Of a DNA stretch of 64,000 nucleotides, positions 1-64,000 are shown piece by piece. Made by a program: the position numbers and the translations under genes. Location of the stretch: contig NZ_LQZA01000001.1 of assembly GCF_001581925.1 (NCBI RefSeq), positions 434,001 to 498,000 of the forward strand, in the 5' to 3' direction. The first letter of the stretch is position 1; every line of letters begins with the position of its first letter. Under the pieces are notes generated by a model, which made no database searches, was not told the origin of the DNA, and saw only the letters and a program-made list of their open reading frames with translations. This DNA is from Ferrovum sp. PN-J185 (lineage in GTDB: Bacteria > Pseudomonadota > Gammaproteobacteria > Burkholderiales > Ferrovaceae).

Positions 1-54
1 ACTAAAGGCTAATGTAACCAAGCCAATAACAAAAAGATTAGTGGATTTGATCAT
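1..54 (-). CDS. trbJ: Partial CDS, probable TrbJ N-terminus (conjugative transfer)
   Basis: Only the first 18 codons lie in the window. They begin with ATG complementary to 52-54 and encode a short basic start followed by a hydrophobic stretch (MIKSTNLFVIGLVTLAFS), which looks like a signal peptide. The start overlaps the 3' end of trbE by 17 bases, as usual for translationally coupled trb genes. In Tn4371-like elements the gene after trbE is trbJ, a secreted mating-pair protein, so the name rests on gene order only. The rest lies beyond the left edge. Confidence 0.5.
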   Translation of the reverse strand, partial: MIKSTNLFVIGLVTLAFS

Positions 55-2488
55 GGTAGTTTAACCAATGTTGAGCCGCTTCATTAAAATGATGCTCTTG
101 TAGCCAATGAAAAGGCCATAATTCGTGCCATTTTTCTTGTAGTTCGAGGATGTGTTCTCGACTTTTTTTATCAGCAACACTTAAAAAAGTAAGTTCTACC
201 TCAGATAACCCCAACTCAAATAAGCGTTTTCCTTTTGGCTGAATCATATAGTACTGTCTTTTCATAATAGCCTGGCTAATAATTAAGATTTGTCTATCAT
301 TTAAACCAATTTTTTCGTACAAAGGTTTTACAACTGGAGTATTGGCTTCACGGTTAGGTAATAAAATTTTTGTCGGACAAGATTCAAGAATTAATTCTAA
401 TAGTCCAGATTGATTTAAATCACTGATACTTTGTGTTGCAAATATAACAGCAACATTTCGTTTTCGAAGAGTTTTGAGCCATTCTCTAAAAGTGAGACGA
501 AAGCGTGGATGATCAAGGACTATCCATGCTTCATCGAGAATAAGTAAGGTAGGTCTACCATCAAAACGTCGTAGTAAGCGATGAAATAAATAGGTAAGAG
601 TGGGAAGTAGTATCGCGTCACCATATTGCATCAACGTATCCATCTCAAATACTTGGAAAGAATGATCAGAAAAATGATCTGTTTCACCATCAAAGAGTTC
701 TCCAGCTACTCCTTGCAGTGTATAAAAGCGCAATGCTTGACGTAAATCAGGATATTGAATCAAAGTCACAAAATGAGTAAGAGTTCGTTCAGAACTAGTT
801 GAGCTTCCGAGCTGTATTTCTTTTAAAACACGGTAAATTTCTTCACGATACTGCGCATTGACTGATACGCCTTGAAGCTCACACAGAAGCTCTATCCATT
901 CTTGTGCGAATGACAATTCACTTTGTTCATGTAAAAAAGCCAATGGGCAGAAACGATTAGTGTGTCCTCCTAGTTTCAGTTCATGATGTACCCCTCCTGT
1001 AGAGAGAACTAGAGTATGACTTGAGTAACCTTTATCAAAGACAAAAACTTGAGCGTACGGATAGCGAAATTGTTGCGCCATGATAAAGCATAATAAAGTG
1101 GACTTACCCGCTCCAGTGGGCCCAATAATCGCAGTATGACCAACATCTTCTGCATGTAAATTAAACCGAAAAGGTGTTGCTCCTGTAGTCACGGTGAGTG
1201 CTAATGGAGGGCTACCATGCGGATATAAAGGGTTAGGGTGTGTGTCAGATCCTGCCCAAATAGAGGTGAAAGGTAATAAATGACATAAATTAAGAGTATT
1301 AATTAAGGGGCGTCTCACATTCGCGAAATGGTTACCAGGCATTGAGCCTAGCCACGCTTCCATAGCGTTGATATTTTCAAGGCGAACACCAACCCCTTGC
1401 TGATGGATTAATTTTATGAGTAAGCGGGTTTGTTCAACTAAGAACTGTTCATTAGGATGGCTCAAGATGAGTACTGATGTATAGTAACCATAACGTACTA
1501 GACCACTATTCACCTCTGTAATTGCAGCGATAGCTTCTCTCGACATATCATCGGCATCATGGTTGATATGAGTCGCTTCTCCACCTGCTTGTTCTCTTAA
1601 TACATTCAGCGCACTTTTTCTTTTTTGGCTCCATCGTGCACGATAGCCATTTAAGGTTTTTAACGCGTTTTCTTGGCTAAGATAGATAAAACGTGAGCTC
1701 CAACGGTACGACAATTCCTGTCGTGACAAAAAGTCCATCATGCCTGGGTATGAAAAGGCAGGGTAACCCTCCAATGAAACTATGTGTGTAGGGATATTAT
1801 TAATTTTTGGCATGAATCCTGTAACAATATCTGTGAGACCAATAATACTATCTAAATAAAAAGGTATTTCCGGTAAAGTAATATGTTTTTTTTCTTGTTG
1901 TACACAGGTATTTAAAAAGTTAATGAGATGGCTAGATATGGCATTATTTATCTCATATTCTTGGAGACGAGTGAGTTGAAGAACAGAGCTTAAGCGATCT
2001 TCGATTTGTTTAATTTTGTCTGTAAATACATTCAGTTGATAAGTGGCTTCTCCTTCTTTTTCTTTCTCCATAAATAATAGACTGGCATGATGTGCGCCAC
2101 TAACAGGGGGATACCAAGTTAACGTTAATACACTATCATTAATAAATCGATTTGAAGATTCTTTGAATCCTTCTTGTCGTACAGCTTCAATTAACTCAGT
2201 AGTCGCATCAGGAAAAGATCCTGCGGGTAGGGTTAAGTCGGCTGGAATACGAAACACATCGCAGTGAATAATCCAGCCTTCGTCCAGCGCAAGAATCTGA
2301 TTTAAATGATTCGCCATCCAATTCATTTCATGTGCATTCGCAGAATCTAAGTCTGGTCCCTGATATCTCCAGGAAGCTAGATAGCCCCCTCCTTTTGTGA
2401 GTATTACGCCGGGTGCAACGAGCCCCGCCCAAGGTAGTAGGTCTACGGCACTCAGTGATTTATGGCGAAAAGAATTGAGTGACCACAT
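38..2488 (-). CDS. trbE: TrbE, VirB4-family conjugative transfer ATPase
   Basis: Large cytoplasmic or membrane-associated ATPase that powers pilus assembly and substrate transfer in P-type (Trb) type IV secretion systems. About 816 residues, normal for TrbE/VirB4. The Walker A motif GPTGAGKS is near residue 457 and a Walker B LLILDEAW lies in the C-terminal half; the N-terminal half is the CagE/TrbE/VirB domain. An upstream TTG at 2500 is possible, but ATG at 2488, three bases after the trbD stop, fits better. It is coupled to trbD upstream and overlaps the following trbJ start. No frameshift or missing motif is seen. Confidence 0.93.
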   Translation of the reverse strand: MWSLNSFRHKSLSAVDLLPWAGLVAPGVILTKGGGYLASWRYQGPDLDSANAHEMNWMANHLNQILALDEGWIIHCDVFRIPADLTLPAGSFPDATTELIEAVRQEGFKESSNRFINDSVLTLTWYPPVSGAHHASLLFMEKEKEGEATYQLNVFTDKIKQIEDRLSSVLQLTRLQEYEINNAISSHLINFLNTCVQQEKKHITLPEIPFYLDSIIGLTDIVTGFMPKINNIPTHIVSLEGYPAFSYPGMMDFLSRQELSYRWSSRFIYLSQENALKTLNGYRARWSQKRKSALNVLREQAGGEATHINHDADDMSREAIAAITEVNSGLVRYGYYTSVLILSHPNEQFLVEQTRLLIKLIHQQGVGVRLENINAMEAWLGSMPGNHFANVRRPLINTLNLCHLLPFTSIWAGSDTHPNPLYPHGSPPLALTVTTGATPFRFNLHAEDVGHTAIIGPTGAGKSTLLCFIMAQQFRYPYAQVFVFDKGYSSHTLVLSTGGVHHELKLGGHTNRFCPLAFLHEQSELSFAQEWIELLCELQGVSVNAQYREEIYRVLKEIQLGSSTSSERTLTHFVTLIQYPDLRQALRFYTLQGVAGELFDGETDHFSDHSFQVFEMDTLMQYGDAILLPTLTYLFHRLLRRFDGRPTLLILDEAWIVLDHPRFRLTFREWLKTLRKRNVAVIFATQSISDLNQSGLLELILESCPTKILLPNREANTPVVKPLYEKIGLNDRQILIISQAIMKRQYYMIQPKGKRLFELGLSEVELTFLSVADKKSREHILELQEKWHELWPFHWLQEHHFNEAAQHWLNYHDQIH

Positions 2489-2490
2489 AG

Positions 2491-2802
2491 TTATAACCAA
2501 TTGACATATCTAGCAAAAGGGCTTGTTTGCGCAAGATACATTTTTTGGAAGCGAAGATGACGCAAAGTTATCCGGCTAAGTAGTGGATCATAACGTGCTG
2601 CTTCTGCGATAAGAATTTGTCCTATTATCCATAGGAAAATTCCTAATAAAGCAGACCAAAGATGAGGTAATGAAAAAATAAAAATACCGCACACTATTAC
2701 TAATATAAGAGAAAGGTGACGTTCGCCTCCCATTAAAAGTAGTGGGCGATTCAGTGCTCGATACAGTGGAATACTTTGATATAAGGGATCTATGGGACTC
2801 AT
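2491..2802 (-). CDS. trbD: TrbD, VirB3-like membrane protein
   Basis: Short inner-membrane protein of 103 residues with a hydrophobic hairpin at about residues 28-65, followed by a basic C-terminal tail. This is the usual layout of VirB3/TrbD, which works together with the VirB4/TrbE ATPase in type IV secretion. Its ATG overlaps the trbC stop in an ATGA arrangement, and its stop is two bases before the trbE ATG. Both point to one polycistronic trbBCDE transcript. Identification rests on length, topology and position between trbC and trbE. Confidence 0.85.
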   Translation of the reverse strand: MSPIDPLYQSIPLYRALNRPLLLMGGERHLSLILVIVCGIFIFSLPHLWSALLGIFLWIIGQILIAEAARYDPLLSRITLRHLRFQKMYLAQTSPFARYVNWL

Positions 2803-3119
2803 GATACTAATGCTCCTGTAAGCCCTAAAACCATTAAAAAATTGTTTCCTAAAACAATCATTGTCACACCCAATACAACAAACAATGCACGTTTGGCAAT
2901 ACCACCTAATTCTTCCCCAAATACCAATGCGGCCCCAGTTGCTAGGAAAGCAATGACGCTGATACCCGTTGCCACAGGACCGGTTAAATCATCTTGTAAG
3001 GTTTTAATTGGCGTGTCCCATGGTAGACCACCCATGGTGGTAGCATGGCTATATAATGATGTTAAAAGTAGGCTACAAAGTAGATTGAGGCGTAACAGAT
3101 ATTTGCTTATGGTTTTCAT
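2799..3119 (-). CDS. trbC: TrbC, VirB2-like major pilin precursor
   Basis: Prepilin of about 106 residues. It has a long N-terminal signal sequence ending near SHA, a short hydrophilic segment, and then two hydrophobic helices separated by a short loop (about residues 45-100), as in VirB2/TrbC pilins. The start at 3119 is chosen because GGAG stands six bases upstream; a longer start at 3143 has no such site. The reading frame starts inside the 3' end of trbB (about 47 bp overlap). TraF, encoded two genes upstream, is the peptidase that matures and cyclises TrbC in IncP systems, so the two are probable partners. Confidence 0.85.
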   Translation of the reverse strand: MKTISKYLLRLNLLCSLLLTSLYSHATTMGGLPWDTPIKTLQDDLTGPVATGISVIAFLATGAALVFGEELGGIAKRALFVVLGVTMIVLGNNFLMVLGLTGALVS

Positions 3120-4119
3120 GGTCGACTCCGGAAAATAAATCAAGATTAATCCGTTGACCTTGAAAAAAATCAGCTTCTTTTAATAAATAATTGTGCCCAT
3201 CATACCCCATACATTGCACTATCTCACTCACGCCACGACCTGATGCTGTTTTTTTTATAACAATAATCAGATTCACTGTATGGCCAATTAATTGTCTATT
3301 TAGTGGTACACCACTTTCTTCAATAAGTTGTTCTAATCGTAATAATGCGCCTTGAGCATCATTGGCATGAAGTGTAGATATTCCCCCAGGGTGACCTGTG
3401 TTCCATGCTTTCAATAAAGTCAGTGCTTCACTTCCTCGCACCTCTCCAACGATAATTCTATCTGGCCTAAGTCGTAATGTTGCTTTTAATAAACGAGTGA
3501 GATTGATGAACTCACTTGTTACTAAGGATAACGAATTATGTGTATTGAGTGCGATTTCTGGTGTGTCTTCTAAAAGTATGAGTCGCTCTTGTGGAAAACG
3601 CTGTTGTATCTCATGAAGCATGGCATAAACAAAGGTTGTTTTTCCGCTACCTGTCCCTCCTGCAACTAAAATATTCTGATGTGAAGATAATGCATGAATA
3701 ATTTGATCATATTGAGTAAACGTGAAGATGCCCTGATTAATGTAATCAATTAAACATATGGGACGAGAGATTGGTTTTCTAATAGAGAAAATAGGTTGGC
3801 TTGAAATGGGTTGAATAATTCCTTCAAAGCGCTCTTTATTAAAGGGAAGTTCGCATTCTAAGATAGGTGTTGATATATCAAGTTGTGTGTTTTTTAAGCT
3901 TGCTAATGTATCCATTGCAAGTCTTACTTGTATTGCATTAAGGGTGCCTTTTTTTATTAATCCTTTGACATAATGATCAATCCATAAATAACCATCTGTG
4001 TTATAAAGAATTTCGTTTATATCTGGATCCTTTAGATAGCTTAGTATTTCCTCCCCTAGATGTCTTTTTAAGGCATCAATTTGTCTTATATAAAATTCGT
4101 TTTGACTGTTTTCAGACAT
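3073..4119 (-). CDS. trbB: TrbB, VirB11-family secretion ATPase
   Basis: Hexameric traffic ATPase of the Trb conjugation apparatus, 348 residues. Walker A GGTGSGKT is at about residues 154-161. The Asp box is LILLEDTPE, and the GEVRGSEAL/STLHAND segments are typical of VirB11/PulE-type ATPases. It acts at the inner membrane with TrbE and TraG. Its stop overlaps trbC, and its start is only three bases from the traF stop, so it is transcribed with traF. Full length, with all motifs intact, which argues that the module is or recently was functional. Confidence 0.95.
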   Translation of the reverse strand: MSENSQNEFYIRQIDALKRHLGEEILSYLKDPDINEILYNTDGYLWIDHYVKGLIKKGTLNAIQVRLAMDTLASLKNTQLDISTPILECELPFNKERFEGIIQPISSQPIFSIRKPISRPICLIDYINQGIFTFTQYDQIIHALSSHQNILVAGGTGSGKTTFVYAMLHEIQQRFPQERLILLEDTPEIALNTHNSLSLVTSEFINLTRLLKATLRLRPDRIIVGEVRGSEALTLLKAWNTGHPGGISTLHANDAQGALLRLEQLIEESGVPLNRQLIGHTVNLIIVIKKTASGRGVSEIVQCMGYDGHNYLLKEADFFQGQRINLDLFSGVDHENHKQISVTPQSTL

Positions 4120-4122
4120 GTA

Positions 4123-4614
4123 TTATTGATGACGATGATAGAGAATGACTGGGTATGTTATTGCGATAATATCAGTATCATTGACTGGGCCAAAATATCG
4201 GGAGTCATTTGAAAAATAAGGGTTATTACTACCATATACCCAATAGTAATGAATAGGTAAAGTAACCATGGTTTGTGTTGTATAGATACTTTTTTGACTG
4301 CTTAGAATTTGGCTATGTGCTAATAGCTTTTGGTTAATTTCAACCCCCTGATTATTGATAATAATCTTATCTCCTGGGATACCAACAACTGTTTTTATTA
4401 GAAAAGGATAACAACGAGCAGTTTTGTTTTTTTTTATAATATTGTGACATAGTGCTACATGATCACCCCTTTTAACAGAGTGATAAATTGAGGTTAAGCG
4501 CCAAATCCCTATTGGCTCTGAATTAGAATAATTAAATCGATAGTTTGAAATAATAAGTATGGCTGCGCCTATGGTAAGAATTAGGATGACGTATGGCCAG
4601 TTACTTTTTCTCAT
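4123..4614 (-). CDS. traF: TraF, conjugative transfer signal peptidase
   Basis: S26-family peptidase of 163 residues with one N-terminal membrane helix (about residues 7-23). The probable catalytic serine is Ser32 in NSEPIG and the probable general base is Lys74 in IKTVVGIPGD. In IncP plasmids TraF trims and cyclises the TrbC pilin. Here it sits between traG and trbB, a placement seen in Tn4371-like and agrobacterial conjugative elements. A general leader peptidase is less likely because of the small size and the location. Confidence 0.9.
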   Translation of the reverse strand: MRKSNWPYVILILTIGAAILIISNYRFNYSNSEPIGIWRLTSIYHSVKRGDHVALCHNIIKKNKTARCYPFLIKTVVGIPGDKIIINNQGVEINQKLLAHSQILSSQKSIYTTQTMVTLPIHYYWVYGSNNPYFSNDSRYFGPVNDTDIIAITYPVILYHRHQ

Positions 4615-4631
4615 AAATAAGGATGGTATAT

Positions 4632-6299
4632 TTATCGTGATAGTTGAACAGGTGGTAATAGTTTAGTAGCGAATAATCGTTCTTTATAAAATTGTATTTT
4701 TTTTGCATAAATGGGAGCGTAGCCGGTGACTAAAATTAAGGCTCGGTTAGGTGGGAGCCTCATGGCTTCATCTGCTGTGAGTAGAGGTCTTCCAATAAAA
4801 TGGGTGCTTTTGGACGTATTATTTAGCATTAAAGCAAAACGAGATCCTGAAAATTGTTGTTGTGGTTGTCCTAACGTAGCGTTACCTAGCATTTTTGATA
4901 ATAATTCTGCTGTTTCAATTTTATTTGGGGCATAAGCCACACGAATATGACAGTTACTGATAATCGACTCGTCTCTACCGTAAGCTGCATGAAGCTGGCT
5001 AATATCTTGAATAATTAATAATGCTTTTAGGCCATATCCCGCTATAAATGCTAATGATTCTTGAAAAATATCGAGTTTTCCTAAACTTGGAAACTCATCA
5101 AGAAGTAGTAACAAGCGATGGGGGTACTGACTTCTACCCAAACCAGTTTCATCAAAATGCATTTTTTCTGTGAGTCTTCTTACCACTTGGTTAATAATTA
5201 AACGAATTAACGGTTTAAGTCGATCTTTGTCTGACGGAGGTACAACCAGATAGAGGGTAGTAGGATTTTCCATTAAGCTCTCTATAGTAAAGTCTGATGT
5301 TCTAACATTGTTAGCAACCACTTCATCCTTATAAAGGGAAAGAAAAGAAAGTGCGGTGGATAATACTCCTGATGCCTCGTTTGCTGCTTTATTTAAAAAA
5401 CTTTGCGCGGATTGAGCGACCAAAGGATGCGGACTATGGCCTAAGTGATTGGTATGCTGAATATCCTTCATGATTTGCTCAATACTTTTACCTGGTGTAG
5501 ATAGTAACGATTGAACTCGATTAAGTGATTTGTCAGTCTCTGCATAGAGTACATGTAAGATAACGCCAACCAATAGATCAAAGCCTGTTTTTGCCCAGTG
5601 GTCGTTAAGTCCACGGCCATCTGGATCTACAATCATGGTGGCAATATTTTGCACATCCCGGGTTTCAAACTCACTACCTAAGCGAATTTCATTAAGTGGG
5701 TTAAAGCGATGCGAATCTTGAGAGGTTGGATCAAATTTTATAATACGTTGTTTAAGTATGTTTTGACGATACCCACTTGTATGGTAATAATTCTCTCCTT
5801 TTATGTCATGAACCAGTACTGAATCGTGCCATCCTAATAGAGTCGGAATAACAATGCCGACCCCTTTGCCACTTCGTGTGGGAGCAAAAACTAAAATATG
5901 CTCACTATCGTGATGTCGTAAATAATAGTGTTGTCTTTTTTTTTGAAATACTCCCAAATATACGCCACCCTTTTTTGAGGATAGTAATCCTGTTGCTTTG
6001 ACTTGTTTTTCGTCCGCCCATTGGGCGGAACCATGATAAGTATGTTGGTTTTGTGCGAGGAACGCTTTGCGTTGAGCGGAATAAATAATACCGAGTGTGC
6101 TTGAAGTAATAATGAGTTGTATTAAATCGTGCCAAGAGATAGTTAAGATAAACTGTTTAATATGAATGTTAATGGTTGGTAAACGATGAGATAGCAATAA
6201 TCCAGAGCCATACCAAATTAATACACCAATTATAATAAGCGATATAAATCTTGGTTTTTCTACAGTTAAAGAAGATAAGATTTGCTTATCAGTTGTCAT
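4632..6299 (-). CDS. traG: TraG, VirD4-family type IV coupling protein
   Basis: Coupling ATPase that brings the relaxase-DNA complex to the transfer channel; 555 residues, slightly shorter than RP4 TraG. Two N-terminal membrane helices lie at about residues 17-37 and 57-75. The Walker A motif PTRSGKG is near residue 140 and the Walker B LLLLLDEFPSLG is near residue 395. It is first in the traG-traF-trbB-C-D-E run, 17 bases before traF. No relaxase gene is visible next to it, although the coupling protein needs one. Confidence 0.94.
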   Translation of the reverse strand: MTTDKQILSSLTVEKPRFISLIIIGVLIWYGSGLLLSHRLPTINIHIKQFILTISWHDLIQLIITSSTLGIIYSAQRKAFLAQNQHTYHGSAQWADEKQVKATGLLSSKKGGVYLGVFQKKRQHYYLRHHDSEHILVFAPTRSGKGVGIVIPTLLGWHDSVLVHDIKGENYYHTSGYRQNILKQRIIKFDPTSQDSHRFNPLNEIRLGSEFETRDVQNIATMIVDPDGRGLNDHWAKTGFDLLVGVILHVLYAETDKSLNRVQSLLSTPGKSIEQIMKDIQHTNHLGHSPHPLVAQSAQSFLNKAANEASGVLSTALSFLSLYKDEVVANNVRTSDFTIESLMENPTTLYLVVPPSDKDRLKPLIRLIINQVVRRLTEKMHFDETGLGRSQYPHRLLLLLDEFPSLGKLDIFQESLAFIAGYGLKALLIIQDISQLHAAYGRDESIISNCHIRVAYAPNKIETAELLSKMLGNATLGQPQQQFSGSRFALMLNNTSKSTHFIGRPLLTADEAMRLPPNRALILVTGYAPIYAKKIQFYKERLFATKLLPPVQLSR

Positions 6300-6341
6300 A
6301 GTGATGTTAATTTGTACCTTATTTAATTAGTGATGAATAAA

Positions 6342-7280
6342 TTATTTTTCTTCAAGTATTGTTTGAATTTGGTGTTGTTGACTTAAAAACTTAGCTGCTT
6401 CGCTTCCTTGTGAGATAGCTAAACTTATATATTGAGGATCGTTGTGTAATAGGTTTATCCAGTGCGCTGTGTAGGCTAGATGTTGTTCATCTGTTTGGTC
6501 GGGATGATCAGCCTGGTAGTGTAAACCCAATTCTCTACATAAAAGATAAGCACCAATTTCTGCAGTAATCTCTTCAATACAATAAGCGTTACTTCCAAAT
6601 TTACCAGACTGATTGCGTGCTAAACGATGCTCGTTACCTGATGCATGAGCTAATTCATGTGCAAAAGTACTATTTCGAGCATAGGCATTTCTAAATTGAT
6701 GAGGTAGGGGTAGCTTGATAATGTCTAGATGAGGTGAATAGTAAGCCGTATCTGATGCGGTTTCTATTACTTTAATACCTAATTGATAGGCGATTTTTTC
6801 TAATATCCTGGGATGATGTGGAATTTGCGTATCTGACGAAATATATTTCAAACAAGAGATACCAATAATCTGTTGAGCATTAAACACATAAGCTGTTCTG
6901 AATTGGGTAACTTTTTCTATAGTGTTATGGCTCGATTCTTCATTGGTATCATTTCTGACGTCAGATTTTTTTACGTGAGTTACGGGTAGTAGAATTGCTG
7001 TTCCCTGTTCACCTGCTTTAATTTTCCAACCCATTTGTTGTGCTTGATGAAACCCCATCCAGCGCGGATCTTCAAACCCAAAAATATCGGCACTTAGGGA
7101 TAAATGTAGTGCGTTAAATCCTCGGTAAGGTTGTCCGGTGATTGGATTGTGTGGTTTTGAATTCTCAGTACCAAATTGTGGACACCATGGTTTTTGCCAT
7201 GGGGGTAATTTATTTTCATTCAGAAGTGTAGTGAGGCTCTTGATAAAGTTATTGAGAATCTCTTTAGTGGACGTGACCAT
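6342..7280 (-). CDS. ArdC-like antirestriction protein with zincin-like domain
   Basis: 312 residues. The N-terminal half is an ArdC-type single-stranded DNA-binding domain (DUF1738: PWQKPW near 28-33, then PYRGFNALHL near 51-60). The C-terminal half is a zincin-like metallopeptidase domain with HELAH at 208-212. Relatives on conjugative plasmids protect incoming DNA from host restriction. It is the outermost gene of the element on this side, 42 bases upstream of traG, in keeping with early expression during transfer. The start ATG at 7280 has only a weak ribosome-binding site. Confidence 0.85.
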   Translation of the reverse strand: MVTSTKEILNNFIKSLTTLLNENKLPPWQKPWCPQFGTENSKPHNPITGQPYRGFNALHLSLSADIFGFEDPRWMGFHQAQQMGWKIKAGEQGTAILLPVTHVKKSDVRNDTNEESSHNTIEKVTQFRTAYVFNAQQIIGISCLKYISSDTQIPHHPRILEKIAYQLGIKVIETASDTAYYSPHLDIIKLPLPHQFRNAYARNSTFAHELAHASGNEHRLARNQSGKFGSNAYCIEEITAEIGAYLLCRELGLHYQADHPDQTDEQHLAYTAHWINLLHNDPQYISLAISQGSEAAKFLSQQHQIQTILEEK

Positions 7281-7525
7281 AAGGATACCTGTAAGTGGTG
7301 ATCCTAATCGGTATGTTATGAAATAAAAATACTAGGTTTAATTAAAGGCATTTGAATTTAATATATCTCGTTAAAATTAAATAAACAATTGAAATATATA
7401 AATAAATTAATATATAAGTATAACTTATAATTGTGAATAAGGGGCTCTAACTCACTTCTTATAATAACCATGGTTTTTCTTAAGTAAGATATAAATCAAC
7501 ACAATTTAATACTTATAGGTGAATT
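7281..7525. other. AT-rich junction between conjugative element and chromosome
   Basis: This 245-bp stretch is very AT-rich and separates the divergent ardC-like gene and serC. It must contain both promoters; a TATAAT at 7460-7465 is the best -10 candidate for serC, but no convincing -35 precedes it. A GGTG lies just upstream of the serC ATG. The end of the integrated element should be in or near this stretch, but no tRNA gene or clear attachment repeat was recognised. Confidence 0.4.
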
Positions 7526-8608
7526 ATGGCGGTGTATAACTTCAGTGCAGGCCCTGCAGTACTTCCAGCAGAGGTAATAAAACAAGCTCAAGTTGAACTA
7601 AACAATTGGCGTAATAGCGGCATGTCTGTGATGGAAATGTCACACCGTGGTCCAGAATTTATGTCTATACATGAACAAGCCAAACAAGACTTGGTGGATT
7701 TATTGGCTATTCCATCTAACTATAAAGTGTTATTTCTACAAGGAGGGGCTAGCCAACAATTTTCTATGGTACCCCTTAATTTGGCTGTAGAGAACAACCA
7801 AGTTGATTATTTACATACAGGTGAGTGGTCTAAAAAAGCTATTGCCGAAGCTAAAAAAACCACACAAGTTAATATTGTGGCAAATGCTGAGGATAAAAAT
7901 TTCAGTTATGTGCCTGATTTTAGTACCTGGAAGCTCAATCCCAATGCAGCTTATTTACATATCACACCAAATGAAACGATTGGTGGAGTAGAGTTTTATG
8001 ATTTACCCGATACGCATCAAGTCCCTGTTGTAGCGGACATGTCTTCAACTATCTTATCTCGACCAATAGATGTTAGCCGTTATGGCATTATCTATGCAGG
8101 GGCGCAAAAAAATATGGGTATTGCAGGTTTAACCACTGTGATTATTCGTGAAGATCTTATTGGTCACGCCAAAGTGGGTACTCCAGCTATGTTGGATTAT
8201 AAAATTCATGTTGATAACGACTCCATGTATAACACTCCTCCCGCTTTTTCAATTTATATGGCTGGTTTGGTTTTTAAGTGGTTGAAAGCCAATGGTGGGT
8301 TGGAAGCCATGGCGAAAACAAATCAGCATAAAGCGCAGTTGGTTTATGACGCTATCGATAACAGTAATCAATTTTATCGCTCTCCTGTGGCAATTTCGAA
8401 TCGTTCCTGGATGAATATTCCTTTTACTCTTAAAGATGAAGCACTTGATAAACCTTTCTTAAAGCAAGCCGAAGAGAGAGGCTTACTTCAGTTGAAGGGA
8501 CATAGATCTGTTGGTGGAATGCGTGCTTCCATTTATAACGCTATGCCAGTTGATGGTGTAGTTGCTTTAACACAATTTATGAAGGAGTTTCAAAAACAAC
8601 ATGGCTAA
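7526..8608 (+). CDS. serC: Phosphoserine aminotransferase
   Basis: PLP-dependent class V aminotransferase of 360 residues that converts 3-phosphohydroxypyruvate and glutamate to phosphoserine; the family also acts in pyridoxal phosphate synthesis. The N-terminus NFSAGPAVLP is diagnostic. The Schiff-base lysine is Lys195 in YAGAQKNMG, and the C-terminal GHRSVGGMRASIYNA phosphate-binding segment is present. The last eight bases overlap the serA start, so the two are co-translated. Length and motifs are normal. Confidence 0.97.
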   Translation: MAVYNFSAGPAVLPAEVIKQAQVELNNWRNSGMSVMEMSHRGPEFMSIHEQAKQDLVDLLAIPSNYKVLFLQGGASQQFSMVPLNLAVENNQVDYLHTGEWSKKAIAEAKKTTQVNIVANAEDKNFSYVPDFSTWKLNPNAAYLHITPNETIGGVEFYDLPDTHQVPVVADMSSTILSRPIDVSRYGIIYAGAQKNMGIAGLTTVIIREDLIGHAKVGTPAMLDYKIHVDNDSMYNTPPAFSIYMAGLVFKWLKANGGLEAMAKTNQHKAQLVYDAIDNSNQFYRSPVAISNRSWMNIPFTLKDEALDKPFLKQAEERGLLQLKGHRSVGGMRASIYNAMPVDGVVALTQFMKEFQKQHG

Positions 8609-9788
8609 TTTATTTTCTATTCAAACGCTTAATAAAATTTCTCATGAGGGATTAAAACGCTTTCCTCAACCGCAATACTTAATTGGTAACGATGTAGATA
8701 AACCAGATGCCATACTGGTACGTTCTCAGGGTATGCATGACATGGTTATACCTGCATCGGTTAAAGCAATAGCGAGAGCAGGGGCGGGTACCAACAACAT
8801 TCCAATTCCGGCAATGAGTGAGAGGGGTGTACCTGTATTTAATGCTGCAGGTGCTAATGCCAACGCCGTCAAAGAATTAGTTCTTTCAGGTATGTTAATG
8901 GCAGCTAGAAATATTATTCCTTCTTTACAATTTACAGCATCACTCAGAGGTGACGACGCAACATTACATCAATTGGTTGAAGATGGAAAAAAGAACTTCG
9001 TCGGTTCAGAACTTAAAGGAAGAACCCTAGGTGTGGTGGGACTTGGTGCGATTGGACGCTTAGTTGCTGATATGGCTCTAGGTTTAGGTATGAAAGTATA
9101 TGGATACGATCCTGAAATTACTGTCGATGCCGCTTGGAGTCTCTCTGCATCGGTTAAGAAGTCTAATTCTATTGAGGAATTACTAAAGCATTGTGACTTC
9201 GTCAGTTTGCATGTGCCATTGTTACCTGCAACACGTGGATTAATAAATGCCCAACGACTAGCAGTAATCAAGAAAAACGCTATTTTACTTAATTTTTCAC
9301 GTGATGCGATTGTAGACACAGAGGCAGTTATAGCGAGTCTTGAAAACAAACATTTGCGTTATTATGTCTGCGATTTTCCTGAAGTGAAACTTCAAGGTCA
9401 TCCCCACGTTATCGCTCTTCCTCATTTAGGAGCATCAACGAATGAGGCGGAGGACAACTGTGCTGTCATGGTGGCTGATCAAGTGAGAGATTATCTTGAA
9501 CACGGGAACTTAACCAATTCAGTTAATTTCCCAAATATTGTTATGCCTAGAGAGTCAAAACATCGAATCAGTCTAGCGCATAACAATGTACCTAATATGT
9601 TAGGTCAGATTTCTACAACATTGGCTAATGCATCAGTCAATATTCATAATATGATGAATAAATCTCGTGGCGATTTGGCCTACACACTGGTTGATAATGA
9701 TTCACCCATTAGTGAGAAAATACTCAAAGAGTTAAAAGCTATTCCTGGGGTACTTTTAGTTAGAAACCTACCCTTATTGGATCTCTAA
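8601..9788 (+). CDS. serA: D-3-phosphoglycerate dehydrogenase
   Basis: First enzyme of serine synthesis, 395 residues. The NAD-binding fold carries GVVGLGAIGR at about 144-153, the catalytic histidine lies in ALPHLGASTNEAE, and an ACT domain (about 320-395) probably binds serine as feedback inhibitor. This is the short form typical of many proteobacteria and Gram-positives, without the intervening domain of the long form. It overlaps serC by eight bases and meets serB tail to tail with a 15-base overlap. Together the three genes encode the full pathway from 3-phosphoglycerate to serine. Confidence 0.95.
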   Translation: MANLFSIQTLNKISHEGLKRFPQPQYLIGNDVDKPDAILVRSQGMHDMVIPASVKAIARAGAGTNNIPIPAMSERGVPVFNAAGANANAVKELVLSGMLMAARNIIPSLQFTASLRGDDATLHQLVEDGKKNFVGSELKGRTLGVVGLGAIGRLVADMALGLGMKVYGYDPEITVDAAWSLSASVKKSNSIEELLKHCDFVSLHVPLLPATRGLINAQRLAVIKKNAILLNFSRDAIVDTEAVIASLENKHLRYYVCDFPEVKLQGHPHVIALPHLGASTNEAEDNCAVMVADQVRDYLEHGNLTNSVNFPNIVMPRESKHRISLAHNNVPNMLGQISTTLANASVNIHNMMNKSRGDLAYTLVDNDSPISEKILKELKAIPGVLLVRNLPLLDL

Positions 9789-10610
9789 AAGAGGAATCAC
9801 GCCATCTAGTCCCACCCATGATAAAGCATGGGTGGCTTGTTCTCTTACTATTGGTTTAGCATGAAAAGCGACGCTAATATCTGCTTCTTTCATCATCGCT
9901 AAATCGTTCGCCCCATCACCAATAGCAACCACACCTTTAGGATTTTTTTGCTGCTTAAGTAAGGTACGTAACCAATACGCTTTTCCTTGTGCATCAACAA
10001 TATCGCCTAATACTCGTCCTGTTAGATAACCCTGTTTTACTTCTAGCGTATTTGCTCTTGTATGAGTTAAATTAAGTCTTTTTTGTAACCGTTCAGTAAA
10101 AAAAGTAAAACCACCCGAAACAAGTAATGTTTCAATACCATTATCTCGTAGTGCTTGTAAAAGTTGTTCAGCACCGGAAGTGATTTTAAGTCGCTCATTA
10201 TATACCGTTAAAAGTGTAGTTTCGGGTAAGCCTTCTAGAAGACTGACGCGCCGTCTTAAGCTCTCAGAAAAATCAATTTCACCGCGCATGGCAGACTCAG
10301 TAATAGCTGAAACTTGATCCTTAATACCCATGAAATCGGCTATTTCATCTATACATTCAATAGTAATTAATGTTGAATCCATATCCATTACGACAAGAGA
10401 AATATCAGAAAAAGAGCGGTGGTTAGGTACTTGCGCTATATCTAATTGATGAAGATTAGCTAATTCTGATAATTGACTCGTTAACGGTGTAGTGGGTAGA
10501 TAAATGAGTCGATCATTCACTAAGCGATAAGAATTGAATTTTGCAAGTTGGGCTAAAACATCTGATGAGAGTGGCTGTGATGACTGAACAACGGTTTGAA
10601 AGATAGACAT
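9774..10610 (-). CDS. serB: Phosphoserine phosphatase
   Basis: HAD-superfamily phosphatase of 278 residues that releases serine from phosphoserine. Motif I is MDMDST with Asp76 and Asp78, motif II is LVSGG, and motif III is GDGANDLAM. A roughly 70-residue N-terminal regulatory-like extension precedes the HAD core, as in other proteobacterial SerB proteins. It is convergent with serC-serA and its end overlaps the serA end, an unusual placement that keeps all three serine genes together although they are transcribed separately. Confidence 0.95.
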   Translation of the reverse strand: MSIFQTVVQSSQPLSSDVLAQLAKFNSYRLVNDRLIYLPTTPLTSQLSELANLHQLDIAQVPNHRSFSDISLVVMDMDSTLITIECIDEIADFMGIKDQVSAITESAMRGEIDFSESLRRRVSLLEGLPETTLLTVYNERLKITSGAEQLLQALRDNGIETLLVSGGFTFFTERLQKRLNLTHTRANTLEVKQGYLTGRVLGDIVDAQGKAYWLRTLLKQQKNPKGVVAIGDGANDLAMMKEADISVAFHAKPIVREQATHALSWVGLDGVIPLLEIQ

Positions 10611-10684
10611 AAAAAATGCTACAACAAAGGTTAGGGGATACCTTCATTGTAGCAATAAGTGGGGAGGTCGGTAGTTAGTTTCGC

Positions 10685-11098
10685 TTAGTTGGTAACCATA
10701 TTTTGAGGGTCTTGATGGTTAGCCATAGCTGTGGCGTAACCATAAACGCGTTGTTGGGCTTTTAGTAAACGGCTTTTTTGTTCTTCGATTCGTGCGAGAT
10801 CGCTTGCTAATTGATCGTGAGCACCATGAGCTACGTCACTTTGATAAACAGAGTGTAAAAGAATAAGTTGTTTTGATTCAGTGATCACATCTTGTATGCT
10901 TTGGTCGTATAGAACCTTAATAAGATCATTGGTAATATTTTGAGAATGATTACCTTGATTAAACTGTACTCTTTCATTGTATTCATCTTGTATGGCTTGT
11001 TTGGCATCATAATGTTGAGCATGTGCCATTAATGAACCAGAAGAAATAGCAAATAAGGCTAATAAAACAGTACTATTACGAACAAATTTTGAAGTCAT
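10685..11098 (-). CDS. Small exported protein of unknown function
   Basis: Not recognised. From the ATG at 11098 (chosen because GGAGA stands about eight bases upstream) it has 137 residues. A signal peptide of about 28 residues ends at MAHA, followed by a hydrophilic, probably helical periplasmic domain rich in Gln, Asp and Lys, with no cysteines and no membrane segment. It is divergent from the DUF6502 gene. One of the two TGGGA-N5-TCCCA palindromes lies just upstream of its probable TATAAA -10 element, so it may share that control. Confidence 0.7.
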   Translation of the reverse strand: MTSKFVRNSTVLLALFAISSGSLMAHAQHYDAKQAIQDEYNERVQFNQGNHSQNITNDLIKVLYDQSIQDVITESKQLILLHSVYQSDVAHGAHDQLASDLARIEEQKSRLLKAQQRVYGYATAMANHQDPQNMVTN

Positions 11099-11149
11099 GA
11101 GAAAGTCTCCTATGTAACATTGCAAACAGTGAAAAATTTATTTTATAAA

Positions 11150-11166
11150 ATGGGAAAATTTCCCAT
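11150..11166. promoter_or_regulatory. Palindromic operator 1 (TGGGA-N5-TCCCA)
   Basis: ATGGGAAAATTTCCCAT is a perfect 17-bp palindrome around a central A. It is a few bases upstream of a TATAAA (complement of 11142-11147), the likely -10 of the leftward small exported gene. It shares the TGGGA-N5-TCCCA pattern with a second site centred 39 bp away. Probably bound by a dimeric regulator; the DUF6502 protein encoded alongside is the obvious candidate, which is inference. Confidence 0.65.
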
Positions 11167-11181
11167 ATGTGTTTATTGTAC

Positions 11182-11210
11182 TTTACTTCTGGGAAAAAAT
11201 CCCATAAAAT
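11182..11210 (+). promoter_or_regulatory. Probable leaderless promoter of the DUF6502 gene with operator 2 in the spacer
   Basis: A weak -35 TTTACT (11182-11187) and -10 TAAAAT (11205-11210) are 17 bp apart. The operator TGGGAAAAAATCCCA (11190-11204) fits exactly inside the spacer. Transcription would start about six bases after the -10, at or next to the ATG at 11217. That ATG has no Shine-Dalgarno sequence, so the message looks leaderless. A protein bound in the spacer would block RNA polymerase directly. Confidence 0.5.
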
Positions 11211-11216
11211 TTTCTT

Positions 11217-12176
11217 ATGGTTACAAAAAAATTAAAATTAGATCCTGAATTGGTACTGAAACAGACTCTGATCATCATGCAACCCCTTATTTTGTGGCTG
11301 TTGCGTTCGGGTGTCCGTCACCCAGAGTTTTCTGTAGCTATCAAACAGGTCTTTCTTGAACAGGCATCTCAGGAATTAACGCGGTTGGGTGTTAAGCAAA
11401 CGGATTCAGCTTTAAGTCTTTTATCAGGACTTCATCGTAAAGATGTACGTGCTCTTATTCCTGTTCTTCAAGATTTAATTGTGTCAGGAGGCGATCATCC
11501 TCGGGAATTGCTAGGTAAGCCCACTCTTCCTTCGCAAATTATGACTAGGTGGCTTGCTAGTGGTTGGCAGGATAAATTGCCCCTTACCGGCACTGGAAGA
11601 AGTTTTGAGGTTCTAGTAAGACAGGTTTCTACCGATGTTCATCCTCGTTCTATATTAAATGAACTAGAACGACTTGGTATGGTTGAAGCTATTGATGATC
11701 ACGTACATTTGATTCGGGATGCATTCGTTCCTGACCCTACTATGGTGGAAGCGGGTAACTTATTAGCAGGTAGTACGGCTGATCACTTAGCAGCTGGGGT
11801 TCATAATTTATCTGGTACTGATGAACATAAGTTTCTAGAGCAAAGTGTTTTTGCTGATGGCTTATCAAAAGAATCTATTGCAGAACTTGAGCATCTGGCA
11901 AAAGCCCTTTGGTTACAAGTTATGAGTACTTTAATTGAAGCTGCTGTACCTTTAAGTGACAAAGATGAGCCAAATGGTGGCGATCAACGTATTCGTGTAG
12001 GTATGTTTTGTTACACAGAATCGATGCAACCTAAACCTAGTACGCTACCTAAAAAGAATAAATCAAAAGATGTTAAAACAAAAAATTCTAATAAAAACAA
12101 TAACGAAAACGCTTTTAAGTCTAATTTAAGTAATAGCACTGATAATAAAGTACGGGTAAAAAAGCCCCCTAAATAA
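11217..12176 (+). CDS. DUF6502 family protein, possible winged-helix regulator
   Basis: 319 residues, resembling DUF6502 proteins, known mainly from betaproteobacteria and without an assigned function. The N-terminal two thirds is helical. The segment RSILNELERLGMVEAIDDHV (about 143-162) reads like the recognition helix and wing of a winged-helix domain, so DNA binding is plausible. The C-terminus, from about residue 270, is a low-complexity Lys/Asn/Ser tail. It is followed after 18 bases by a DUF5666 lipoprotein gene, a pairing I recall from other betaproteobacteria. The start lacks a ribosome-binding site. Confidence 0.8.
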   Translation: MVTKKLKLDPELVLKQTLIIMQPLILWLLRSGVRHPEFSVAIKQVFLEQASQELTRLGVKQTDSALSLLSGLHRKDVRALIPVLQDLIVSGGDHPRELLGKPTLPSQIMTRWLASGWQDKLPLTGTGRSFEVLVRQVSTDVHPRSILNELERLGMVEAIDDHVHLIRDAFVPDPTMVEAGNLLAGSTADHLAAGVHNLSGTDEHKFLEQSVFADGLSKESIAELEHLAKALWLQVMSTLIEAAVPLSDKDEPNGGDQRIRVGMFCYTESMQPKPSTLPKKNKSKDVKTKNSNKNNNENAFKSNLSNSTDNKVRVKKPPK

Positions 12177-12194
12177 TATCCCAAGGAGATATTA

Positions 12195-13931
12195 ATGTTT
12201 AATCTGAACTGTTTGCTTAAGCGTTCACCTTTACTTGCAATCTGCCTATGTTTTGCTTCAACACTCTTCTTATCATCTTGTGGAGGTGGTGCTGCGGCTG
12301 CCATAGCTGGGGTTGGTAGTGGGGGAACGGGTGTCAGTTCGGGGACTATTGTACAAGGCCTTGTAACAGGTTTTGGTAGTATATTTATTGATGGTACTGA
12401 GTATCCTTTAAGTACTAGTGCCCAAATTAAGGAAGTATTTGATGGTTCTAGTTCATCTTCTGGCCTTCTCTCCTTGGGGCAGGTTGTTACGGCGACTGTT
12501 GATAGTTCCAATACTGTAGTCTCAGCTGAGATTTCTCCTGACCTACAAGGCGTTATAACTTATCAACCTACTGCTTTTACAACTACTGTAAATGGGACGT
12601 GTGCTGCTAGTACTGACTATTATTTATATGTTTTAAATCAACCAGTAAGAATTGTTACTCAGGCTTGCAATACACCATTGGGCGTTACCACTGTGTTTAA
12701 TGAGCCTTTTGTAAAATGTTCTCTCTCCACCTCTACTTCATATCCCTGTACTAATGGAACGCCTAATGGCTATATCAGTAGCTTGATTGCGGGTGCAGAA
12801 GTTAAAGTTCATGGTTTTTGGGTACTTAATCCCAGCACCTCTAAACCTGAGTTAGTGGCGACGAGAATAGATGAGTATTACGTTCCTTCCAATGCAAGTA
12901 TTTACTACAGCAATCCGATAGGAGTGAATCAAGCAGCCAGTAACTATGAATTAAGCGGTATCGTTACTAATATCTCTGGGAGTACTGTTGCCATTAATGG
13001 TGGCAACGGGGTTAATGGCGGGAATGCTAATTCCCAGAGCTATGGGGGCTCGAATATATCGTCATTGGCCACTCCTAGTAATCTTGCTGTAAATCAAGTG
13101 GTATCCATGTATGTGACTAGTGCTAATTGGAGTAATTATTTTGCAACCAACCAGTGGAATACATCTTATACTCCAACCACTGTTCTACCTGTATCCAATT
13201 TGGTTATAAATTCTGCGACCAGTAATGCCAGCACATCGAATCCAACAGTACAAGTGAGTGGTATTATTACCTCTATCTCTGGATCCATTGCTATTATTAA
13301 TGGCACATCAGTTTTATTACCAACTAGTTGTACTAATTGTGCCGTGGGAGATTATGTAAAGATTAAGGGCTCTAACAACCAGGGGGAAGTAGATGGATCT
13401 AGTATTGAGCTTTCGTTAGCTTCTAATGAGATTAATACAACAAGCAGTGTTAATCTTAAAGGTATAATTCTATTTCCTACAGCAGCTACTAACGGCACAA
13501 CTACTATTGTCTTTCAGGGAGTATCGGTTAACGTCCCCCAAGGTGTTTTACTTAGTGGTTGTAATGTGGGTAGTACACAATATGTACAAGTCAATGCAAG
13601 CTATCAAAATGGACAGTTAAGCGGTAACTCTGTCACATGCTCTTCTCTCTCAACTGCAGTTACTAATAGTAATCTTGCAGATTATGTGGGCACCTCAAGT
13701 AATTTCTCAACCACTTCCAATCAGTTTAATTTTGTGACTAATAACGCAAATTATGTAGTGACCTATAGTAGTACGACTTACCTAGGATCTGACCTTGTTA
13801 CAGGGTCTAATAATATTGAAGTAATTGGTGTTATTACTTCATTGCCTAGTGGCAACAACCCAGGCTATATCACTGCTACTTCATTGAAAAAGACAGATAG
13901 TTCAACCACACTAAAAACAGAAAGTGATTAG
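12195..13931 (+). CDS. DUF5666-containing lipoprotein
   Basis: 578 residues with a lipoprotein signal peptide; the lipobox is FLSSC with Cys29 followed by a Gly/Ala-rich linker. The body consists of repeated DUF5666 beta units: GLVTGFGSIFIDGTEY near the start, then SGIVTNISGSTVAI and SGIITSISGSIAII. It is rich in Ser, Thr and Asn and probably lies on the cell surface or in the periplasm. AAGGAG precedes the ATG. It is co-transcribed with the DUF6502 gene and ends four bases inside the convergent DUF1624 gene. Function is unknown; the closeness to the type II secretion operon suggests it may be exported by that machine. Confidence 0.85.
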   Translation: MFNLNCLLKRSPLLAICLCFASTLFLSSCGGGAAAAIAGVGSGGTGVSSGTIVQGLVTGFGSIFIDGTEYPLSTSAQIKEVFDGSSSSSGLLSLGQVVTATVDSSNTVVSAEISPDLQGVITYQPTAFTTTVNGTCAASTDYYLYVLNQPVRIVTQACNTPLGVTTVFNEPFVKCSLSTSTSYPCTNGTPNGYISSLIAGAEVKVHGFWVLNPSTSKPELVATRIDEYYVPSNASIYYSNPIGVNQAASNYELSGIVTNISGSTVAINGGNGVNGGNANSQSYGGSNISSLATPSNLAVNQVVSMYVTSANWSNYFATNQWNTSYTPTTVLPVSNLVINSATSNASTSNPTVQVSGIITSISGSIAIINGTSVLLPTSCTNCAVGDYVKIKGSNNQGEVDGSSIELSLASNEINTTSSVNLKGIILFPTAATNGTTTIVFQGVSVNVPQGVLLSGCNVGSTQYVQVNASYQNGQLSGNSVTCSSLSTAVTNSNLADYVGTSSNFSTTSNQFNFVTNNANYVVTYSSTTYLGSDLVTGSNNIEVIGVITSLPSGNNPGYITATSLKKTDSSTTLKTESD

Positions 13932-14638
13932 TGATGATTAATCAAGGTAAATATAAGAAATAATAGAGGTTGATGAAGTAAATAGATTATTAAGCTATGT
14001 TGTCCCATGATAGATAATGGTTTTAATTGGCAACCTCTTATTAATCGTTCTTTAAAGAGGGCTAGATTAATGGAGGTTCCAATAAAAAACAAACCTAACC
14101 AAGGAAATAATGGGGCATAGTCTTCAGTAGCAGGTTTGATAGTCGTTAGTCCAATCCAATTTACATAACGTGAATTCATGAAGGATAGTTGGATTGTTTG
14201 GCTAATAAGTAAAATAGTTATTCCAACGATTATTAATGATTTTTTATAAGGTTTCAAAGGCTTAGTAAGTATGGTTGCGGCTAAGAAAAAATGTATTACT
14301 CCAAAATAGATAAAGCGAGATCCAAATAAAAAGTGGCTTACTATTGAAATAATCAGAGCAGAGAGTCCTAGTCGAATTATACGTTGATAAAAATGATTAA
14401 TACTCTCAGTGGTCAGTGAATAGCTGATCCCTGAAATGAACACAAATAAACTAACAATGAATGTTCTGGATATAGTCCAGAATGGATCAGTGAGTATAGC
14501 AAAGTGGGTATAACCAAAATAATTTAAGTCATAACAAAAGTGGAAAGCTATCATTAAACAAATGGCTAGTCCTCTCAATTCATCGAGAAGAATAATCCGA
14601 TAGTTAGTTTTATTAATGGTGTTCGATACTAAGGCCAT
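13928..14638 (-). CDS. DUF1624 / HGSNAT-like membrane acyltransferase
   Basis: 236-residue integral membrane protein with about seven hydrophobic helices. The N-terminal signature LDELRGLAICLMIAFHFCYD carries the conserved Arg-Gly and an essential-looking His; this matches DUF1624, related to heparan-alpha-glucosaminide N-acetyltransferase and acyltransferase-3 proteins. The acceptor substrate is unknown. Its start overlaps the gspC end by 26 bases, so it is expressed behind gspC. This is an odd companion, and a role in modifying envelope glycans is only a guess. Confidence 0.75.
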   Translation of the reverse strand: MALVSNTINKTNYRIILLDELRGLAICLMIAFHFCYDLNYFGYTHFAILTDPFWTISRTFIVSLFVFISGISYSLTTESINHFYQRIIRLGLSALIISIVSHFLFGSRFIYFGVIHFFLAATILTKPLKPYKKSLIIVGITILLISQTIQLSFMNSRYVNWIGLTTIKPATEDYAPLFPWLGLFFIGTSINLALFKERLIRGCQLKPLSIMGQHSLIIYLLHQPLLFLIFTLINHH

Positions 14639-15065
14639 TGGGAATGGATGTTTTTGAATTCAGTATTAATGTTTCAGAACGCCCTTGACGTTCAATAACA
14701 ATATGATTGTCAGCGACTTCTTTAAGAAGAATTCCAGAGCTAATTTCATACCCTTCACGGTAAGGATGAGCTAATCCATTGTTGATTGATATAACCGCAA
14801 TACCATCATGATTGACACTGGCTATGACACCTTTGAGTGATAAATTAGCGTTAAGGAGACTGGGGCCGATGAATACACTTTTTGCATCGTTATAAATAGG
14901 ATTAGTGTTTTTTTCGATTGTATGTATTGGAACGGGAAGGGGTGACGGAGCCAACAGTATACTTATCCAATGCCCAATGGTACCGGCTAAGATAAATAGA
15001 CTAATTAATTGTAAGAGATATTTAAAATTATCTTGTTTAGGTGTCAGCTGCCAGTTTTTTAACAT
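14613..15065 (-). CDS. gspC: GspC, inner-membrane clamp protein of type II secretion (short form)
   Basis: 150 residues. It has a short cytoplasmic tail, one membrane helix (about 19-37), a proline-rich linker, then the HR domain (about 70-145: LKGVIASVNHDGIAVISIN, then YEISSGILLKEV, then IVIERQGRSETLIL). GspC links the inner-membrane platform to the GspD secretin. It lacks the C-terminal PDZ or coiled-coil domain of the classical enterobacterial protein. It is transcribed away from gspG-F, from a shared intergenic region of about 70 bp. Confidence 0.85.
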   Translation of the reverse strand: MLKNWQLTPKQDNFKYLLQLISLFILAGTIGHWISILLAPSPLPVPIHTIEKNTNPIYNDAKSVFIGPSLLNANLSLKGVIASVNHDGIAVISINNGLAHPYREGYEISSGILLKEVADNHIVIERQGRSETLILNSKTSIPNGLSIEHH

Positions 15066-15137
15066 GAGATTAACTCAAATAAATTAACGTTTAATAATGC
15101 GTTTAATTGTAAAATAATGTTTTTTAAGGTTTATTCT

Positions 15138-15578
15138 ATGGAACAGTCACAGACTAAGCAACAATTACCTGATAACCAATCAGGATTTTCTCTCATAGAG
15201 ATTATGGTTGTCATGATCATCATTGGTATTCTTGCTGCCCTAATCATCCCCCGCGTCATGGATCGTCCAGATCAGGCAAGACAAATTGCAACCAAACAGG
15301 ATATAGCAACTATTGTGCAAGCATTAAAGTTATATCGTTTAGATAATGGTCACTATCCTACCACTGAACAGGGGCTTGAAGCCTTAGTAAAACAACCGAC
15401 ACTTGAACCTGTTCCGAATAACTGGAAATCTTACTTAGATTCTATGCCTAAAGATCCTTGGGGAAACCCCTATCAGTATCAAAACCCAGGACAGCACGGT
15501 GAGATGGATGTATGGAGTTTTGGCGCGGACGGCAAGCAAGGTGGCACAGGTAATGACGCAGACATTGGTAACTGGTGA
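15138..15578 (+). CDS. gspG: GspG, major pseudopilin of type II secretion
   Basis: 146 residues from the ATG at 15138; AAGG eight bases upstream favours it over 15117. The prepilin peptidase site is QSG/FSLIE with the conserved Glu at +5, followed by the N-terminal helix VMIIIGILAALIIP. The C-terminal part has the PWGNPYQYQNPG and DVWSFGADGK segments, where GspG proteins bind calcium. It is the first gene of the rightward gsp operon and overlaps gspH by 26 bases. No prepilin peptidase gene is in the window, so that must come from elsewhere. Confidence 0.97.
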   Translation: MEQSQTKQQLPDNQSGFSLIEIMVVMIIIGILAALIIPRVMDRPDQARQIATKQDIATIVQALKLYRLDNGHYPTTEQGLEALVKQPTLEPVPNNWKSYLDSMPKDPWGNPYQYQNPGQHGEMDVWSFGADGKQGGTGNDADIGNW

Positions 15579-16041
15579 TAAACAATTAGGTTTTAGCTTA
15601 ATTGAGTTACTTGTTGTTTTGGTGATTATTGGTATTTCATTTTCTTTAATTACCCTGTCTATACATGTAGTTGATCCTTCACATTTATCAGACGATGCAA
15701 CACGGCTGGTTGCGACAATAAACCAAGCGCACGATATTGAAGATCTAACGGGTTCTCCTGTTGTGATGAAAATAGACTGTCATAACTGGCGTTTTTTTGA
15801 CACCAGTTCAGGCGAGCTAAAACTAATGGATTCTCAACAGGTAGCAGGAGGACAATTCAAATCTACTATTACGCACATTCAAGTTAATGACTCAGAACTT
15901 AATTGTCCTGAGGATAATAGCTTAACAATTATCATTGGTGATGATATCTCACCCATCGAAATCACGCTGATAACACAACAACATAACATTAATATTATCT
16001 CAGATACGTTAGGTCGTTTTAGGGTGATTCATAAACCATGA
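15553..16041 (+). CDS. gspH: GspH, minor pseudopilin
   Basis: 162 residues. The ATG at 15553 is preferred to upstream starts because it places the prepilin site QLG/FSLIELLVVLVIIG near residue 12. A beta-rich C-terminal domain follows. GspH is a minor component at the tip of the type II pseudopilus. It starts within the gspG 3' end and overlaps gspI by four bases, so translation is coupled through the operon. The sequence is divergent after the helix, as usual for GspH. Confidence 0.88.
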   Translation: MTQTLVTGDKQLGFSLIELLVVLVIIGISFSLITLSIHVVDPSHLSDDATRLVATINQAHDIEDLTGSPVVMKIDCHNWRFFDTSSGELKLMDSQQVAGGQFKSTITHIQVNDSELNCPEDNSLTIIIGDDISPIEITLITQQHNINIISDTLGRFRVIHKP

Positions 16042-16412
16042 GACAAAGAGGTTTCACATTAATTGAGGTATTAATAGCACTATTTATAGTGGCTATTGCA
16101 CTTGCATCTTCTATGAGGGCATTAAGTGTAGTGACAAGAACGGGTAGTGATTTACCACCTCGTTTTGCTGCACAGTTAAGTGCAGATAATATTCTTGCAC
16201 AAGCGAGATTAAGTGAGTCTTGGCCAGGATTAGGGGTATTTCAAACTGACTGCCCTCAAGGAGAGTGGCAGTTACATTGCCAGTTAACGGTTACAAACAC
16301 GCCAAACCCATCCATAAGACGGTTGGAAGTGGTTGTGACACAAATAACGGATAAAACAGTACTTGCTACAGTCGTCACCCTAATGGCAAATCGAGGTGGT
16401 CATGTCCTCTAA
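16038..16412 (+). CDS. gspI: GspI, minor pseudopilin
   Basis: 124 residues with a very short prepilin leader (MRQRG/FTLIEVLIALFIVAIA) and Glu at +5. The globular domain carries the ILAQARLSESWPG segment expected in GspI, where the protein meets GspJ and GspK at the pseudopilus tip. It overlaps gspH by four bases, and its 3' end runs past the gspJ start. Normal length for the family. Confidence 0.93.
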   Translation: MRQRGFTLIEVLIALFIVAIALASSMRALSVVTRTGSDLPPRFAAQLSADNILAQARLSESWPGLGVFQTDCPQGEWQLHCQLTVTNTPNPSIRRLEVVVTQITDKTVLATVVTLMANRGGHVL

Positions 16413-17037
16413 ACATCTTGGTTTTACTTTAATTGAAGTGATGGTAGCGTTGTTATTAATGGCCATATTATCAGTACTATCATGGCGTGCACTTGATTCA
16501 ATGAGTCGAACAAGAGAAACCCTTGATGCCCATGGACAACGAGATGATCAGCTTAAATCAGTATTTAACCAATGGGATAAGGACTGTCGAAGTTTTGGCT
16601 ATCAAGCTAATTGGATTGTTACTGTTCCTGTACGAATGGATGAGAATCAGTTGGTCTTTTTAAAAGAAAAACAGTTAGCAAACGGTGTCACTCGTACGAT
16701 TATTGTGGTGTACGAATTACAGAATAAGCAACTTGTGAGAATGGAAAGTCGCCCTCTTAATACGAGACAAGAGTTAACTCAAGCATGGTCAAATGCATTA
16801 AATCATCATTTAACAATGGATTTGGGTTTACAAAACAAGGAAGTTTTATTGGATTCTGTGAATGCCCTATCTACTGCTATTTTTCTTCAAGGAAAAGGAT
16901 GGCTTCGTTCAGATGAGGCAATTATTAATGCACAAAATACTAAAGATGCTAATGTTATCAAAGCCTTGAGTTTATCAATTACGTTAGACAAACAAAATGT
17001 ACCATTTCAAAAAATTGCATTGACTGGAGTGGATTAA
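16402..17037 (+). CDS. gspJ: GspJ, minor pseudopilin
   Basis: 211 residues from the ATG at 16402, which has GAGG five bases upstream; a GTG at 16396 would add only two residues. The prepilin site is HLG/FTLIEVMVALLLMA. The helix is followed by SWRALDSMSRTRE, a stretch typical of GspJ, then a beta domain. It is part of the tip complex with GspI and GspK, overlaps gspI by 11 bases and is followed three bases later by gspK. Confidence 0.93.
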   Translation: MSSKHLGFTLIEVMVALLLMAILSVLSWRALDSMSRTRETLDAHGQRDDQLKSVFNQWDKDCRSFGYQANWIVTVPVRMDENQLVFLKEKQLANGVTRTIIVVYELQNKQLVRMESRPLNTRQELTQAWSNALNHHLTMDLGLQNKEVLLDSVNALSTAIFLQGKGWLRSDEAIINAQNTKDANVIKALSLSITLDKQNVPFQKIALTGVD

Positions 17038-17040
17038 ACA

Positions 17041-18048
17041 ATGAAACGTGAAAAAGGGGCGGCTATTCTAACAGCACTATTAGTAGTGGTATTGGCAACC
17101 ACAATTGTCGCAGGTTTGCTATCAAGTGAGGAAATCCGTTTAAAGTCGCTTGATAATCAACGATTAAGAGATCAAATGAACTGGCTTGGGGAAGGAGCTC
17201 TTGATTGGGCGCGCTTAATATTAAAAGAAGATTTATATCAAACTAAACAAGTTGATCATTTGGGTGAAGTATGGTCAATTCCTATTAGTGAAACCTCTCT
17301 TGCTGACTTTTTAAAAACACAAGCGCTATCTGGTAACACCTTTTCTACTGATCAAGAGACTTATTTTGCAGGACATATTGTTGATGCCAATGCCAGATTC
17401 AATTTAACTTCATTAATCGATATTGCTAACAATCAAAATAACTCAGGATTTATTACTGCAATTAAAATTAATACTGAAGCACTTCTGATGTTTGCGAGAA
17501 TTCTACAGCACGTGGGTATTGATCCTCAATTAGCAGGCACCGTTGCCCAGTGGTTATTAAGTAGTCATCAGCCTCTTAGTGAAGAGCGTGATTTACCTCT
17601 CCCACCACTGTCAGTAGCTGATATAAAAACAGTTATTCCAGGTATAACAGATACTCAGTTGTTGGCTCTTGAGCAGATGGTTGTGTTACTACCGCAACCT
17701 ACAGCGCTGAATATTAATACAGCTTCAGCTGAGGTATTATCGACAACGCTAGGTTTACCAATTGATATTGCTCAGCAACTTGTTACTGAACGGACGCAAA
17801 GATATTTTGCAGATTATGCGACTTTAAGCGCAAGAATCAAAACCCGTGTACCATCTTGGGTACCAGTTACACAAAGAAATATTGACGTGAAAACCAATTA
17901 TTTTTATGTATTAGAACAACTTAGGAAAAAAGAGCTAATTATGCGTCGTTACGCATTAATATCCAGAATCCAGTCAACATACAATGCCACCAACGTATTA
18001 CAAATGAATAATGGCTACCCATTAGGACTTTCCTTTGATGGGGTATAA
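17041..18048 (+). CDS. gspK: GspK, minor pseudopilin tip protein
   Basis: 335 residues. The N-terminus KGAAILTALLVVVLATTIVA matches the atypical GspK prepilin, in which the Glu at +5 is absent. The large globular domain contains ARFNLTSL, then ADIKTVIPG and ALNINTASAEVL, the helix-hairpin-helix-like region of GspK. It caps the pseudopilus. Spacing to gspJ and gspL is three bases each, so it lies well inside the operon. Confidence 0.95.
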   Translation: MKREKGAAILTALLVVVLATTIVAGLLSSEEIRLKSLDNQRLRDQMNWLGEGALDWARLILKEDLYQTKQVDHLGEVWSIPISETSLADFLKTQALSGNTFSTDQETYFAGHIVDANARFNLTSLIDIANNQNNSGFITAIKINTEALLMFARILQHVGIDPQLAGTVAQWLLSSHQPLSEERDLPLPPLSVADIKTVIPGITDTQLLALEQMVVLLPQPTALNINTASAEVLSTTLGLPIDIAQQLVTERTQRYFADYATLSARIKTRVPSWVPVTQRNIDVKTNYFYVLEQLRKKELIMRRYALISRIQSTYNATNVLQMNNGYPLGLSFDGV

Positions 18049-18051
18049 ATA

Positions 18052-19179
18052 ATGACTATTTTATGGATTGAATTACCTGAAAGACCGCGTGGGGAAGAAG
18101 AGGATATCTTTAATCAACCACTCAATTTTTCTTTAACACATAATCATTCTCCCTATCATACCTTACAGAAAGGTACAGCTTATATTGATGAATTACCTGT
18201 TTCTCAAGAAACTGTTCTTATCACTCATCCTCGTGATGTACTCATTATTGAAAAAACCGTTGAGGCATTAAAATCATTGTCAGGACAACGTCTTTTACAA
18301 ACTTTACCCAGTTTGTTAGAAGATGAAGTGATGTATTTTGATAAAAATCATGTGGCTATATGGCGTGACACCTATAATCCAGCACACATGGCTTTTGCTT
18401 TAATCGATAGAGTGTGGTTAAGACATATCCTCAGTACTTTTAACGAGTTTGTTCAGCGTGGGCCATTAAAAATAATTCCTGCCAGTTATTTTCAAGAGGT
18501 GGGTTCTTTAGTGCAAATAAGTGAGTCACGTTCTGTTCAACAGTTTTCTTGGGCCTGTTATCGAGAACTAGCTCATCAGACACTATTGGTACCATTAAAT
18601 GATCCCGCTTATCTAAAGCAAAATAATATTGAACATACCCAGATACTGAATACTTCTCTACTTGATCGATTGCATCTCTTAACTGACCCGTACATTGATT
18701 TAAGGCAATTCGAGTTTGTTGATAAGCATTTAGGTTGGCGTGCTCAATGGATACGCTGGCGTAGTGTGATTGTTTTATTTTTTATTTCACTCATCATAGA
18801 AACAGTTGGCGTTAATTTATATTGGGTGTCCTTACTCTATCAAGAACATCAGTTACTAAATGAAGAGCGCAACATAGCACAAAAGGTTATTCCGCAATTA
18901 CCTAAAGACATTGATCCTTATTTGGCACTTCGGCATGAATGGCAGGTAGCTAACCAATCAGCGTCAACGAATGATAAAGATTTTGTAGTCTTGTGTGCTA
19001 AGTTGTCTCATATCATGGTTCATCAACCGGCTGATGCGGTAAGTAAAATTAACTACCATCATGGTTTATTAGAAGTGACGTTAAAACCAGGTATAAATAT
19101 TGATATGGTTAAACAAGATGCACAAAGCAACCATGTCATTTTGAATAATGTAGGAGGTGGAACATGGCAGATCAAATAA
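18052..19179 (+). CDS. gspL: GspL, inner-membrane platform protein
   Basis: 375 residues. The N-terminal cytoplasmic actin-like domain (about 1-230) recruits the GspE ATPase. One membrane helix follows (about 239-258, VIVLFFISLIIETVGVNLYW) and then a periplasmic ferredoxin-like domain. The end overlaps the gspM start by 16 bases. The sequence is divergent, but order, topology and length agree with GspL. Confidence 0.9.
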   Translation: MTILWIELPERPRGEEEDIFNQPLNFSLTHNHSPYHTLQKGTAYIDELPVSQETVLITHPRDVLIIEKTVEALKSLSGQRLLQTLPSLLEDEVMYFDKNHVAIWRDTYNPAHMAFALIDRVWLRHILSTFNEFVQRGPLKIIPASYFQEVGSLVQISESRSVQQFSWACYRELAHQTLLVPLNDPAYLKQNNIEHTQILNTSLLDRLHLLTDPYIDLRQFEFVDKHLGWRAQWIRWRSVIVLFFISLIIETVGVNLYWVSLLYQEHQLLNEERNIAQKVIPQLPKDIDPYLALRHEWQVANQSASTNDKDFVVLCAKLSHIMVHQPADAVSKINYHHGLLEVTLKPGINIDMVKQDAQSNHVILNNVGGGTWQIK

Positions 19180-19679
19180 TTGAGCGAACAACTAGAGAAA
19201 CAGCTCGTTTGTGGCAGGGGCTTAATGATCGAGAACGTAATCTTCTGGTTTCTTTATTTTTTCTTTTAAGTTGCTTGTTGTATTACTTTATATTGATAGA
19301 ACCAGCTCAAAATGGAATTAAACAAGCTCATAAAGAGCTGATTGAACACCGTCAGTCTTTGGCTAATATGCAATCTATGGCAAAGGAAATTGGCGGGCTA
19401 CATTTTCAACAACAAGCAATTTTAAGAGATCCTCGTCAGATTGACGCTCTCATACAAGTTATTGCAAAACAACACGGATTACAGGGGATAACCATAACAA
19501 ATATCAGTGATGATAAGCATCATCGTTGGCAGTTAACCGGTAAAAATATTACTTTCAGTGATTGGATTGCATTATTAGAAGAGCTTCATAAAAAAACACT
19601 TTTAGAAGTTGATGTGCTAACCGCAACACGTTCTGTAGAGCCAGGACAAGTTAACTTAATTGCAGAGTTACATGGCTAA
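19164..19679 (+). CDS. gspM: GspM, inner-membrane platform protein
   Basis: 171 residues with a short cytoplasmic start, one membrane helix (about 27-44) and a periplasmic domain with a coiled-coil-like first half (LIEHRQSLANMQSMAKEIG). GspM pairs with GspL and stabilises the platform. Signature segments WQGLNDRERNLL before the helix and QGITI in the domain fit the family. It overlaps gspL by 16 bases and gspN by eight. Confidence 0.9.
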   Translation: MADQIIERTTRETARLWQGLNDRERNLLVSLFFLLSCLLYYFILIEPAQNGIKQAHKELIEHRQSLANMQSMAKEIGGLHFQQQAILRDPRQIDALIQVIAKQHGLQGITITNISDDKHHRWQLTGKNITFSDWIALLEELHKKTLLEVDVLTATRSVEPGQVNLIAELHG

Positions 19680-20439
19680 TGTATTAAGTCGATACAAATG
19701 GCTGGTGGTTTTACTTGGTTTGGTTATTACAATTATTACTTCAGTAGCAAGTGCTCCTGCTACCTACTGGCAACCGATTGTTAACAGAGTGAGTCATGAT
19801 AGGGTGCGCTTAGTCAATGTATCAGGCACCTTATGGTCTGGATCAGGACAGGTGGCCTTTCAAGTTACCAATACAAATTGGCAACTTTTGCCAGGACGCA
19901 TGCAATGGGATAGTGTATTTACTTTGCGTGGTATGCAGTGGACTATCAACGATATTGAATATAAAACCCTTAACCAGCCACTCAGCGTATTAATAAACTT
20001 AAAGCGTATAATGATTAGCGCTGGGGCTTGTAATTTTCCAGCACAATTATTAGAAGTGGTTGGAGGGCTTGCACATACATTAAAACCAAGTGGAGAGGTG
20101 AGTGTTCAATGGCAAGCTATTCTACTTGATAGTGTTGACTATCATTTACAGCAGTCGGTTAATTTTACAATCGATTTGAAGCAGATTCGTTCGGCAATTT
20201 CTCCACTTCCTGAGTTAGGATCGTATAAAATTACCGGTGTGTTTGCAGCGATTGGTGGGCACTATGAAGTCACTACTGAAACGGGTCCTTTGCTCATCGA
20301 CGGACAGGGTGTCTTAGGAAGTAAGGGAATCCAATTTAATGGTGAAGCAAAAGCTGTTGTTGGCATGGAAGAGCAATTGGGTGGTTTATTATTATTGATG
20401 GGTGAATTCAATGGGAGAGTGGCTCATCTTCATTTTTAA
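19672..20439 (+). CDS. gspN: GspN, accessory type II secretion protein
   Basis: 255 residues from the ATG at 19672, inside the gspM 3' end; a TTG at 19660 is less likely. One N-terminal membrane anchor (about 10-30) precedes a beta-rich periplasmic domain with VSGTLWSGSGQVAF and LPGRMQWD, segments characteristic of GspN. GspN is present only in some type II systems and is often dispensable. Placement between gspM and gspD follows the order common in beta- and gammaproteobacteria. Confidence 0.88.
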   Translation: MANVLSRYKWLVVLLGLVITIITSVASAPATYWQPIVNRVSHDRVRLVNVSGTLWSGSGQVAFQVTNTNWQLLPGRMQWDSVFTLRGMQWTINDIEYKTLNQPLSVLINLKRIMISAGACNFPAQLLEVVGGLAHTLKPSGEVSVQWQAILLDSVDYHLQQSVNFTIDLKQIRSAISPLPELGSYKITGVFAAIGGHYEVTTETGPLLIDGQGVLGSKGIQFNGEAKAVVGMEEQLGGLLLLMGEFNGRVAHLHF

Positions 20440-20448
20440 AGAGTTAAT

Positions 20449-22761
20449 ATGCGCTTATTAAAATTAAAAAATATAGTGATTCTCTGTTGTGCTATGCAGC
20501 CAATTTGTTCGGTATGGGCATCAAGTGTTACCCCGCCTCAAGCAGCGACTCAAGCCTTAGCGCAAGCTGGTCCTAGTAATGAGGGGGATTTAATTCGCTT
20601 AAATTTTACTGATGCAGATATACAAGGCGTGATTAAAGCAGTAGCAGAGGCGGTCAATAAGGCAATTCTTATTGATCCTAGAGTAAAGGGAACTATTACT
20701 CTTACAAGTGACCGTCCTTTAACTAAGAAAGAAACGTTGTCTACTTTAGCTACTACCCTTCGCCTTCAAGGTTATACCCTTGTTGAATCAAGTAATGGTT
20801 ATAAGGTGGTCCCTGAGGCAGATGCTAAACTGCAAGGCTCTCAAGTAGCCGTTGATGCTGCAGGAACAGGAGGGCAGGTGCAGGTTGCCACTCAGGGGGA
20901 TCAGTTGTTAACTCAGGTATTTCGGTTAAAGTTTGAATCAGCTAATAACTTAATTCCAGTACTTCGACCTTTGATTTCGGCTAATAATAGTATTACCGCT
21001 TATCCTGCTAACAATACTTTAGTTGTAACAGATTACGCTGAAAACCTACGCCGTATACAACGAATTATTCAAGCTATTGACACCCCTTTATCTAATGAAG
21101 TGCAGATTATTCCGATTAAAAACGGTTTAGCAATTGATATTGCTCAGTTAATTAATCAGTTAGGTCAAATTAAAGGGGTCAGTAATGAACCTAACCTATT
21201 GACTACTGCTATTCCTGATACACGAACAAATAGTGTTATTTTACGTGCGCCAACTGTAACACGAGCGAATGAAATAAAAGGTTTAATAGAAAAATTGGAT
21301 GTTGAGAGTGCGCGCCCTGGTAATATTTGGGTGGTACCGTTAAAAAATGCAGAAGCCATTAGATTAGCCCAGACATTACGTGGCATTATTTCTATGGATA
21401 CGAGTATCTTAAAATCGCCGTCCACCCCTTCTTTTGCACCAGGAGGTGGTATGGGTGGGATTTCTACAGGGGTAGGTTCTAACTCTACAGGCGCTAGCAC
21501 AGCAGGAGCAACGCCAACTTCCTCTGCAACCACTAACCCTATGGTTAGTGCACCTAGTATCGATACCTCAGTGAGCTCTGGTTCAGGAACGGGGGGGGCC
21601 GGGGGGAGTGGTTCAGGTCATGCTGGTACACTCCCTGCCGGTATGATTCAAGCTGACCCCACAACGAACTCAATTATCATTACAGCCAATGAACATGTTT
21701 ATAACAATCTTCGTAATGTCATTGATAAATTAGATTCACGTCGTGCGCAGATTTATGTGGAATCAATGATTGTTGAAGTGGCTGATAACAAAGCCCAAGA
21801 ATTTGGTGTTCAATTACAAGCTCTATTAGGTGGTGGGTCAACGCAAACCTTTGTTGGTACCAATTTTAATGCATCGGTGCCTGGTGGCAACATTACCACC
21901 TTAGGGACCAGTGCTGGGGCGTTAACTAGTCTTGGTGCAACCGCAACTTCTAGTACCGTACTACCAGCACCCGGTACGAATGTGGGTATATTACATACCT
22001 ATAATGGTACGCCGACTCTAGCAGGATTGGCTCGAGCTGTAAGTACCATTACCGGAGTTAATGTCTTATCAACTCCCAATCTACTCACCCTTGATAATGA
22101 AATTGCACAGATAATTATTGCTACTAACGTCCCATTTGTAACGGGGCAGTATGCTCAGACAACTGGTTTATCAACTGTTGCACCCTTTACCACCGTTGAT
22201 CGACAAGATATTGGCTTGATATTGAAAATCAAACCACAAATCTCCGAAGGGGGATTAGTTAAATTACAAATATATGAAGAGTCATCTACGATTGATCCTG
22301 CCACAACAAACAATACCTATGGCCCAACCTACAATAAACGTTCTCTTGAATCAAATGTCTTGGTAGAAGATGGGCAGCTAGTGGCGTTAGGGGGGTTATT
22401 GTCTGATAGTTATCAAGATACTGAAGAGAAAACTCCCTTTTTAGGAGATATCCCTATATTAGGTGGATTGTTTCGCTATGAGGCTAAAACACGCGTTAAA
22501 GAGAATCTGATGCTCTTTTTAAGACCGTATATTATTCGCGATACTGAACAAAGTGATAGTCTGACAAATGACCGTTATGATCTCATTAAAGAGGTTCGCG
22601 ATACGTTCAAACCTCATATACACGTATTATCTAATGAAACGCTAACACCTTTACCTAACAGTAATCAGGGAGGTAGTACTTTTATTAATCCTCAAAAAGC
22701 CAATGAAGCGCCCACAGCAATCCCTCTTCCTGGCTCAAAAGCTAACGGAGATAAACCTTAA
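20449..22761 (+). CDS. gspD: GspD, outer-membrane secretin
   Basis: 770 residues. A signal peptide (about 1-24) precedes the N0 domain starting at [20 protein letters not shown], then N1-N3 domains and the C-terminal secretin pore (about 500-690: [13 protein letters not shown], then VPFVTGQY, then [10 protein letters not shown] and [11 protein letters not shown]). A Gly/Ser-rich insertion at about 325-395 interrupts the N3 region, longer than in many homologues. It forms the outer-membrane gate through which folded substrates leave. Stop and gspE start overlap by one base. Confidence 0.97.
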
Positions 22762-24197
22762 TGAGTGAGGGGATCTCTGCGGTGGCTGCAAAATTATTGC
22801 CTTATAATTTTGCCAAACAGCATCAAGTGTTAGTGGTTGGACAGTCGCAGGATGGGTTATTGGTTTGGGTGAATTCAAAGACGTCTAATCAGGCTATAAC
22901 TGAGATTCAACGCTATTTTAGTGATGTAACCATTAAATTAATTGCCGATGAGGTATGGCAACAGGCTCTCACAGAGGCATATAGTAGTTATGCTGGGAGT
23001 GAGGCTGCTCAAGTGGTGGGGGAAGCTGAAGAAGAGGTAGATCTATCACGTTTGATGCAAGATATTCCTGCCGTGGAGGATATACTTGAATCGCGGGATG
23101 ATGCACCAATTATTCGTATGATTAATGCGTTATTGTCTCAAGCGTCAAGACAAGGTGCTTCAGATATCCATATTGAACCAGGCGAACATACTTCAGTGGT
23201 ACGTTTTAGAATTGATGGCACACTGCGTGATGTGGTCCGACCTAAAAAAGCGTTACATGCAGCCTTAGTCTCTCGTATTAAAATTATGGCACAGCTTGAT
23301 ATTGCTGAAAAAAGATTACCTCAAGATGGTCGTATTGCTTTACGTGTTGCTGGTAAAGCACTTGATATTAGGGTCTCAACTATTCCTACAGGTTTTGGGG
23401 AAAGGGCGGTGTTGAGGCTATTAGATAAAGAAGGCGGCAAGCTTAACCTAACCCATCTGGGTATGGCATCAACTACATTAAATCAATTTGATCGACTCAT
23501 TTTGCGTCCGCACGGTATTATCCTCGTCACTGGACCTACTGGTAGCGGTAAAACAACCACTCTTTATGCTGCTTTAAGTCGACTTGATCATCATAGTACC
23601 AACATTATGACTGTTGAGGATCCTATCGAATATAACATCGATGGCATTGGCCAAACTCAAGTCAATCCTCGGATAGACATGACCTTTGCTAAGGCACTCA
23701 GGGCTATTTTACGTCAAGACCCTGATGTCATTATGATTGGTGAAATTCGTGATGCAGAGACTGCTCAAATCGCTGTGCAAGCCAGTTTGACTGGACATCT
23801 GGTGTTAGCCACATTGCATACTAATGATGCAGTGAGCGCTATCACTCGTTTAATTGATATGGGTGTGGAGCCTTTTTTGTTAGCCAGTTCCTTAATTGTT
23901 GTATTGGGGCAGCGTTTGGTTAGACGAGCATGTACTGTCTGTCATGCAGCAATTGATGAATCCAATCATTGCGACCATTGCGGGAAAACAGGTTATTTAG
24001 GTAGAACGGGTATTTATGAGTTGTTAGTACTCGATGATGAATTACGTCGCTTAATTCACCAGCAAGTGAGTGAAGACCAAATGAGGCAGTATGCACTAAC
24101 GCAAGGGTTGATTACCTTGAAACAAGATGGGCAGCGTTTAGTTGATGCTGGTATCACCACACAAGAAGAATTAATCCGTGTTACTGGTAGTGAATAA
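22761..24197 (+). CDS. gspE: GspE, type II secretion ATPase
   Basis: 478 residues. Walker A GPTGSGKT is at 258-265, the Asp box is MTVEDPIEY, the Walker B segment is [11 protein letters not shown] and the His box is LATLHTND. The zinc-binding CM domain has the CxxC pairs CTVC and CDHC near residues 391-410. It drives pseudopilus assembly at the inner face of the membrane through GspL. One-base overlaps on both sides tie it to gspD and gspF. Confidence 0.97.
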
Positions 24198-25411
24198 TGC
24201 CACTATTTTACTTTTCTGGAGTTGATCAAGATGGCGCTGAGCAGACAGGTAATATTGAAGCTGACACAATACGCCATGCCAGAAGTGTACTTAAGTCAAA
24301 AGGTATTCTTACCACCAAAGTAGGTGCAGTAGAAGAAAAAAGTAAGCATTCCTCTGGTTTTTCAGTATTTCGGAAAAAACTTTCCTCCAGTGATCGTGTT
24401 TTATTATTACGTCAATTAGCGAGTCTCCTTAATGCAGGGATCGCCCTTGATGAGGCATTAAGTACTGTGGCCCGTGAAACGGAAAAACCCTTTGTATCCC
24501 AGATCGTGTTAGCACTTCGCTCATCAGTGGTGTCAGGTTCTACTTTAGGTACAGCCTTGAAAGAGCAAGCAACACATTTTCCGGGAACGTTAATTGCATT
24601 GGTTGCAGCAGGAGAGCAAAGTGGTCAATTGGGATGGGTAATGGAAAAGGTGGCTGATTATGCAGAATCACGCGATCAGCTAACGCAAAAAGTCATGATG
24701 GCATTTGCTTACCCGGCAATCGTCTCTTTTGTTGCTGTGGGTATTGTTACTTTCTTGATGACCCATGTGGTACCACAGGTTGTCTCTGTCTTTATTCATA
24801 ACCATCAAACATTACCTCTATTAACGCGTATTATGATTGCTTTCTCCGATTTGTTAATTCATTGGGGATGGTTGATTGTATTAATCATAGTGTTGTTGGT
24901 TGGGTTTTTAAAACGATTATTATTAAACCCTGTTATTCGTCTTAATTGGGACCAACGGTTACTGACCTTCCCCCTTTTTGGTCGACTAATTAGAGGGTAT
25001 AACACAGAGCGTTTTGCCAGTACCCTCTCCATTTTAGTAACAAGTGGGGTACCGATCCTGGCAGCATTAATGGGGGCAGCTGATACGCTTACTAATTCTT
25101 CATTAAGAGCAAATATTATTGATGCAGCCTCAAGAGTGCGAGAAGGCAGTGGGTTAGCAAGAGCGCTAGCCGTTTACAATCAATTTCCTCCTGTCTTACT
25201 ACAGTTAATTCAGTCCGGTGAGAGCACTGGTCAATTATCAGATATGCTGCATCGGGCCGCACAAACCGAGTCGCGGGATTTAGAAAGACGTTTACTGTTA
25301 ATGACTACTTTATTGGAGCCTTTACTTATTTTATTTATGGGATTAATGGTGGCAACAATTGTGTTGGCTGTCATGATGCCTATCATGGAAATCAATCAAA
25401 TGGTTCATTAA
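24197..25411 (+). CDS. gspF: GspF, inner-membrane platform protein
   Basis: 404 residues, PilC/GspF family. An N-terminal segment LFYFSGVDQDGAEQTGNIEA is followed by two repeated cytoplasmic helical domains (LRQLASLLNAGIALDEAL and ASTLSILVTSGVPILAAL), each followed by membrane helices, with the last at the C-terminus. It is the central inner-membrane platform protein and the last gene of the gsp operon. No clear terminator follows; the next gene begins 115 bases later. Confidence 0.96.
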   Translation: MPLFYFSGVDQDGAEQTGNIEADTIRHARSVLKSKGILTTKVGAVEEKSKHSSGFSVFRKKLSSSDRVLLLRQLASLLNAGIALDEALSTVARETEKPFVSQIVLALRSSVVSGSTLGTALKEQATHFPGTLIALVAAGEQSGQLGWVMEKVADYAESRDQLTQKVMMAFAYPAIVSFVAVGIVTFLMTHVVPQVVSVFIHNHQTLPLLTRIMIAFSDLLIHWGWLIVLIIVLLVGFLKRLLLNPVIRLNWDQRLLTFPLFGRLIRGYNTERFASTLSILVTSGVPILAALMGAADTLTNSSLRANIIDAASRVREGSGLARALAVYNQFPPVLLQLIQSGESTGQLSDMLHRAAQTESRDLERRLLLMTTLLEPLLILFMGLMVATIVLAVMMPIMEINQMVH

Positions 25412-25526
25412 GTTAAGAAGGTTGTTTAATCCTGCGGCATCGTGCAAAATAGGTGTTTCTTAAAATATGATGATTATGAAGCAGCTCTCAAATCTGCTCC
25501 AACTCTCTAAAAAATAGTGGTTTTTT

Positions 25527-27071
25527 ATGATTAAGCGTGTTTGGACCCAATTTTTTCTGGTATTAAGTTTATCTCTTGGCTTAGCAAGTTGTGGTGGCGG
25601 CGGTGGGAGCCCTGCGCCTCCCCCGGTGATTAGCGGTAATCCCGGAGATGGACAAGTTCAAATAAATTGGACACCGTTGAGTGGTATTGTTTATTGGTTA
25701 TGGTTTACTCAAACCAATCAAGTGATTGATATTAATAATCCTCCTAATGCACCTCAGCAGGGATACACCAACGCGGTACCATTATTTATTGTGGGTAACC
25801 TGACTAATGGTTTAACAACCAGCATGGTATCGAATTCCCATGCAGGCAACGCTAATGGCCCTGGAGGCCCACAGTCAAATGATTTAATTTTGACGCCACG
25901 TTTGTCTGCTACCAGCTGGACGCAACAATGTGCAGCTAATTGTCCGTCAGTTACTATGAATGCTGTTGCTTTTGGTGACTCGACGACTACCTCTGTTGCC
26001 GATAGCTCGACAATCCATGTTTATGTGGCTGTGGGTAATAACGGAGAAATTTATACTAGCCCTGATGGAATAAGTTGGACTATTCAGCCCTCATCAACAA
26101 CCAGCGCATGTAATATTGGAACAAATACGTTGTATGGAGTTGCCTCCAATAACAACACATTCTACGCCGTAGGTGCAGGCGGGAAATTGTGTTACACCAG
26201 TCAAACTGTAGGTGTAGGTAATTCCACACTCTATGGGTTAACTAACGTTGTTGATGCTAACAACAATTGGGCCCCACAAAATGCTGTCTGGAGTGCTGCA
26301 ACCACTCAGCCTAATAATTCAACCACACTCTATGCTGTAGCAGGCACACAGCAGTTATATAACAATAATGCTAATAATACTTTTGTGGCTGTAGGCTCTG
26401 CAGGGGCAATTTGGAATACCACAGACGCACAGAATTGGGCGCAAGTATTTACGGCTGGTAATAATGACCTGAAGGGTGTTAATTATATCGGAAGCTGCGG
26501 ACTGCCTAATGGTTATCAGTGGGTTGCGGTAGGGCAGGGTGGGGTTATAGTCCGTACTACTGATGCTAATGGAACCACATCATGGCAAGCTGCTGCAAGC
26601 CCTGTGACTACCACTTTACACGGTGTAGCCTGTAGCCCCAATACTACGCTTTACACGATTTATAACAACTTAAGTGTTAATCCACCTAATAACACTACCC
26701 CAATCGCTGTAGCGGTAGGTGATAATGGTACCGTTGTAACCAGTACTGATGGTAATACTTGGACACAACAAACATCAAGTGTCATTGGTAGTGATAGTTT
26801 GACTTCAATATATGCTATTAATAGAAACCTTGAGGCCAGAAATAATAACACTCAATTTGTTGCCACCAGTAACACAGGTAACGTTTATGTCAGTACAGAT
26901 GGGGTTAACTGGTCGAAATATACTGTTGCTGCAAACACCAGCTTAAATGCTATTACATCCACTTCAGGTAGTTTTGTGCCTAATGGAAACTTTGGTAGTG
27001 TTCCTTTCTCTTATGTGGCGGTTGGGGGATCTACTTCTTCTAGTACTGGGTTTAGCGCCATATCTCAGTAA
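25527..27071 (+). CDS. Lipoprotein with BNR/sialidase-like beta-propeller repeats
   Basis: 514 residues with a lipobox LGLASC (Cys22) followed by a Gly run and Pro-rich linker. From about residue 150 there are at least five repeats of the type AVGNNGEIYTSPDGISWT and AVGDNGTVVTSTDGNTWT, the Asp-box-like pattern of BNR or Ycf48-type beta-propellers. It is rich in Asn and Thr. Probably a surface-exposed propeller; no enzymatic residues could be recognised. It lies directly downstream of gspF and may be carried by the type II system. The 3' end overlaps the convergent glycosyltransferase gene by seven bases. Confidence 0.8.
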   Translation: MIKRVWTQFFLVLSLSLGLASCGGGGGSPAPPPVISGNPGDGQVQINWTPLSGIVYWLWFTQTNQVIDINNPPNAPQQGYTNAVPLFIVGNLTNGLTTSMVSNSHAGNANGPGGPQSNDLILTPRLSATSWTQQCAANCPSVTMNAVAFGDSTTTSVADSSTIHVYVAVGNNGEIYTSPDGISWTIQPSSTTSACNIGTNTLYGVASNNNTFYAVGAGGKLCYTSQTVGVGNSTLYGLTNVVDANNNWAPQNAVWSAATTQPNNSTTLYAVAGTQQLYNNNANNTFVAVGSAGAIWNTTDAQNWAQVFTAGNNDLKGVNYIGSCGLPNGYQWVAVGQGGVIVRTTDANGTTSWQAAASPVTTTLHGVACSPNTTLYTIYNNLSVNPPNNTTPIAVAVGDNGTVVTSTDGNTWTQQTSSVIGSDSLTSIYAINRNLEARNNNTQFVATSNTGNVYVSTDGVNWSKYTVAANTSLNAITSTSGSFVPNGNFGSVPFSYVAVGGSTSSSTGFSAISQ

Positions 27072-28477
27072 TTATTATTCAAGTGGGATGGTCTTTGGCA
27101 GGCTGTCCCACGGCAATACACATAGATTGTGTCACCAGTAATTTTAAGCGTTTGGTAGAGTGTGGCATTTGTAGTCTGTGTCATAGACAACAAAAAGGCA
27201 TTCTGCCAATCTAACGGTGGTATTGTTATAAATCTCTTGCCATACTCAACACGATCAATTTCATTCACCACATTGAGGCCAACGGATCTGCCATCTGTCG
27301 TGTAAATGGGTAGGTTGTCAGCGGTATGTAAAAGGTCTTGTGCCACTTTAGTGTAATTTAGCCCTCTAAAATGTGATTGATAGTAAGGATAGAGAAATAA
27401 AACAAAAATACACTTTAAAGTAACCTCAGTAATCAATAATCGTTTTATCCATGGCTGAAGTGCGTCTTGATTAACCCAAATAATATAAGCTGAAACAATA
27501 CCAATTAATGGATAAAGACTGATTAAATAGCGTATATGGCTCTGTGGAGCAAGCCAATAGGGAAGTAGATTAATAATAACTAGCCATGACAGGCGTTGAA
27601 TAAGTGGGTGATTAATACGGCGTTTAATGATAAGTATAACTAATGCTAGTGGCACCCAAGGAGACAAATTCAGTGCGGTATTAAAGGGGAAAATAATTAT
27701 CTTTTTCACATAACTCACTATTGATTCAGATGCAAACACCTTTTGTATGACATCGCTCATCATAGATTGCCCCATTTGTTGGTGTTGATTGACAACACCA
27801 AACCAGATCACTGCAATCAATACAGGAATAGGAATAATTAACCATATACCTCGAGCATAATGAAGACGTTTATTCTTGTGATCCCAAGATAAAACGAATA
27901 AAGCTGAGTACCAGATAGCAAATGGAGTGAGAGATTTTGTAAGAAAAGCGGCGCTTATAAAAATCCCACTAAGTAATAATTTAAATGGAGAATTGTATTT
28001 CAGACCAAAGACCATAAGAGTAATCGATGCCATGGTAAAAAAACCTAACAATGGGTCTGCATAGGCTAGCCAGCCACGATAAAAGAATAAATCTCCTAAG
28101 GTTAATGTAATCAGACTAGAGAATAAAATGAATCCTCGATCGTTAATAACTAAACGAGCGAGGATGCCGGTTAAGAAAGCCATCCCTAAGGTTGATAGTA
28201 AACTCACTAAGCGCGCTGCAAGAACAATCTGTTTGAAGCCGGTGAGTGTTGCCACCATTCCGATAGCCCATACAATCATGGGAGGTCTATTATAGAATTC
28301 GCCGAAGGTGGTTTGATGCAGATAATCGTGACGCATCCACATTTCCATCGCACCAATGGTATAAACCCCTTCCTCACCCACTACGTAAAACCACAGCGAA
28401 GGTAAAAAGCTCAACACAGCTAACCCACCTAATAACCAATACAGCTTTAAAAAGTTATTTGAATGTCTGTTTAGCAA
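27065..28477 (-). CDS. GT39 (ArnT/PMT-like) membrane glycosyltransferase
   Basis: 470 residues with about ten to twelve membrane helices. The acidic residues of GEEGVYTIGAMEMWMRHDYL, after the first helix, match the catalytic loop of PMT/ArnT enzymes, and EFYNRPPMIVW is the conserved loop seen in ArnT-like proteins. Such enzymes transfer a sugar from undecaprenyl phosphate to lipid A, a glycan or a protein in the periplasm; the acceptor is unknown. It lies seven bases downstream of the isocitrate dehydrogenase gene, with no obvious functional link. Confidence 0.82.
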   Translation of the reverse strand: MLNRHSNNFLKLYWLLGGLAVLSFLPSLWFYVVGEEGVYTIGAMEMWMRHDYLHQTTFGEFYNRPPMIVWAIGMVATLTGFKQIVLAARLVSLLSTLGMAFLTGILARLVINDRGFILFSSLITLTLGDLFFYRGWLAYADPLLGFFTMASITLMVFGLKYNSPFKLLLSGIFISAAFLTKSLTPFAIWYSALFVLSWDHKNKRLHYARGIWLIIPIPVLIAVIWFGVVNQHQQMGQSMMSDVIQKVFASESIVSYVKKIIIFPFNTALNLSPWVPLALVILIIKRRINHPLIQRLSWLVIINLLPYWLAPQSHIRYLISLYPLIGIVSAYIIWVNQDALQPWIKRLLITEVTLKCIFVLFLYPYYQSHFRGLNYTKVAQDLLHTADNLPIYTTDGRSVGLNVVNEIDRVEYGKRFITIPPLDWQNAFLLSMTQTTNATLYQTLKITGDTIYVYCRGTACQRPSHLNNNY

Positions 28478-28483
28478 CTCTGT

Positions 28484-29518
28484 TTACCCTTTTAAACGCT
28501 TAAGTAATGCTTGAGTAATCTCTTTGGTGTTCGCATTCCCTCCCAAGTCTTTGCTGCGGATATTATCGACAACCAGCACGTCATGTATCGCCTGTCTTAT
28601 CTTAACGCCAAGATCGTTACGTTGTACATGATCACACATCATGGCTGCAGCGGAGAGTAATGCCATAGGGTTAGCAATACCTTGTCCAGCAATATCAGGA
28701 GCAGAGCCATGAACTGCTTCAAAGATAGCTGCATGTTCACCAATATTAGCTCCAGGTGCCAGTCCTAGACCGCCCACCAAACCTGCAATTTCATCGGAAA
28801 GAATGTCACCAAATAAATTGGTTGTTAAAATCACATCAAATTGAGAAGGGTTCATGACAAGTTGCATAGCACAGGCATCTACAATTCTCTCTTCAACTTG
28901 AATTGAATTACCATAATCCTTGGCCACTTCCAGAGCGGTCTCTAAAAAAATACCTGTTAGTGCTTTTAGAATATTGGCTTTGTGAACAATGGTTATTTTT
29001 TTACGGTTATTTTTTACAGCATAATCAAAAGCGTAACGAGCAATACGGCGGCTTCCTGCTCGAGTATTTACGCCGGAGGAAATCGCTGCTCCGTGTGGGT
29101 CATTATCGATGGGAATATAGTGGTCAAACCCCACATAAAGCCCTTCAAGGTTTTCTCGAATAAGGACAATATCGATATCTTCATAACGTCCACCAGGCAT
29201 TTGAGTACTGGCCGGCCTAACATTTGCGTATAACTTAAACTCTTCTCTTAAGCGCACATTTATTGAACGAAAACCGCCACCGACAGGTGTAGTTAGAGGA
29301 CCCTTAAGAGCCAGCCCTGTGCGTCGAATACTTGCTAAAGTCGGTTCAGGTAGAGGGTCAAGATGTTCATTTACTGCAGCCATTCCTGCAATTTGTTTAT
29401 CCCACTCAAAAGGAGCGTCAATAGCATCTAATAAAGTGACTACGGATTCAACAATTTCTGGACCAATACCATCTCCAGGAATAAGCGTTGCTGGAATTTT
29501 AGTATGCGCTGCATTCAT
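28484..29518 (-). CDS. NAD-dependent isocitrate dehydrogenase
   Basis: 344 residues of the isocitrate/isopropylmalate dehydrogenase family. The N-terminal [15 protein letters not shown] and the active-site segment [11 protein letters not shown]-like ([16 protein letters not shown]) indicate isocitrate rather than isopropylmalate specificity. [12 protein letters not shown] and [15 protein letters not shown] are the cofactor and metal region. The short monomer length fits the NAD-dependent type that oxidises isocitrate to 2-oxoglutarate in the TCA cycle. Divergent from the helicase gene. Confidence 0.88.
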
Positions 29519-29621
29519 GATGTCATTCCCTATTGTGTAGAATATTTTACAATCGTAAAGGATAATTCTTTAATTAATCTTAATTAGCCTTAAGATTATA
29601 AACCTCTATAAATAAAAAAAC

Positions 29622-29649
29622 TTGCATCTATCTGAAAATCCGGTATAGT
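29622..29649 (+). promoter_or_regulatory. Probable strong promoter of the DEAD-box helicase
   Basis: CTTGCA (29622-29627) and TATAGT (29644-29649) are separated by 16 bp, followed by a GC-rich discriminator (GCTCGC). Transcription from here would give a leader of roughly 180 bases before the GTG start at 29835. Confidence 0.5.
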
Positions 29650-29718
29650 GCTCGCAAGTAACTCAGTTTACTTAAGTTGTCTCTGACCTCCATATTTCAA
29701 CCATCGAATTTCTGGTTT

Positions 29719-29803
29719 GCCGGTTAGTGACATTGACCGGCGGACGTTTCCGCTATGTATCTTGTGCTCTGATGAGATTCGGAGAAGTGTTTGTTAATTC
29801 TCC
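29719..29803 (+). promoter_or_regulatory. Structured 5' leader of the helicase mRNA (three hairpins)
   Basis: Three inverted repeats occur in the untranslated leader: GCCGGT (29719-29724) with ACCGGC (29736-29741), GCGGA (29740-29744) with TCCGC (29749-29753), and GGAGAA (29781-29786) with TTCTCC (29798-29803). The first two share bases 29740-29741, so both cannot be fully formed at once. Long structured leaders are common on cold-shock RNA helicase messages; a temperature- or autoregulatory role here is inference. Confidence 0.5.
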
Positions 29804-29834
29804 TAGGGTGCACTTTTATATTGGAAAATTGATT

Positions 29835-31505
29835 GTGAACGAAAAAACCACTGAAATTACTTTTAATGATTTACCCTTAGACGAGCGTATTACACGCGCG
29901 GTACACGAGGCTGGCTACACTGTGCCCACCCCCGTACAAGCCCAATCTATCCCTGCTTTGTTAAACGGCTCTGATTTGTTGGTCACTTCTCGTACTGGAT
30001 CAGGTAAAACGGCTGCCTTTATGTTGCCTGCCTTACATAAGCTCTCTACTACTCAAGGCGCAGGCCGTGGTCCACGATTACTGGTTTTGTCACCTACTCG
30101 TGAATTAGCAACGCAAATCACTGAGGCCGCTAAAAAATACGGCAAATACCTAAAACAGGTGCGTATCGTATCTATTTTGGGAGGTACTTCATATCACGTA
30201 CAAAACCGTATGTTATCCAAACCCTATGAAATATTAGTGGCAACACCGGGACGTTTAATAGATCAAATGAATCAAGGACGTATTGACTTATCAAAAGTTG
30301 AGATGTTGGTGCTTGATGAAGCAGATCGTATGCTTGATATGGGTTTTATTGATGATGTTGAAGAGATTGCTAGCGCCGTGTCTGAAAACCGTCAAACCTT
30401 ACTCTTTTCAGCAACCATGGATCGCGAGATTTTACGTCTTGCCAATCAATTACTCAAAAATCCTGTACGTATTGAGGCCACTGAATTACATGCCTCTCAT
30501 GAAAATATTGAGCAGCGTTTACATTATGTTGATGACTTGGCACATAAAAATCGTTTGTTAGCGCATTTGCTAACGGATACTGAAGTGAATCAAGCAATTG
30601 TGTTTACAGCCACAAAACGTGATGCTGATTTATTAGCTAGTGACTTGGCTGGTATGGGGCATCGTGCCGCTGCATTACATGGTGATATGCATCAAGGTGC
30701 AAGAAACAGAACTTTGGATGGATTAAGACAAGGACGTTTTCGTGTGTTAGTAGCCACCGATGTTGCTGCTAGAGGGATTGATGTTCCTGGTATTTCGCAT
30801 GTTATCAACTATGATTTACCTAAAATGGCTGAAGATTATGTGCACCGTATTGGTAGAACAGGGCGAGCAGGAAAAAAAGGAACTGCTATCTCCTTAGCAG
30901 GAAGTCGCGATCTCATGCATCTTAAAAAGATTGAACGCTTCACCGGTAAGTCTATTAATGTTCACACCGTTCCCGGTTTTGAGCCACAACGTCCGATTAA
31001 ACCCCAGAAGAGCAAACCACAAGGGCAACGTCATGGGCATGGTGCTGGCGCTGGTGGGCGTTCCTTTGGTTCTAATAAGAATGAAGGACAGCCACGTCAT
31101 TCTCAAAAACGTCGTTTCGATGGTGGTCAACCTGCCTTCTTGCAAGATGAGCGTCCACGTTATGATGGTGTTACTCGTCCACGCTCAGCCTCTGATGGTG
31201 TGTCTCGTTCACGTCCTGATGCAGCAGGTCGTCCTCGTATTGATGGAGTAGCTCGTCCTCCACGTGCAGATGGCGCAGCCCGTCATCGTGCAGATGGAGT
31301 GGCTCGTCCTCGTACAGATGGAGTAGCTCGTCCTCGTACTGAAGGGGCTAGACGCAATAAATCGATGTTTGGTGATCAAGCACCGCTTCATACCCAATCA
31401 CGTTTTTTTCCTGACGGGGTAAAACAGCAAGATGGTTTCGCCAGACGACCACGTCCTCAAAACCAGAGCCAAGGTCAGGGACGTAAGCGTTGGAGTGACT
31501 CCTAA
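29835..31505 (+). CDS. DEAD-box RNA helicase, RhlE type
   Basis: About 556 residues from a GTG at 29835, which has GGAA eight bases upstream. The longer frame from 29727 gives an N-terminus unlike any helicase, while homology starts at ITFNDLPLDERITRAV. Motifs: Q motif YTVPTPVQAQSIP, I SRTGSGKTAAF, II LDEADRML, III SATM, V ATDVAARGIDVPG and VI YVHRIGRTGRAG. The tail from about residue 380 is basic and low in complexity, with several DGVARPR-type repeats that probably bind RNA. It likely remodels rRNA or mRNA structure. A rho-independent terminator follows inside the next gene. Confidence 0.9.
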   Translation: MNEKTTEITFNDLPLDERITRAVHEAGYTVPTPVQAQSIPALLNGSDLLVTSRTGSGKTAAFMLPALHKLSTTQGAGRGPRLLVLSPTRELATQITEAAKKYGKYLKQVRIVSILGGTSYHVQNRMLSKPYEILVATPGRLIDQMNQGRIDLSKVEMLVLDEADRMLDMGFIDDVEEIASAVSENRQTLLFSATMDREILRLANQLLKNPVRIEATELHASHENIEQRLHYVDDLAHKNRLLAHLLTDTEVNQAIVFTATKRDADLLASDLAGMGHRAAALHGDMHQGARNRTLDGLRQGRFRVLVATDVAARGIDVPGISHVINYDLPKMAEDYVHRIGRTGRAGKKGTAISLAGSRDLMHLKKIERFTGKSINVHTVPGFEPQRPIKPQKSKPQGQRHGHGAGAGGRSFGSNKNEGQPRHSQKRRFDGGQPAFLQDERPRYDGVTRPRSASDGVSRSRPDAAGRPRIDGVARPPRADGAARHRADGVARPRTDGVARPRTEGARRNKSMFGDQAPLHTQSRFFPDGVKQQDGFARRPRPQNQSQGQGRKRWSDS

Positions 31506-31508
31506 TCT

Positions 31509-33083
31509 ATGGGTTTGGAGTTAGTGACACAACAGAAAAACACCCCTCGAGTAACAGCTTTGCGGGGTGTTTTTTTATTATTGCTACTCATATTAACTTG
31601 GGTTGCCATGACCCGTTTACCTTTATTTGACGAGGATGAAGGAGAGTATGCTGAGGTGGCTATTGAAATGGCGAGCAGCCATGACTTTATTACTCCCACA
31701 CTAAATGGTTCACCTTTTTATGAAAAACCCATTTTGGCTTTCTGGCTTGAAGCGCCTTTAGTCAATTTGTTTGGTGCTCACCCTTGGGTATTTCGTCTTC
31801 CCTCAGAATTAGCCTGTTTATTATGGCTTTGGTTAATAATGCGTTTTGCGCGCGAGTTTTTACATCCTCATACAGGACAATTAGCTCAGTTATTCTGTGC
31901 CTCTTCCTTAGGGGTCGTGGTCTCAGCCCAAGCGGCTGCCATGGATGGAGTACTTAGTGCCTTGGTGGCTGCTACCTTGTTTGATATATATCGTTATTTC
32001 AAAACAGGACGTGCAGCACTTATTCCACGCGTTTATTTATGGATGGCGTTAGGTTTCTTAGCTAAAGGACCTATTGCTGTAGTGATTCCATTAGTCAGTA
32101 GTTTTTTCTTTTTCTTAACCGAAAAGAAACTCTCCCAATGGTTTCGTGCGATTTTATTTTGGCCAGCATGGGTACTGTTTTTATTGATTACGCTTCCTTG
32201 GTATGTGATGCAATATCATTTAATGGGACAAGCCTTTATTGATTATTTTTTACTTCGTGAAAACGTCGGACGTTTAGTGGGAACGCTTCAAGGACATACA
32301 GGTCATTGGTGGTATTACTTTCCTGTATTACTGTTTATAGCTTTACCACATACTACTCTTTTAATACGAAGCCTATTTAAAGGTATTGTAGAGAGAAATA
32401 AAAATCCTTTACTGCGTTTTTTACTCGTTTGGTTTATTAGTGTGTTCGTCATTTTTAGCGTTGCACAAACCAAACTTCCTCACTATTTGTTAATTGGCTT
32501 GACGCCTCTTTTTTTATTAATGGGAATGTATGTCAACGCGTTAAAAAATCCACTATGGTGGGGCGGGGTAGCAGTTATTGAATGGCTACTCTTAGCAATC
32601 TTACCAAGTAAAATAGAAGCGATAAAAGCGCAACTTCATAACCCATACATTAGTGCGATGTTATCAAGAACACATGATGTATTTAATAATGAGTACTATG
32701 TATGGTTAACCATTGTTATTATCGCCACAATCATACTCGCTGTGCTATTGCGTTTTGTTTTTACCTATACGCTGATTGAGTCAACACGATTATCAGTGAC
32801 GCTTTCCAGTCATATATTGTTGTTATATTTAATTCTCCCCGCGATCGCTAATTTACAGCAACAACCTGTCATTGATCTTGCTCGTTACGCAAAGCAATTT
32901 AATCAACCTGTTGTTGCAGATAATCGTATGCCAAGCTTTGCTGTTATGCTCGGTCGCCCCACTCAAAATCGTCATGCACAACAAGGAGAGCTTGTGTTTT
33001 TACGTGTTGACCAACTAGCCGATTATCCCCAACATCAGATTCTAAAAAGTGAAGGTGGCTTAGTGTTATTGAGAGTAAATTAA
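31509..33083 (+). CDS. ArnT-like glycosyltransferase (GT39/GT83)
   Basis: 524 residues and about 12 membrane helices. After helix 1 the loop MTRLPLFDEDEGEYAEVAIEM carries the catalytic acidic pair of ArnT/PMT enzymes, and GSPFYEKPILAFWLEA is the next conserved loop. It probably moves a sugar from a polyprenyl carrier onto lipid A or another envelope acceptor. The ATG at 31509 is three bases after the helicase stop. Codons 10-23 contain a complete rho-independent terminator, so this gene either depends on read-through or has its own promoter. The following PAP2 phosphatase gene could recycle the lipid carrier. Confidence 0.83.
   Translation: MGLELVTQQKNTPRVTALRGVFLLLLLILTWVAMTRLPLFDEDEGEYAEVAIEMASSHDFITPTLNGSPFYEKPILAFWLEAPLVNLFGAHPWVFRLPSELACLLWLWLIMRFAREFLHPHTGQLAQLFCASSLGVVVSAQAAAMDGVLSALVAATLFDIYRYFKTGRAALIPRVYLWMALGFLAKGPIAVVIPLVSSFFFFLTEKKLSQWFRAILFWPAWVLFLLITLPWYVMQYHLMGQAFIDYFLLRENVGRLVGTLQGHTGHWWYYFPVLLFIALPHTTLLIRSLFKGIVERNKNPLLRFLLVWFISVFVIFSVAQTKLPHYLLIGLTPLFLLMGMYVNALKNPLWWGGVAVIEWLLLAILPSKIEAIKAQLHNPYISAMLSRTHDVFNNEYYVWLTIVIIATIILAVLLRFVFTYTLIESTRLSVTLSSHILLLYLILPAIANLQQQPVIDLARYAKQFNQPVVADNRMPSFAVMLGRPTQNRHAQQGELVFLRVDQLADYPQHQILKSEGGLVLLRVN
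31537..31576 (+). terminator. Rho-independent terminator inside the start of the glycosyltransferase gene
   Basis: AAAACACCCC (31537-31546) pairs perfectly with GGGGTGTTTT (31564-31573) around a 17-base loop and is followed by a T run to 31576. It is 32 bases after the helicase stop, a normal place for its terminator. It lies wholly within the first codons of the downstream reading frame, where the T run encodes part of the first membrane helix. Confidence 0.8.
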
Positions 33084-33084
33084 A

Positions 33085-33864
33085 ATGGTTGCGCCTTATT
33101 TCTACAAATTAAATAAACATCATATTGGGTTACCTATTCTCTTGGCAGCTATATTATTAATTGTGATTTTAGCTTTGTCATTGAATCGTGATTTATTTTT
33201 GTTTTTACATTTTTGGTTGAGGCAGATTCGACAAGATGGTGTTTGGGAAGTATTAACATTTTTTGGCGATGCGGGTGTGACGCCTCTCATCATGATTTGG
33301 TTTATTGCAAGACGACCGGATTTGGTGTGGGCGACGTTATGGGCCAGTTTACTGGCTTATATGATTTCCCATGGCCTCAAGCCTCTCGTAAATGAATTGC
33401 GTCCTCCCGCTGTATTAGATCATCTTGACGTATTGGGGCCATATTTAAAATACAGTTCGTTCCCGTCAGGGCATGCGACGACGATATTTACTTGTGTTGG
33501 TTTGCTCACTTTAGGTTTACCAACACGGGGTGTGTCAACAATACTCTTGTGGATAATCGGAATCGCTGTGGCTCTATCGCGTATTGCTGTGGGGGTTCAT
33601 TGGCCAATTGATGTGTTGGCAGGTCTTATTATTGGTTGGTTAAGTGCCAGCTGTGGTTTGTGGTTAGTCAGTCGCTACAAAAGTGATTATAGACGCTACT
33701 ACGGGATCCCTTTGACGGTATTATTGTTACTGGTGTTGTTTAATTTGTTTGGTGAACCGTATGGGTTCAAGAATCTATGGTATTTGCAAAAAGCGATAGC
33801 TTTAATAACTGCATTTATGTGGTTTAAATTTACACGGGATTGGTATCGTTCTAGAAACGTGTAA
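33085..33864 (+). CDS. PAP2-family membrane phosphatase
   Basis: 259 residues with six or so membrane helices. The three phosphatase motifs are present: KPLVNELRPP, SSFPSGHATT and SRIAVGVHWPIDVLAG. Relatives remove phosphate from undecaprenyl pyrophosphate, phosphatidylglycerol phosphate or lipid A. The position one base behind an ArnT-like glycosyltransferase suggests a role in lipid-carrier or lipid A metabolism. Which substrate it uses cannot be told from sequence. Confidence 0.88.
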   Translation: MVAPYFYKLNKHHIGLPILLAAILLIVILALSLNRDLFLFLHFWLRQIRQDGVWEVLTFFGDAGVTPLIMIWFIARRPDLVWATLWASLLAYMISHGLKPLVNELRPPAVLDHLDVLGPYLKYSSFPSGHATTIFTCVGLLTLGLPTRGVSTILLWIIGIAVALSRIAVGVHWPIDVLAGLIIGWLSASCGLWLVSRYKSDYRRYYGIPLTVLLLLVLFNLFGEPYGFKNLWYLQKAIALITAFMWFKFTRDWYRSRNV

Positions 33865-33902
33865 CAACTGCAAAATTAAATAATAGGTTTATCCCCAAAA
33901 AA

Positions 33903-33932
33903 TTGGCAACTTAAGTTTATTTACGTTATAAT
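33903..33932 (+). promoter_or_regulatory. Promoter of tRNA-Glu
   Basis: TTGGCA (33903-33908) and TATAAT (33927-33932) are 18 bp apart and end 44 bases before the tRNA. The match to consensus is good. Confidence 0.65.
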
Positions 33933-33976
33933 GGCAGGCTTGAATGGTTAGGAATTCCTCTGGTTCCTTATTCTAA

Positions 33977-34052
33977 GTCCCCATCGTCTAGAGGCCTAGG
34001 ACATCGCCCTTTCACGGCGGTAACCGGGGTTCGAATCCCCGTGGGGACGCCA
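33977..34052 (+). tRNA. tRNA-Glu (anticodon UUC)
   Basis: 76 bases with encoded CCA. Acceptor GTCCCCA pairs with TGGGGAC, the T loop is GGTTCGAATCC, and the anticodon TTC sits in CCTTTCACGG. It stands alone between the PAP2 phosphatase and the hydrolase gene. No integrated element is visible at its 3' end. Confidence 0.97.
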
Positions 34053-34100
34053 TCTTCTCTTCGTTATAATCAATAATTATCAAGTTGCTCTTAAACCAAT

Positions 34101-35003
34101 ATGACTAATCTTGAACTTTTCCCGGATTGTGCAGAAAAGACCTTTTCCTATGAGTCCTCCACAGGACAGGTAGATATATCTTATTTAACAGGTGGGTCAG
34201 GACCTCCACTATTATTACTCCATGGTTTCCCGCAAACCAAAGCGATTTGGCATCAAGTGGTCCCTCAGTTATTAGCGCACTTTCATGTCATTATTCCCGA
34301 TTTAAGGGGCTATGGTCATTCCTCATCAGTCCCGAGTGATGCTACCCATCTTGCTTATTCCAAAAGAGCCATGGCAGAAGACCAAATTGCCTTAATGACT
34401 CATCTTGGATATCGCACTTTTTCAGTGTGTGGTCATGATCGGGGTGGGAGAGTCGCCCATCGTTTAGCGCTTGATTACCCTGATGCGGTAGAAAGACTCA
34501 TGGTGTTAGATATTTCTCCAACTTATACCATGTATGAGAAGACCAACAAGCAATTTGCCACGGGTTATTGGCATTGGTTCTTTCTGATTCAACCATACCC
34601 TGTGCCAGAGACATTGATTAACAGCAATCCCGAGTTTTGGTTACAGCAACATATGGATCGAGCTGGGGGAGTAAGTATCTTTGATCCACTATGCTGGCGA
34701 GAATATCAAGCTAGCATTAATAATCCAGCAATTGTCCATGCCATGTGTGAGGATTATCGAGCGGCAGCGAGCATTGATCTTGTTCATGATCAAATTAATT
34801 TAGATGAAAACGTAAAACTCACCCAACCCTTAAGAGTGTTGTGGGGAAGCAAAGGTATCATAGAGACCTGTTTTAATCCAATTGCTGACTGGAAACACTT
34901 TTCACACGCTGAGGTAGATGGCCGTGCTCTACACTGCGGTCACTACATTCCTGAAGAAAAGCCAACAGAGGTAGTGGCAGAAATTCTATCGTTTTTTAAT
35001 TAA
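34101..35003 (+). CDS. Alpha/beta hydrolase, haloacetate dehalogenase-like
   Basis: 300 residues, alpha/beta-hydrolase fold. Segments LLLLHGFPQTKAIWHQV (oxyanion region), VCGHDRGGRVAHRLALDYP with an Asp nucleophile, YWHWFFL and the C-terminal HCGHYIPEE catalytic His match fluoroacetate/haloacetate dehalogenases and related epoxide hydrolases. The HDRGGR and HW residues correspond to the halide/carboxylate-binding residues of that family. The true substrate is unknown; promiscuous members are common. It follows tRNA-Glu and no partner gene is evident. Confidence 0.82.
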   Translation: MTNLELFPDCAEKTFSYESSTGQVDISYLTGGSGPPLLLLHGFPQTKAIWHQVVPQLLAHFHVIIPDLRGYGHSSSVPSDATHLAYSKRAMAEDQIALMTHLGYRTFSVCGHDRGGRVAHRLALDYPDAVERLMVLDISPTYTMYEKTNKQFATGYWHWFFLIQPYPVPETLINSNPEFWLQQHMDRAGGVSIFDPLCWREYQASINNPAIVHAMCEDYRAAASIDLVHDQINLDENVKLTQPLRVLWGSKGIIETCFNPIADWKHFSHAEVDGRALHCGHYIPEEKPTEVVAEILSFFN

Positions 35004-35069
35004 TAGTTAGTAATTAACTTGCATGTTATATCTGTTAAAGTAATACAGTTTTAAAAAAGAAAACTCATT

Positions 35070-35180
35070 ATGGACTCGTCAATATTATTTTTTGCTGGTG
35101 GTATTGTGATTGGTTTAATTTTATTCTTCGTATTGGTTGCTCTTGGAGTAATTGATCGTTGGTTAAAATTAAAACGCTAG
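35070..35180 (+). CDS. Tiny single-span membrane protein
   Basis: 36-residue frame MDSSILFFAGGIVIGLILFF... ending in the basic tail RWLKLKR. It has one hydrophobic helix (about residues 5-28) and an N-out/C-in charge pattern. The ribosome-binding site is weak (an A-rich AAGAAAA run). It is followed 16 bases later by a second small membrane protein. Function is unknown; the composition looks like a real membrane peptide rather than a chance frame, but this is not proven. Confidence 0.45.
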   Translation: MDSSILFFAGGIVIGLILFFVLVALGVIDRWLKLKR

Positions 35181-35196
35181 TGATTAGGGGATAATT

Positions 35197-35358
35197 GTGA
35201 ATAAACAGTGGGTGTTTTATATTGGTTTTTTTATATTAGCGCTTAATCTTGCCATGGTTGCTTTTTTCATCTCTCCAGAATTATGGGTAATAAGATCCGT
35301 TGTTGGTGCGCTATCAGCTGCATGTTGGTTCATGGTATATAAATATAGACCAAGATGA
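35197..35358 (+). CDS. Small two-span membrane protein
   Basis: 53 residues from a GTG at 35197 with a good AGGGG seven bases upstream. Two hydrophobic helices (about 6-24 and 30-46) are separated by SPELW, and the protein ends in the basic tail YKYRPR. Not recognised. The spacing of 16 bases from the 36-residue membrane peptide suggests the two are expressed together. Confidence 0.5.
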   Translation: MNKQWVFYIGFFILALNLAMVAFFISPELWVIRSVVGALSAACWFMVYKYRPR

Positions 35359-35448
35359 GTTTGGTTCGCTGAGTTGATCAATTTTCAGCAATTTACGGCA
35401 TTTATGAGATAATAAGGTTTCTAATTATTTATTTGGTTGAGTGATTGC

Positions 35449-36795
35449 ATGAGGTTACTAACTAATACATTAACACCGCCTCTCTTATCGTGCCTTGTCG
35501 TATCCCTCTTTTGTGTGGGTAGTGCGCGAGCAGAAAACCTTCTGGATGCATATCAAGCGGCTTTTGATTCTAATCCTCAGTTGGCGCAAGCAAAGCACCA
35601 ATTGGAAGCCAATAAAGAGCTAAGACCTTTAGCCAATTCAGCTTATTTGCCACATGTCAACGCCGGTGCTGATGCCGGACGAAATCGCTCTTATATTAGT
35701 CCCCTAATTGCCGGCGGTAGTCCTACTCAAGGGGTATTCCCCACAGATGCTTACAGTGTTACTTTGAGTCAGGCTATTTTTAATGGTCAGGCTTTAGCTG
35801 CGATGGGACAGGCAGATGATTTGATTAGAGCCAGCGAACAACAGTACTTAAGTGCTCAACAGGTATTAGTAAGACAGGTCACGGTTGCATACTTTGGTAT
35901 TCTACAAGCTCAATCGCAATTAACCGTGGCCAATGAAGCGGAAAAATTACTTAGAAACATCAAAGAACAAGCAGAAGAAAATTTACGTGTCGGTACTGGC
36001 GATATTATTTCAGTGAATGAAGCTAAAGCCCGTTGGCAAAGTGCATTAGCAGATCAAATCAATGCGCGTAATCGACTGTCTATTTCATATAGTCAGTTAC
36101 AACGAGTCACTCATCAACCGGATATTAAGAGTGTCGCTGATTTAAAAGAATTTACTCCTCTTGGCCCAAGTCCCGATGACATGGAGCAATGGGTAAATCA
36201 GGCCTTGGCTAACCAACCCCTGATTCACCAAGCTGAAGAACAGGTCAAGGCCGCACAGGCACAAGAGGAAATAAATCGACGTGCGCGTTGGCCAGTTGTT
36301 ACCCTAAATGGTGTTGGTGCACACATACGTGGACAGACTTTCCCTGATTTAACAACCAATCAAGCTGGAGCGATTTTAAGTTTAAGTATTCCTCTTATTG
36401 ATGGTGGTCAGATTTCCGCGCAAGTGGGGCAAGCCCATAGTCTAGAGCGCGCTCAGGAAGATCAGTTAAATAATGTCAAAGACCAAGTCACCCTGGATAC
36501 GCGCCAAGCTTTCCTTGATTTAAAAAATAGTGTGGCAAGTTATGAGGCAGCCAGAGCGACCCTTGAGTCTGCTAAATTATCTTTAGAGGGAACACGGGCA
36601 GGTTTTGGTATCGGCACACGTTCAATGATTGACTTGTTGACCACTGCCACTGACTATATTCAAGCTGAATCAACGTATTTTAATGCACGTTACCAACAGA
36701 TCTTGTCACGCATTGAACTTAAATTTGCGGTGGGTATCCTAAATGATCAAGACATCACTGCGATTAATCAATTGTTGTCTGAGAAGCATTCTTAA
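35449..36795 (+). CDS. TolC-family outer-membrane efflux protein
   Basis: 448 residues from the ATG at 35449, with a GAG upstream; an earlier TTG is unlikely. The signal peptide ends at SARA, then ENLLDAYQAAFDSNPQLAQA begins the first helical repeat of a TolC channel. The second repeat begins near LANQPLIHQAEEQVKAA. It forms the outer-membrane exit duct for tripartite efflux pumps or type I secretion. No inner-membrane pump or adaptor gene is adjacent, so it probably serves pumps encoded elsewhere, like TolC itself. Confidence 0.92.
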   Translation: MRLLTNTLTPPLLSCLVVSLFCVGSARAENLLDAYQAAFDSNPQLAQAKHQLEANKELRPLANSAYLPHVNAGADAGRNRSYISPLIAGGSPTQGVFPTDAYSVTLSQAIFNGQALAAMGQADDLIRASEQQYLSAQQVLVRQVTVAYFGILQAQSQLTVANEAEKLLRNIKEQAEENLRVGTGDIISVNEAKARWQSALADQINARNRLSISYSQLQRVTHQPDIKSVADLKEFTPLGPSPDDMEQWVNQALANQPLIHQAEEQVKAAQAQEEINRRARWPVVTLNGVGAHIRGQTFPDLTTNQAGAILSLSIPLIDGGQISAQVGQAHSLERAQEDQLNNVKDQVTLDTRQAFLDLKNSVASYEAARATLESAKLSLEGTRAGFGIGTRSMIDLLTTATDYIQAESTYFNARYQQILSRIELKFAVGILNDQDITAINQLLSEKHS

Positions 36796-36861
36796 TAATA
36801 GGCCTCTCACATTTAACGTAATGGTGTGAGTTATCAAAAAAACAAACAGAGGAGTCAGATT

Positions 36862-37284
36862 ATGAAGAGATTACTGCAGTGTACTTTTGCTACCCTTACT
36901 ACTTTACTTTTAGTGGGCATGGCCCAAGCAGCCTCTAATCCTGATGTTGAAGCCAAAATCAAAGAAGGACATCAATTATTTACTACAGCTAAATTTCAAG
37001 GTAACGGTCGTGTCTGTGAAACCTGTCACGTGGCAGGAGGCCGAACAGCTGGCCATTTACCTAATGGGAAGCCAATGCCAAGTTTGATGAATGCCGCAGC
37101 CGTCTTTCCTCGTATCAGACAAGGTCACATTACGACGCTTGAAGATCAAATTCGTAAATGTGTCGGTGGTGCTATCGAGGGAACTCCACCTGATTATGGC
37201 AGCGAGGAGCTTGGCGCTTTGAGTGTATACCTGACATCTCTTTCACAAGGTAAAGCTATCGAGCTAGGTGGGACTCCTCAGTGA
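36862..37284 (+). CDS. Periplasmic c-type cytochrome, monohaem
   Basis: 140 residues from the ATG at 36862 (GGAG upstream). The signal peptide ends at AQA. A single haem site CETCH is at residues 52-56. GKPMPSLMNAAAVFPRI may supply the distal Met ligand, and IRKCVGGAIEG resembles the C-terminal half of cytochromes of the SoxX/thiosulfate-dehydrogenase type. It probably shuttles electrons in the periplasm; the donor is unknown. Its 3' end overlaps the convergent lyase gene by seven bases. Confidence 0.85.
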   Translation: MKRLLQCTFATLTTLLLVGMAQAASNPDVEAKIKEGHQLFTTAKFQGNGRVCETCHVAGGRTAGHLPNGKPMPSLMNAAAVFPRIRQGHITTLEDQIRKCVGGAIEGTPPDYGSEELGALSVYLTSLSQGKAIELGGTPQ

Positions 37285-38198
37285 GGTTGTGTGGGGGGCT
37301 GATGCAATTGTGTAATCGGTCCCGCCTTTAACAGTTGACTGGGTAGAATACGCCCCATCAAGTCTGTTAACTGTTGAGCTGCGTTGAGTAATTTATCTAA
37401 ATTCATACCTGTATCGTAGCCCATTAAATCCAACATATGAACAAGCTCTTCTGTGGTGATATTACCGGTGGCGCCTGGCGCGTAAGGGCAGCCACCTAAT
37501 CCTCCCAAAGAGGCATCAAAAGAGCGAATTCCAGCTTGTATCCCTGCTAACACATTAGCAAGTCCCATCCCACGTGTATTGTGAAAGTGAAGAGTTGTGA
37601 TACCGCTAAATAACTCTTGTGTGCGTTGACTTAATGTGGTGACTAAACTTGGGTAGGCCATACCCGTCGTATCACAGAGGCTAATACCCCATACCTTTAA
37701 TTGAGCAAAGCGCTGAATCCATCGAGTCACAGTCTGTTCGCTTATGGCTCCTTCTATGGGGCAACCAAAACTGGTTGATAGGGAGATATTCACGCGTATA
37801 TTATGATGATGGGCTAGTGCAATCACTTCACTTAAGGTGGCGAATGACTCATCACAACTCATACGTAAATTTGCGCGATTATGGCTTTCACTCACACTCA
37901 TTACCAGATTAAACAAATCCACTTGACAGTCAATGGCGCGTTGAGCTCCTCGTAAATTGGGGATAAGGGCACTATAGGTGACATGAGGTTCTCGTTTAAT
38001 TGCACTCATCACCTCTTCTGCATCGCGTAACATGGGGATGGCTTTAGGACTTGTGAAAGACGTCACTTCAATGACGCTGTAACCACATTGGGATAATTCA
38101 TTAATCAGTTTGATTTTATCTGCGGTGGCAACAAATTCTTTTTCTGACTGAAAACCATCACGTGTCACCACTTCATTGATGGCGATTTTTTCCTTCAT
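37278..38198 (-). CDS. Hydroxymethylglutaryl-CoA lyase
   Basis: 306-residue TIM-barrel lyase of the HMGL-like family. The catalytic Arg-Asp lies in VVTRDGFQSEKE, and the cysteine loop GLGGCPYAPGATGN matches HMG-CoA lyase. It cleaves HMG-CoA to acetyl-CoA and acetoacetate; related enzymes act on citramalyl-CoA and similar thioesters. It overlaps the preceding CoA-transferase gene by four bases, which suggests that the transferase makes its substrate. Confidence 0.88.
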   Translation of the reverse strand: MKEKIAINEVVTRDGFQSEKEFVATADKIKLINELSQCGYSVIEVTSFTSPKAIPMLRDAEEVMSAIKREPHVTYSALIPNLRGAQRAIDCQVDLFNLVMSVSESHNRANLRMSCDESFATLSEVIALAHHHNIRVNISLSTSFGCPIEGAISEQTVTRWIQRFAQLKVWGISLCDTTGMAYPSLVTTLSQRTQELFSGITTLHFHNTRGMGLANVLAGIQAGIRSFDASLGGLGGCPYAPGATGNITTEELVHMLDLMGYDTGMNLDKLLNAAQQLTDLMGRILPSQLLKAGPITQLHQPPTQPH

Positions 38199-39394
38199 TG
38201 AATAATTCCTTTCTCTTCTAGAGCGTGAATGGTATTGTCATCTAAGCCTAGTTGTTGGAGTACTGTTTTAGTGTGCTCACCTAAGAGAGGTGCTCTGTGG
38301 CGTATTGATCCTGGTGTTCTTGAGAGTTTGGGGATAACACCAGGCACTTCTATGTTGAGTCCGTTGGCAGTGGTAACTGTTTCAATCATCTCTCTTGCCC
38401 GGTAGTGTGGGTCATCACTGATATCTTTAATGGTGTAAATTTTACCTGCTGGCACTGATGCTTCTGCAAGTGTTTGAAGTACCTTTTCAATGGGGTAGAG
38501 TTGGGTCCAGGCACTGATTGCTTGATCTATTCGTTCAGCTTGCAAGGATCTTCCTTTGTTATTTGCAAGATCTGGGTCGTAAGCTAAATCCTCTCGTCCT
38601 ATGGCACGCATGAGACGTTGATAAATGCTGTCGCCATTACCGGCAATTAACACATAGCCATCAAGGCAGGGATAGGCATTACTTGGGGTAATACCAGGCA
38701 ACGCACTTCCCGCAGGCCCTCTGATAGCGCCAAAGGCACTGTACTCAGGGAGCAGGCTTTCGGTACAATTAAAAACTGCTTCATAAAGTGCCATATCAAT
38801 GACCTGTCCTTGGCCATTATTTCTTTGTCGTTCAAATAGGGCAGCTAACACCCCGATGCTGCCTTGTAGGGCGGCGAGTGTATCACCAATACTCAACCCT
38901 ACGCGAACGGGTACTTCACCTGGTTGCCCGGTTAGGTGACGCAGTCCACCCATGGCCTCGCCAATTGCTCCAAAACCAGGTAAGTCGCGGTAGGGTCCTG
39001 TTTGGCCGTAACCAGAAATCCTTAACATAATTAAACCAGGATTATCTTGAGAAAGATTTTCATAGGACATGCCCCAGGATTCCAGTGTACCTGGACGAAA
39101 GTTCTCAATCAGAATATCCGCTTCCACTGCCAAACGATAAGCTAACTGCTGCCCCTCTGGTTGGCGAAGATCAATGGCGACACTTTGTTTATTACGTGAT
39201 TGTACTTCCCACCAGACCGAAGTTCCCTCATGGAGAAGACGCCATTGCCTGAGTGGATCACCTTTTTCTGGTGGTTCAATTTTGATGACTTCAGCACCGA
39301 GATCACCAAGGGTTTTGGCACTAAAGGGGCCTGCGATGAGCTGTCCCATTTCCAACACACGAATTCCAGAGAGAGGTCCTGTATTTTTTGACAT
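38195..39394 (-). CDS. Class III (CaiB/BaiF) CoA-transferase
   Basis: 399 residues. GIRVLEMGQLIAGPFSAKTLGDLGAEVIKIE and VEADILIENFRPGTLE are hallmarks of formyl-CoA transferase-type enzymes, with the catalytic Asp in the IDLRQPEG-IDMALYEAV region. By coupling to the HMG-CoA lyase gene it may use succinyl-CoA to activate 3-hydroxy-3-methylglutarate or a similar branched dicarboxylate. Divergent from an MFS carrier gene that could import the acid. Confidence 0.87.
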   Translation of the reverse strand: MSKNTGPLSGIRVLEMGQLIAGPFSAKTLGDLGAEVIKIEPPEKGDPLRQWRLLHEGTSVWWEVQSRNKQSVAIDLRQPEGQQLAYRLAVEADILIENFRPGTLESWGMSYENLSQDNPGLIMLRISGYGQTGPYRDLPGFGAIGEAMGGLRHLTGQPGEVPVRVGLSIGDTLAALQGSIGVLAALFERQRNNGQGQVIDMALYEAVFNCTESLLPEYSAFGAIRGPAGSALPGITPSNAYPCLDGYVLIAGNGDSIYQRLMRAIGREDLAYDPDLANNKGRSLQAERIDQAISAWTQLYPIEKVLQTLAEASVPAGKIYTIKDISDDPHYRAREMIETVTTANGLNIEVPGVIPKLSRTPGSIRHRAPLLGEHTKTVLQQLGLDDNTIHALEEKGIIQ

Positions 39395-39519
39395 AAGGTG
39401 ATAAGTTGAATTTTAAGAATAGTTATTTATTTAACTTAATGCTAACCTAAAAACGATTTTTTGTGACAATCTCTATAATTAAAAAAATTTATTGCAGCTT
39501 TAAGTAAGGAGAGTTAAGT

Positions 39520-40833
39520 ATGACACAGTCCAATTGGCGCGCAGGACTTACTGCTAAACATTGGCAAATATTATTAGGTAGCTTTCTGGGATGGGTATTT
39601 GATGGTTACGAAGCCTTTGCACTCATTGTGGTTATCCCCATGTTACTCAAATCCTTACTGCCAGCTCAGTTACTTCCTTTAGGGCCCTTATATGCGGGTA
39701 CAGTGATTGGTATCACTCTACTTGGATGGGGGATAGGTGGATTAGTAGGAGGGATTTTAGCTGACTATTTGGGGCGACGTCGGGTTATGCTCTGGTCTGT
39801 ATTTTTATACGCTTTATTTTCTGGTTTGACTGCATTGGTACAGAATTTCTATCAATTAGATGCGCTTCGTTTTGTAACGGGCTTAGCAATGGGTAGTGAG
39901 TGGGCTACTGGTATTTCGTTGGTGGCTGAGACATGGCCTAATCGTGCACGCCCTATTGGCGCCGGATTCCTTCAGTCAGGCTTTGGTTGGGGCACCTTAC
40001 TGGCTGCCGCGGTATGGTATGGCTTGTCAACAACTCACCCATTGGGTGCTGAAAGCTGGCGCTTAATGTTTGTGGTGGGGGCAATCCCTGCTTTATTTGT
40101 ATTGTATTTACGCCGCAATTTAGACGAGTCAGAAAAATGGAAGGCAGCGATTCTCTCGAAACGCTGGGGGGCCACAGGTTCGAGTCAGGTGGATTCAGGT
40201 AAACGTCCTTTTACTTTATTTCAGTTATTTCGTGAAAAAGAAGCGCTACGTAGAACGGTCATTACTTTCTTGTTATCTCTTGCTACCACCACTGGTTGGT
40301 GGGCAATTTCAAGCCTATTGCCGCGTTATACAGTGTCCTTGGCTAAGGCTGCTGGTTTACCAAACCCTGCTGAGTGGGGGGCTCGCTCAGGGCTGTATTA
40401 CACTATAGGGGCAGTTGTTGCTTATCTTATAGCTGGTTTTATTATCGATAAACTGGGTAGACGCCGTTTCCTTTTTATAACTTATTTAGGCTCTCTTATC
40501 ATTACTTGGATTTGTTATGGCTGGGTGCGTGATCCACAGTGGTTATTGTGGTTGACCCCAATTAACGGTTTCTTTACTTTAGGTTGTGCTTATGTGTGGA
40601 TGGCGATTTATCCGCCTGAGTTGTTTGCAACCAGTGTTCGCGCTACCGCAGCTAGCGTAATATTTAATGGGGCACGGATTATAGCTTGGGTATTTCCAGT
40701 GCTAGCTGGTAGCATCATTCAGTCATTTGGTAGTCTAGCCATGGCAGCCTTAATTATTAGTTTAATTTATGTGTTGGGATTATTTTTACCTTGGTTGTTA
40801 CCTGAAACCACTCACCAAGATTTACCTGAATAG
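39520..40833 (+). CDS. MFS transporter, metabolite:proton symporter type
   Basis: 437 residues with 12 predicted membrane helices. GWVFDGYEAFALIVVIPML near the N-terminus and the loop DYLGRRRVMLWS between helices 2 and 3 match the metabolite:H+ symporter group, which carries aromatic or short carboxylic acids. A good AAGGAG precedes the ATG. It is divergent from the CoA-transferase/lyase pair, which suggests it imports their substrate, but no residue fixes the specificity. Confidence 0.88.
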   Translation: MTQSNWRAGLTAKHWQILLGSFLGWVFDGYEAFALIVVIPMLLKSLLPAQLLPLGPLYAGTVIGITLLGWGIGGLVGGILADYLGRRRVMLWSVFLYALFSGLTALVQNFYQLDALRFVTGLAMGSEWATGISLVAETWPNRARPIGAGFLQSGFGWGTLLAAAVWYGLSTTHPLGAESWRLMFVVGAIPALFVLYLRRNLDESEKWKAAILSKRWGATGSSQVDSGKRPFTLFQLFREKEALRRTVITFLLSLATTTGWWAISSLLPRYTVSLAKAAGLPNPAEWGARSGLYYTIGAVVAYLIAGFIIDKLGRRRFLFITYLGSLIITWICYGWVRDPQWLLWLTPINGFFTLGCAYVWMAIYPPELFATSVRATAASVIFNGARIIAWVFPVLAGSIIQSFGSLAMAALIISLIYVLGLFLPWLLPETTHQDLPE

Positions 40834-40878
40834 AGAAACTGAATGATTGTGAGGTTGAATTAAGTGGTTTTTATAAGC

Positions 40879-40913
40879 ACAAGGACGTGGAGCATTGAGA
40901 TCTACGTCCTTGT
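40879..40913. terminator. Hairpin between convergent MFS and amtB genes
   Basis: ACAAGGACGTGGA (40879-40891) pairs with TCTACGTCCTTGT (40901-40913) with one G-T pair and a nine-base loop. The T runs on both sides are poor, but the convergent position suggests a bidirectional terminator. Confidence 0.65.
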
Positions 40914-40925
40914 TCATGTAATTTA

Positions 40926-42113
40926 TTAGTCTGGTGTGGCACTGATTTTGTGGATGGCTAAATCAGCTCCCATATATTCCTCTTCTTGATCAAGACGAAT
41001 ACCTACTACTCGTTTCAGAATCCCATACACTACAGCGCCACCAATAAGGGCAATGATAATACCTAAAGAGGTACCAATTAATTGACTCATGAGTGACACG
41101 CCTCCCAGTCCACCTAATGAGGGCAGACCAAAAATTCCTGCGGCAATACCACCCCATGTACCGCATAGCCCATGTAGCGGCCATACACCGAGTACATCAT
41201 CGATTTTCCAGCGATTTTGTACCTGAGTGAACATCACCACAAAAAGAACTCCAGCTACGCCACCTACGACTAAAGCGCCTAATGGATGCATTACATCCGA
41301 TCCCGCACATACAGCCACTAACCCTGCCAAGGGACCGTTATAAACAAAACCAGGATCATTGCGCCCTATCCACCAAGCAGTGAGTGTTCCTCCAACCATG
41401 GCCATAAGGGAATTAAGGGCGACTAAACCATTAATTTTATCCAGCGTTTGTGCACTCATCACATTAAAACCAAACCAGCCAATAGCAAGAATCCAGGCTC
41501 CTAAGGCAAGAAACGGGATATTTGAAGGTGGGTGAGCTGTGATCAGGCCATCGCGTGTGTAGCGACCATGGCGAGCGCCTAACAGTAACACCGCAGGTAG
41601 AGCAATCCATCCGCCTACGGCGTGAACTACTACAGATCCTGCGAAATCATGGAAAGCAAAGCCAAAATGATGGGTTAGCCAATCTTGAATACCATAATGG
41701 TTATTCCAAGCAACTCCTTCGAAGAATGGATAGATGAAACCCACTAATATAAAGGTGGCAATGAGTTGTGGACCAAAACGCGCTCTCTCAGCAATACCAC
41801 CTGAAATAATAGCAGGAACAGCAGCGGCGAAAGTAAGTAGAAAAAAGAACTTAACTAATTCATAACCACTTTTAGCGCTCAAGGTTTGTGCTGAAGCAAA
41901 AAAATCTACGCCATAGGCAATGCTGTAACCAATAAAAAAGTAGGCAATGGTAGAAATACAAAAATCCATCAGAATTTTAACTAATGCATTAACTTGGTTT
42001 TTGCGGCGCACAGTACCTAATTCAAGAAAGGCAAAACCAGCGTGCATTGCAAACACTAAAATGGCGCCCAACAGAATAAAGAGTGCATCACTACTATTTT
42101 TTAATGTATCCAT
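40926..42113 (-). CDS. amtB: Ammonium transporter AmtB
   Basis: 395 residues from the ATG at 42113; a TTG at 42125 would add four residues. It has eleven or so membrane helices, with the twin histidines of the pore in VVVHAVGG and GVWPLHGLCGTWGG and the segment ISGGIAERARF. It carries ammonium into the cell. No glnK gene lies next to it, unlike in most proteobacteria, so PII control would need a gene elsewhere. No sigma-54 promoter was recognised upstream. Confidence 0.95.
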   Translation of the reverse strand: MDTLKNSSDALFILLGAILVFAMHAGFAFLELGTVRRKNQVNALVKILMDFCISTIAYFFIGYSIAYGVDFFASAQTLSAKSGYELVKFFFLLTFAAAVPAIISGGIAERARFGPQLIATFILVGFIYPFFEGVAWNNHYGIQDWLTHHFGFAFHDFAGSVVVHAVGGWIALPAVLLLGARHGRYTRDGLITAHPPSNIPFLALGAWILAIGWFGFNVMSAQTLDKINGLVALNSLMAMVGGTLTAWWIGRNDPGFVYNGPLAGLVAVCAGSDVMHPLGALVVGGVAGVLFVVMFTQVQNRWKIDDVLGVWPLHGLCGTWGGIAAGIFGLPSLGGLGGVSLMSQLIGTSLGIIIALIGGAVVYGILKRVVGIRLDQEEEYMGADLAIHKISATPD

Positions 42114-42297
42114 AATTGATCTCAATAATTAACTATGTTTATTATTAAGCAAGAAACGAACCAAAATAGTTCATTTGAATAATCTTGTTACAAATTTAAA
42201 ATTATTTTTTAAAAACATATAATTAAAGCTGTTAATTAAACAAAATTATAGTATTTTTAATAGGGTTTTTTGAGGTAAGCGCACCATTTTAATACTA

Positions 42298-42840
42298 TTA
42301 TGCTTTGAAATAGGGCATTCTTTTAAGAAACACCTCAGTGACTAATAATCCTTCATTATGTAATTTAAACCATGAGCGTCTAGCCCAATAAGAGGGGTGT
42401 TGGGGGGTGGGAATGAGGCGATAGAGGTTATGGTGTGCTCTTAATTGTTTAAAAAAAAGTGCTTGGCGGCTAATTTGCGGTTGCTGAAATAGCCAATGTC
42501 CAAGTGGCTGGTTACCAAGCTTAGCTAAGGCGTAGTGTTTAGATAGTTGAGGGGTGAGGGGGATAATGCTATGGGCAAAGACTAATGCCTCGCCATGGTG
42601 ACATAACAACACTTCTCTCACTCGGCAAGGCTGTTTTGGGTTGTTTACATAGCCATATTCATCAGCTAGGGGGAAACCCAATTCATCCCGTAATACCACT
42701 ACTTCTATCTCGCCAAAGCTCTGGCGTAAACGCTCTGTGAGTGAGGCAGGGTAGGTAAGCCAATTCTTTGTTTCTTTACTTACTAGCCCCTGAGTAAGAA
42801 AAGGTCGCCAATAAGAATCAATTAAAAGTCGTCTATGCAT
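42298..42840 (-). CDS. ubiC: Chorismate pyruvate-lyase
   Basis: 180 residues. W-L/SLTERLR near residues 27-40, the REVLLCHHGEALVFAHSIIP core and the C-terminal RRSWFKLHNEGLLVTEVFL are typical of UbiC, which splits chorismate to 4-hydroxybenzoate and pyruvate, the first committed step of ubiquinone synthesis. No ubiA is adjacent. It is divergent from a quinone oxidoreductase gene, with about 65 bp between. Confidence 0.88.
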   Translation of the reverse strand: MHRRLLIDSYWRPFLTQGLVSKETKNWLTYPASLTERLRQSFGEIEVVVLRDELGFPLADEYGYVNNPKQPCRVREVLLCHHGEALVFAHSIIPLTPQLSKHYALAKLGNQPLGHWLFQQPQISRQALFFKQLRAHHNLYRLIPTPQHPSYWARRSWFKLHNEGLLVTEVFLKRMPYFKA

Positions 42841-42906
42841 ATTCTCATTATCCCATAGAGAATGTTATTCTCTATTAATTAACACTGTATTTAAAAGGAT
42901 TACTTC

Positions 42907-43908
42907 ATGGCATCTCTTCCTAGCACTATGCGCTATGTGGGCCTTGATCAACCGGGCACTCCTGACGTTCTTAAAATTCTACAAGGAGATATTCCCAAGC
43001 CCTCTCAAGGTGAGGTGTTAATTGAGGTGGCGGCGGCGGGCATTAATCGCCCTGATTGCTTTCAGCGTGCAGGTTTTTATCCGCCACCTAGTGGTGCCTC
43101 ACCGATTATGGGCTTGGAAATTGCCGGTACCATTGTCAGTGTGGGTGAGGGGGTGAGTGGTTGGCAAGTGGGTCAAGAGTGTTGCGCCTTAGTAACCGGT
43201 GGCGGCTATGCTGAATATTGTGTGGCCCCTCAAGAAACGCTGTTACCCATTCCCAATGGTATGAGTTTAGTGGAAGCAGCCACCTTACCGGAGACATTTT
43301 TTACTGTTTGGAGTAATGTGTTTCAACGCGGTCGACTCTCTCCTGGTGAAACATTTTTAGTACAAGGGGGTAGTAGTGGCATCGGTGCTACGGCAATTCA
43401 ATTAGTTAACGCACTGGGTCATCGTGTTTTTGCTACGGCGGGAAGTCCTGAAAAATGCGCCTTTTGTGAAAGTTTAGGGGCAGAGAGGGCAATTAATTAT
43501 CGTCAAGAGGATTTTGTTGAGGTGGTGAAAGTATTGACTGATAAAAAAGGGGTTGATGTCATCTTAGATATGGTAGCAGGGGATTATTTACCTAGAGAAA
43601 TCAAAGCCTTAAAAGATGACGGTAGAATTGTTATTATTGCCTTTTTAGGCGGATCAAAGGTGCTTGTGGATTTTGCTGAAGTCATGCGCCGCAGGCTCAC
43701 CATCACAGGCTCCACCTTGCGCGCACGTGAATTAAGTTTTAAGAAAAAAGTACGTGATGAGTTAGTCGAGAAGGTATGGCCGATGCTGTCTCAAGGTAAG
43801 ATTAAAACCTTTATCCATCAACAATTTACCTTAAGTGAAGTAGCTCTTGCTCACGCAACAATGGAGTCTAGTGTACACATGGGAAAACTCGTGTTAACGG
43901 TTAAATAA
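42907..43908 (+). CDS. NAD(P)H quinone oxidoreductase, zinc-independent MDR type
   Basis: 333 residues of the medium-chain dehydrogenase superfamily, PIG3/QOR type. The N-terminal AAAGINRPDCFQRAGFYPPPSGAS and cofactor motif VQGGSSGIGATAIQLV are diagnostic, and the zinc-binding cysteines of alcohol dehydrogenases are missing. It probably reduces quinones one electron at a time with NADPH. It begins a run of closely spaced genes (terC-like, FAD oxidoreductase, photolyase). Confidence 0.9.
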   Translation: MASLPSTMRYVGLDQPGTPDVLKILQGDIPKPSQGEVLIEVAAAGINRPDCFQRAGFYPPPSGASPIMGLEIAGTIVSVGEGVSGWQVGQECCALVTGGGYAEYCVAPQETLLPIPNGMSLVEAATLPETFFTVWSNVFQRGRLSPGETFLVQGGSSGIGATAIQLVNALGHRVFATAGSPEKCAFCESLGAERAINYRQEDFVEVVKVLTDKKGVDVILDMVAGDYLPREIKALKDDGRIVIIAFLGGSKVLVDFAEVMRRRLTITGSTLRARELSFKKKVRDELVEKVWPMLSQGKIKTFIHQQFTLSEVALAHATMESSVHMGKLVLTVK

Positions 43909-43911
43909 AAT

Positions 43912-44604
43912 ATGTGGCAACAAATTAATCATTTATCTTTTTGGTTGGCACTACCACAGATTGTCGGTATTGACCTAGTTTTAAGTGGTGACAATGCTGT
44001 GGTGATCGCCTTGGCAGCCCGTGCTCTGGTGGGTCGTGATAGACGTATGGCTTTATTAATTGGTGGCGTGACTGCCATTATTTTTAGAATGTTCTTAACT
44101 ATTATCGCCGCAGGTTTATTGTCTTTCCCTTTTATTATGACAGCTGGAGGAGTGCTTCTTTTTTGGGTAGCATTGCGCTTAGTGAAAGGACGTCATGAGT
44201 CCCATCAGGAATCAGATATTCCAGCCACCAGTCAGTTAACACAGGCTATTCGAGCCATCGTTATCGCTGATGTGGTGATGAGTCTTGATAATGTGTTAAG
44301 TGTTGCAGCCATTGCCCGTGGGAATCCGCTCTTATTGTTATTTGGGTTGATGTTATCTATCCCTTTAATTATTGTGGGTAGTACCTTTTTGATGCACTTA
44401 ATGAATCGCTTTAAGTCGATTATTGTCTTGGCAGGCGCATTATTGGGGTACGTAAGTGTGGACATGATCCTCTCTGATTTTGCCTGGCGTAGCTATTTGT
44501 CTCAGATTTCCTCTGTTAATCACACAATATTAGCTTTGTTCGGTGCATTATTGATCTTTATTTTGAGTCGTCCATCTCGCTCACGTGCCGCTAAGTCACC
44601 ATGA
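43912..44604 (+). CDS. TerC-family membrane protein
   Basis: 230 residues with about seven membrane helices. Two inverted repeats carry the family motifs DLVLSGDNAVVIALAA and DVVMSLDNVLSVAAIA, with conserved Asp residues within the membrane. TerC/YjbE-type proteins are linked to metal (manganese) export and to metalation of exported proteins. No yybP-ykoY-type riboswitch was recognised upstream; the gene starts three bases after the oxidoreductase stop and ends in an ATGA overlap with the next gene. Confidence 0.88.
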   Translation: MWQQINHLSFWLALPQIVGIDLVLSGDNAVVIALAARALVGRDRRMALLIGGVTAIIFRMFLTIIAAGLLSFPFIMTAGGVLLFWVALRLVKGRHESHQESDIPATSQLTQAIRAIVIADVVMSLDNVLSVAAIARGNPLLLLFGLMLSIPLIIVGSTFLMHLMNRFKSIIVLAGALLGYVSVDMILSDFAWRSYLSQISSVNHTILALFGALLIFILSRPSRSRAAKSP

Positions 44605-45587
44605 GCCCTCCAAACGTTGCTGTTATTGGCGCTGGTTTAGCCGGGTTGAGTGCAGCTTATTATTTGCAAAAACAAGGGTTTTCTGTAACTGTTTTTGAAA
44701 AAAAGTTGAATTTTGGCGGCAGGTTAGGTTGTTTTTCTGATGTAGAACTTGAGGTTGATGCGGGTGCGCAATATTTCACAGTACGCTCACCTGTCACCCA
44801 ATTTTTACTAGATAAATGGGTAAAGCAGGGTCTTGTTCAGCGTTGGAATCCCAAGATTAAAGTGATAGGTCATAGAACTAAAGACGTCCATGCAGTTGCC
44901 AATCACTTAGTGGAGCGTTGGGTAGCACAACCCACTATGGCTGCACTTATGCAGTTTTTTGTAGAGGATGTTGACCTACGTTGTCAGCATGAGGTCAGTC
45001 AACTCATTAAGATTAATGCTAATCAATGGCAGCTACAATTTACTGATGAGAGTGTCAGTGAAGACGTGTTTGATAGGGTGTTGTGTGCCCTACCAGCTCC
45101 TATAGTTACTCAACTCGTTAGTACTCTTCAACCTAGTTGGTTGCCCTTATTAGACAAGGTGGTGTTTTTACCAACACAAGGGGCGTTGTTAAACTTTGTT
45201 GAACAACCTGATTTTGATGCCGCATTCATTAATCAAGGAAGCTTACGCTGGCTTGCTAATAACAGTTCTAAACCAGGACGAAGAGCCGGATTACCGTGGA
45301 CACTTCATTTTGATCAACAATGGAGCGTAATCAATAGCGCCATTGGGATAGATGACTTCATCTCTTTTGTCATCAAGCAATGGCGAGAACTCAATCAACC
45401 TAGTGAAATTAGAGATATCATGCCCTTTTCATGGCAGCATGCTATATCTCTTAACCAAGCCTTGCCTTCAAGCTTGTGGGATAACGCACTTAGGCTTGGT
45501 GCCGTGGGAGATTGGCAAATGGGTGGACGAGTGGAGGGGGCGATATTATCTGGTTACCACCTTAGCCAACGACTCCAACAAGGGTGA
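44601..45587 (+). CDS. FAD-dependent amine oxidase-like (renalase-type) protein
   Basis: 328 residues. The Rossmann motif VIGAGLAGLSAAYYL at 8-22 and FEKKLNFGGRLG bind FAD, and the C-terminal GAVGDWQMGGRVEGAILSG closes the FAD site. Proteins of this renalase-like group are often encoded next to photolyases; their substrate is unsettled. Here it overlaps terC by four bases and is followed after nine bases by a photolyase, in agreement with that association. Confidence 0.85.
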   Translation: MSPPNVAVIGAGLAGLSAAYYLQKQGFSVTVFEKKLNFGGRLGCFSDVELEVDAGAQYFTVRSPVTQFLLDKWVKQGLVQRWNPKIKVIGHRTKDVHAVANHLVERWVAQPTMAALMQFFVEDVDLRCQHEVSQLIKINANQWQLQFTDESVSEDVFDRVLCALPAPIVTQLVSTLQPSWLPLLDKVVFLPTQGALLNFVEQPDFDAAFINQGSLRWLANNSSKPGRRAGLPWTLHFDQQWSVINSAIGIDDFISFVIKQWRELNQPSEIRDIMPFSWQHAISLNQALPSSLWDNALRLGAVGDWQMGGRVEGAILSGYHLSQRLQQG

Positions 45588-45596
45588 TGTTTTCTC

Positions 45597-47153
45597 ATGG
45601 ATAGCGTTGTTTGGTTTAAAAAAGATTTACGTATTCACGACCATGAAGCTTTACGGCAGGCTTTACTGGCCTCTCGTGTTTTTTGTCTCTATATTCTCGA
45701 CCCCCAGCAATGGCAGCAACCGGACCAATCCGCCCAACACTATGAATTTACCCTTGCTTCATTAAGGGATTTATATCGGCAAATTCAGGAGTTAGGAGGC
45801 TATTTACATATTCTCACTGGTGACGCGGTTGCGGTATTAACCCATGTTCACTCTCTAAACCCTTTCTCCACTCTCTATTCTCATGAGGAGACAGGTAACA
45901 ATTGGAGTTATCAGCGCGATAAACAGGTGGCTAAATGGTGTGACGATATGGGTATCATTTGGCATCAGTTTCAACAGTTTGGTGTAGTAAGGAGATTGCG
46001 CTCGCGGGATGAGTGGCAAGATGCTTGGGAGGCGCATATGAGTCGTCCGCTCCAGATTTTGCCTGAGACTCATAATGGTTCCTGGTGGAGTAAGGATAGC
46101 CTGAGAGAAATTCGTATTCCAACATCAAAAGAATTGGGTTTTGAGGCTGTTGATATGCACGTTCGCCCCCGTGCGGGGCGTCATCATGCTTTAGCCGCAT
46201 GGCAACATTTTCTGGAATTAGGCTCTAAACGCTATCGAGGCGGTATCTCTTCACCGCTATCAGCGCCCACAGCCTGCTCACGACTATCCGTTTATTTAAG
46301 TCACGGCACTATTAGTATGCGCGAGCTCGTTCAATGGACGCGTTTAGAGCTTGAAGGGCTAACAGGCTCACCAAGAGATATAAAGCGTCAGGGCTTACAA
46401 GCCTTTTTAAGTCGCTTATATTGGCACTGCCATTTCATTCAAAAGCTTGAGAGTGAACCCGAAATTGAATGGCGTAATATGCATCGTGGTTACGATGGAC
46501 TTCGTGAAAATGAGTTTGATCAACATAAACTCACTCTGTGGCAACAGGGTAAAACAGGCTGGCCATTGGTTGATGCGTGTATGGCCATGTTAATTCATCA
46601 GGGCTGGTTAAATTTTAGGATGCGTGCATTACTGGTATCTGTAGCCTCCTATCCGTTATGGTTACATTGGCGCCAGACTGGATTATTCTTGGCTCAGCAA
46701 TTTCTTGATTATGAGCCGGGTATTCATTGGAGCCAAATACAGATGCAATCAGGCACCACAGGCATTAATATTCCGCGTATTTATAATCCCATTAAACAAG
46801 CCAAAGACCATGATCCACGAGGCGAGTTTGTTAGACGCTGGTGTCCTTATCTTAAACGTGTACCTGATACATGGATATTTGAACCCTGGCGTATGCCACA
46901 GTCTTTACAGGATAAGTTGGGGGTTTATGTAGGTAGGGATATTCCTCGACCTATCGTTGATTATGAAAATAGTATTCGCGAAGCTAAAACTAAATTGTTC
47001 GAACGTCGTCAGAGTGTTCAAGTTATAAAAAAGGTAGGGGATGTGGTTGAGCGACATGGTTCAAGAAAACGAACCACTAATCGAGCGCGTAATAAACCAA
47101 TATCCACCTCCAGCCATTTACAATTGGGATTCGAATTCGATGAAGGGCGTTAA
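45597..47153 (+). CDS. Photolyase/cryptochrome family protein (FAD-binding)
   Basis: 518 residues. The N-terminal antenna-type domain begins [16 protein letters not shown]. The C-terminal FAD-binding domain has [41 protein letters not shown] and [16 protein letters not shown]. The last is unlike the WQWAAG of class I CPD photolyases and places it in a distinct branch. Probably light-driven DNA repair; a sensory role cannot be excluded. The final 14 bases overlap the DUF2256 gene, and cryptochrome DASH follows. Confidence 0.88.
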
Positions 47154-47283
47154 AAAAGAACATTTGCCGGTTAAAATCTGTAGTGTCTGCCAAAGACCTT
47201 TTACCTGGAGAAAAAAATGGGCCAAGGTGTGGGACGAGGTGAAATATTGCTCTGAGCGTTGCCGCCATAGTAAAATTAAATAA
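47140..47283 (+). CDS. DUF2256 small zinc-ribbon protein
   Basis: 47 residues from the ATG at 47140. [14 protein letters not shown] and YCSERC give four cysteines in a zinc-ribbon arrangement, the DUF2256 pattern. This tiny family is regularly found next to photolyase/cryptochrome genes, and here it lies exactly between two of them. Function unknown. A longer frame from 47041 is antisense-like noise within the photolyase gene. Confidence 0.88.
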
Positions 47284-47292
47284 GGCGCTAAG

Positions 47293-48600
47293 ATGATACA
47301 AAGAGCAATTTACTGGTTTCGTCGCGACTGTCGTCTAGAAGACAACCCTTTACTTCATCAAGCGCTCACTGAGTGTCGAGAAGTGTTACCCGTCTATATC
47401 GAAAACTCCCGATTTCAAGATCATACTGAATGGGGTTTTGTCCGTCAGGCAGAGCACAATCGCGCTTTCAAGAGCCACATACTGGCACATCTTCGTACGC
47501 AATTAGAAAGACAGGGAAGTGTATTATGGCAAACTAATGGTGACCCGGTGGTCTGCTTAGTTGAGTGGTGTAGAGAGTTTGGTATTCAGCGGATTTATGC
47601 AGAAACCATTGCCGCTGAGGAAGAGGAACAAGAGATTCGTGCTTTAGTAAAGCAGGGTATTGAAGTCATTACTGTATTTCAGTCCACCATGATTGATAAG
47701 GCCTTGGTTAAACAGGTGCTGAGTTATTTTCCGATGAGTTTCACTCGTTTTCGGCAAAAGATTGAAGCGCAAAACGTTCGTTTTACAGCCCCACAACACA
47801 ATCAATTACCTCCTTTACATGTGGCAGATGAATGGCGTAATAGTGAGTTTGCCCAGAATACGCTGTCTAGTACCCAAGCGTATTCAATTGATCCACGCAC
47901 ATCTCTTCCTGTGCACAATGGACTGTGGTTAACGGATTATAAAAAAATCACGACCTATATTACTGAAGATTATTTCAAAGGAGGGTATGCCTCCTCTTAT
48001 AAAGCGACTCGTAATCAATTACAGGGTATTCATTATTCTTCTAAATGGTCGGTATGGCTCGCCCACGGCATCCTTTCAGCACGCACACTCATGGTTTATG
48101 TTGATGAGTTTGAGAATCAATCGGGTGCGAATGAGAGCACCTATTGGCTGTGGTTTGAGTTACTGTGGCGTGATTACTTTCGTTTTCTGTTTTATCAACG
48201 AAAGACTAATTTGTTTTTATTTCAAGGTTTGACTGTTAATAGTCAGGCTCAACCTCCCGCTTTTAATCAGCAACAGTTTTTTGCTTGGAGTCATGGTCAA
48301 ACTGGCGTTGATCTTATTGATGCGGCCATGCGTGAGCTCTACCATACGGGTTATTTATCCAATCGACTAAGACAAGTGGTAGCAAGTTTCTGGTTAAATG
48401 AATATCAAGGTGATTGGCGTGTGGGGGCAAGCTGGTTTGAGTCTCAACTGATTGATTATGATGTATATAGCAATTATGGCAACTGGCTTTATATTGCGGG
48501 TAAAGGAACCGATCCTCGTGGTGGTCGGCACTTTAACATACAAAAACAAACCGATGAGTACGATCCTGATGGACGCTATCGGCAAACATGGCTACGGTGA
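47293..48600 (+). CDS. Cryptochrome DASH-type protein
   Basis: 435 residues. AIYWFRRDCRLEDNPLL starts the antenna domain. The FAD domain carries WLAHGILSARTLM, TYWLWFELLWRDYFRFL, GQTGVDLIDAAMRELYHTGYLSNRLRQ and the C-terminal RHFNIQKQTDEYDPDG, all typical of the DASH group, which repairs CPDs in single-stranded DNA and may also sense light. It starts nine bases after the DUF2256 gene and closes the photolyase cluster. Confidence 0.92.
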   Translation: MIQRAIYWFRRDCRLEDNPLLHQALTECREVLPVYIENSRFQDHTEWGFVRQAEHNRAFKSHILAHLRTQLERQGSVLWQTNGDPVVCLVEWCREFGIQRIYAETIAAEEEEQEIRALVKQGIEVITVFQSTMIDKALVKQVLSYFPMSFTRFRQKIEAQNVRFTAPQHNQLPPLHVADEWRNSEFAQNTLSSTQAYSIDPRTSLPVHNGLWLTDYKKITTYITEDYFKGGYASSYKATRNQLQGIHYSSKWSVWLAHGILSARTLMVYVDEFENQSGANESTYWLWFELLWRDYFRFLFYQRKTNLFLFQGLTVNSQAQPPAFNQQQFFAWSHGQTGVDLIDAAMRELYHTGYLSNRLRQVVASFWLNEYQGDWRVGASWFESQLIDYDVYSNYGNWLYIAGKGTDPRGGRHFNIQKQTDEYDPDGRYRQTWLR

Positions 48601-48678
48601 AGTGTTTGATCTAGCGTTAATAGCCGTGTTAATGTAATTTCATTTTTTACAAGAAACATAAAATTATCAGGGGACTAT

Positions 48679-48873
48679 GTGAAAACGATTGTTGCTATGG
48701 TGGTGCTGTTATTGGGTATGTTTCTGTTTATTGGTGTGACGGTGTACCGTTCGATGAGTTTTCCGCATGCTGATTGTAATGAAGTACTGTCGGGATCAAA
48801 AATTGATGTGCCACAAGGAGTGTTAGAGAGCTGTAAGCAAAAATTAGCTAATGGGTCATTAAAACAAAAATAG
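48679..48873 (+). CDS. Small single-span membrane or exported protein
   Basis: 64 residues from a GTG at 48679 with GGGGA upstream. One hydrophobic helix (about 4-22) is followed by a short periplasmic-looking tail containing two cysteines (HADC and ESCKQ). Not recognised. It is followed ten bases later by a 142-residue membrane protein with its own GGAG, so the two form a small operon next to a decayed integrase and may be accessory genes. Confidence 0.6.
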   Translation: MKTIVAMVVLLLGMFLFIGVTVYRSMSFPHADCNEVLSGSKIDVPQGVLESCKQKLANGSLKQK

Positions 48874-48883
48874 GAGTAGATCA

Positions 48884-49312
48884 ATGACTGTTAATCAACG
48901 TCGAGGATTGTATGGGGTTATCGTTGGTTTCATTATTAATTTAGTATGTGACTTAGTTCTAGGTGTGAATGTGGAGGTGTACAAAGGGATTGCCACATTT
49001 AATGTGTTATGGATGATTGATGTGTTTTTCGTACCCTTTGGTGTGGGTTATGTTACTTCCAGAATATACGGTGAGAAGGGTGGGAGATATGTGGCTTGTC
49101 TCCCCCCTTTGTTGTTAAGACCACTGAGCTACCTCTATTTGCATTATATTGCTCACCCTATGGGTGATTTCTTCTTGCAACTTAATCTCTACTACTGGGG
49201 GCCTATGCTTATTCTTGTGGTTGAATCAGCTAACTTTGGCGGCATAATTGGTGAAGTAATGGCAGGGGTTTTAGGGAAAAAGCCACAGAAAAAAACCGAA
49301 TTGTCGGCTTAA
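48884..49312 (+). CDS. Hypothetical membrane protein
   Basis: 142 residues with about four hydrophobic helices (near 9-27, 40-60, 72-92 and 100-125), and a basic end KKPQKKTELSA. GGAG is eight bases upstream of the ATG. No family recognised. A rho-independent terminator begins 21 bases after the stop, so this ends the transcript that starts with the 64-residue gene. Confidence 0.65.
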   Translation: MTVNQRRGLYGVIVGFIINLVCDLVLGVNVEVYKGIATFNVLWMIDVFFVPFGVGYVTSRIYGEKGGRYVACLPPLLLRPLSYLYLHYIAHPMGDFFLQLNLYYWGPMLILVVESANFGGIIGEVMAGVLGKKPQKKTELSA

Positions 49313-49332
49313 TTGTAGCGTTTTCTCTGGTC

Positions 49333-49363
49333 AAGGTAGGTGCTGTTAAGCGCCTACTTTTTT
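49333..49363 (+). terminator. Rho-independent terminator
   Basis: GTAGGTGC (49336-49343) pairs with GCGCCTAC (49350-49357) with one G-T pair, a six-base loop, and six T after it. It ends the small membrane-protein operon. Confidence 0.8.
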
Positions 49364-49559
49364 ATAATAAAGTGGCTTGGAGAACGCTCTCGAGGTCAGA
49401 GGAGAGAAATAGAGATAGCTGCTATTTTTTGGGTAAAAACAAGGATTTTGGATACCCAACGCTCCTTAGGTAGCGCACGTAAACGGTTATCATAGTTGAG
49501 AAAAGTCAAAAATCCCAATCTGATTAGGATTTAGCGGATATGGTGAAAGGGCCGACATA

Positions 49560-49939
49560 CCCGTAATTCTGTATGTAAGGTCGGTTTGGTTACGGCGTCA
49601 ATTGCCCTAGCTACGACTTGATATGACAGACACCGCTTAAGCGTTAGAACTACTTGTTGTGCAAAGCTCTCAGTTAAGATTTTTAAGCAGTATTGTTCTT
49701 TTTTGATTGAACGTTTTTGTATTGTTACTTCTATCTTATGTCTTTTAATGATTTCGGTTAATTAGGTTGTTTCAGCCTCGGTTTCATCAATGTAAATATT
49801 TCTTTCGATTTCCGATTCAACTTACCTTACCCAAATACGTGCATCTGAGTTTTTTTAAATATTTTGTCTTGCAAGGTAGTGATTTGCGCCTAATTTGAAC
49901 TTACGATTTGCTATTTGATAGTTGCCTGATTGTAGCCAC
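49560..49939 (-). pseudogene. Decayed tyrosine integrase (N-terminal part recognisable)
   Basis: On the minus strand a good AGGAG is followed six bases later by GTG (49939-49937) and codons reading VATIRQLSNSKS-stop-VQIRRKS, the start of phage-type integrases (compare the usual MATIR...W-QIRRKG). After one frameshift the frame continues DARIWVR-stop-VESEIERNIYIDE, then TEAETT-stop-LTEIIKRHKIEV and IKKEQYCLKIL. Thus one frameshift and at least three stops interrupt an otherwise well kept arm-binding and core-binding region. The catalytic domain could not be traced; the left limit is a guess. It begins 75 bases from the 3' end of tRNA-Arg, the usual place for an integrase. Confidence 0.72.
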
Positions 49940-50013
49940 CTTAAACTCCTATGGCGATTAAAGTGTGACGAATTATTTTTTTGAATAATAAGTTTTCTAA
50001 AGATTGATGTAAT

Positions 50014-50089
50014 TGGCGCCCTGAACACGAATCGAACGTGCGACCTACCCCTTAGGAGGGGGTTGCTCTATCCACTGAGCTACCAGGGC
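50014..50089 (-). tRNA. tRNA-Arg (anticodon CCU)
   Basis: 76 bases on the minus strand with encoded CCA (complement of 50014-50016). Acceptor GCCCTGG pairs with TCAGGGC, the anticodon loop is CTCCTAA and the T loop is GTTCGATTC. This minor arginine tRNA is a frequent integration site for islands; an integrase remnant lies just beyond its 3' end. Confidence 0.96.
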
Positions 50090-50125
50090 TTATTTTTTAA
50101 TATTTTATCAGAATCTATTTTTTTA

Positions 50126-50172
50126 AATGAAAATGATTCTTATTTACTTGACAATGATAATGATTCTCATTT
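50126..50172 (+). promoter_or_regulatory. Promoter with two Fur boxes
   Basis: AATGAAAATGATTCTTATTT (50126-50145) and AATGATAATGATTCTCATTT (50153-50172) both match the Fur consensus GATAATGATAATCATTATC; the second is close. A perfect -35 TTGACA (50148-50153) sits between them, and the second box fills the spacer. Iron-loaded Fur bound here would repress the cupredoxin gene starting at 50207. Confidence 0.82.
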
Positions 50173-50206
50173 AAAGTTAACTTAACTTGTTAAGGAAATA
50201 ATCATT

Positions 50207-50530
50207 ATGAAAAACATCATGTCACTGTGTGTTCTTTTATCCATAACCCAAGCTTTATCAGCTTACGCCCAAGACAGTTATATATTAACCATTACCGACA
50301 AGGGGATTGAACCGCAAACGATTGATATACCAGCGGGTCAAAAAGTCCCTTTAATTGTGAAAAATCTTACCTCTGAACCGGTTGAGTTAGAAGGAAAAGC
50401 CTTTGCGTCTGAAATAGTTGCACCACCTAAAGGACAGGCAAAAGAGTATGTGGGGCCTTATAGCGCAGGGGAGTACGGCTTTTATAACGATTACAACAGA
50501 AAAGAAGTAGGTATAGTTCGTAGTCATTAA
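50207..50530 (+). CDS. Periplasmic cupredoxin-domain protein, iron-regulated
   Basis: 107 residues. The signal peptide ends at AYA. The mature domain (about 23-105) is a cupredoxin_1-type beta sandwich: ILTITDKGIEPQTIDIPAGQK, then PLIVKNLTSEPVELEG and GPYSAGEYGFYND. Relatives accompany ferrous-iron or FTR1-type uptake systems. The Cys ligand of blue-copper proteins is absent. It is preceded by two Fur boxes and followed by a predicted outer-membrane protein. No iron permease gene is next to it in this window. Confidence 0.83.
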   Translation: MKNIMSLCVLLSITQALSAYAQDSYILTITDKGIEPQTIDIPAGQKVPLIVKNLTSEPVELEGKAFASEIVAPPKGQAKEYVGPYSAGEYGFYNDYNRKEVGIVRSH

Positions 50531-50550
50531 TAGTCATGTTAGGAAAAGCC

Positions 50551-51279
50551 ATGAAACCTAACAATTGGGTTGGTATATGTGTAGTTATGATTTTACTAAC
50601 CAGTATGAAAAGTGTTTTAGCTGACGATGATTATGTTGTGTATTCTCCCCATGTGGTCAAGGGACAGACAGAATTAGAAAGCCGTGCTTATGCTGTGAGT
50701 GATTCAAGACCAGGTTTTGCTCCCAGTAATGGTTTTTTAACGTCTCTTGGCCACACTTTTACAGATTATTGGAAAAGCGAAGTTTATTTTACTGAGTATC
50801 AACACCTTCCTGGAACAGGTAACACACTCTACGGTCATGAATGGGAAAATACTTTTCAGTTAACCGATCGAGGCCAATATGCCGTTGATTGGGGGTTTTT
50901 AGCCGCTTACTCCCAACATATTTTACCAGGTATTGCTGACACACTAGAGTTTGGCCCTCTGATTGAAAAAGACTCCGGTAGACTTCAACAGCGTTTAAAT
51001 ATTCTTGCAGAAAAGGATTTAGGTAGTAATGCAACCATGCGCTATGCACTACGCGGAGGGTATGCATTGTCTTACCGTGTTACTAATCAATTTCAGCCAG
51101 GTTTTGAAGCTTACTACCGACCTATTGATAACGCTCACCAAATTGGTCCGATAATTCAAGGAGAATTATTTTTTCCAAATGGCAAAGAGGTAGAGTATGC
51201 ACTGGGGGTATTAAAGGGCTTAAATAATGGCGCCCCGCAACAGGTTTTTATTGCTAGAATATCATACGAATTTTTTTAG
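50551..51279 (+). CDS. Predicted outer-membrane beta-barrel protein
   Basis: 242 residues from the ATG at 50551; AGGA seven bases upstream decides against the ATG at 50536. The signal peptide ends near VLADDD. The mature protein is made of alternating amphipathic strands (WKSEVYFTEYQHL, YAVDWGFLAAYSQHI, TMRYALRGGYALSY) and ends in Phe (ISYEFF), the mark of an outer-membrane barrel. No family is named with certainty. It is 20 bases behind the cupredoxin gene, so it should also be iron-repressed and may pass metal across the outer membrane. Confidence 0.72.
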   Translation: MKPNNWVGICVVMILLTSMKSVLADDDYVVYSPHVVKGQTELESRAYAVSDSRPGFAPSNGFLTSLGHTFTDYWKSEVYFTEYQHLPGTGNTLYGHEWENTFQLTDRGQYAVDWGFLAAYSQHILPGIADTLEFGPLIEKDSGRLQQRLNILAEKDLGSNATMRYALRGGYALSYRVTNQFQPGFEAYYRPIDNAHQIGPIIQGELFFPNGKEVEYALGVLKGLNNGAPQQVFIARISYEFF

Positions 51280-51289
51280 TCGATGATTC

Positions 51290-53107
51290 ATGCCCTTAGT
51301 TACTCTGCGTCACTTATCCTTGGCCTTTGGCCATCACGCTCTGTTAGATAATGTTAATCTTGTTATAGAAGAGAGGCAGCGTATCGGCTTGATTGGTCGA
51401 AACGGGGGAGGAAAAAGTTCTCTATTAAAAATAGTATTGGGGACTGTGTTACCTGATAGTGGAGAGCGCTGGCTGCAACCGGGGCTTATTGTAGGATATG
51501 TGGCTCAAGAAGATCATTTTGATGACCATAAAACCGTATTAGATGTTGTGACTCAAGCAAGCCTTCTGCATAATGAATGGGCGCCAACACATCGCATCGA
51601 TACTTTACTTCATAGTATTGGTTTTAAAGGTGATGAGACTGTTACGCAGCTCTCTGGTGGATGGCGTAAGAAATTAGGTATTGCCTGCGCGTTAATTAAT
51701 GATCCTCAGTTACTTGTATTAGATGAGCCAACAAACCACCTGGATATTGATGCTATTGAATGGCTTGAAAATCTCTTAAAAGAATTCAGAGGCAGTGTGG
51801 TGTTTGTGACTCATGATCGTGCTTTTTTAGACCATGTGGCAACAGATATTGTTGAGTTAGATCGAGGACAGTTAGCTCATTTTGGTCATTCATTTGCCAC
51901 CTATCAACTTCGTAAACAAGAGCTTCTTGCTGTAGAAGAGAGTCATCAAGCTAAATTCGATAAATTACTGGCACAAGAAGAAGTTTGGATTCGTAAAGGA
52001 ATCGAAGCTCGTCGAACACGTAATGAAGGTAGAGTAAGGCGGCTTGAAGCACTCCGCGTTGAGCGATCAAGACGACGCGACAGAGTGGGATCAGTGCAGC
52101 TTAATCTTCATGAAGGTGATCAATCAGGAGAATTAGTGGTTGAGTTGGATAAGGTGAAAATTTCCTATGAAAATCGACTACTGATTGATTCTTTTTCCAC
52201 ACGCATTCAACGTGGAGACAGAATTGGCATTATTGGTCCCAATGGATCAGGAAAAACCTCCTTACTCAAGACCTTGCTTGGTGAGTCACAGCCTGAGGAG
52301 GGGTCAGTTAAGTTAGGTACAAAAATACAAGTAGCATACTTTGACCAATTACGTGAACAGCTCGATCCTGAAGCCACATTGATAGACACCATTAGCCCTG
52401 GTTCAGATTTTATAGAAATTAATGGTCAACGTAAGCATCGTGTCAGTTATTTGGGAGATTTTTTATTTCCACCTGAGCGCACTAGAGCGAAAGTGAAATC
52501 CTTATCAGGTGGTGAGAGAAACCGCCTTTTACTGGCTAGACTGTTTGCGAAGCCTGCTAATGTTGTCGTACTCGATGAACCCACTAACGATCTTGATATG
52601 GATACACTTGAGGTGCTAGAAGAGTTACTCAGTGAATATAAAGGAACGTTATTTTTAGTTTCTCATGATCGTGCATTTTTAGATAATGTGGTAACGCAAG
52701 TTATTGTTCTCGATGGTAAGGGCCAAGTAACGGAAAATGCTGGGGGTTATAGTGATTGGTTGGCCTATGTAAATCGTTCTCTTAAGAAAACCGAAGATAC
52801 GGCTAATACTGTAGCTACTGAAAAAAAGCATATCACTCAGGAAGTAAGAGATAAACCAAAAAACCGTCCTGAAAAAATGACTAATCGAGAGTTACAAGAA
52901 TTAGAGGCGCTTCCAGAAAAAATTGATACTTTAGAAAAAGAACAACTCACAATCAATGAAAGACTTTCTGATCCATCACTCTATGTTAGCCAAAAAGATG
53001 AGGTGAAACAGTTGCAAGATCGTCTAGCAGTATTGCAACACGAGATTGAAACGTGTTTACAGCGCTGGGAAGTACTCGAGCAAAAACTTTTACGAGTAAA
53101 CGGTTAA
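51290..53107 (+). CDS. uup: ABC-F family ATPase, Uup type
   Basis: 605 residues without membrane segments. Two ABC domains carry Walker A GRNGGGKS (36-43) and GPNGSGKT (about 316-323), signatures LSGGWRKKLG and LSGGERNRLL, and Walker B LLVLDEPTNHLD and VVLDEPTNDLD. The C-terminal coiled coil (about 530-600, KIDTLEKEQLTINERL onward) distinguishes Uup from other ABC-F proteins. Such proteins act on the ribosome and affect branched-DNA intermediates and transposon excision. It is followed by tRNA-Ser. Confidence 0.93.
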   Translation: MPLVTLRHLSLAFGHHALLDNVNLVIEERQRIGLIGRNGGGKSSLLKIVLGTVLPDSGERWLQPGLIVGYVAQEDHFDDHKTVLDVVTQASLLHNEWAPTHRIDTLLHSIGFKGDETVTQLSGGWRKKLGIACALINDPQLLVLDEPTNHLDIDAIEWLENLLKEFRGSVVFVTHDRAFLDHVATDIVELDRGQLAHFGHSFATYQLRKQELLAVEESHQAKFDKLLAQEEVWIRKGIEARRTRNEGRVRRLEALRVERSRRRDRVGSVQLNLHEGDQSGELVVELDKVKISYENRLLIDSFSTRIQRGDRIGIIGPNGSGKTSLLKTLLGESQPEEGSVKLGTKIQVAYFDQLREQLDPEATLIDTISPGSDFIEINGQRKHRVSYLGDFLFPPERTRAKVKSLSGGERNRLLLARLFAKPANVVVLDEPTNDLDMDTLEVLEELLSEYKGTLFLVSHDRAFLDNVVTQVIVLDGKGQVTENAGGYSDWLAYVNRSLKKTEDTANTVATEKKHITQEVRDKPKNRPEKMTNRELQELEALPEKIDTLEKEQLTINERLSDPSLYVSQKDEVKQLQDRLAVLQHEIETCLQRWEVLEQKLLRVNG

Positions 53108-53117
53108 AAAGTATAAT
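53089..53117 (+). promoter_or_regulatory. Promoter of tRNA-Ser
   Basis: TTTACG (53089-53094) and a perfect TATAAT (53112-53117) are 17 bp apart, ending ten bases before the tRNA. The -35 lies in the last codons of uup. Confidence 0.6.
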
Positions 53118-53127
53118 CACGTATTCA

Positions 53128-53218
<91 letters not shown>

Positions 53219-53462
53219 TTAAAGGCTTTTCCGTGTATTTGGAAAACCGAGCAAAAACAAACCGCAAAATGAAGTTATTCCAGCATTGTAGATGTAACTT
53301 TGTATTCGAATATATTCTATATGATCTTCCTGGCTTATTACTTAATATGAAGGGAAAAGATATTGGCCACAATAAAAATAAGCATATAAAAATACCTTAT
53401 TAAATAATAAATCTAGCAAAACACTGTAAATATTTTTACTAAAACCATTGGTTTTTTAATAA

Positions 53463-53731
53463 CAAAGCGTTGCAGCACTCATTGCTTTGTCGGGTGCTTT
53501 ATTGAAAAAATCAGTCCGAGACGGTCTAATGATAGTTGGTGAAGTGACACTTAGGGGACCCATCGAGTCCATTCATAATGAGGTGAATTTGGCGGAGATT
53601 GCTAAAAAAGTACTAAATCTCTACTATTTGTCGGTCTCATGTCGTCATCAGCTTTTTGACTTATCTGATGACATGGTGACTAAGCTTGATATTGAGTTCT
53701 ATCAAGATTGCCTAGATGCGCTAGTTGGGTA
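53463..53731 (+). pseudogene. brxL: C-terminal remnant of BrxL (Lon-like BREX protein)
   Basis: An 88-codon stretch in frame from after a stop at 53460-53462 to the stop at 53729-53731. SVAALIALSGALLKKSVRDG, then IVGEVTLRGPIESIHNEVNL, CRHQLFDLSDDM and FYQDCLDALVG match the end of BrxL, the Lon-like protein of BREX phage-defence systems; GE-TLRG is shared with Lon proteases. The ATPase domain and all upstream sequence are missing, and no other brx or pgl genes occur here. It therefore looks like debris left after deletion of a BREX locus. Confidence 0.72.
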
Positions 53732-53860
53732 ACTAATTTGCGCAAGGGCCTCTATGAATATTCCCGTCTGCAAAGGTGTAGGTGTGCTAGCACATTTTAA
53801 ATGATCGCTTTCGAGCAGCTTATATTTACCTGTAGTGGCAATTTCTTAGAAATATGTATA

Positions 53861-53880
53861 AACTGTCATATATGACGGTT
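53861..53880. promoter_or_regulatory. Palindrome overlapping the start of the nucleotidyltransferase gene
   Basis: AACTGTCATATATGACGGTT is a 20-bp inverted repeat with nine of ten pairs matching. It covers the ATG at 53872 and follows a TATAAA (53857-53862). It is a likely autoregulatory operator for the toxin-antitoxin-like pair, to be bound by the wHTH partner. Confidence 0.5.
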
Positions 53881-54585
53881 ACTTTATACAAAGCTCAGGA
53901 CGAGCTCCTCGACACGATTTTCCCCAGCTTGGAAAAATTGGGTATACCAGATGCCATCTTAGCAGGCGGCACTGCTTTAGCGCGTTATTACTTAAAGCAT
54001 CGGGTCTCGTACGACCTCGATTTTTTTGTAGGCTATGCCTTCAACCCCGAAAAGCTAGCCGTTGAGCTGGGCAAAATTGGCGTACGTTTAGAGGGTGTGG
54101 ATGCCCAGTCTGATGGTAAGTGGGCCCGTCAATTGCATGCCAATGCGATGGTAGGGGAACAAATGATTAAGGTCTCGTTTATAGAGGATCTTTATGCGGA
54201 CATATGGCCTCGTAAACAATTTGGTCTGGTCGTGACAGAAGAAATTGGTGGTTTATATCATCGCAAATTACGCACGATTTCTGGAACTGGTTACGGCAAA
54301 GAAGTGCAGGGTGCTCGTCAGACTGCCCGGGATTTGTTTGATGTATATGTTTTAAATGGACAGATCGAAAGTGTTGAGAAATTTTTAGCGCATGCCAATG
54401 CACACGGCGCGAATTTTCCGATAGATGCCTTGTGCGCCAATACCTTTTCAATGCCTTGGATTGATTTGATCAATGAGTTTGAAAACTTAGTGTTCTTGCC
54501 GCCATTCGAAAATCTGAGCTTGATTGGGGATGTGAAGCCCGCCTTGGTAGAGCAAGCTTTGGCGCTTCAAGAGATTGGTAATTGA
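53872..54585 (+). CDS. AbiEii-type nucleotidyltransferase (toxin-like)
   Basis: 237 residues from the ATG at 53872 (an ATG at 53854 is also possible). AILAGGTALARYYLKHRVSYDLDFFV carries the GG and DxD-type metal residues of the AbiEii/AbiGii nucleotidyltransferase toxins, with KLRTISGTGYGKEVQGARQTARDLFDVYVL downstream. Such toxins add nucleotides to tRNA or other acceptors and act in phage abortive infection. It is followed one base later by a wHTH protein. Usual AbiE loci have the antitoxin first; here the order is reversed. Confidence 0.82.
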   Translation: MTVTLYKAQDELLDTIFPSLEKLGIPDAILAGGTALARYYLKHRVSYDLDFFVGYAFNPEKLAVELGKIGVRLEGVDAQSDGKWARQLHANAMVGEQMIKVSFIEDLYADIWPRKQFGLVVTEEIGGLYHRKLRTISGTGYGKEVQGARQTARDLFDVYVLNGQIESVEKFLAHANAHGANFPIDALCANTFSMPWIDLINEFENLVFLPPFENLSLIGDVKPALVEQALALQEIGN

Positions 54586-54586
54586 T

Positions 54587-55147
54587 ATGAAAAAAAGTGA
54601 ACCGCTACAATGGGAAAGAGCAAAGCGCATGGCCTTCTGGGACCAGGGTAAGCTCACGTATCGTAATTGGTCAAAAGAGTTTTATCTTCAAAAAGCCAAT
54701 GTGGTTACTCAGAGTGTCAATTACATGCGCGCGCGCGATTTGATTGAGTTGGTGGGGGAAAAACAATTTATCAAGACCTGGCCTGCCATTCGCAATAGCA
54801 ATCGATTTCAGGCAAGCAAAAAAGCGATATTAGATGCGATTTGGAGTTTTTATGTCGTGGGAGATGTGAGCTTTCCTGTGAGTGAATGCGTTATCCACTT
54901 TCATCCCAAGAAACGCGAGACTTTAAAAAAATTGATTTCTTCCAGTGGTAATGAATCGATTTACGCCATTGCTAAATCGTTGGGGCGCAATCCCAGGCGC
55001 ATCTACGATGACGTACATGATTTCTCGAACAAGGGTTTGGTGGTGTTAGAAAGCGCTCAGAGAGAGGGAAGAAAAGTCTTGCTTCCTAAAGTGAGGGGAT
55101 GTCATGTGAGCGCTGGTGCCAGTTCACTTGATTTAATAATTACTTAA
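54587..55147 (+). CDS. wHTH-containing partner of the nucleotidyltransferase, probable antitoxin
   Basis: 186 residues from the ATG at 54587, one base after the toxin stop. The N-terminal 110 residues are not recognised. The C-terminal part (about 118-165: SIYAIAKSLGRNPRRIYDDV, then KGLVVLESAQREGRKVLLP) is a clear winged helix, so it probably binds DNA. It does not look like the canonical AbiEi antitoxin, which has its HTH at the N-terminus. A role as antitoxin and repressor is inferred from coupling and from the palindrome upstream. Confidence 0.68.
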   Translation: MKKSEPLQWERAKRMAFWDQGKLTYRNWSKEFYLQKANVVTQSVNYMRARDLIELVGEKQFIKTWPAIRNSNRFQASKKAILDAIWSFYVVGDVSFPVSECVIHFHPKKRETLKKLISSSGNESIYAIAKSLGRNPRRIYDDVHDFSNKGLVVLESAQREGRKVLLPKVRGCHVSAGASSLDLIIT

Positions 55148-55281
55148 GGGCTTGCCAGACTCAATTTTTCCGATAAATTTTGGGTGTAATTTGGTCGGAC
55201 AAAGAGAGCACATTTTTGGTCTTAAAAGGTTGTAAGCGTTTATGATTTATAAGGATTTTTCTGTTTTACGGCACTTCTTCT

Positions 55282-55291
55282 CTCTCCGCCA
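55282..55291. repeat. Direct repeat of the tRNA-Ser 3' end (probable attR)
   Basis: CTCTCCGCCA, identical to 53206-53215 including the CCA end. Together they frame the 2.1-kb island. Flanking bases differ. Confidence 0.55.
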
Positions 55292-55316
55292 GAGATTTAA
55301 CCAAATAGTTTAAATA

Positions 55317-55952
55317 ATGTGTATTAACTTCACACCAACTAAAAATAAAGATTGGACTAAATCTGTACTCGATGTAGACCTTCCACATACTTATCCAAAA
55401 GAAGTCTTTCCTTCTTACCCAGCACCCATAATCATCTTTGATCGTAAAAATGAGAGACATAAGTGTGGATTAGCAGAGTTTGGTTTAATTCCATCATGGT
55501 CAAAAGATAAAAAGATTCAAAGATATACTTATAATGCGAGACATGAAACCGTCAAAACCAAGCCATCTTATAAAGACTCTTGGTTTAATAGACGCTTTGC
55601 CTTATGTATTCTAGATAATTTTTTCGAGCCGTCCTATGAGTCGGGTAAACCTGAACGATACTGTATACAAAGAATTGATAAACGACCAATTGGTATCGCT
55701 TCTCTATGGGATACTTGGATAGATAAAGAAACAAACCAAAAAATTATTTCATTTACTATGTTAACGTGTAATGTTGATACTCATCCTGTTATGAAAAGGT
55801 TTCACAGGATAGATGATGAAAAAAGATCACCCGTTATTTTAGATGAAGAACAATTTAATGACTGGCTAACAGCCACACCTGATACAGCAATCAACTTTAT
55901 GAAATGCGATATGTTTCCTACACTTGATAGTTTTCGCTCTGTAAATACATAA
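55317..55952 (+). CDS. SRAP-domain protein (SOS response-associated peptidase family)
   Basis: 211 residues. It begins MCINFTP, leaving Cys2 at the N-terminus after Met removal, the residue that cross-links to abasic sites in HMCES/YedK proteins. Other active-site segments are NARHET, FFEPSYE and HPVMKRFHR. The loop DDEKRSPVIL instead of the common RMPVIL is a subfamily feature. It shields abasic sites in single-stranded DNA; members on mobile elements are common. It begins 25 bases beyond the island end. Confidence 0.88.
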   Translation: MCINFTPTKNKDWTKSVLDVDLPHTYPKEVFPSYPAPIIIFDRKNERHKCGLAEFGLIPSWSKDKKIQRYTYNARHETVKTKPSYKDSWFNRRFALCILDNFFEPSYESGKPERYCIQRIDKRPIGIASLWDTWIDKETNQKIISFTMLTCNVDTHPVMKRFHRIDDEKRSPVILDEEQFNDWLTATPDTAINFMKCDMFPTLDSFRSVNT

Positions 55953-55966
55953 CATGGATATAACGA

Positions 55967-56347
55967 ATGCACACAATCTATAAATTTGAATGTTTCAAAA
56001 GTTTTAATGTCACTGATATATACAAAAATGATCAAGATGATGAAATTGTCATTACAAATTTATGGACCTACGCAACTTTAGAATATAACGAAGACGAGTT
56101 ACCAGAAAAAGAAGATAACGGTAACTATTATGATATCTTTTTGCCTGAAGCGTTTGATTGTAGTGATCTTTTTGTAAGTAACGTAGATTACTTTATCGAG
56201 GATAACAAGTTGTTAAATAAAATATCTGCTTTAGAAGATCAGGATAAATTTATTGATTTAATCCAAGCGAATGGATTTGAGCATTTTGAAACTCAGTATG
56301 ACATTCTGGATAGTGGTGAAGGCTCTATTGTGGTTGTTGAAGTATAA
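55967..56347 (+). CDS. Very acidic small protein of unknown function
   Basis: 126 residues, not recognised. About 30 Asp/Glu against about seven Lys and no Arg give a strongly negative charge spread over the whole length. No signal peptide or membrane helix is seen, so it is cytoplasmic. It is 14 bases behind the SRAP gene and probably co-expressed. The charge pattern and small size recall DNA-mimic proteins of mobile elements, which is a guess. Confidence 0.65.
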   Translation: MHTIYKFECFKSFNVTDIYKNDQDDEIVITNLWTYATLEYNEDELPEKEDNGNYYDIFLPEAFDCSDLFVSNVDYFIEDNKLLNKISALEDQDKFIDLIQANGFEHFETQYDILDSGEGSIVVVEV

Positions 56348-56413
56348 ATTTGTTTCAGCAAGAAGATTAATAAATGAATACACTATAACGTAATTATTCA
56401 GCAGGTTTTAAAA

Positions 56414-56830
56414 TTACTTATCTCTAATCCGTTTCTTTGTAACTATCCATAATAATGCAGGACCAATTAGTTTAGATATTTGATGGCGGTTTTTAGCAAA
56501 GAAGCGATAGCCCACTGTAAATAAAGGCTGTAAGGTTTTTCTTGAGAAAAACCATGCCAATAACGGTAACTGGGCTCTTTTGTATGCTTCAGGAAAGACA
56601 CTTATCCCATGAATTAACTGACCACTTGCATATTGCGCATACATTGCTGATAAAGCCTGTTCGCAGGAAACACCTACTTTTTCAGGTAGATAGCGCTCTG
56701 ATTGTATGTCAATAAAGTCAAGTAGTCCGTCATGATTACGTCGCGATAAAAAAAGTATTTCAGCTCGACAGAGGGGACAAGCTCCGTCATAAAATAAGGT
56801 TAATTTTTCTAATGGTTGTGAACTATTCAT
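56414..56830 (-). CDS. DCC-family thiol-disulfide oxidoreductase-like protein (DUF393)
   Basis: 138 residues. LTLFYDGACPLCRAEILFL, with Cys18 and Cys21 in a CxxC, is the DCC signature, and DFIDIQSERY follows. The family is thioredoxin-like, of uncertain substrate. The gene starts four bases inside the end of the upstream DsbA-like gene, so the two probably act in the same redox process in the cytoplasm. The C-terminus ends in a hydrophobic helix and a basic tail. Confidence 0.87.
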   Translation of the reverse strand: MNSSQPLEKLTLFYDGACPLCRAEILFLSRRNHDGLLDFIDIQSERYLPEKVGVSCEQALSAMYAQYASGQLIHGISVFPEAYKRAQLPLLAWFFSRKTLQPLFTVGYRFFAKNRHQISKLIGPALLWIVTKKRIRDK

Positions 56831-57471
56831 TGTGTTGAAATTAAGTTATGTTGCCAATTATCCAATACAGGTATGATCTTTGAACTCAATTGAAAACCAT
56901 GGGTAATCAATGTGAACTGCTCTTCATCATTGACTCCAGCAATCAGAGTAGGGAAGCCACGTATACCTGAGTTATGAGTTAGTGCAAAATCTGTCCATGT
57001 TTCGTCTTTGGTTTCTTCTGACAATAACTCTGTCTTAAAACTCTCTTTATTAAGACCTAATTTTTCTGCTATAGCCGCTAATTCATTTGTATCTGTTACA
57101 TCTTTATTACCTGCATAGAATGCATGTTGTATTTCTTTTAATGCTTGAATAGCTAATTGCATACTGTGTCGACGAATGACTACAATTGCTCGTGCTGCTG
57201 GTTCCGTATCGTAAACAAAATGATTGCGATTAAAAAAACCAAAGTCAAAAGGTTGATTGGACGCTTCATGAACATGTTCCCAATGACTGCGAATATCCGC
57301 TTTCTCCGCCTCATCCATTGCCTGTTGATTGCCAGGACGTAATCCTCCAACTATCAACTTAATCGGTAATTGTTCACCAAATTTTGCCTGTATAGCATCA
57401 ATTACAGGAGAAAAGCCCCAACACCATGAACACATGGGATCAGCAAAATAAATTAAATGAGGTTTATTCAT
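56827..57471 (-). CDS. DsbA/FrnE-like thiol oxidoreductase
   Basis: 214 residues. LIYFADPMCSWCWGFSPVID has the CSWC active site (Cys14, Cys17), followed by a helical insertion and the cis-Pro loop GIRGFPTLIAG of DsbA-type folds. There is no signal peptide, so it works in the cytoplasm, as FrnE does in oxidative stress. It overlaps the DCC gene by four bases. It is divergent from phaZ, with about 257 bp between. Confidence 0.87.
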   Translation of the reverse strand: MNKPHLIYFADPMCSWCWGFSPVIDAIQAKFGEQLPIKLIVGGLRPGNQQAMDEAEKADIRSHWEHVHEASNQPFDFGFFNRNHFVYDTEPAARAIVVIRRHSMQLAIQALKEIQHAFYAGNKDVTDTNELAAIAEKLGLNKESFKTELLSEETKDETWTDFALTHNSGIRGFPTLIAGVNDEEQFTLITHGFQLSSKIIPVLDNWQHNLISTQ

Positions 57472-57611
57472 ATTTATTCCAAGATATTAATAAGTTACTT
57501 ATTTTAAAAAATAGATGAATTTATTATTAATTAGAAGATATTAAGTGAAATAGTTCATTTATAGGCTACCGGTTAATGGTTTTTATTGTTTTTTATTTTA
57601 ACTTCATACGA

Positions 57612-57633
57612 CTGTCATTCGATTGTCATTTTT
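57612..57633 (+). promoter_or_regulatory. Pho-box-like direct repeat upstream of phaZ
   Basis: CTGTCAT (57612-57618) and TTGTCAT (57623-57629) are 7-bp repeats four bases apart, each followed by T/A-rich bases, as in PhoB-binding sites. The probable -10, such as TATTAT (57653-57658), lies downstream. It suggests phosphate control of phaZ. Confidence 0.5.
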
Positions 57634-57728
57634 TAGGTGTTAAGTAATAACTTATTATAAAAAGTAACGGTTTTTTATATCTTGATAGTTTAAAAGTAAC
57701 TATTAGTTATTTATTATTCGAGAAAAAT

Positions 57729-58952
57729 ATGCTCTATTTTATTGAAGAATCACTCAATTTAATGTTAAGTCCAGCAAGGCAGTCAAGCCGAGTTATTAAA
57801 AGCTTGATAAAAGAAATGCCTCACTCAGGCTTTTCTGATCAATGGGTTAATACACTTAATGCCTGGGTTACCGTATTTGAGGAATTCTCAGGGATTCATG
57901 AAAAACCGAAATGGAACATACATGAAACCCAAATAGATGGCATCAGATATCTGGTTGAAGATCAGGTAGTGTTGAAAAGAGCATATTGTCAGTTGGTTCA
58001 TTTTAAAAAACTGAATTGTGAGAAGTCGTTACCACGATTATTTATTATCGCCCCTTATTCAGGGCATTATTCAACATTACTTCGACAAACAGTCGAAACT
58101 TTTTTACCTCATCATGATGTATACATTACTGATTGGCTAAACTGTAAACAAATTCCTTTGGCTTCCGATTTATTCAACCTCAATGATTTTATTGATTATT
58201 TAGTTGATTTTATGCATTTCTTAGGAACGGGTACTCACGTATTGGCTGTATGTCAACCAACCGTCGCTGCACTTGCTGCCACTGCCATTATGGCTGATTG
58301 GGGTGATCGATGCCAGCCAAAGTCACTCACTCTTGTTGCAGGACCTATTGATGCAAGACAAAACCCTACAGTAGTCAATCAATTTGCTATCGAACATGAT
58401 TTAGGTTGGTTTGAAAAAAATCTAATTCAAATTGTTCCTCCTCCTAATTTGGGAGCCGGTAGAAAGGTTTATCCTGGATTTATACAATTAAATAGTTTTA
58501 TGGCTATGAATCCTGAGCGCCATCTTCAATCTATTGAATCAATGTTTGAGTCTCTGGTTGAGGGTAATGATGAAGACGCTGAAAAAAAGAAAGACTTTTA
58601 TGATGAATATCTTTCTGTAATGGATTTAACGGCAGAGTTTTATTTACAGACCATTGATCAAGTATTTCTGAAATTTAGTCTAGCAAAAGGTGAAATGATG
58701 AGCCGTTGGCATCGTGTAGATACTGCTCACATTAAAAAAACTCATCTTTTAGTGATAGAAGGTGAAAAAGATGATATCTGTGGTATTGGACAGACTCAGG
58801 CGGCACTGCAGATCACCAATAATTTACCCGATCACTTTAAAGATTATTTATTAGTACCTAATATTGGTCATTACGGCACATTTAACGGTCGTATATTTCG
58901 TGAACAGATTGCACCAAAAATCACGCAGTTTATTCACTCAATTGAGAATTAA
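57729..58952 (+). CDS. phaZ: Intracellular polyhydroxyalkanoate depolymerase
   Basis: 407 residues, alpha/beta-hydrolase fold. The nucleophile is a cysteine (Cys175 in VCQPTVAAL) rather than serine, typical of intracellular PhaZ1-type depolymerases of betaproteobacteria, and the catalytic His is in NIGHYGTFNG near the C-terminus. It releases hydroxybutyrate from storage granules. It is followed 14 bases later by a phasin gene, so both form an operon, possibly induced by phosphate starvation. No synthase gene (phaC) is in the window. Confidence 0.92.
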   Translation: MLYFIEESLNLMLSPARQSSRVIKSLIKEMPHSGFSDQWVNTLNAWVTVFEEFSGIHEKPKWNIHETQIDGIRYLVEDQVVLKRAYCQLVHFKKLNCEKSLPRLFIIAPYSGHYSTLLRQTVETFLPHHDVYITDWLNCKQIPLASDLFNLNDFIDYLVDFMHFLGTGTHVLAVCQPTVAALAATAIMADWGDRCQPKSLTLVAGPIDARQNPTVVNQFAIEHDLGWFEKNLIQIVPPPNLGAGRKVYPGFIQLNSFMAMNPERHLQSIESMFESLVEGNDEDAEKKKDFYDEYLSVMDLTAEFYLQTIDQVFLKFSLAKGEMMSRWHRVDTAHIKKTHLLVIEGEKDDICGIGQTQAALQITNNLPDHFKDYLLVPNIGHYGTFNGRIFREQIAPKITQFIHSIEN

Positions 58953-58966
58953 ATAGGGAGAGAAAA

Positions 58967-59338
58967 ATGACTTTTACTAATAACAATGACAAGAACACTC
59001 AATCAATTAGTATGGAACAACTAAATGCCATATGGATGCCATTTTGGACCTTAAGTAGTAACTTATTTAATGTACAAAAAGAGTATGCGACCGATCGTCT
59101 TGATCACATTAAAAAGAATACCGATCATCTAACTGATAAGGTGGTTAAATCTATTGAAAACCATCAACCGATCCAGGCCCAAGAAGTGGTCCAGTTCTTT
59201 TTGCAACAACAATCACACTTGATGGCATTAAATGTTGCAACATGGAGAAAGTATGAGGAGTTAATCACTGCTTTCTATACCAATATGCAACATAGTTCTG
59301 CTCATCAAGTAACAACCATTGCTAAAACGACCACTTAA
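58967..59338 (+). CDS. Phasin-family granule protein
   Basis: 123 residues, helical and amphipathic, without signal peptide. EQLNAIWMPFWTLSSNLFNVQ followed by long heptad-like helices fits phasins, which coat PHA granules. GGGAGAG stands before the ATG. Its place right after phaZ supports the assignment; sequence similarity by eye is modest because phasins diverge quickly. Confidence 0.78.
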   Translation: MTFTNNNDKNTQSISMEQLNAIWMPFWTLSSNLFNVQKEYATDRLDHIKKNTDHLTDKVVKSIENHQPIQAQEVVQFFLQQQSHLMALNVATWRKYEELITAFYTNMQHSSAHQVTTIAKTTT

Positions 59339-59345
59339 TGAATTT

Positions 59346-60968
59346 TTAGAACGTGACTGCAGAAGCCTGATTCCAAGCATCGATGAGGTAGTTGGGTACA
59401 CCTTCTACGTATGGTTTGTTGGTGAGTGACGTATCAGTAAATAATGATTGAGGGAAGCGATAAAGTTTGTTTGATAGTGGCATGAGTTGTCCTTTACTTT
59501 GGCGTTCCATAATCAATTCTAAATTCGCCTGACTAGGATGCTGGAGACCTACGCTAGCTGCCAGCTCAGCTAAGGCTTTTAGTGTTGCATCGTGATAGTT
59601 CCAGACTCTCACTCCTTTATCTTCTGGGTTAAGTGCTTTTTGACGTTGTTTGTTTTGTGTTGCAATCCCAGTGGGGCAGGTGTCAGTGTGGCAAGAGAGA
59701 GATTGAATACAACCTAAAGCAAACATAAAACCGCGAGCTGAATTACCCCAATCCGCCCCTAAAGCTAATACTTTAAATAGATCAAAACCGGAAATAATTT
59801 TACCTGACGCGCCAATCTTAATTTTTCCTCGTAATCCACAAGCCAATAATGTTTGGTTCACAAGATGTAAACCATCCTCAAGTGGTAAACCAACATGATC
59901 AACAAACTCAATAGGCGCGGCACCCGTACCACCTTCTGCACCATCTATAACAATAAAATCGGGATGTTGGCGGGTAATTATCATTGCCTTGACTAAAGCG
60001 AACCATTCTTTAGGTTGACCAATACACAATTTAATACCAACAGGTTTACCGCCAGATTTATCACGTAATAGATTGATGAAGTCCAGTAATTCAATCGGGT
60101 TGTTAAAGGCGCTATGTTTCGCAGGAGAGGTACAAGTTTCTCCAACAGGAATAGATCGAGTCATAGCAATTTCTGCGGTGACTTTGGCTCCTGGGAGTAC
60201 TCCACCATGGCCAGGTTTCGCTCCCTGTGATAGTTTGATTTCAATCATTTTAATGTTGGGTTTATTACTGACTTCGCTAAAGCGTTGGAGGTCAAATAAT
60301 CCTTCTTGAGTGCGGCATCCAAAATAACCTGAGGCAATTTGCCAAATCAAATCTCCTTGATACTGCAAATGATAGGGAGAAACTGATCCTTCTCCTGTAT
60401 CTTGAATAAACTGCCCAAGTTTTGCTCCTCGATTAAGTGCCATGATGGCGTTTGCAGATAGAGCACCAAAGCTCATCGCTGAAATATTAAATAATGATAT
60501 GGAGTAGGGTTGAAGACACTGCTCACTCCCCACGACAGTTCTTAAGTGGGTTAAATCTACTATTGGTTGAGGATTAAGGCTGTGAAGTAGAGTTTGATAA
60601 CCTGACGCTTCAGTATGCTCTAAAGTACCAAATGGACGTTGTGAGGATTCTTTTTTTGCTCGTTGATAGACTAATGAGCGCTGCGCTCTTGAAAAGGGTA
60701 CTTTGTCCTCATCACTTTCAACAAAATATTGCCTAATTTCAGGGCGGATTGATTCCAACAGATAACGAAGATGACCAATCAGTGGATAGTTGCGGTTAAT
60801 GGAATGTTGCTGTTGGAATAGATCGTATAAACCAATTAAAAACAAAATAGCAAATAACTTAGAGTAGAGTAGGGTGAAGTAGCCAATATCTTCAGGTGTA
60901 TTGAGTTCTGTATATAAGAAAAGTAAACCTGTTAACCACCAAGGTACATATCTTAGCCAAACTGTCAT
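59346..60968 (-). CDS. FMN-binding glutamate synthase-like protein
   Basis: 540 residues. Two N-terminal hydrophobic helices (about 5-22, 30-46) anchor it to the membrane. The FMN barrel follows: FNISAMSFGALSANAIMALNRGA, then GEGSVSPYHLQ, KPGHGGVLPGAKVT, IDGAEGGTGAAP and GADWGNSARGFMFALGC. Three cysteines in CIQSLSCHTDTCPTG can hold an iron-sulfur cluster. It lacks the glutaminase domain of GltB, so the reaction and the nitrogen donor are unknown. It ends eight bases from the phasin stop. Confidence 0.9.
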   Translation of the reverse strand: MTVWLRYVPWWLTGLLFLYTELNTPEDIGYFTLLYSKLFAILFLIGLYDLFQQQHSINRNYPLIGHLRYLLESIRPEIRQYFVESDEDKVPFSRAQRSLVYQRAKKESSQRPFGTLEHTEASGYQTLLHSLNPQPIVDLTHLRTVVGSEQCLQPYSISLFNISAMSFGALSANAIMALNRGAKLGQFIQDTGEGSVSPYHLQYQGDLIWQIASGYFGCRTQEGLFDLQRFSEVSNKPNIKMIEIKLSQGAKPGHGGVLPGAKVTAEIAMTRSIPVGETCTSPAKHSAFNNPIELLDFINLLRDKSGGKPVGIKLCIGQPKEWFALVKAMIITRQHPDFIVIDGAEGGTGAAPIEFVDHVGLPLEDGLHLVNQTLLACGLRGKIKIGASGKIISGFDLFKVLALGADWGNSARGFMFALGCIQSLSCHTDTCPTGIATQNKQRQKALNPEDKGVRVWNYHDATLKALAELAASVGLQHPSQANLELIMERQSKGQLMPLSNKLYRFPQSLFTDTSLTNKPYVEGVPNYLIDAWNQASAVTF

Positions 60969-61154
60969 GAAATCCTATCCAAAATTTGTTATCAATTTTT
61001 TTAGTATGACGTAATTCAATGGGTTAAGTGTAAAGTTAGGAAAAAGTTATTACAAATTGTTATTAACTTACCTTTTTTACTTATTTGATAGATTTTTTCT
61101 GTGTGTTTACTGTCATAATTGATACCAAGTAATAATCAATTTGATGGAAAATAT

Positions 61155-61475
61155 ATGAAAACAGTAAACTTTTTTAAACGATCATTATGTCTTGCTCTCC
61201 TAGCAGCTTTAACAGCTTGCGCAACACAAACGCCTTATACAGCAGAAGAAGAAACGGCTGATCAAAAAATCAAAGATCAAATTTTGGAAAATTACAAACA
61301 TGAAAAATATACCTTCTTAGGCCATGTGGATGTAACTGTGTATAAAGGTACGGCGATTCTAGGTGGATTGGTGTTTGAGCCTGCTGATAAGGACGTTGCC
61401 TTGCGTGATGCACGTAAAGTTGAAGGGGTGAAGGAGATTAGTGATCAAATACAAATCGAATCCAACGCTTATTAA
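61155..61475 (+). CDS. BON-domain lipoprotein
   Basis: 106 residues from the ATG at 61155 (GGAAA upstream). The lipobox is LTAC with Cys22. A single BON domain (about 40-104) ends in ARKVEGVKEISDQIQI. BON proteins such as OsmY or DolP bind phospholipid and help envelope stability. A bidirectional terminator follows. It stands alone and no regulatory site was recognised. Confidence 0.86.
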   Translation: MKTVNFFKRSLCLALLAALTACATQTPYTAEEETADQKIKDQILENYKHEKYTFLGHVDVTVYKGTAILGGLVFEPADKDVALRDARKVEGVKEISDQIQIESNAY

Positions 61476-61484
61476 TTTAAATTA

Positions 61485-61512
61485 GGGAGGTGGTATAGAT
61501 TGACCACCTCCT
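61485..61512. terminator. Bidirectional terminator between BON and wrbA-like genes
   Basis: GGAGGTGGT (61486-61494) pairs perfectly with ACCACCTCC (61503-61511) over an eight-base loop. A T-rich stretch lies downstream on the plus strand. Confidence 0.7.
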
Positions 61513-61519
61513 ACTTGCT

Positions 61520-62068
61520 TTAATTTTTTTCAACGAATGTCATAATACGCTGACCGTACAGGCGAGCTGTTTCCAGATCGCCACTATTGACCTCATCACT
61601 TGATGCATCAGAAGGTGTTTGCATCATGGCGCCAGCGAATGAGCCCACAAAATTAATATCATCGCGGTTAGCATTTTTTGCGTTTGATGGCATGAGTCCT
61701 GTACCGACCCATATGCCTGAGTGCTGCATGGCTAGAGTGATAAAATAATGAATGGTGGAATGCTTGTCGCCATTCATGGTTGCTGAATTAGTAAATCCAC
61801 CAAACACTTTATCTTTCCATTTCTGTGTAAACCACGCTTTTGACGAAGCGTCTGCAAATTTTTTAAATTGCCAGCTGACAGTCCCCATATAAGTGGGGGA
61901 GCCAAATATAATTGCTTTTGCATTATCTAACAATTGCCACTCTTCTTCGCTAATATTACCTTCAGCATCAATTGCTATCAGTGCTGCTTTAGCACCATTT
62001 GCAATGGCCTCAGCTTGCTTTTTGGTATGCCCATAACCGCTGTGATAAACCACGACCACTTTTGACAT
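61520..62068 (-). CDS. WrbA-like flavodoxin family NAD(P)H oxidoreductase
   Basis: 182 residues. VVVVYHSGYGHTKKQAEAIA is the FMN phosphate loop, and FGSPTYMGTVSWQFKKF and FGGFTNSAT are the ring-binding loops, as in flavodoxin-like quinone or nitro reductases. AAGGAG precedes the ATG. Upstream is a GTAC-rich double palindrome, so it is probably induced by an electrophile or quinone. It differs from true WrbA by slightly shorter length and loop sequences. Confidence 0.87.
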   Translation of the reverse strand: MSKVVVVYHSGYGHTKKQAEAIANGAKAALIAIDAEGNISEEEWQLLDNAKAIIFGSPTYMGTVSWQFKKFADASSKAWFTQKWKDKVFGGFTNSATMNGDKHSTIHYFITLAMQHSGIWVGTGLMPSNAKNANRDDINFVGSFAGAMMQTPSDASSDEVNSGDLETARLYGQRIMTFVEKN

Positions 62069-62099
62069 GAATTGACTCCTTGTAGTTAATTGGTTTCTG

Positions 62100-62127
62100 T
62101 ACGTACTAATATAGTACGTATACGTAC
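62100..62127. promoter_or_regulatory. GTAC-rich double palindrome before the flavodoxin gene
   Basis: TACGTACTA (62100-62108) and TAGTACGTA (62112-62120) form a perfect inverted repeat around three bases. Overlapping it, GTACGTATACGTAC (62114-62127) is a perfect 14-bp palindrome. Half-sites of this GTAC type are bound by HxlR- and related redox-sensing regulators; no such gene is in the window. Confidence 0.65.
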
Positions 62128-62244
62128 AAAATGCAAGAGTGTAAGTTATTCTTTTAACAATAAAAAAGAGGGGTAAACGGCGATAAGAACAGCTACAGAA
62201 GCAGGATATTCCGCTTCTGTAGAGTTGAGGTTTCTAATGAATGG

Positions 62245-63300
62245 TTACTTGTTGAGGGTTTTCAGATCAATGACAAAACGATACTTCACATCACTTTTTA
62301 GCATTCTCTCATAGGCGTGGTTGATGTCTTGCATACTAATGACTTCAACATCTGAGGTAATGTTATGTTTACCACAAAAGTCTAGTAATTCCTGTGTTTC
62401 TTTAATACCACCGATCAGTGATCCGGCTATAGATTTGCGGCCCATAATAAGAGGTACGGAGTTAACCATAGGATCAAGATCACCCAGGTAGCCAACCAAC
62501 ACCAGTGTTCCATTGATAGTAAGGGTAGGAACGTAAGGGTTTAAATCATGGGCGTAGGGAACAGTATCGATAATGAGGTCAAATTTGTTTTTAACGCCAT
62601 TCATCGCATTTTCTTCAGTGGAGAGAATAATATGATCAACACCTAAACGTTTCGCATCCGCCTCTTTATTAGCTGACCTGGTAAATAAGCTCACTTCAGC
62701 ACCTAATGCTTTAGCAAGTTTTATGGCCATATGACCAAGTCCACCTAAACCTACAACAGCCACTTTACTGTTGGGCCCAACTTGCCAATGACGCAATGGA
62801 GACCAGGTTGTAATACCTGCACATAATAATGGTGCTGCCCCTTCTAGGTTAAGGGTTTCTGGTACTTTAACGACAAATTTGTGGGATACAACGATGTGGT
62901 TGGAATAGCCACCATAAGTTGGTAGTTGATCATGACGATCGACATCGTTATAGGTAAGAGTTGGAAATTCATCACAATATTGCTCATGGCCCTCATGGCA
63001 TGGATGACAATGTTGGCAGGAATCTACCATGCAACCTACACCTACTTGATCACCAACTTTAAAGTTGGTTACTTTATTTCCTACAAAGCTGATACGACCA
63101 ATAATTTCGTGACCGGGAACCATTGGGTATTTACTATTTTGCCAATCGTTGCGGGCTTGGTGAAGATCTGAATGACAGACACCACAGTATTCAATATCAA
63201 TAATTACGTCAGTATCACGAGGGTCACGTCGTTCAAAATGAAAAGGAGATAAGTCCTCAGTGGGTGAGTGAGCGGCGTAACCGAAGGATTTAATAGTCAT
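62245..63300 (-). CDS. Zinc-dependent NAD(P) alcohol dehydrogenase (YahK/CAD type)
   Basis: 351 residues. The catalytic zinc site starts with Cys39 in CGVCHSDLH and the His of VPGHEIIG. The structural zinc loop has four cysteines in DSCQHCHPCHEGHEQYC. The cofactor motif is VGLGGLGHMAIKLAKALGAE. It reduces broad-range aldehydes, probably with NADPH. It is separated from the flavodoxin gene by about 175 bp. Together they could form a detoxifying set for reactive carbonyls and quinones. Confidence 0.92.
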   Translation of the reverse strand: MTIKSFGYAAHSPTEDLSPFHFERRDPRDTDVIIDIEYCGVCHSDLHQARNDWQNSKYPMVPGHEIIGRISFVGNKVTNFKVGDQVGVGCMVDSCQHCHPCHEGHEQYCDEFPTLTYNDVDRHDQLPTYGGYSNHIVVSHKFVVKVPETLNLEGAAPLLCAGITTWSPLRHWQVGPNSKVAVVGLGGLGHMAIKLAKALGAEVSLFTRSANKEADAKRLGVDHIILSTEENAMNGVKNKFDLIIDTVPYAHDLNPYVPTLTINGTLVLVGYLGDLDPMVNSVPLIMGRKSIAGSLIGGIKETQELLDFCGKHNITSDVEVISMQDINHAYERMLKSDVKYRFVIDLKTLNK

Positions 63301-63409
63301 ATTAAAGTACTCCTGAGTGATAAAAAAGATTGTTCGTTACCTTACTAATTCTTTTAGAATTTGTCTAGTGTTAAAATGTATCTTTTTTTTATGAAATTAA
63401 ATCAATAGG

Positions 63410-63937
63410 TTAAGGAGTGTTTTTTTGAAATAATTGCTTTATTAAATCAAAAATATTTTTGAAAATATGTAACCAGATAAAGTTAATACGTACCAATATC
63501 AAGACAAGTAGGTTCATATAACAACTTTCTTTAAAATCAATCCATACTGAGTCGTTAAATTTTAAAAACATATAGGCATTTAAAATACCCAGGAAAACAT
63601 ATAATAAAATCAATACTTGATTAAGATAGAACCATTCACTATTGGCCATTGGAAAATAGGGACCAATAATCCATTTGGCTGGATACCCCCAACCAACTCT
63701 GGGAAAAACCACTAACACCACTGCTAGTGTCCAATAAAACAAACTGGGTTTGAAGTGATTAAAAGTAATCGAACGGGTAGCCAGATCTTGATGAAAAACA
63801 AACCATAAAGTCACTAAGCCGAAACATATAAAAACAAACAGTAAACCCCAAGCAGAGCCATCAATTCTATGTCGGGGGCGCCATAATACGGCCACAATCA
63901 GAGATAAAAGAACGATAACAAGAGAAGTTAAACTCAT
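63410..63937 (-). CDS. Hypothetical membrane protein
   Basis: 175 residues from the ATG at 63937, which overlaps the stop of the upstream gene (TAATG). About five hydrophobic helices are seen, with WRPRHRIDG after the first and GWGYPAKWIIGPYFPMANSEWFYLN between the middle ones. Not recognised. Coupling to the upstream membrane-protein gene suggests a joint function. Confidence 0.65.
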   Translation of the reverse strand: MSLTSLVIVLLSLIVAVLWRPRHRIDGSAWGLLFVFICFGLVTLWFVFHQDLATRSITFNHFKPSLFYWTLAVVLVVFPRVGWGYPAKWIIGPYFPMANSEWFYLNQVLILLYVFLGILNAYMFLKFNDSVWIDFKESCYMNLLVLILVRINFIWLHIFKNIFDLIKQLFQKNTP

Positions 63938-64000
63938 TATTTTAACCACCAATAAGTAATAAGTAGACCTATCACCCAGATAATTTCAGTAGCTAGCGCA
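63937..64000 (-). CDS. Partial CDS, C-terminus of a membrane protein
   Basis: The last 20 codons of a gene that begins beyond the right edge: ALATEIIWVIGLLITYWWLK and a TAA stop that overlaps the next ATG. The segment is a single hydrophobic helix. The family cannot be told. Confidence 0.45.
   Translation of the reverse strand, partial: ALATEIIWVIGLLITYWWLK

Follow-up and report, generated by a model that had tools for sequence, protein, structure and literature searches.

Our data suggest that proteins of the family DUF6502 (PF20112) are likely dimeric autorepressors acting on an operator of their own, TGGGA-N5-TCCCA at the locus described here, which also control DUF5666 lipoproteins and are often produced from leaderless mRNAs. 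The computation shows the conservation and position of the operator, its coupling to the DUF6502 subfamily, the link to DUF5666 genes in cis and in trans and the presence of DNA-binding-type domains in a structure model of the protein. DNA binding, dimerisation, repression, leaderless transcription and a releasing signal are inferred.

The original prediction, made for the window, i.e. the whole 64-kb stretch of DNA that was analysed, described two TGGGA-N5-TCCCA palindromes with centres 39 bp apart between a gene for a small exported protein and a DUF6502 gene, and this is confirmed (Table 1). The two sites are the only exact matches to TGGGA-N5-TCCCA in the window, in which five matches with at most one mismatch occur versus 1.44 expected. 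The 1.89-Mb genome (G000) contains three exact N5 sites, two of them at the DUF6502 locus, compared to one for a reversed-pattern control; the third lies just behind an rpsO-like gene, which we take to be rpsO, and looks like a chance occurrence. Both sites are found in the four genomes of the genus examined, with spacings of 39, 39, 39 and 37 bp.

The prediction furthermore placed site 2 exactly between a possible -35 and -10 and site 1 just upstream of the opposite -10. Both claims held, with qualifications. Site 2 occupies exactly the 17-bp spacer between TTTACT and TAAAAT, and this was the sole promoter-like site found by a pattern scan of positions 10600-11300; since shuffles of this stretch yield 2.9 such sites, the promoter match alone is weak evidence at this locus. 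Site 1 lies directly upstream of the TATAAA of the divergent gene (11147-11142, minus strand), next to which no good -35 was seen. The divergent exported protein has matches in this genus alone (4/41 genomes), where site 1 occurs too; the pair of site 1 and divergent gene is an addition at the level of the genus, a point not contained in the prediction. Likewise going beyond it, the -10 hexamer ends only 6 bp upstream of the DUF6502 start codon, and the transcript is therefore predicted to be leaderless. As a separate observation on the surroundings, genes farther upstream (window positions 4632-7280) look like those of a coupling protein of the VirD4 type and of an antirestriction protein similar to ArdC, which hints at an integrated conjugative element.

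Table 1. Coordinates of the operators, promoter elements, genes and predicted domains at the DUF6502 locus, given as positions within the window.
Feature	Position	Strand	Remarks
Operator site 1	11151..11165	none	TGGGA-N5-TCCCA, TGGGAAAATTTCCCA; on the side of the divergent small gene
Operator site 2	11190..11204	none	TGGGA-N5-TCCCA, TGGGAAAAAATCCCA; within the spacer of the DUF6502 promoter
-35 hexamer TTTACT	11182..11187	+	TTGACA or TTGACT in several relatives
-10 hexamer TAAAAT	11205..11210	+	ends 6 bp 5' of the DUF6502 ATG
Possible -10 TATAAA of the divergent gene	11142..11147	-	read from sequence
DUF6502 gene, 319 aa, predicted autorepressor	11217..12176	+	PF20112, 82.2 bits, cut-off 27
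Codons 34-91, three-helix HTH resembling TetR DNA-binding domains	11316..11489	+	structure model
Codons 101-172, winged-helix-like domain	11517..11732	+	structure model
DUF5666-like lipoprotein gene, 578 aa	12195..13931	+	18 bp 3' of the DUF6502 gene, same strand
Divergent small exported protein, 137 aa	10685..11098	-	

The palindrome is conserved upstream of many DUF6502 genes. We collected 154 DUF6502 loci of 123 genomes from relatives and the class, including near relatives and leaving out short fragments and those at contig edges; the start codon was assigned by rule as the nearest upstream ATG. An exact TGGGA-N5/6-TCCCA site is present within 300 bp upstream of 56/154 loci, compared to a mean of 0.05 (maximum 1) in 20 shuffles, 0/154 in windows within genes and 1/148 far upstream; for N6 alone a separate draw of shuffles gave a mean of 0.15 (maximum 2). 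Allowing one mismatch the count rises to 87/154, versus a shuffle mean of 3.35 (maximum 8), 2/154 within genes and 3/148 far upstream. Counted per genome, 52 of the 123 have an exact site and 79 a site within one mismatch. No exact TGGGA/TCCCA site with a spacer of 3, 4, 7 or 8 occurs upstream of the 154 genes. An unbiased tally of all 5-mer palindromes ranks TGGGA-N6 first (33 loci) and TGGGA-N5 second (23 loci); inside genes the top rank in the same tally goes to an unrelated palindrome (10). A chance origin of the operator is rejected on the basis of the shuffles, the in-gene and far-upstream windows and the other spacers.

Two further sets of loci gave similar pictures. A named collection of 80 loci, with genera taken from the record titles, shares 14 loci with the 154, and these 14 are omitted from pooled counts. 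It shows the N5 site with at most one mismatch in 57/80 loci, in 39 of these 57 at a position 27-30 bp before the start; outside Acinetobacter the site is found within one mismatch in 57/62. A fresh set of 21 loci, sampled from the phylum (24 rows, 3 of which had been included before), has an operator with at most one mismatch at 15/21. The operator is not universal: in 67/154 loci the 300 bp upstream contain no match with one mismatch or fewer, and just 4 of 64 loci labelled as having none show an exact site farther upstream. Some of the site-less DUF6502 genes (e.g. L059, L062 and L074) follow another DUF5666 gene. The TGGGA site is found in 0/18 Acinetobacter loci, and an exact site in 0/8 loci of one genus (g2) of the window's own family. 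In Acinetobacter we observed a degenerate TGCGA-N5-TCACT near the start in some of the 12 upstream regions inspected.

The length of the operator spacer follows the protein. A quick tree of the 154 DUF6502 proteins, calculated without bootstrap, has two sides of 63 (clade B) and 91 rows (clade A), joined by a branch with 100% SH-aLRT support. Clade B contains 23 exact N5 and no exact N6 sites; clade A contains 33 exact N6 and no exact N5 sites. Three loci of the N5 clade were labelled N6; these labels stem from hits at one mismatch around position -134 in genus g2. Both clades are present in eight genomes. In two of them (G197 and G047) exact sites precede both paralogues, with the predicted difference in spacer, the clade-A site of G047 lying 750 bp upstream; the other six have a single paralogue with a site, always with the predicted spacer, in two cases at one mismatch. 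As the spacers of paralogues match their clade, the operator is linked to the protein and not to the species, although the direct comparisons are few and come from two genomes.

This coupling extends to single residues at the head of the predicted recognition helix. R74 is invariant (154/154) and K75 is present in 134/154, and residue 73 is His in 62/63 clade-B rows and mostly Thr, Ser or Asn in the 91 clade-A rows. In a larger set of 241 loci, 118 of them with a TGGG-N7/8-CCCA site, H73 is paired with the short spacer in 74 cases against 1 and T/S/N/D/Y73 with the long spacer in 43 against 0; the sole H73 locus with a long spacer (L137) is a clade-A row with a weak site. The fresh set shows H-R-K in 12/12 N5 loci and T-R-K in 3/3 N6 loci, and in its 6 site-less loci position 75 is Arg in five and the motif N-R-K in one. 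This pattern is as expected if R-K reads the GGG half-site shared by both operators; the contact itself is inferred. That the spacer length tracks the DUF6502 subfamily suggests, in the absence of binding data, that the protein recognising the site is DUF6502 itself. A variant palindrome was observed in addition: TGTG-N7-CACA replaces TGGG-N7-CCCA in L353-L355 (helix T-R-R or Q-R-R) and L147 (H-R-R). The TGTG palindrome is also found at five H-R-K loci without a TGGG site, and L004, L199 and L200 (R-K at 74-75) carry TGTG-N7-CACA; because of the five H-R-K loci, residue 75 as a specificity switch is a lead only.

The structure model of the protein is consistent with a DNA-binding function. The window protein exceeds the curated PF20112 cut-off, and in Pfam searches at E up to 1 it matches this family alone and is for that reason not filed as TetR. 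An AlphaFold2 model (md3337978fa55) built with 79 sequences has a pLDDT of 79 and a pTM of 0.61. Helices 35-57, 63-70 and 74-89 form an HTH, with the recognition helix starting from residue 74 and the sequence HRKDV at 73-77, followed by a winged-helix pattern (104-165) and two long helices. A Foldseek search with the whole chain gave no significant match (best E 0.12). Residues 34-91 align with many entries of TetR-type regulators, TtgR reaching Z 8.1 with an rmsd of 2.2 Å over 58 residues; superpositions of the HTH on TetR domains gave Z up to 8.1 over 46-58 residues, values that common helix packing can reach as well. Residues 101-172 superpose on winged helices, best on Rv2827c (Z 7.6, rmsd 1.9, 63 residues) and lower on GntR (6.9), Crp-FNR-type (6.6) and OhrR (6.4) proteins. 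Some of the structural matches, winged-helix rows included, are non-regulators, and the Z values are moderate.

The original prediction had noted a winged-helix-looking segment in DUF6502, which held in the model at residues 101-172 and is complemented by the TetR-like HTH, so that the model predicts two DNA-binding-type domains, if with moderate scores. It had named two conditions that would refute it, a model without any DNA-binding fold and the absence of the palindrome upstream of other DUF6502 genes; both were checked and neither applied, the palindrome being found at many of these genes. Its central claim, DUF6502 being a repressor of its own cluster, is supported, with no binding data available; repression, rather than mere binding, is inferred from the position of the operator. 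Our analysis goes further in that the cluster consists of DUF6502 and a DUF5666-type lipoprotein and in that DUF5666 genes at other places in the genome seem to be controlled as well.

In the window as well as in many relatives the operator overlaps the core promoter predicted for the DUF6502 gene itself. Where the sites are start-proximal, many relatives have a better promoter than the window. Clade-B operators frequently fill the spacer of a TTGACA/TTGACT-17-TATATT-like promoter; in clade A the operator is often located 19-20 bp ahead of the start, with its AT-rich middle forming the -10. Sites at these standard positions are found in 25/91 clade-A and 42/129 clade-B loci. Of these, 18/25 (clade A) and 28/42 (clade B) reach a promoter score of 9 or more out of 12 and have a -10 that ends 5-9 bp ahead of the start, compared to 0.022 and 0.014, respectively, in a null obtained by single-base shuffling of the 60 bp upstream. 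From the operator lying over the predicted core promoter we infer for these loci that the bound protein would exclude RNA polymerase and that the mRNA would be leaderless.

The second family tied to this system is DUF5666. The gene following DUF6502 encodes a lipoprotein with a GFGS-type signature in 115/213 loci with enough downstream sequence, most commonly with a 4-bp overlap of both genes (69/115). These lipoproteins were recognised by a sequence pattern, not by Pfam, and 21/25 of those chosen for alignment have a Pfam match to DUF5666. The 578-aa protein of the window has a lipoprotein-like N-terminus, as read from its sequence; it remains below the DUF5666 (PF18914) cut-off, with no match at E up to 0.01 and a weak stretch of 14.9 bits. 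In a single comparison it is homologous (E 2e-17) to the product of L205, which matches DUF5666 with 57.3 bits. Across the class, DUF6502 is present in 99/369 sampled genomes, and DUF5666 occurs in 83/99 DUF6502-positive versus 11/270 DUF6502-negative genomes (Fisher 3e-53, treating genomes as independent, which they are not).

The operator is found also at DUF5666 genes away from DUF6502, meaning on another contig or distant on the same contig of draft assemblies. For 21 such genes, a subset of all that matched, the site is exact in 12 and within one mismatch in 15, compared to 0/160 and 1/160 in controls; without G140 and G345, which were known from an earlier site search, the counts are 10/19 and 13/19. 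In the window genome the sole other DUF5666 gene found (C1:245939 on) has TGGGTAAAATTCCCA, a site with one mismatch ending 31 bp before its ATG. As this genome holds 35 sites within one mismatch versus 32 of the reversed pattern, TGGGTAAAATTCCCA is notable for its place and not for its score. An AT-centred N6 pattern gave 18 sites in 11 clade-A genomes, seven at DUF6502 and, by coordinates, five at DUF5666 genes, with six elsewhere; the reversed N6 pattern has zero matches in the same genomes. Three DUF5666 genes were inspected in genomes without a DUF6502 match. One of them has an exact site (G246, 81% complete), and one of the other two had just 35 bp of upstream sequence.

A genome-wide regulon defined by exact N5 sites was considered and rejected: 14 relatives have 1-7 such sites per genome, and the reversed-pattern control yields 0-3, so that many sites are due to chance. 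Twelve N5 sites were inspected individually; those of G000 and G002 lie behind an rpsO-like gene, one of G001 overlaps a tRNA-like gene, one of G009 is located within a long frame and that of G028 was left unassigned. Several other positions are recorded here as observations in their own right. An exact N5 site lies upstream of a DUF6627 gene in two sister genera (G014 and G020; L085:1851-2216 and L087:898-1218), a possible further target; at both loci we take the genes to be a PA2779-like (DUF6627) gene followed by a peptidase gene. Another exact N5 site precedes the gene of a Thr-rich protein in three genomes of two sister genera (G009, G014 and G024; L081:1511, L082:2355 and L086:1947), the protein having no Pfam match in the two scanned (L082 and L086). 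A redoxin-like gene has an exact N5 site in G007 and G009 (L080:2510 and L084:2557) with nearly identical flanks in two genera, which may reflect transfer or a binning artefact. In a clade-A genome (L294:1501) an exact N6 site is part of a longer perfect palindrome among tandem copies of a small membrane-like protein.

Among the rival explanations the one surviving best, which we nevertheless regard as unlikely, is that DUF6502 binds the operator and activates transcription, e.g. by MerR-type reshaping of the spacer. The clade-B operator often lies within the -35/-10 spacer, and no expression data exclude activation. Against it, several relatives such as L190-L193, L195 and L197 have good hexamers exactly 17 bp apart, in a search restricted to spacings of 16-18 bp, for which no reshaping seems needed, whereas MerR promoters are known for longer spacers; and in clade A the operator frequently lies over the -10, a position from which the protein, once bound, should obstruct the polymerase. 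A second possibility, which we consider very unlikely, is that another transcription factor binds the palindromes and that the DUF6502 and DUF5666 genes are merely its targets. In its favour, binding by DUF6502 has not been shown, and in G246, which is incomplete and lacks a DUF6502 match, a DUF5666 gene carries the site. It is opposed by the agreement of the spacer with subfamily and residue 73 of DUF6502, which holds as well in both genomes allowing a comparison of paralogues, by the DNA-binding-type domains in the DUF6502 model and by 12/18 N6 sites of the 11 clade-A genomes being located at DUF6502 (7) or DUF5666 (5) with none for the reversed pattern. The palindromes acting as RNA hairpins (terminator or attenuator) instead of a protein operator is all but excluded and was rejected, for although a pattern scan marks site 1 as terminator-like, site 2 lies upstream of the predicted transcription start and should be absent from the transcript, conservation is confined to the outer half-sites, the centre being variable, and exact sites exist with spacers 5 and 6 only.

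DUF6502 shares features with several known systems without matching any of them. Like TetR-family autorepressors, e.g. TtgR, it would combine the logic of a one-component repressor with a palindromic operator over the core promoter. Unlike these, the window protein has no match to a TetR-family Pfam domain. TetR proteins have an all-helical ligand domain directly behind the HTH; this is not met by DUF6502, in which the HTH is followed by the winged-helix-like domain (101-172, helix-strand). With winged-helix regulators it shares the superposition of residues 101-172 on their winged helices, but there is no significant match over the whole chain, and in DUF6502 the winged helix comes second, behind the HTH. 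The operators of actinobacterial CebR-type LacI regulators (TGGGAGCGCTCCCA; PMC3377646) have the same half-sites as the DUF6502 operator, but a spacer of 4, for which there are zero exact matches upstream of the 154 DUF6502 genes. The CebR-type motif, TGGGAGCGCTCCCA, belongs to a protein family and a phylum different from those of DUF6502. MraZ boxes are direct repeats with TGGG-containing half-sites; TGGG is thus common to both, in MraZ boxes as direct and in the DUF6502 operator as inverted repeats.

In the autorepressor model, which we favour, DUF6502 would act as a one-component transcription factor on TGGGA-N5-TCCCA, forming a symmetric complex from which a dimer is inferred. R74-K75 at the start of the recognition helix in the TetR-like HTH would read the GGG half-sites. 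At site 2 the protein would fill the spacer between -35 and -10 and keep RNA polymerase off, and occupancy of this site would repress both its own mRNA, which is probably leaderless, and the DUF5666-like lipoprotein gene that follows. At site 1 it would repress the divergent small exported protein, and at least one more DUF5666 gene elsewhere in the genome would be under its control. Release of DUF6502 would be triggered by an unidentified signal, for which the helical C-terminal part is the probable receiver.

In the open-licence literature searched, neither DUF6502 nor PF20112 is named in any paper, which is no proof of absence; the mentions of DUF5666 examined there are incidental, and nothing relevant was found on the motif or on the architecture. 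Autorepression by promoter occlusion is an old principle. What is new, as far as the literature was searched, is the view of DUF6502 as a regulatory family with an operator of its own, the dependence of the spacer on the subfamily and the connection to DUF5666.

A bolder reading, to which we incline by a narrow margin only, is that many Proteobacteria control their DUF5666 lipoproteins through an unrecognised family of transcription factors combining a TetR-like HTH with a winged helix. The two old subfamilies of these factors would read the same GGG half-site with spacers differing by 1 bp via residue 73, so that paralogues in one cell keep separate operators, and the operator would either fill the promoter spacer or be centred on the -10 of a leaderless mRNA of their own. 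The analysis provides a testable function and a DNA code for a family of unknown function and connects DUF6502 with the DUF5666 lipoproteins, another family that is unknown. It also supplies natural examples of autorepressors whose mRNAs are predicted to be leaderless and of a pair of paralogous regulators that a difference of one base in operator spacing apparently keeps separate.
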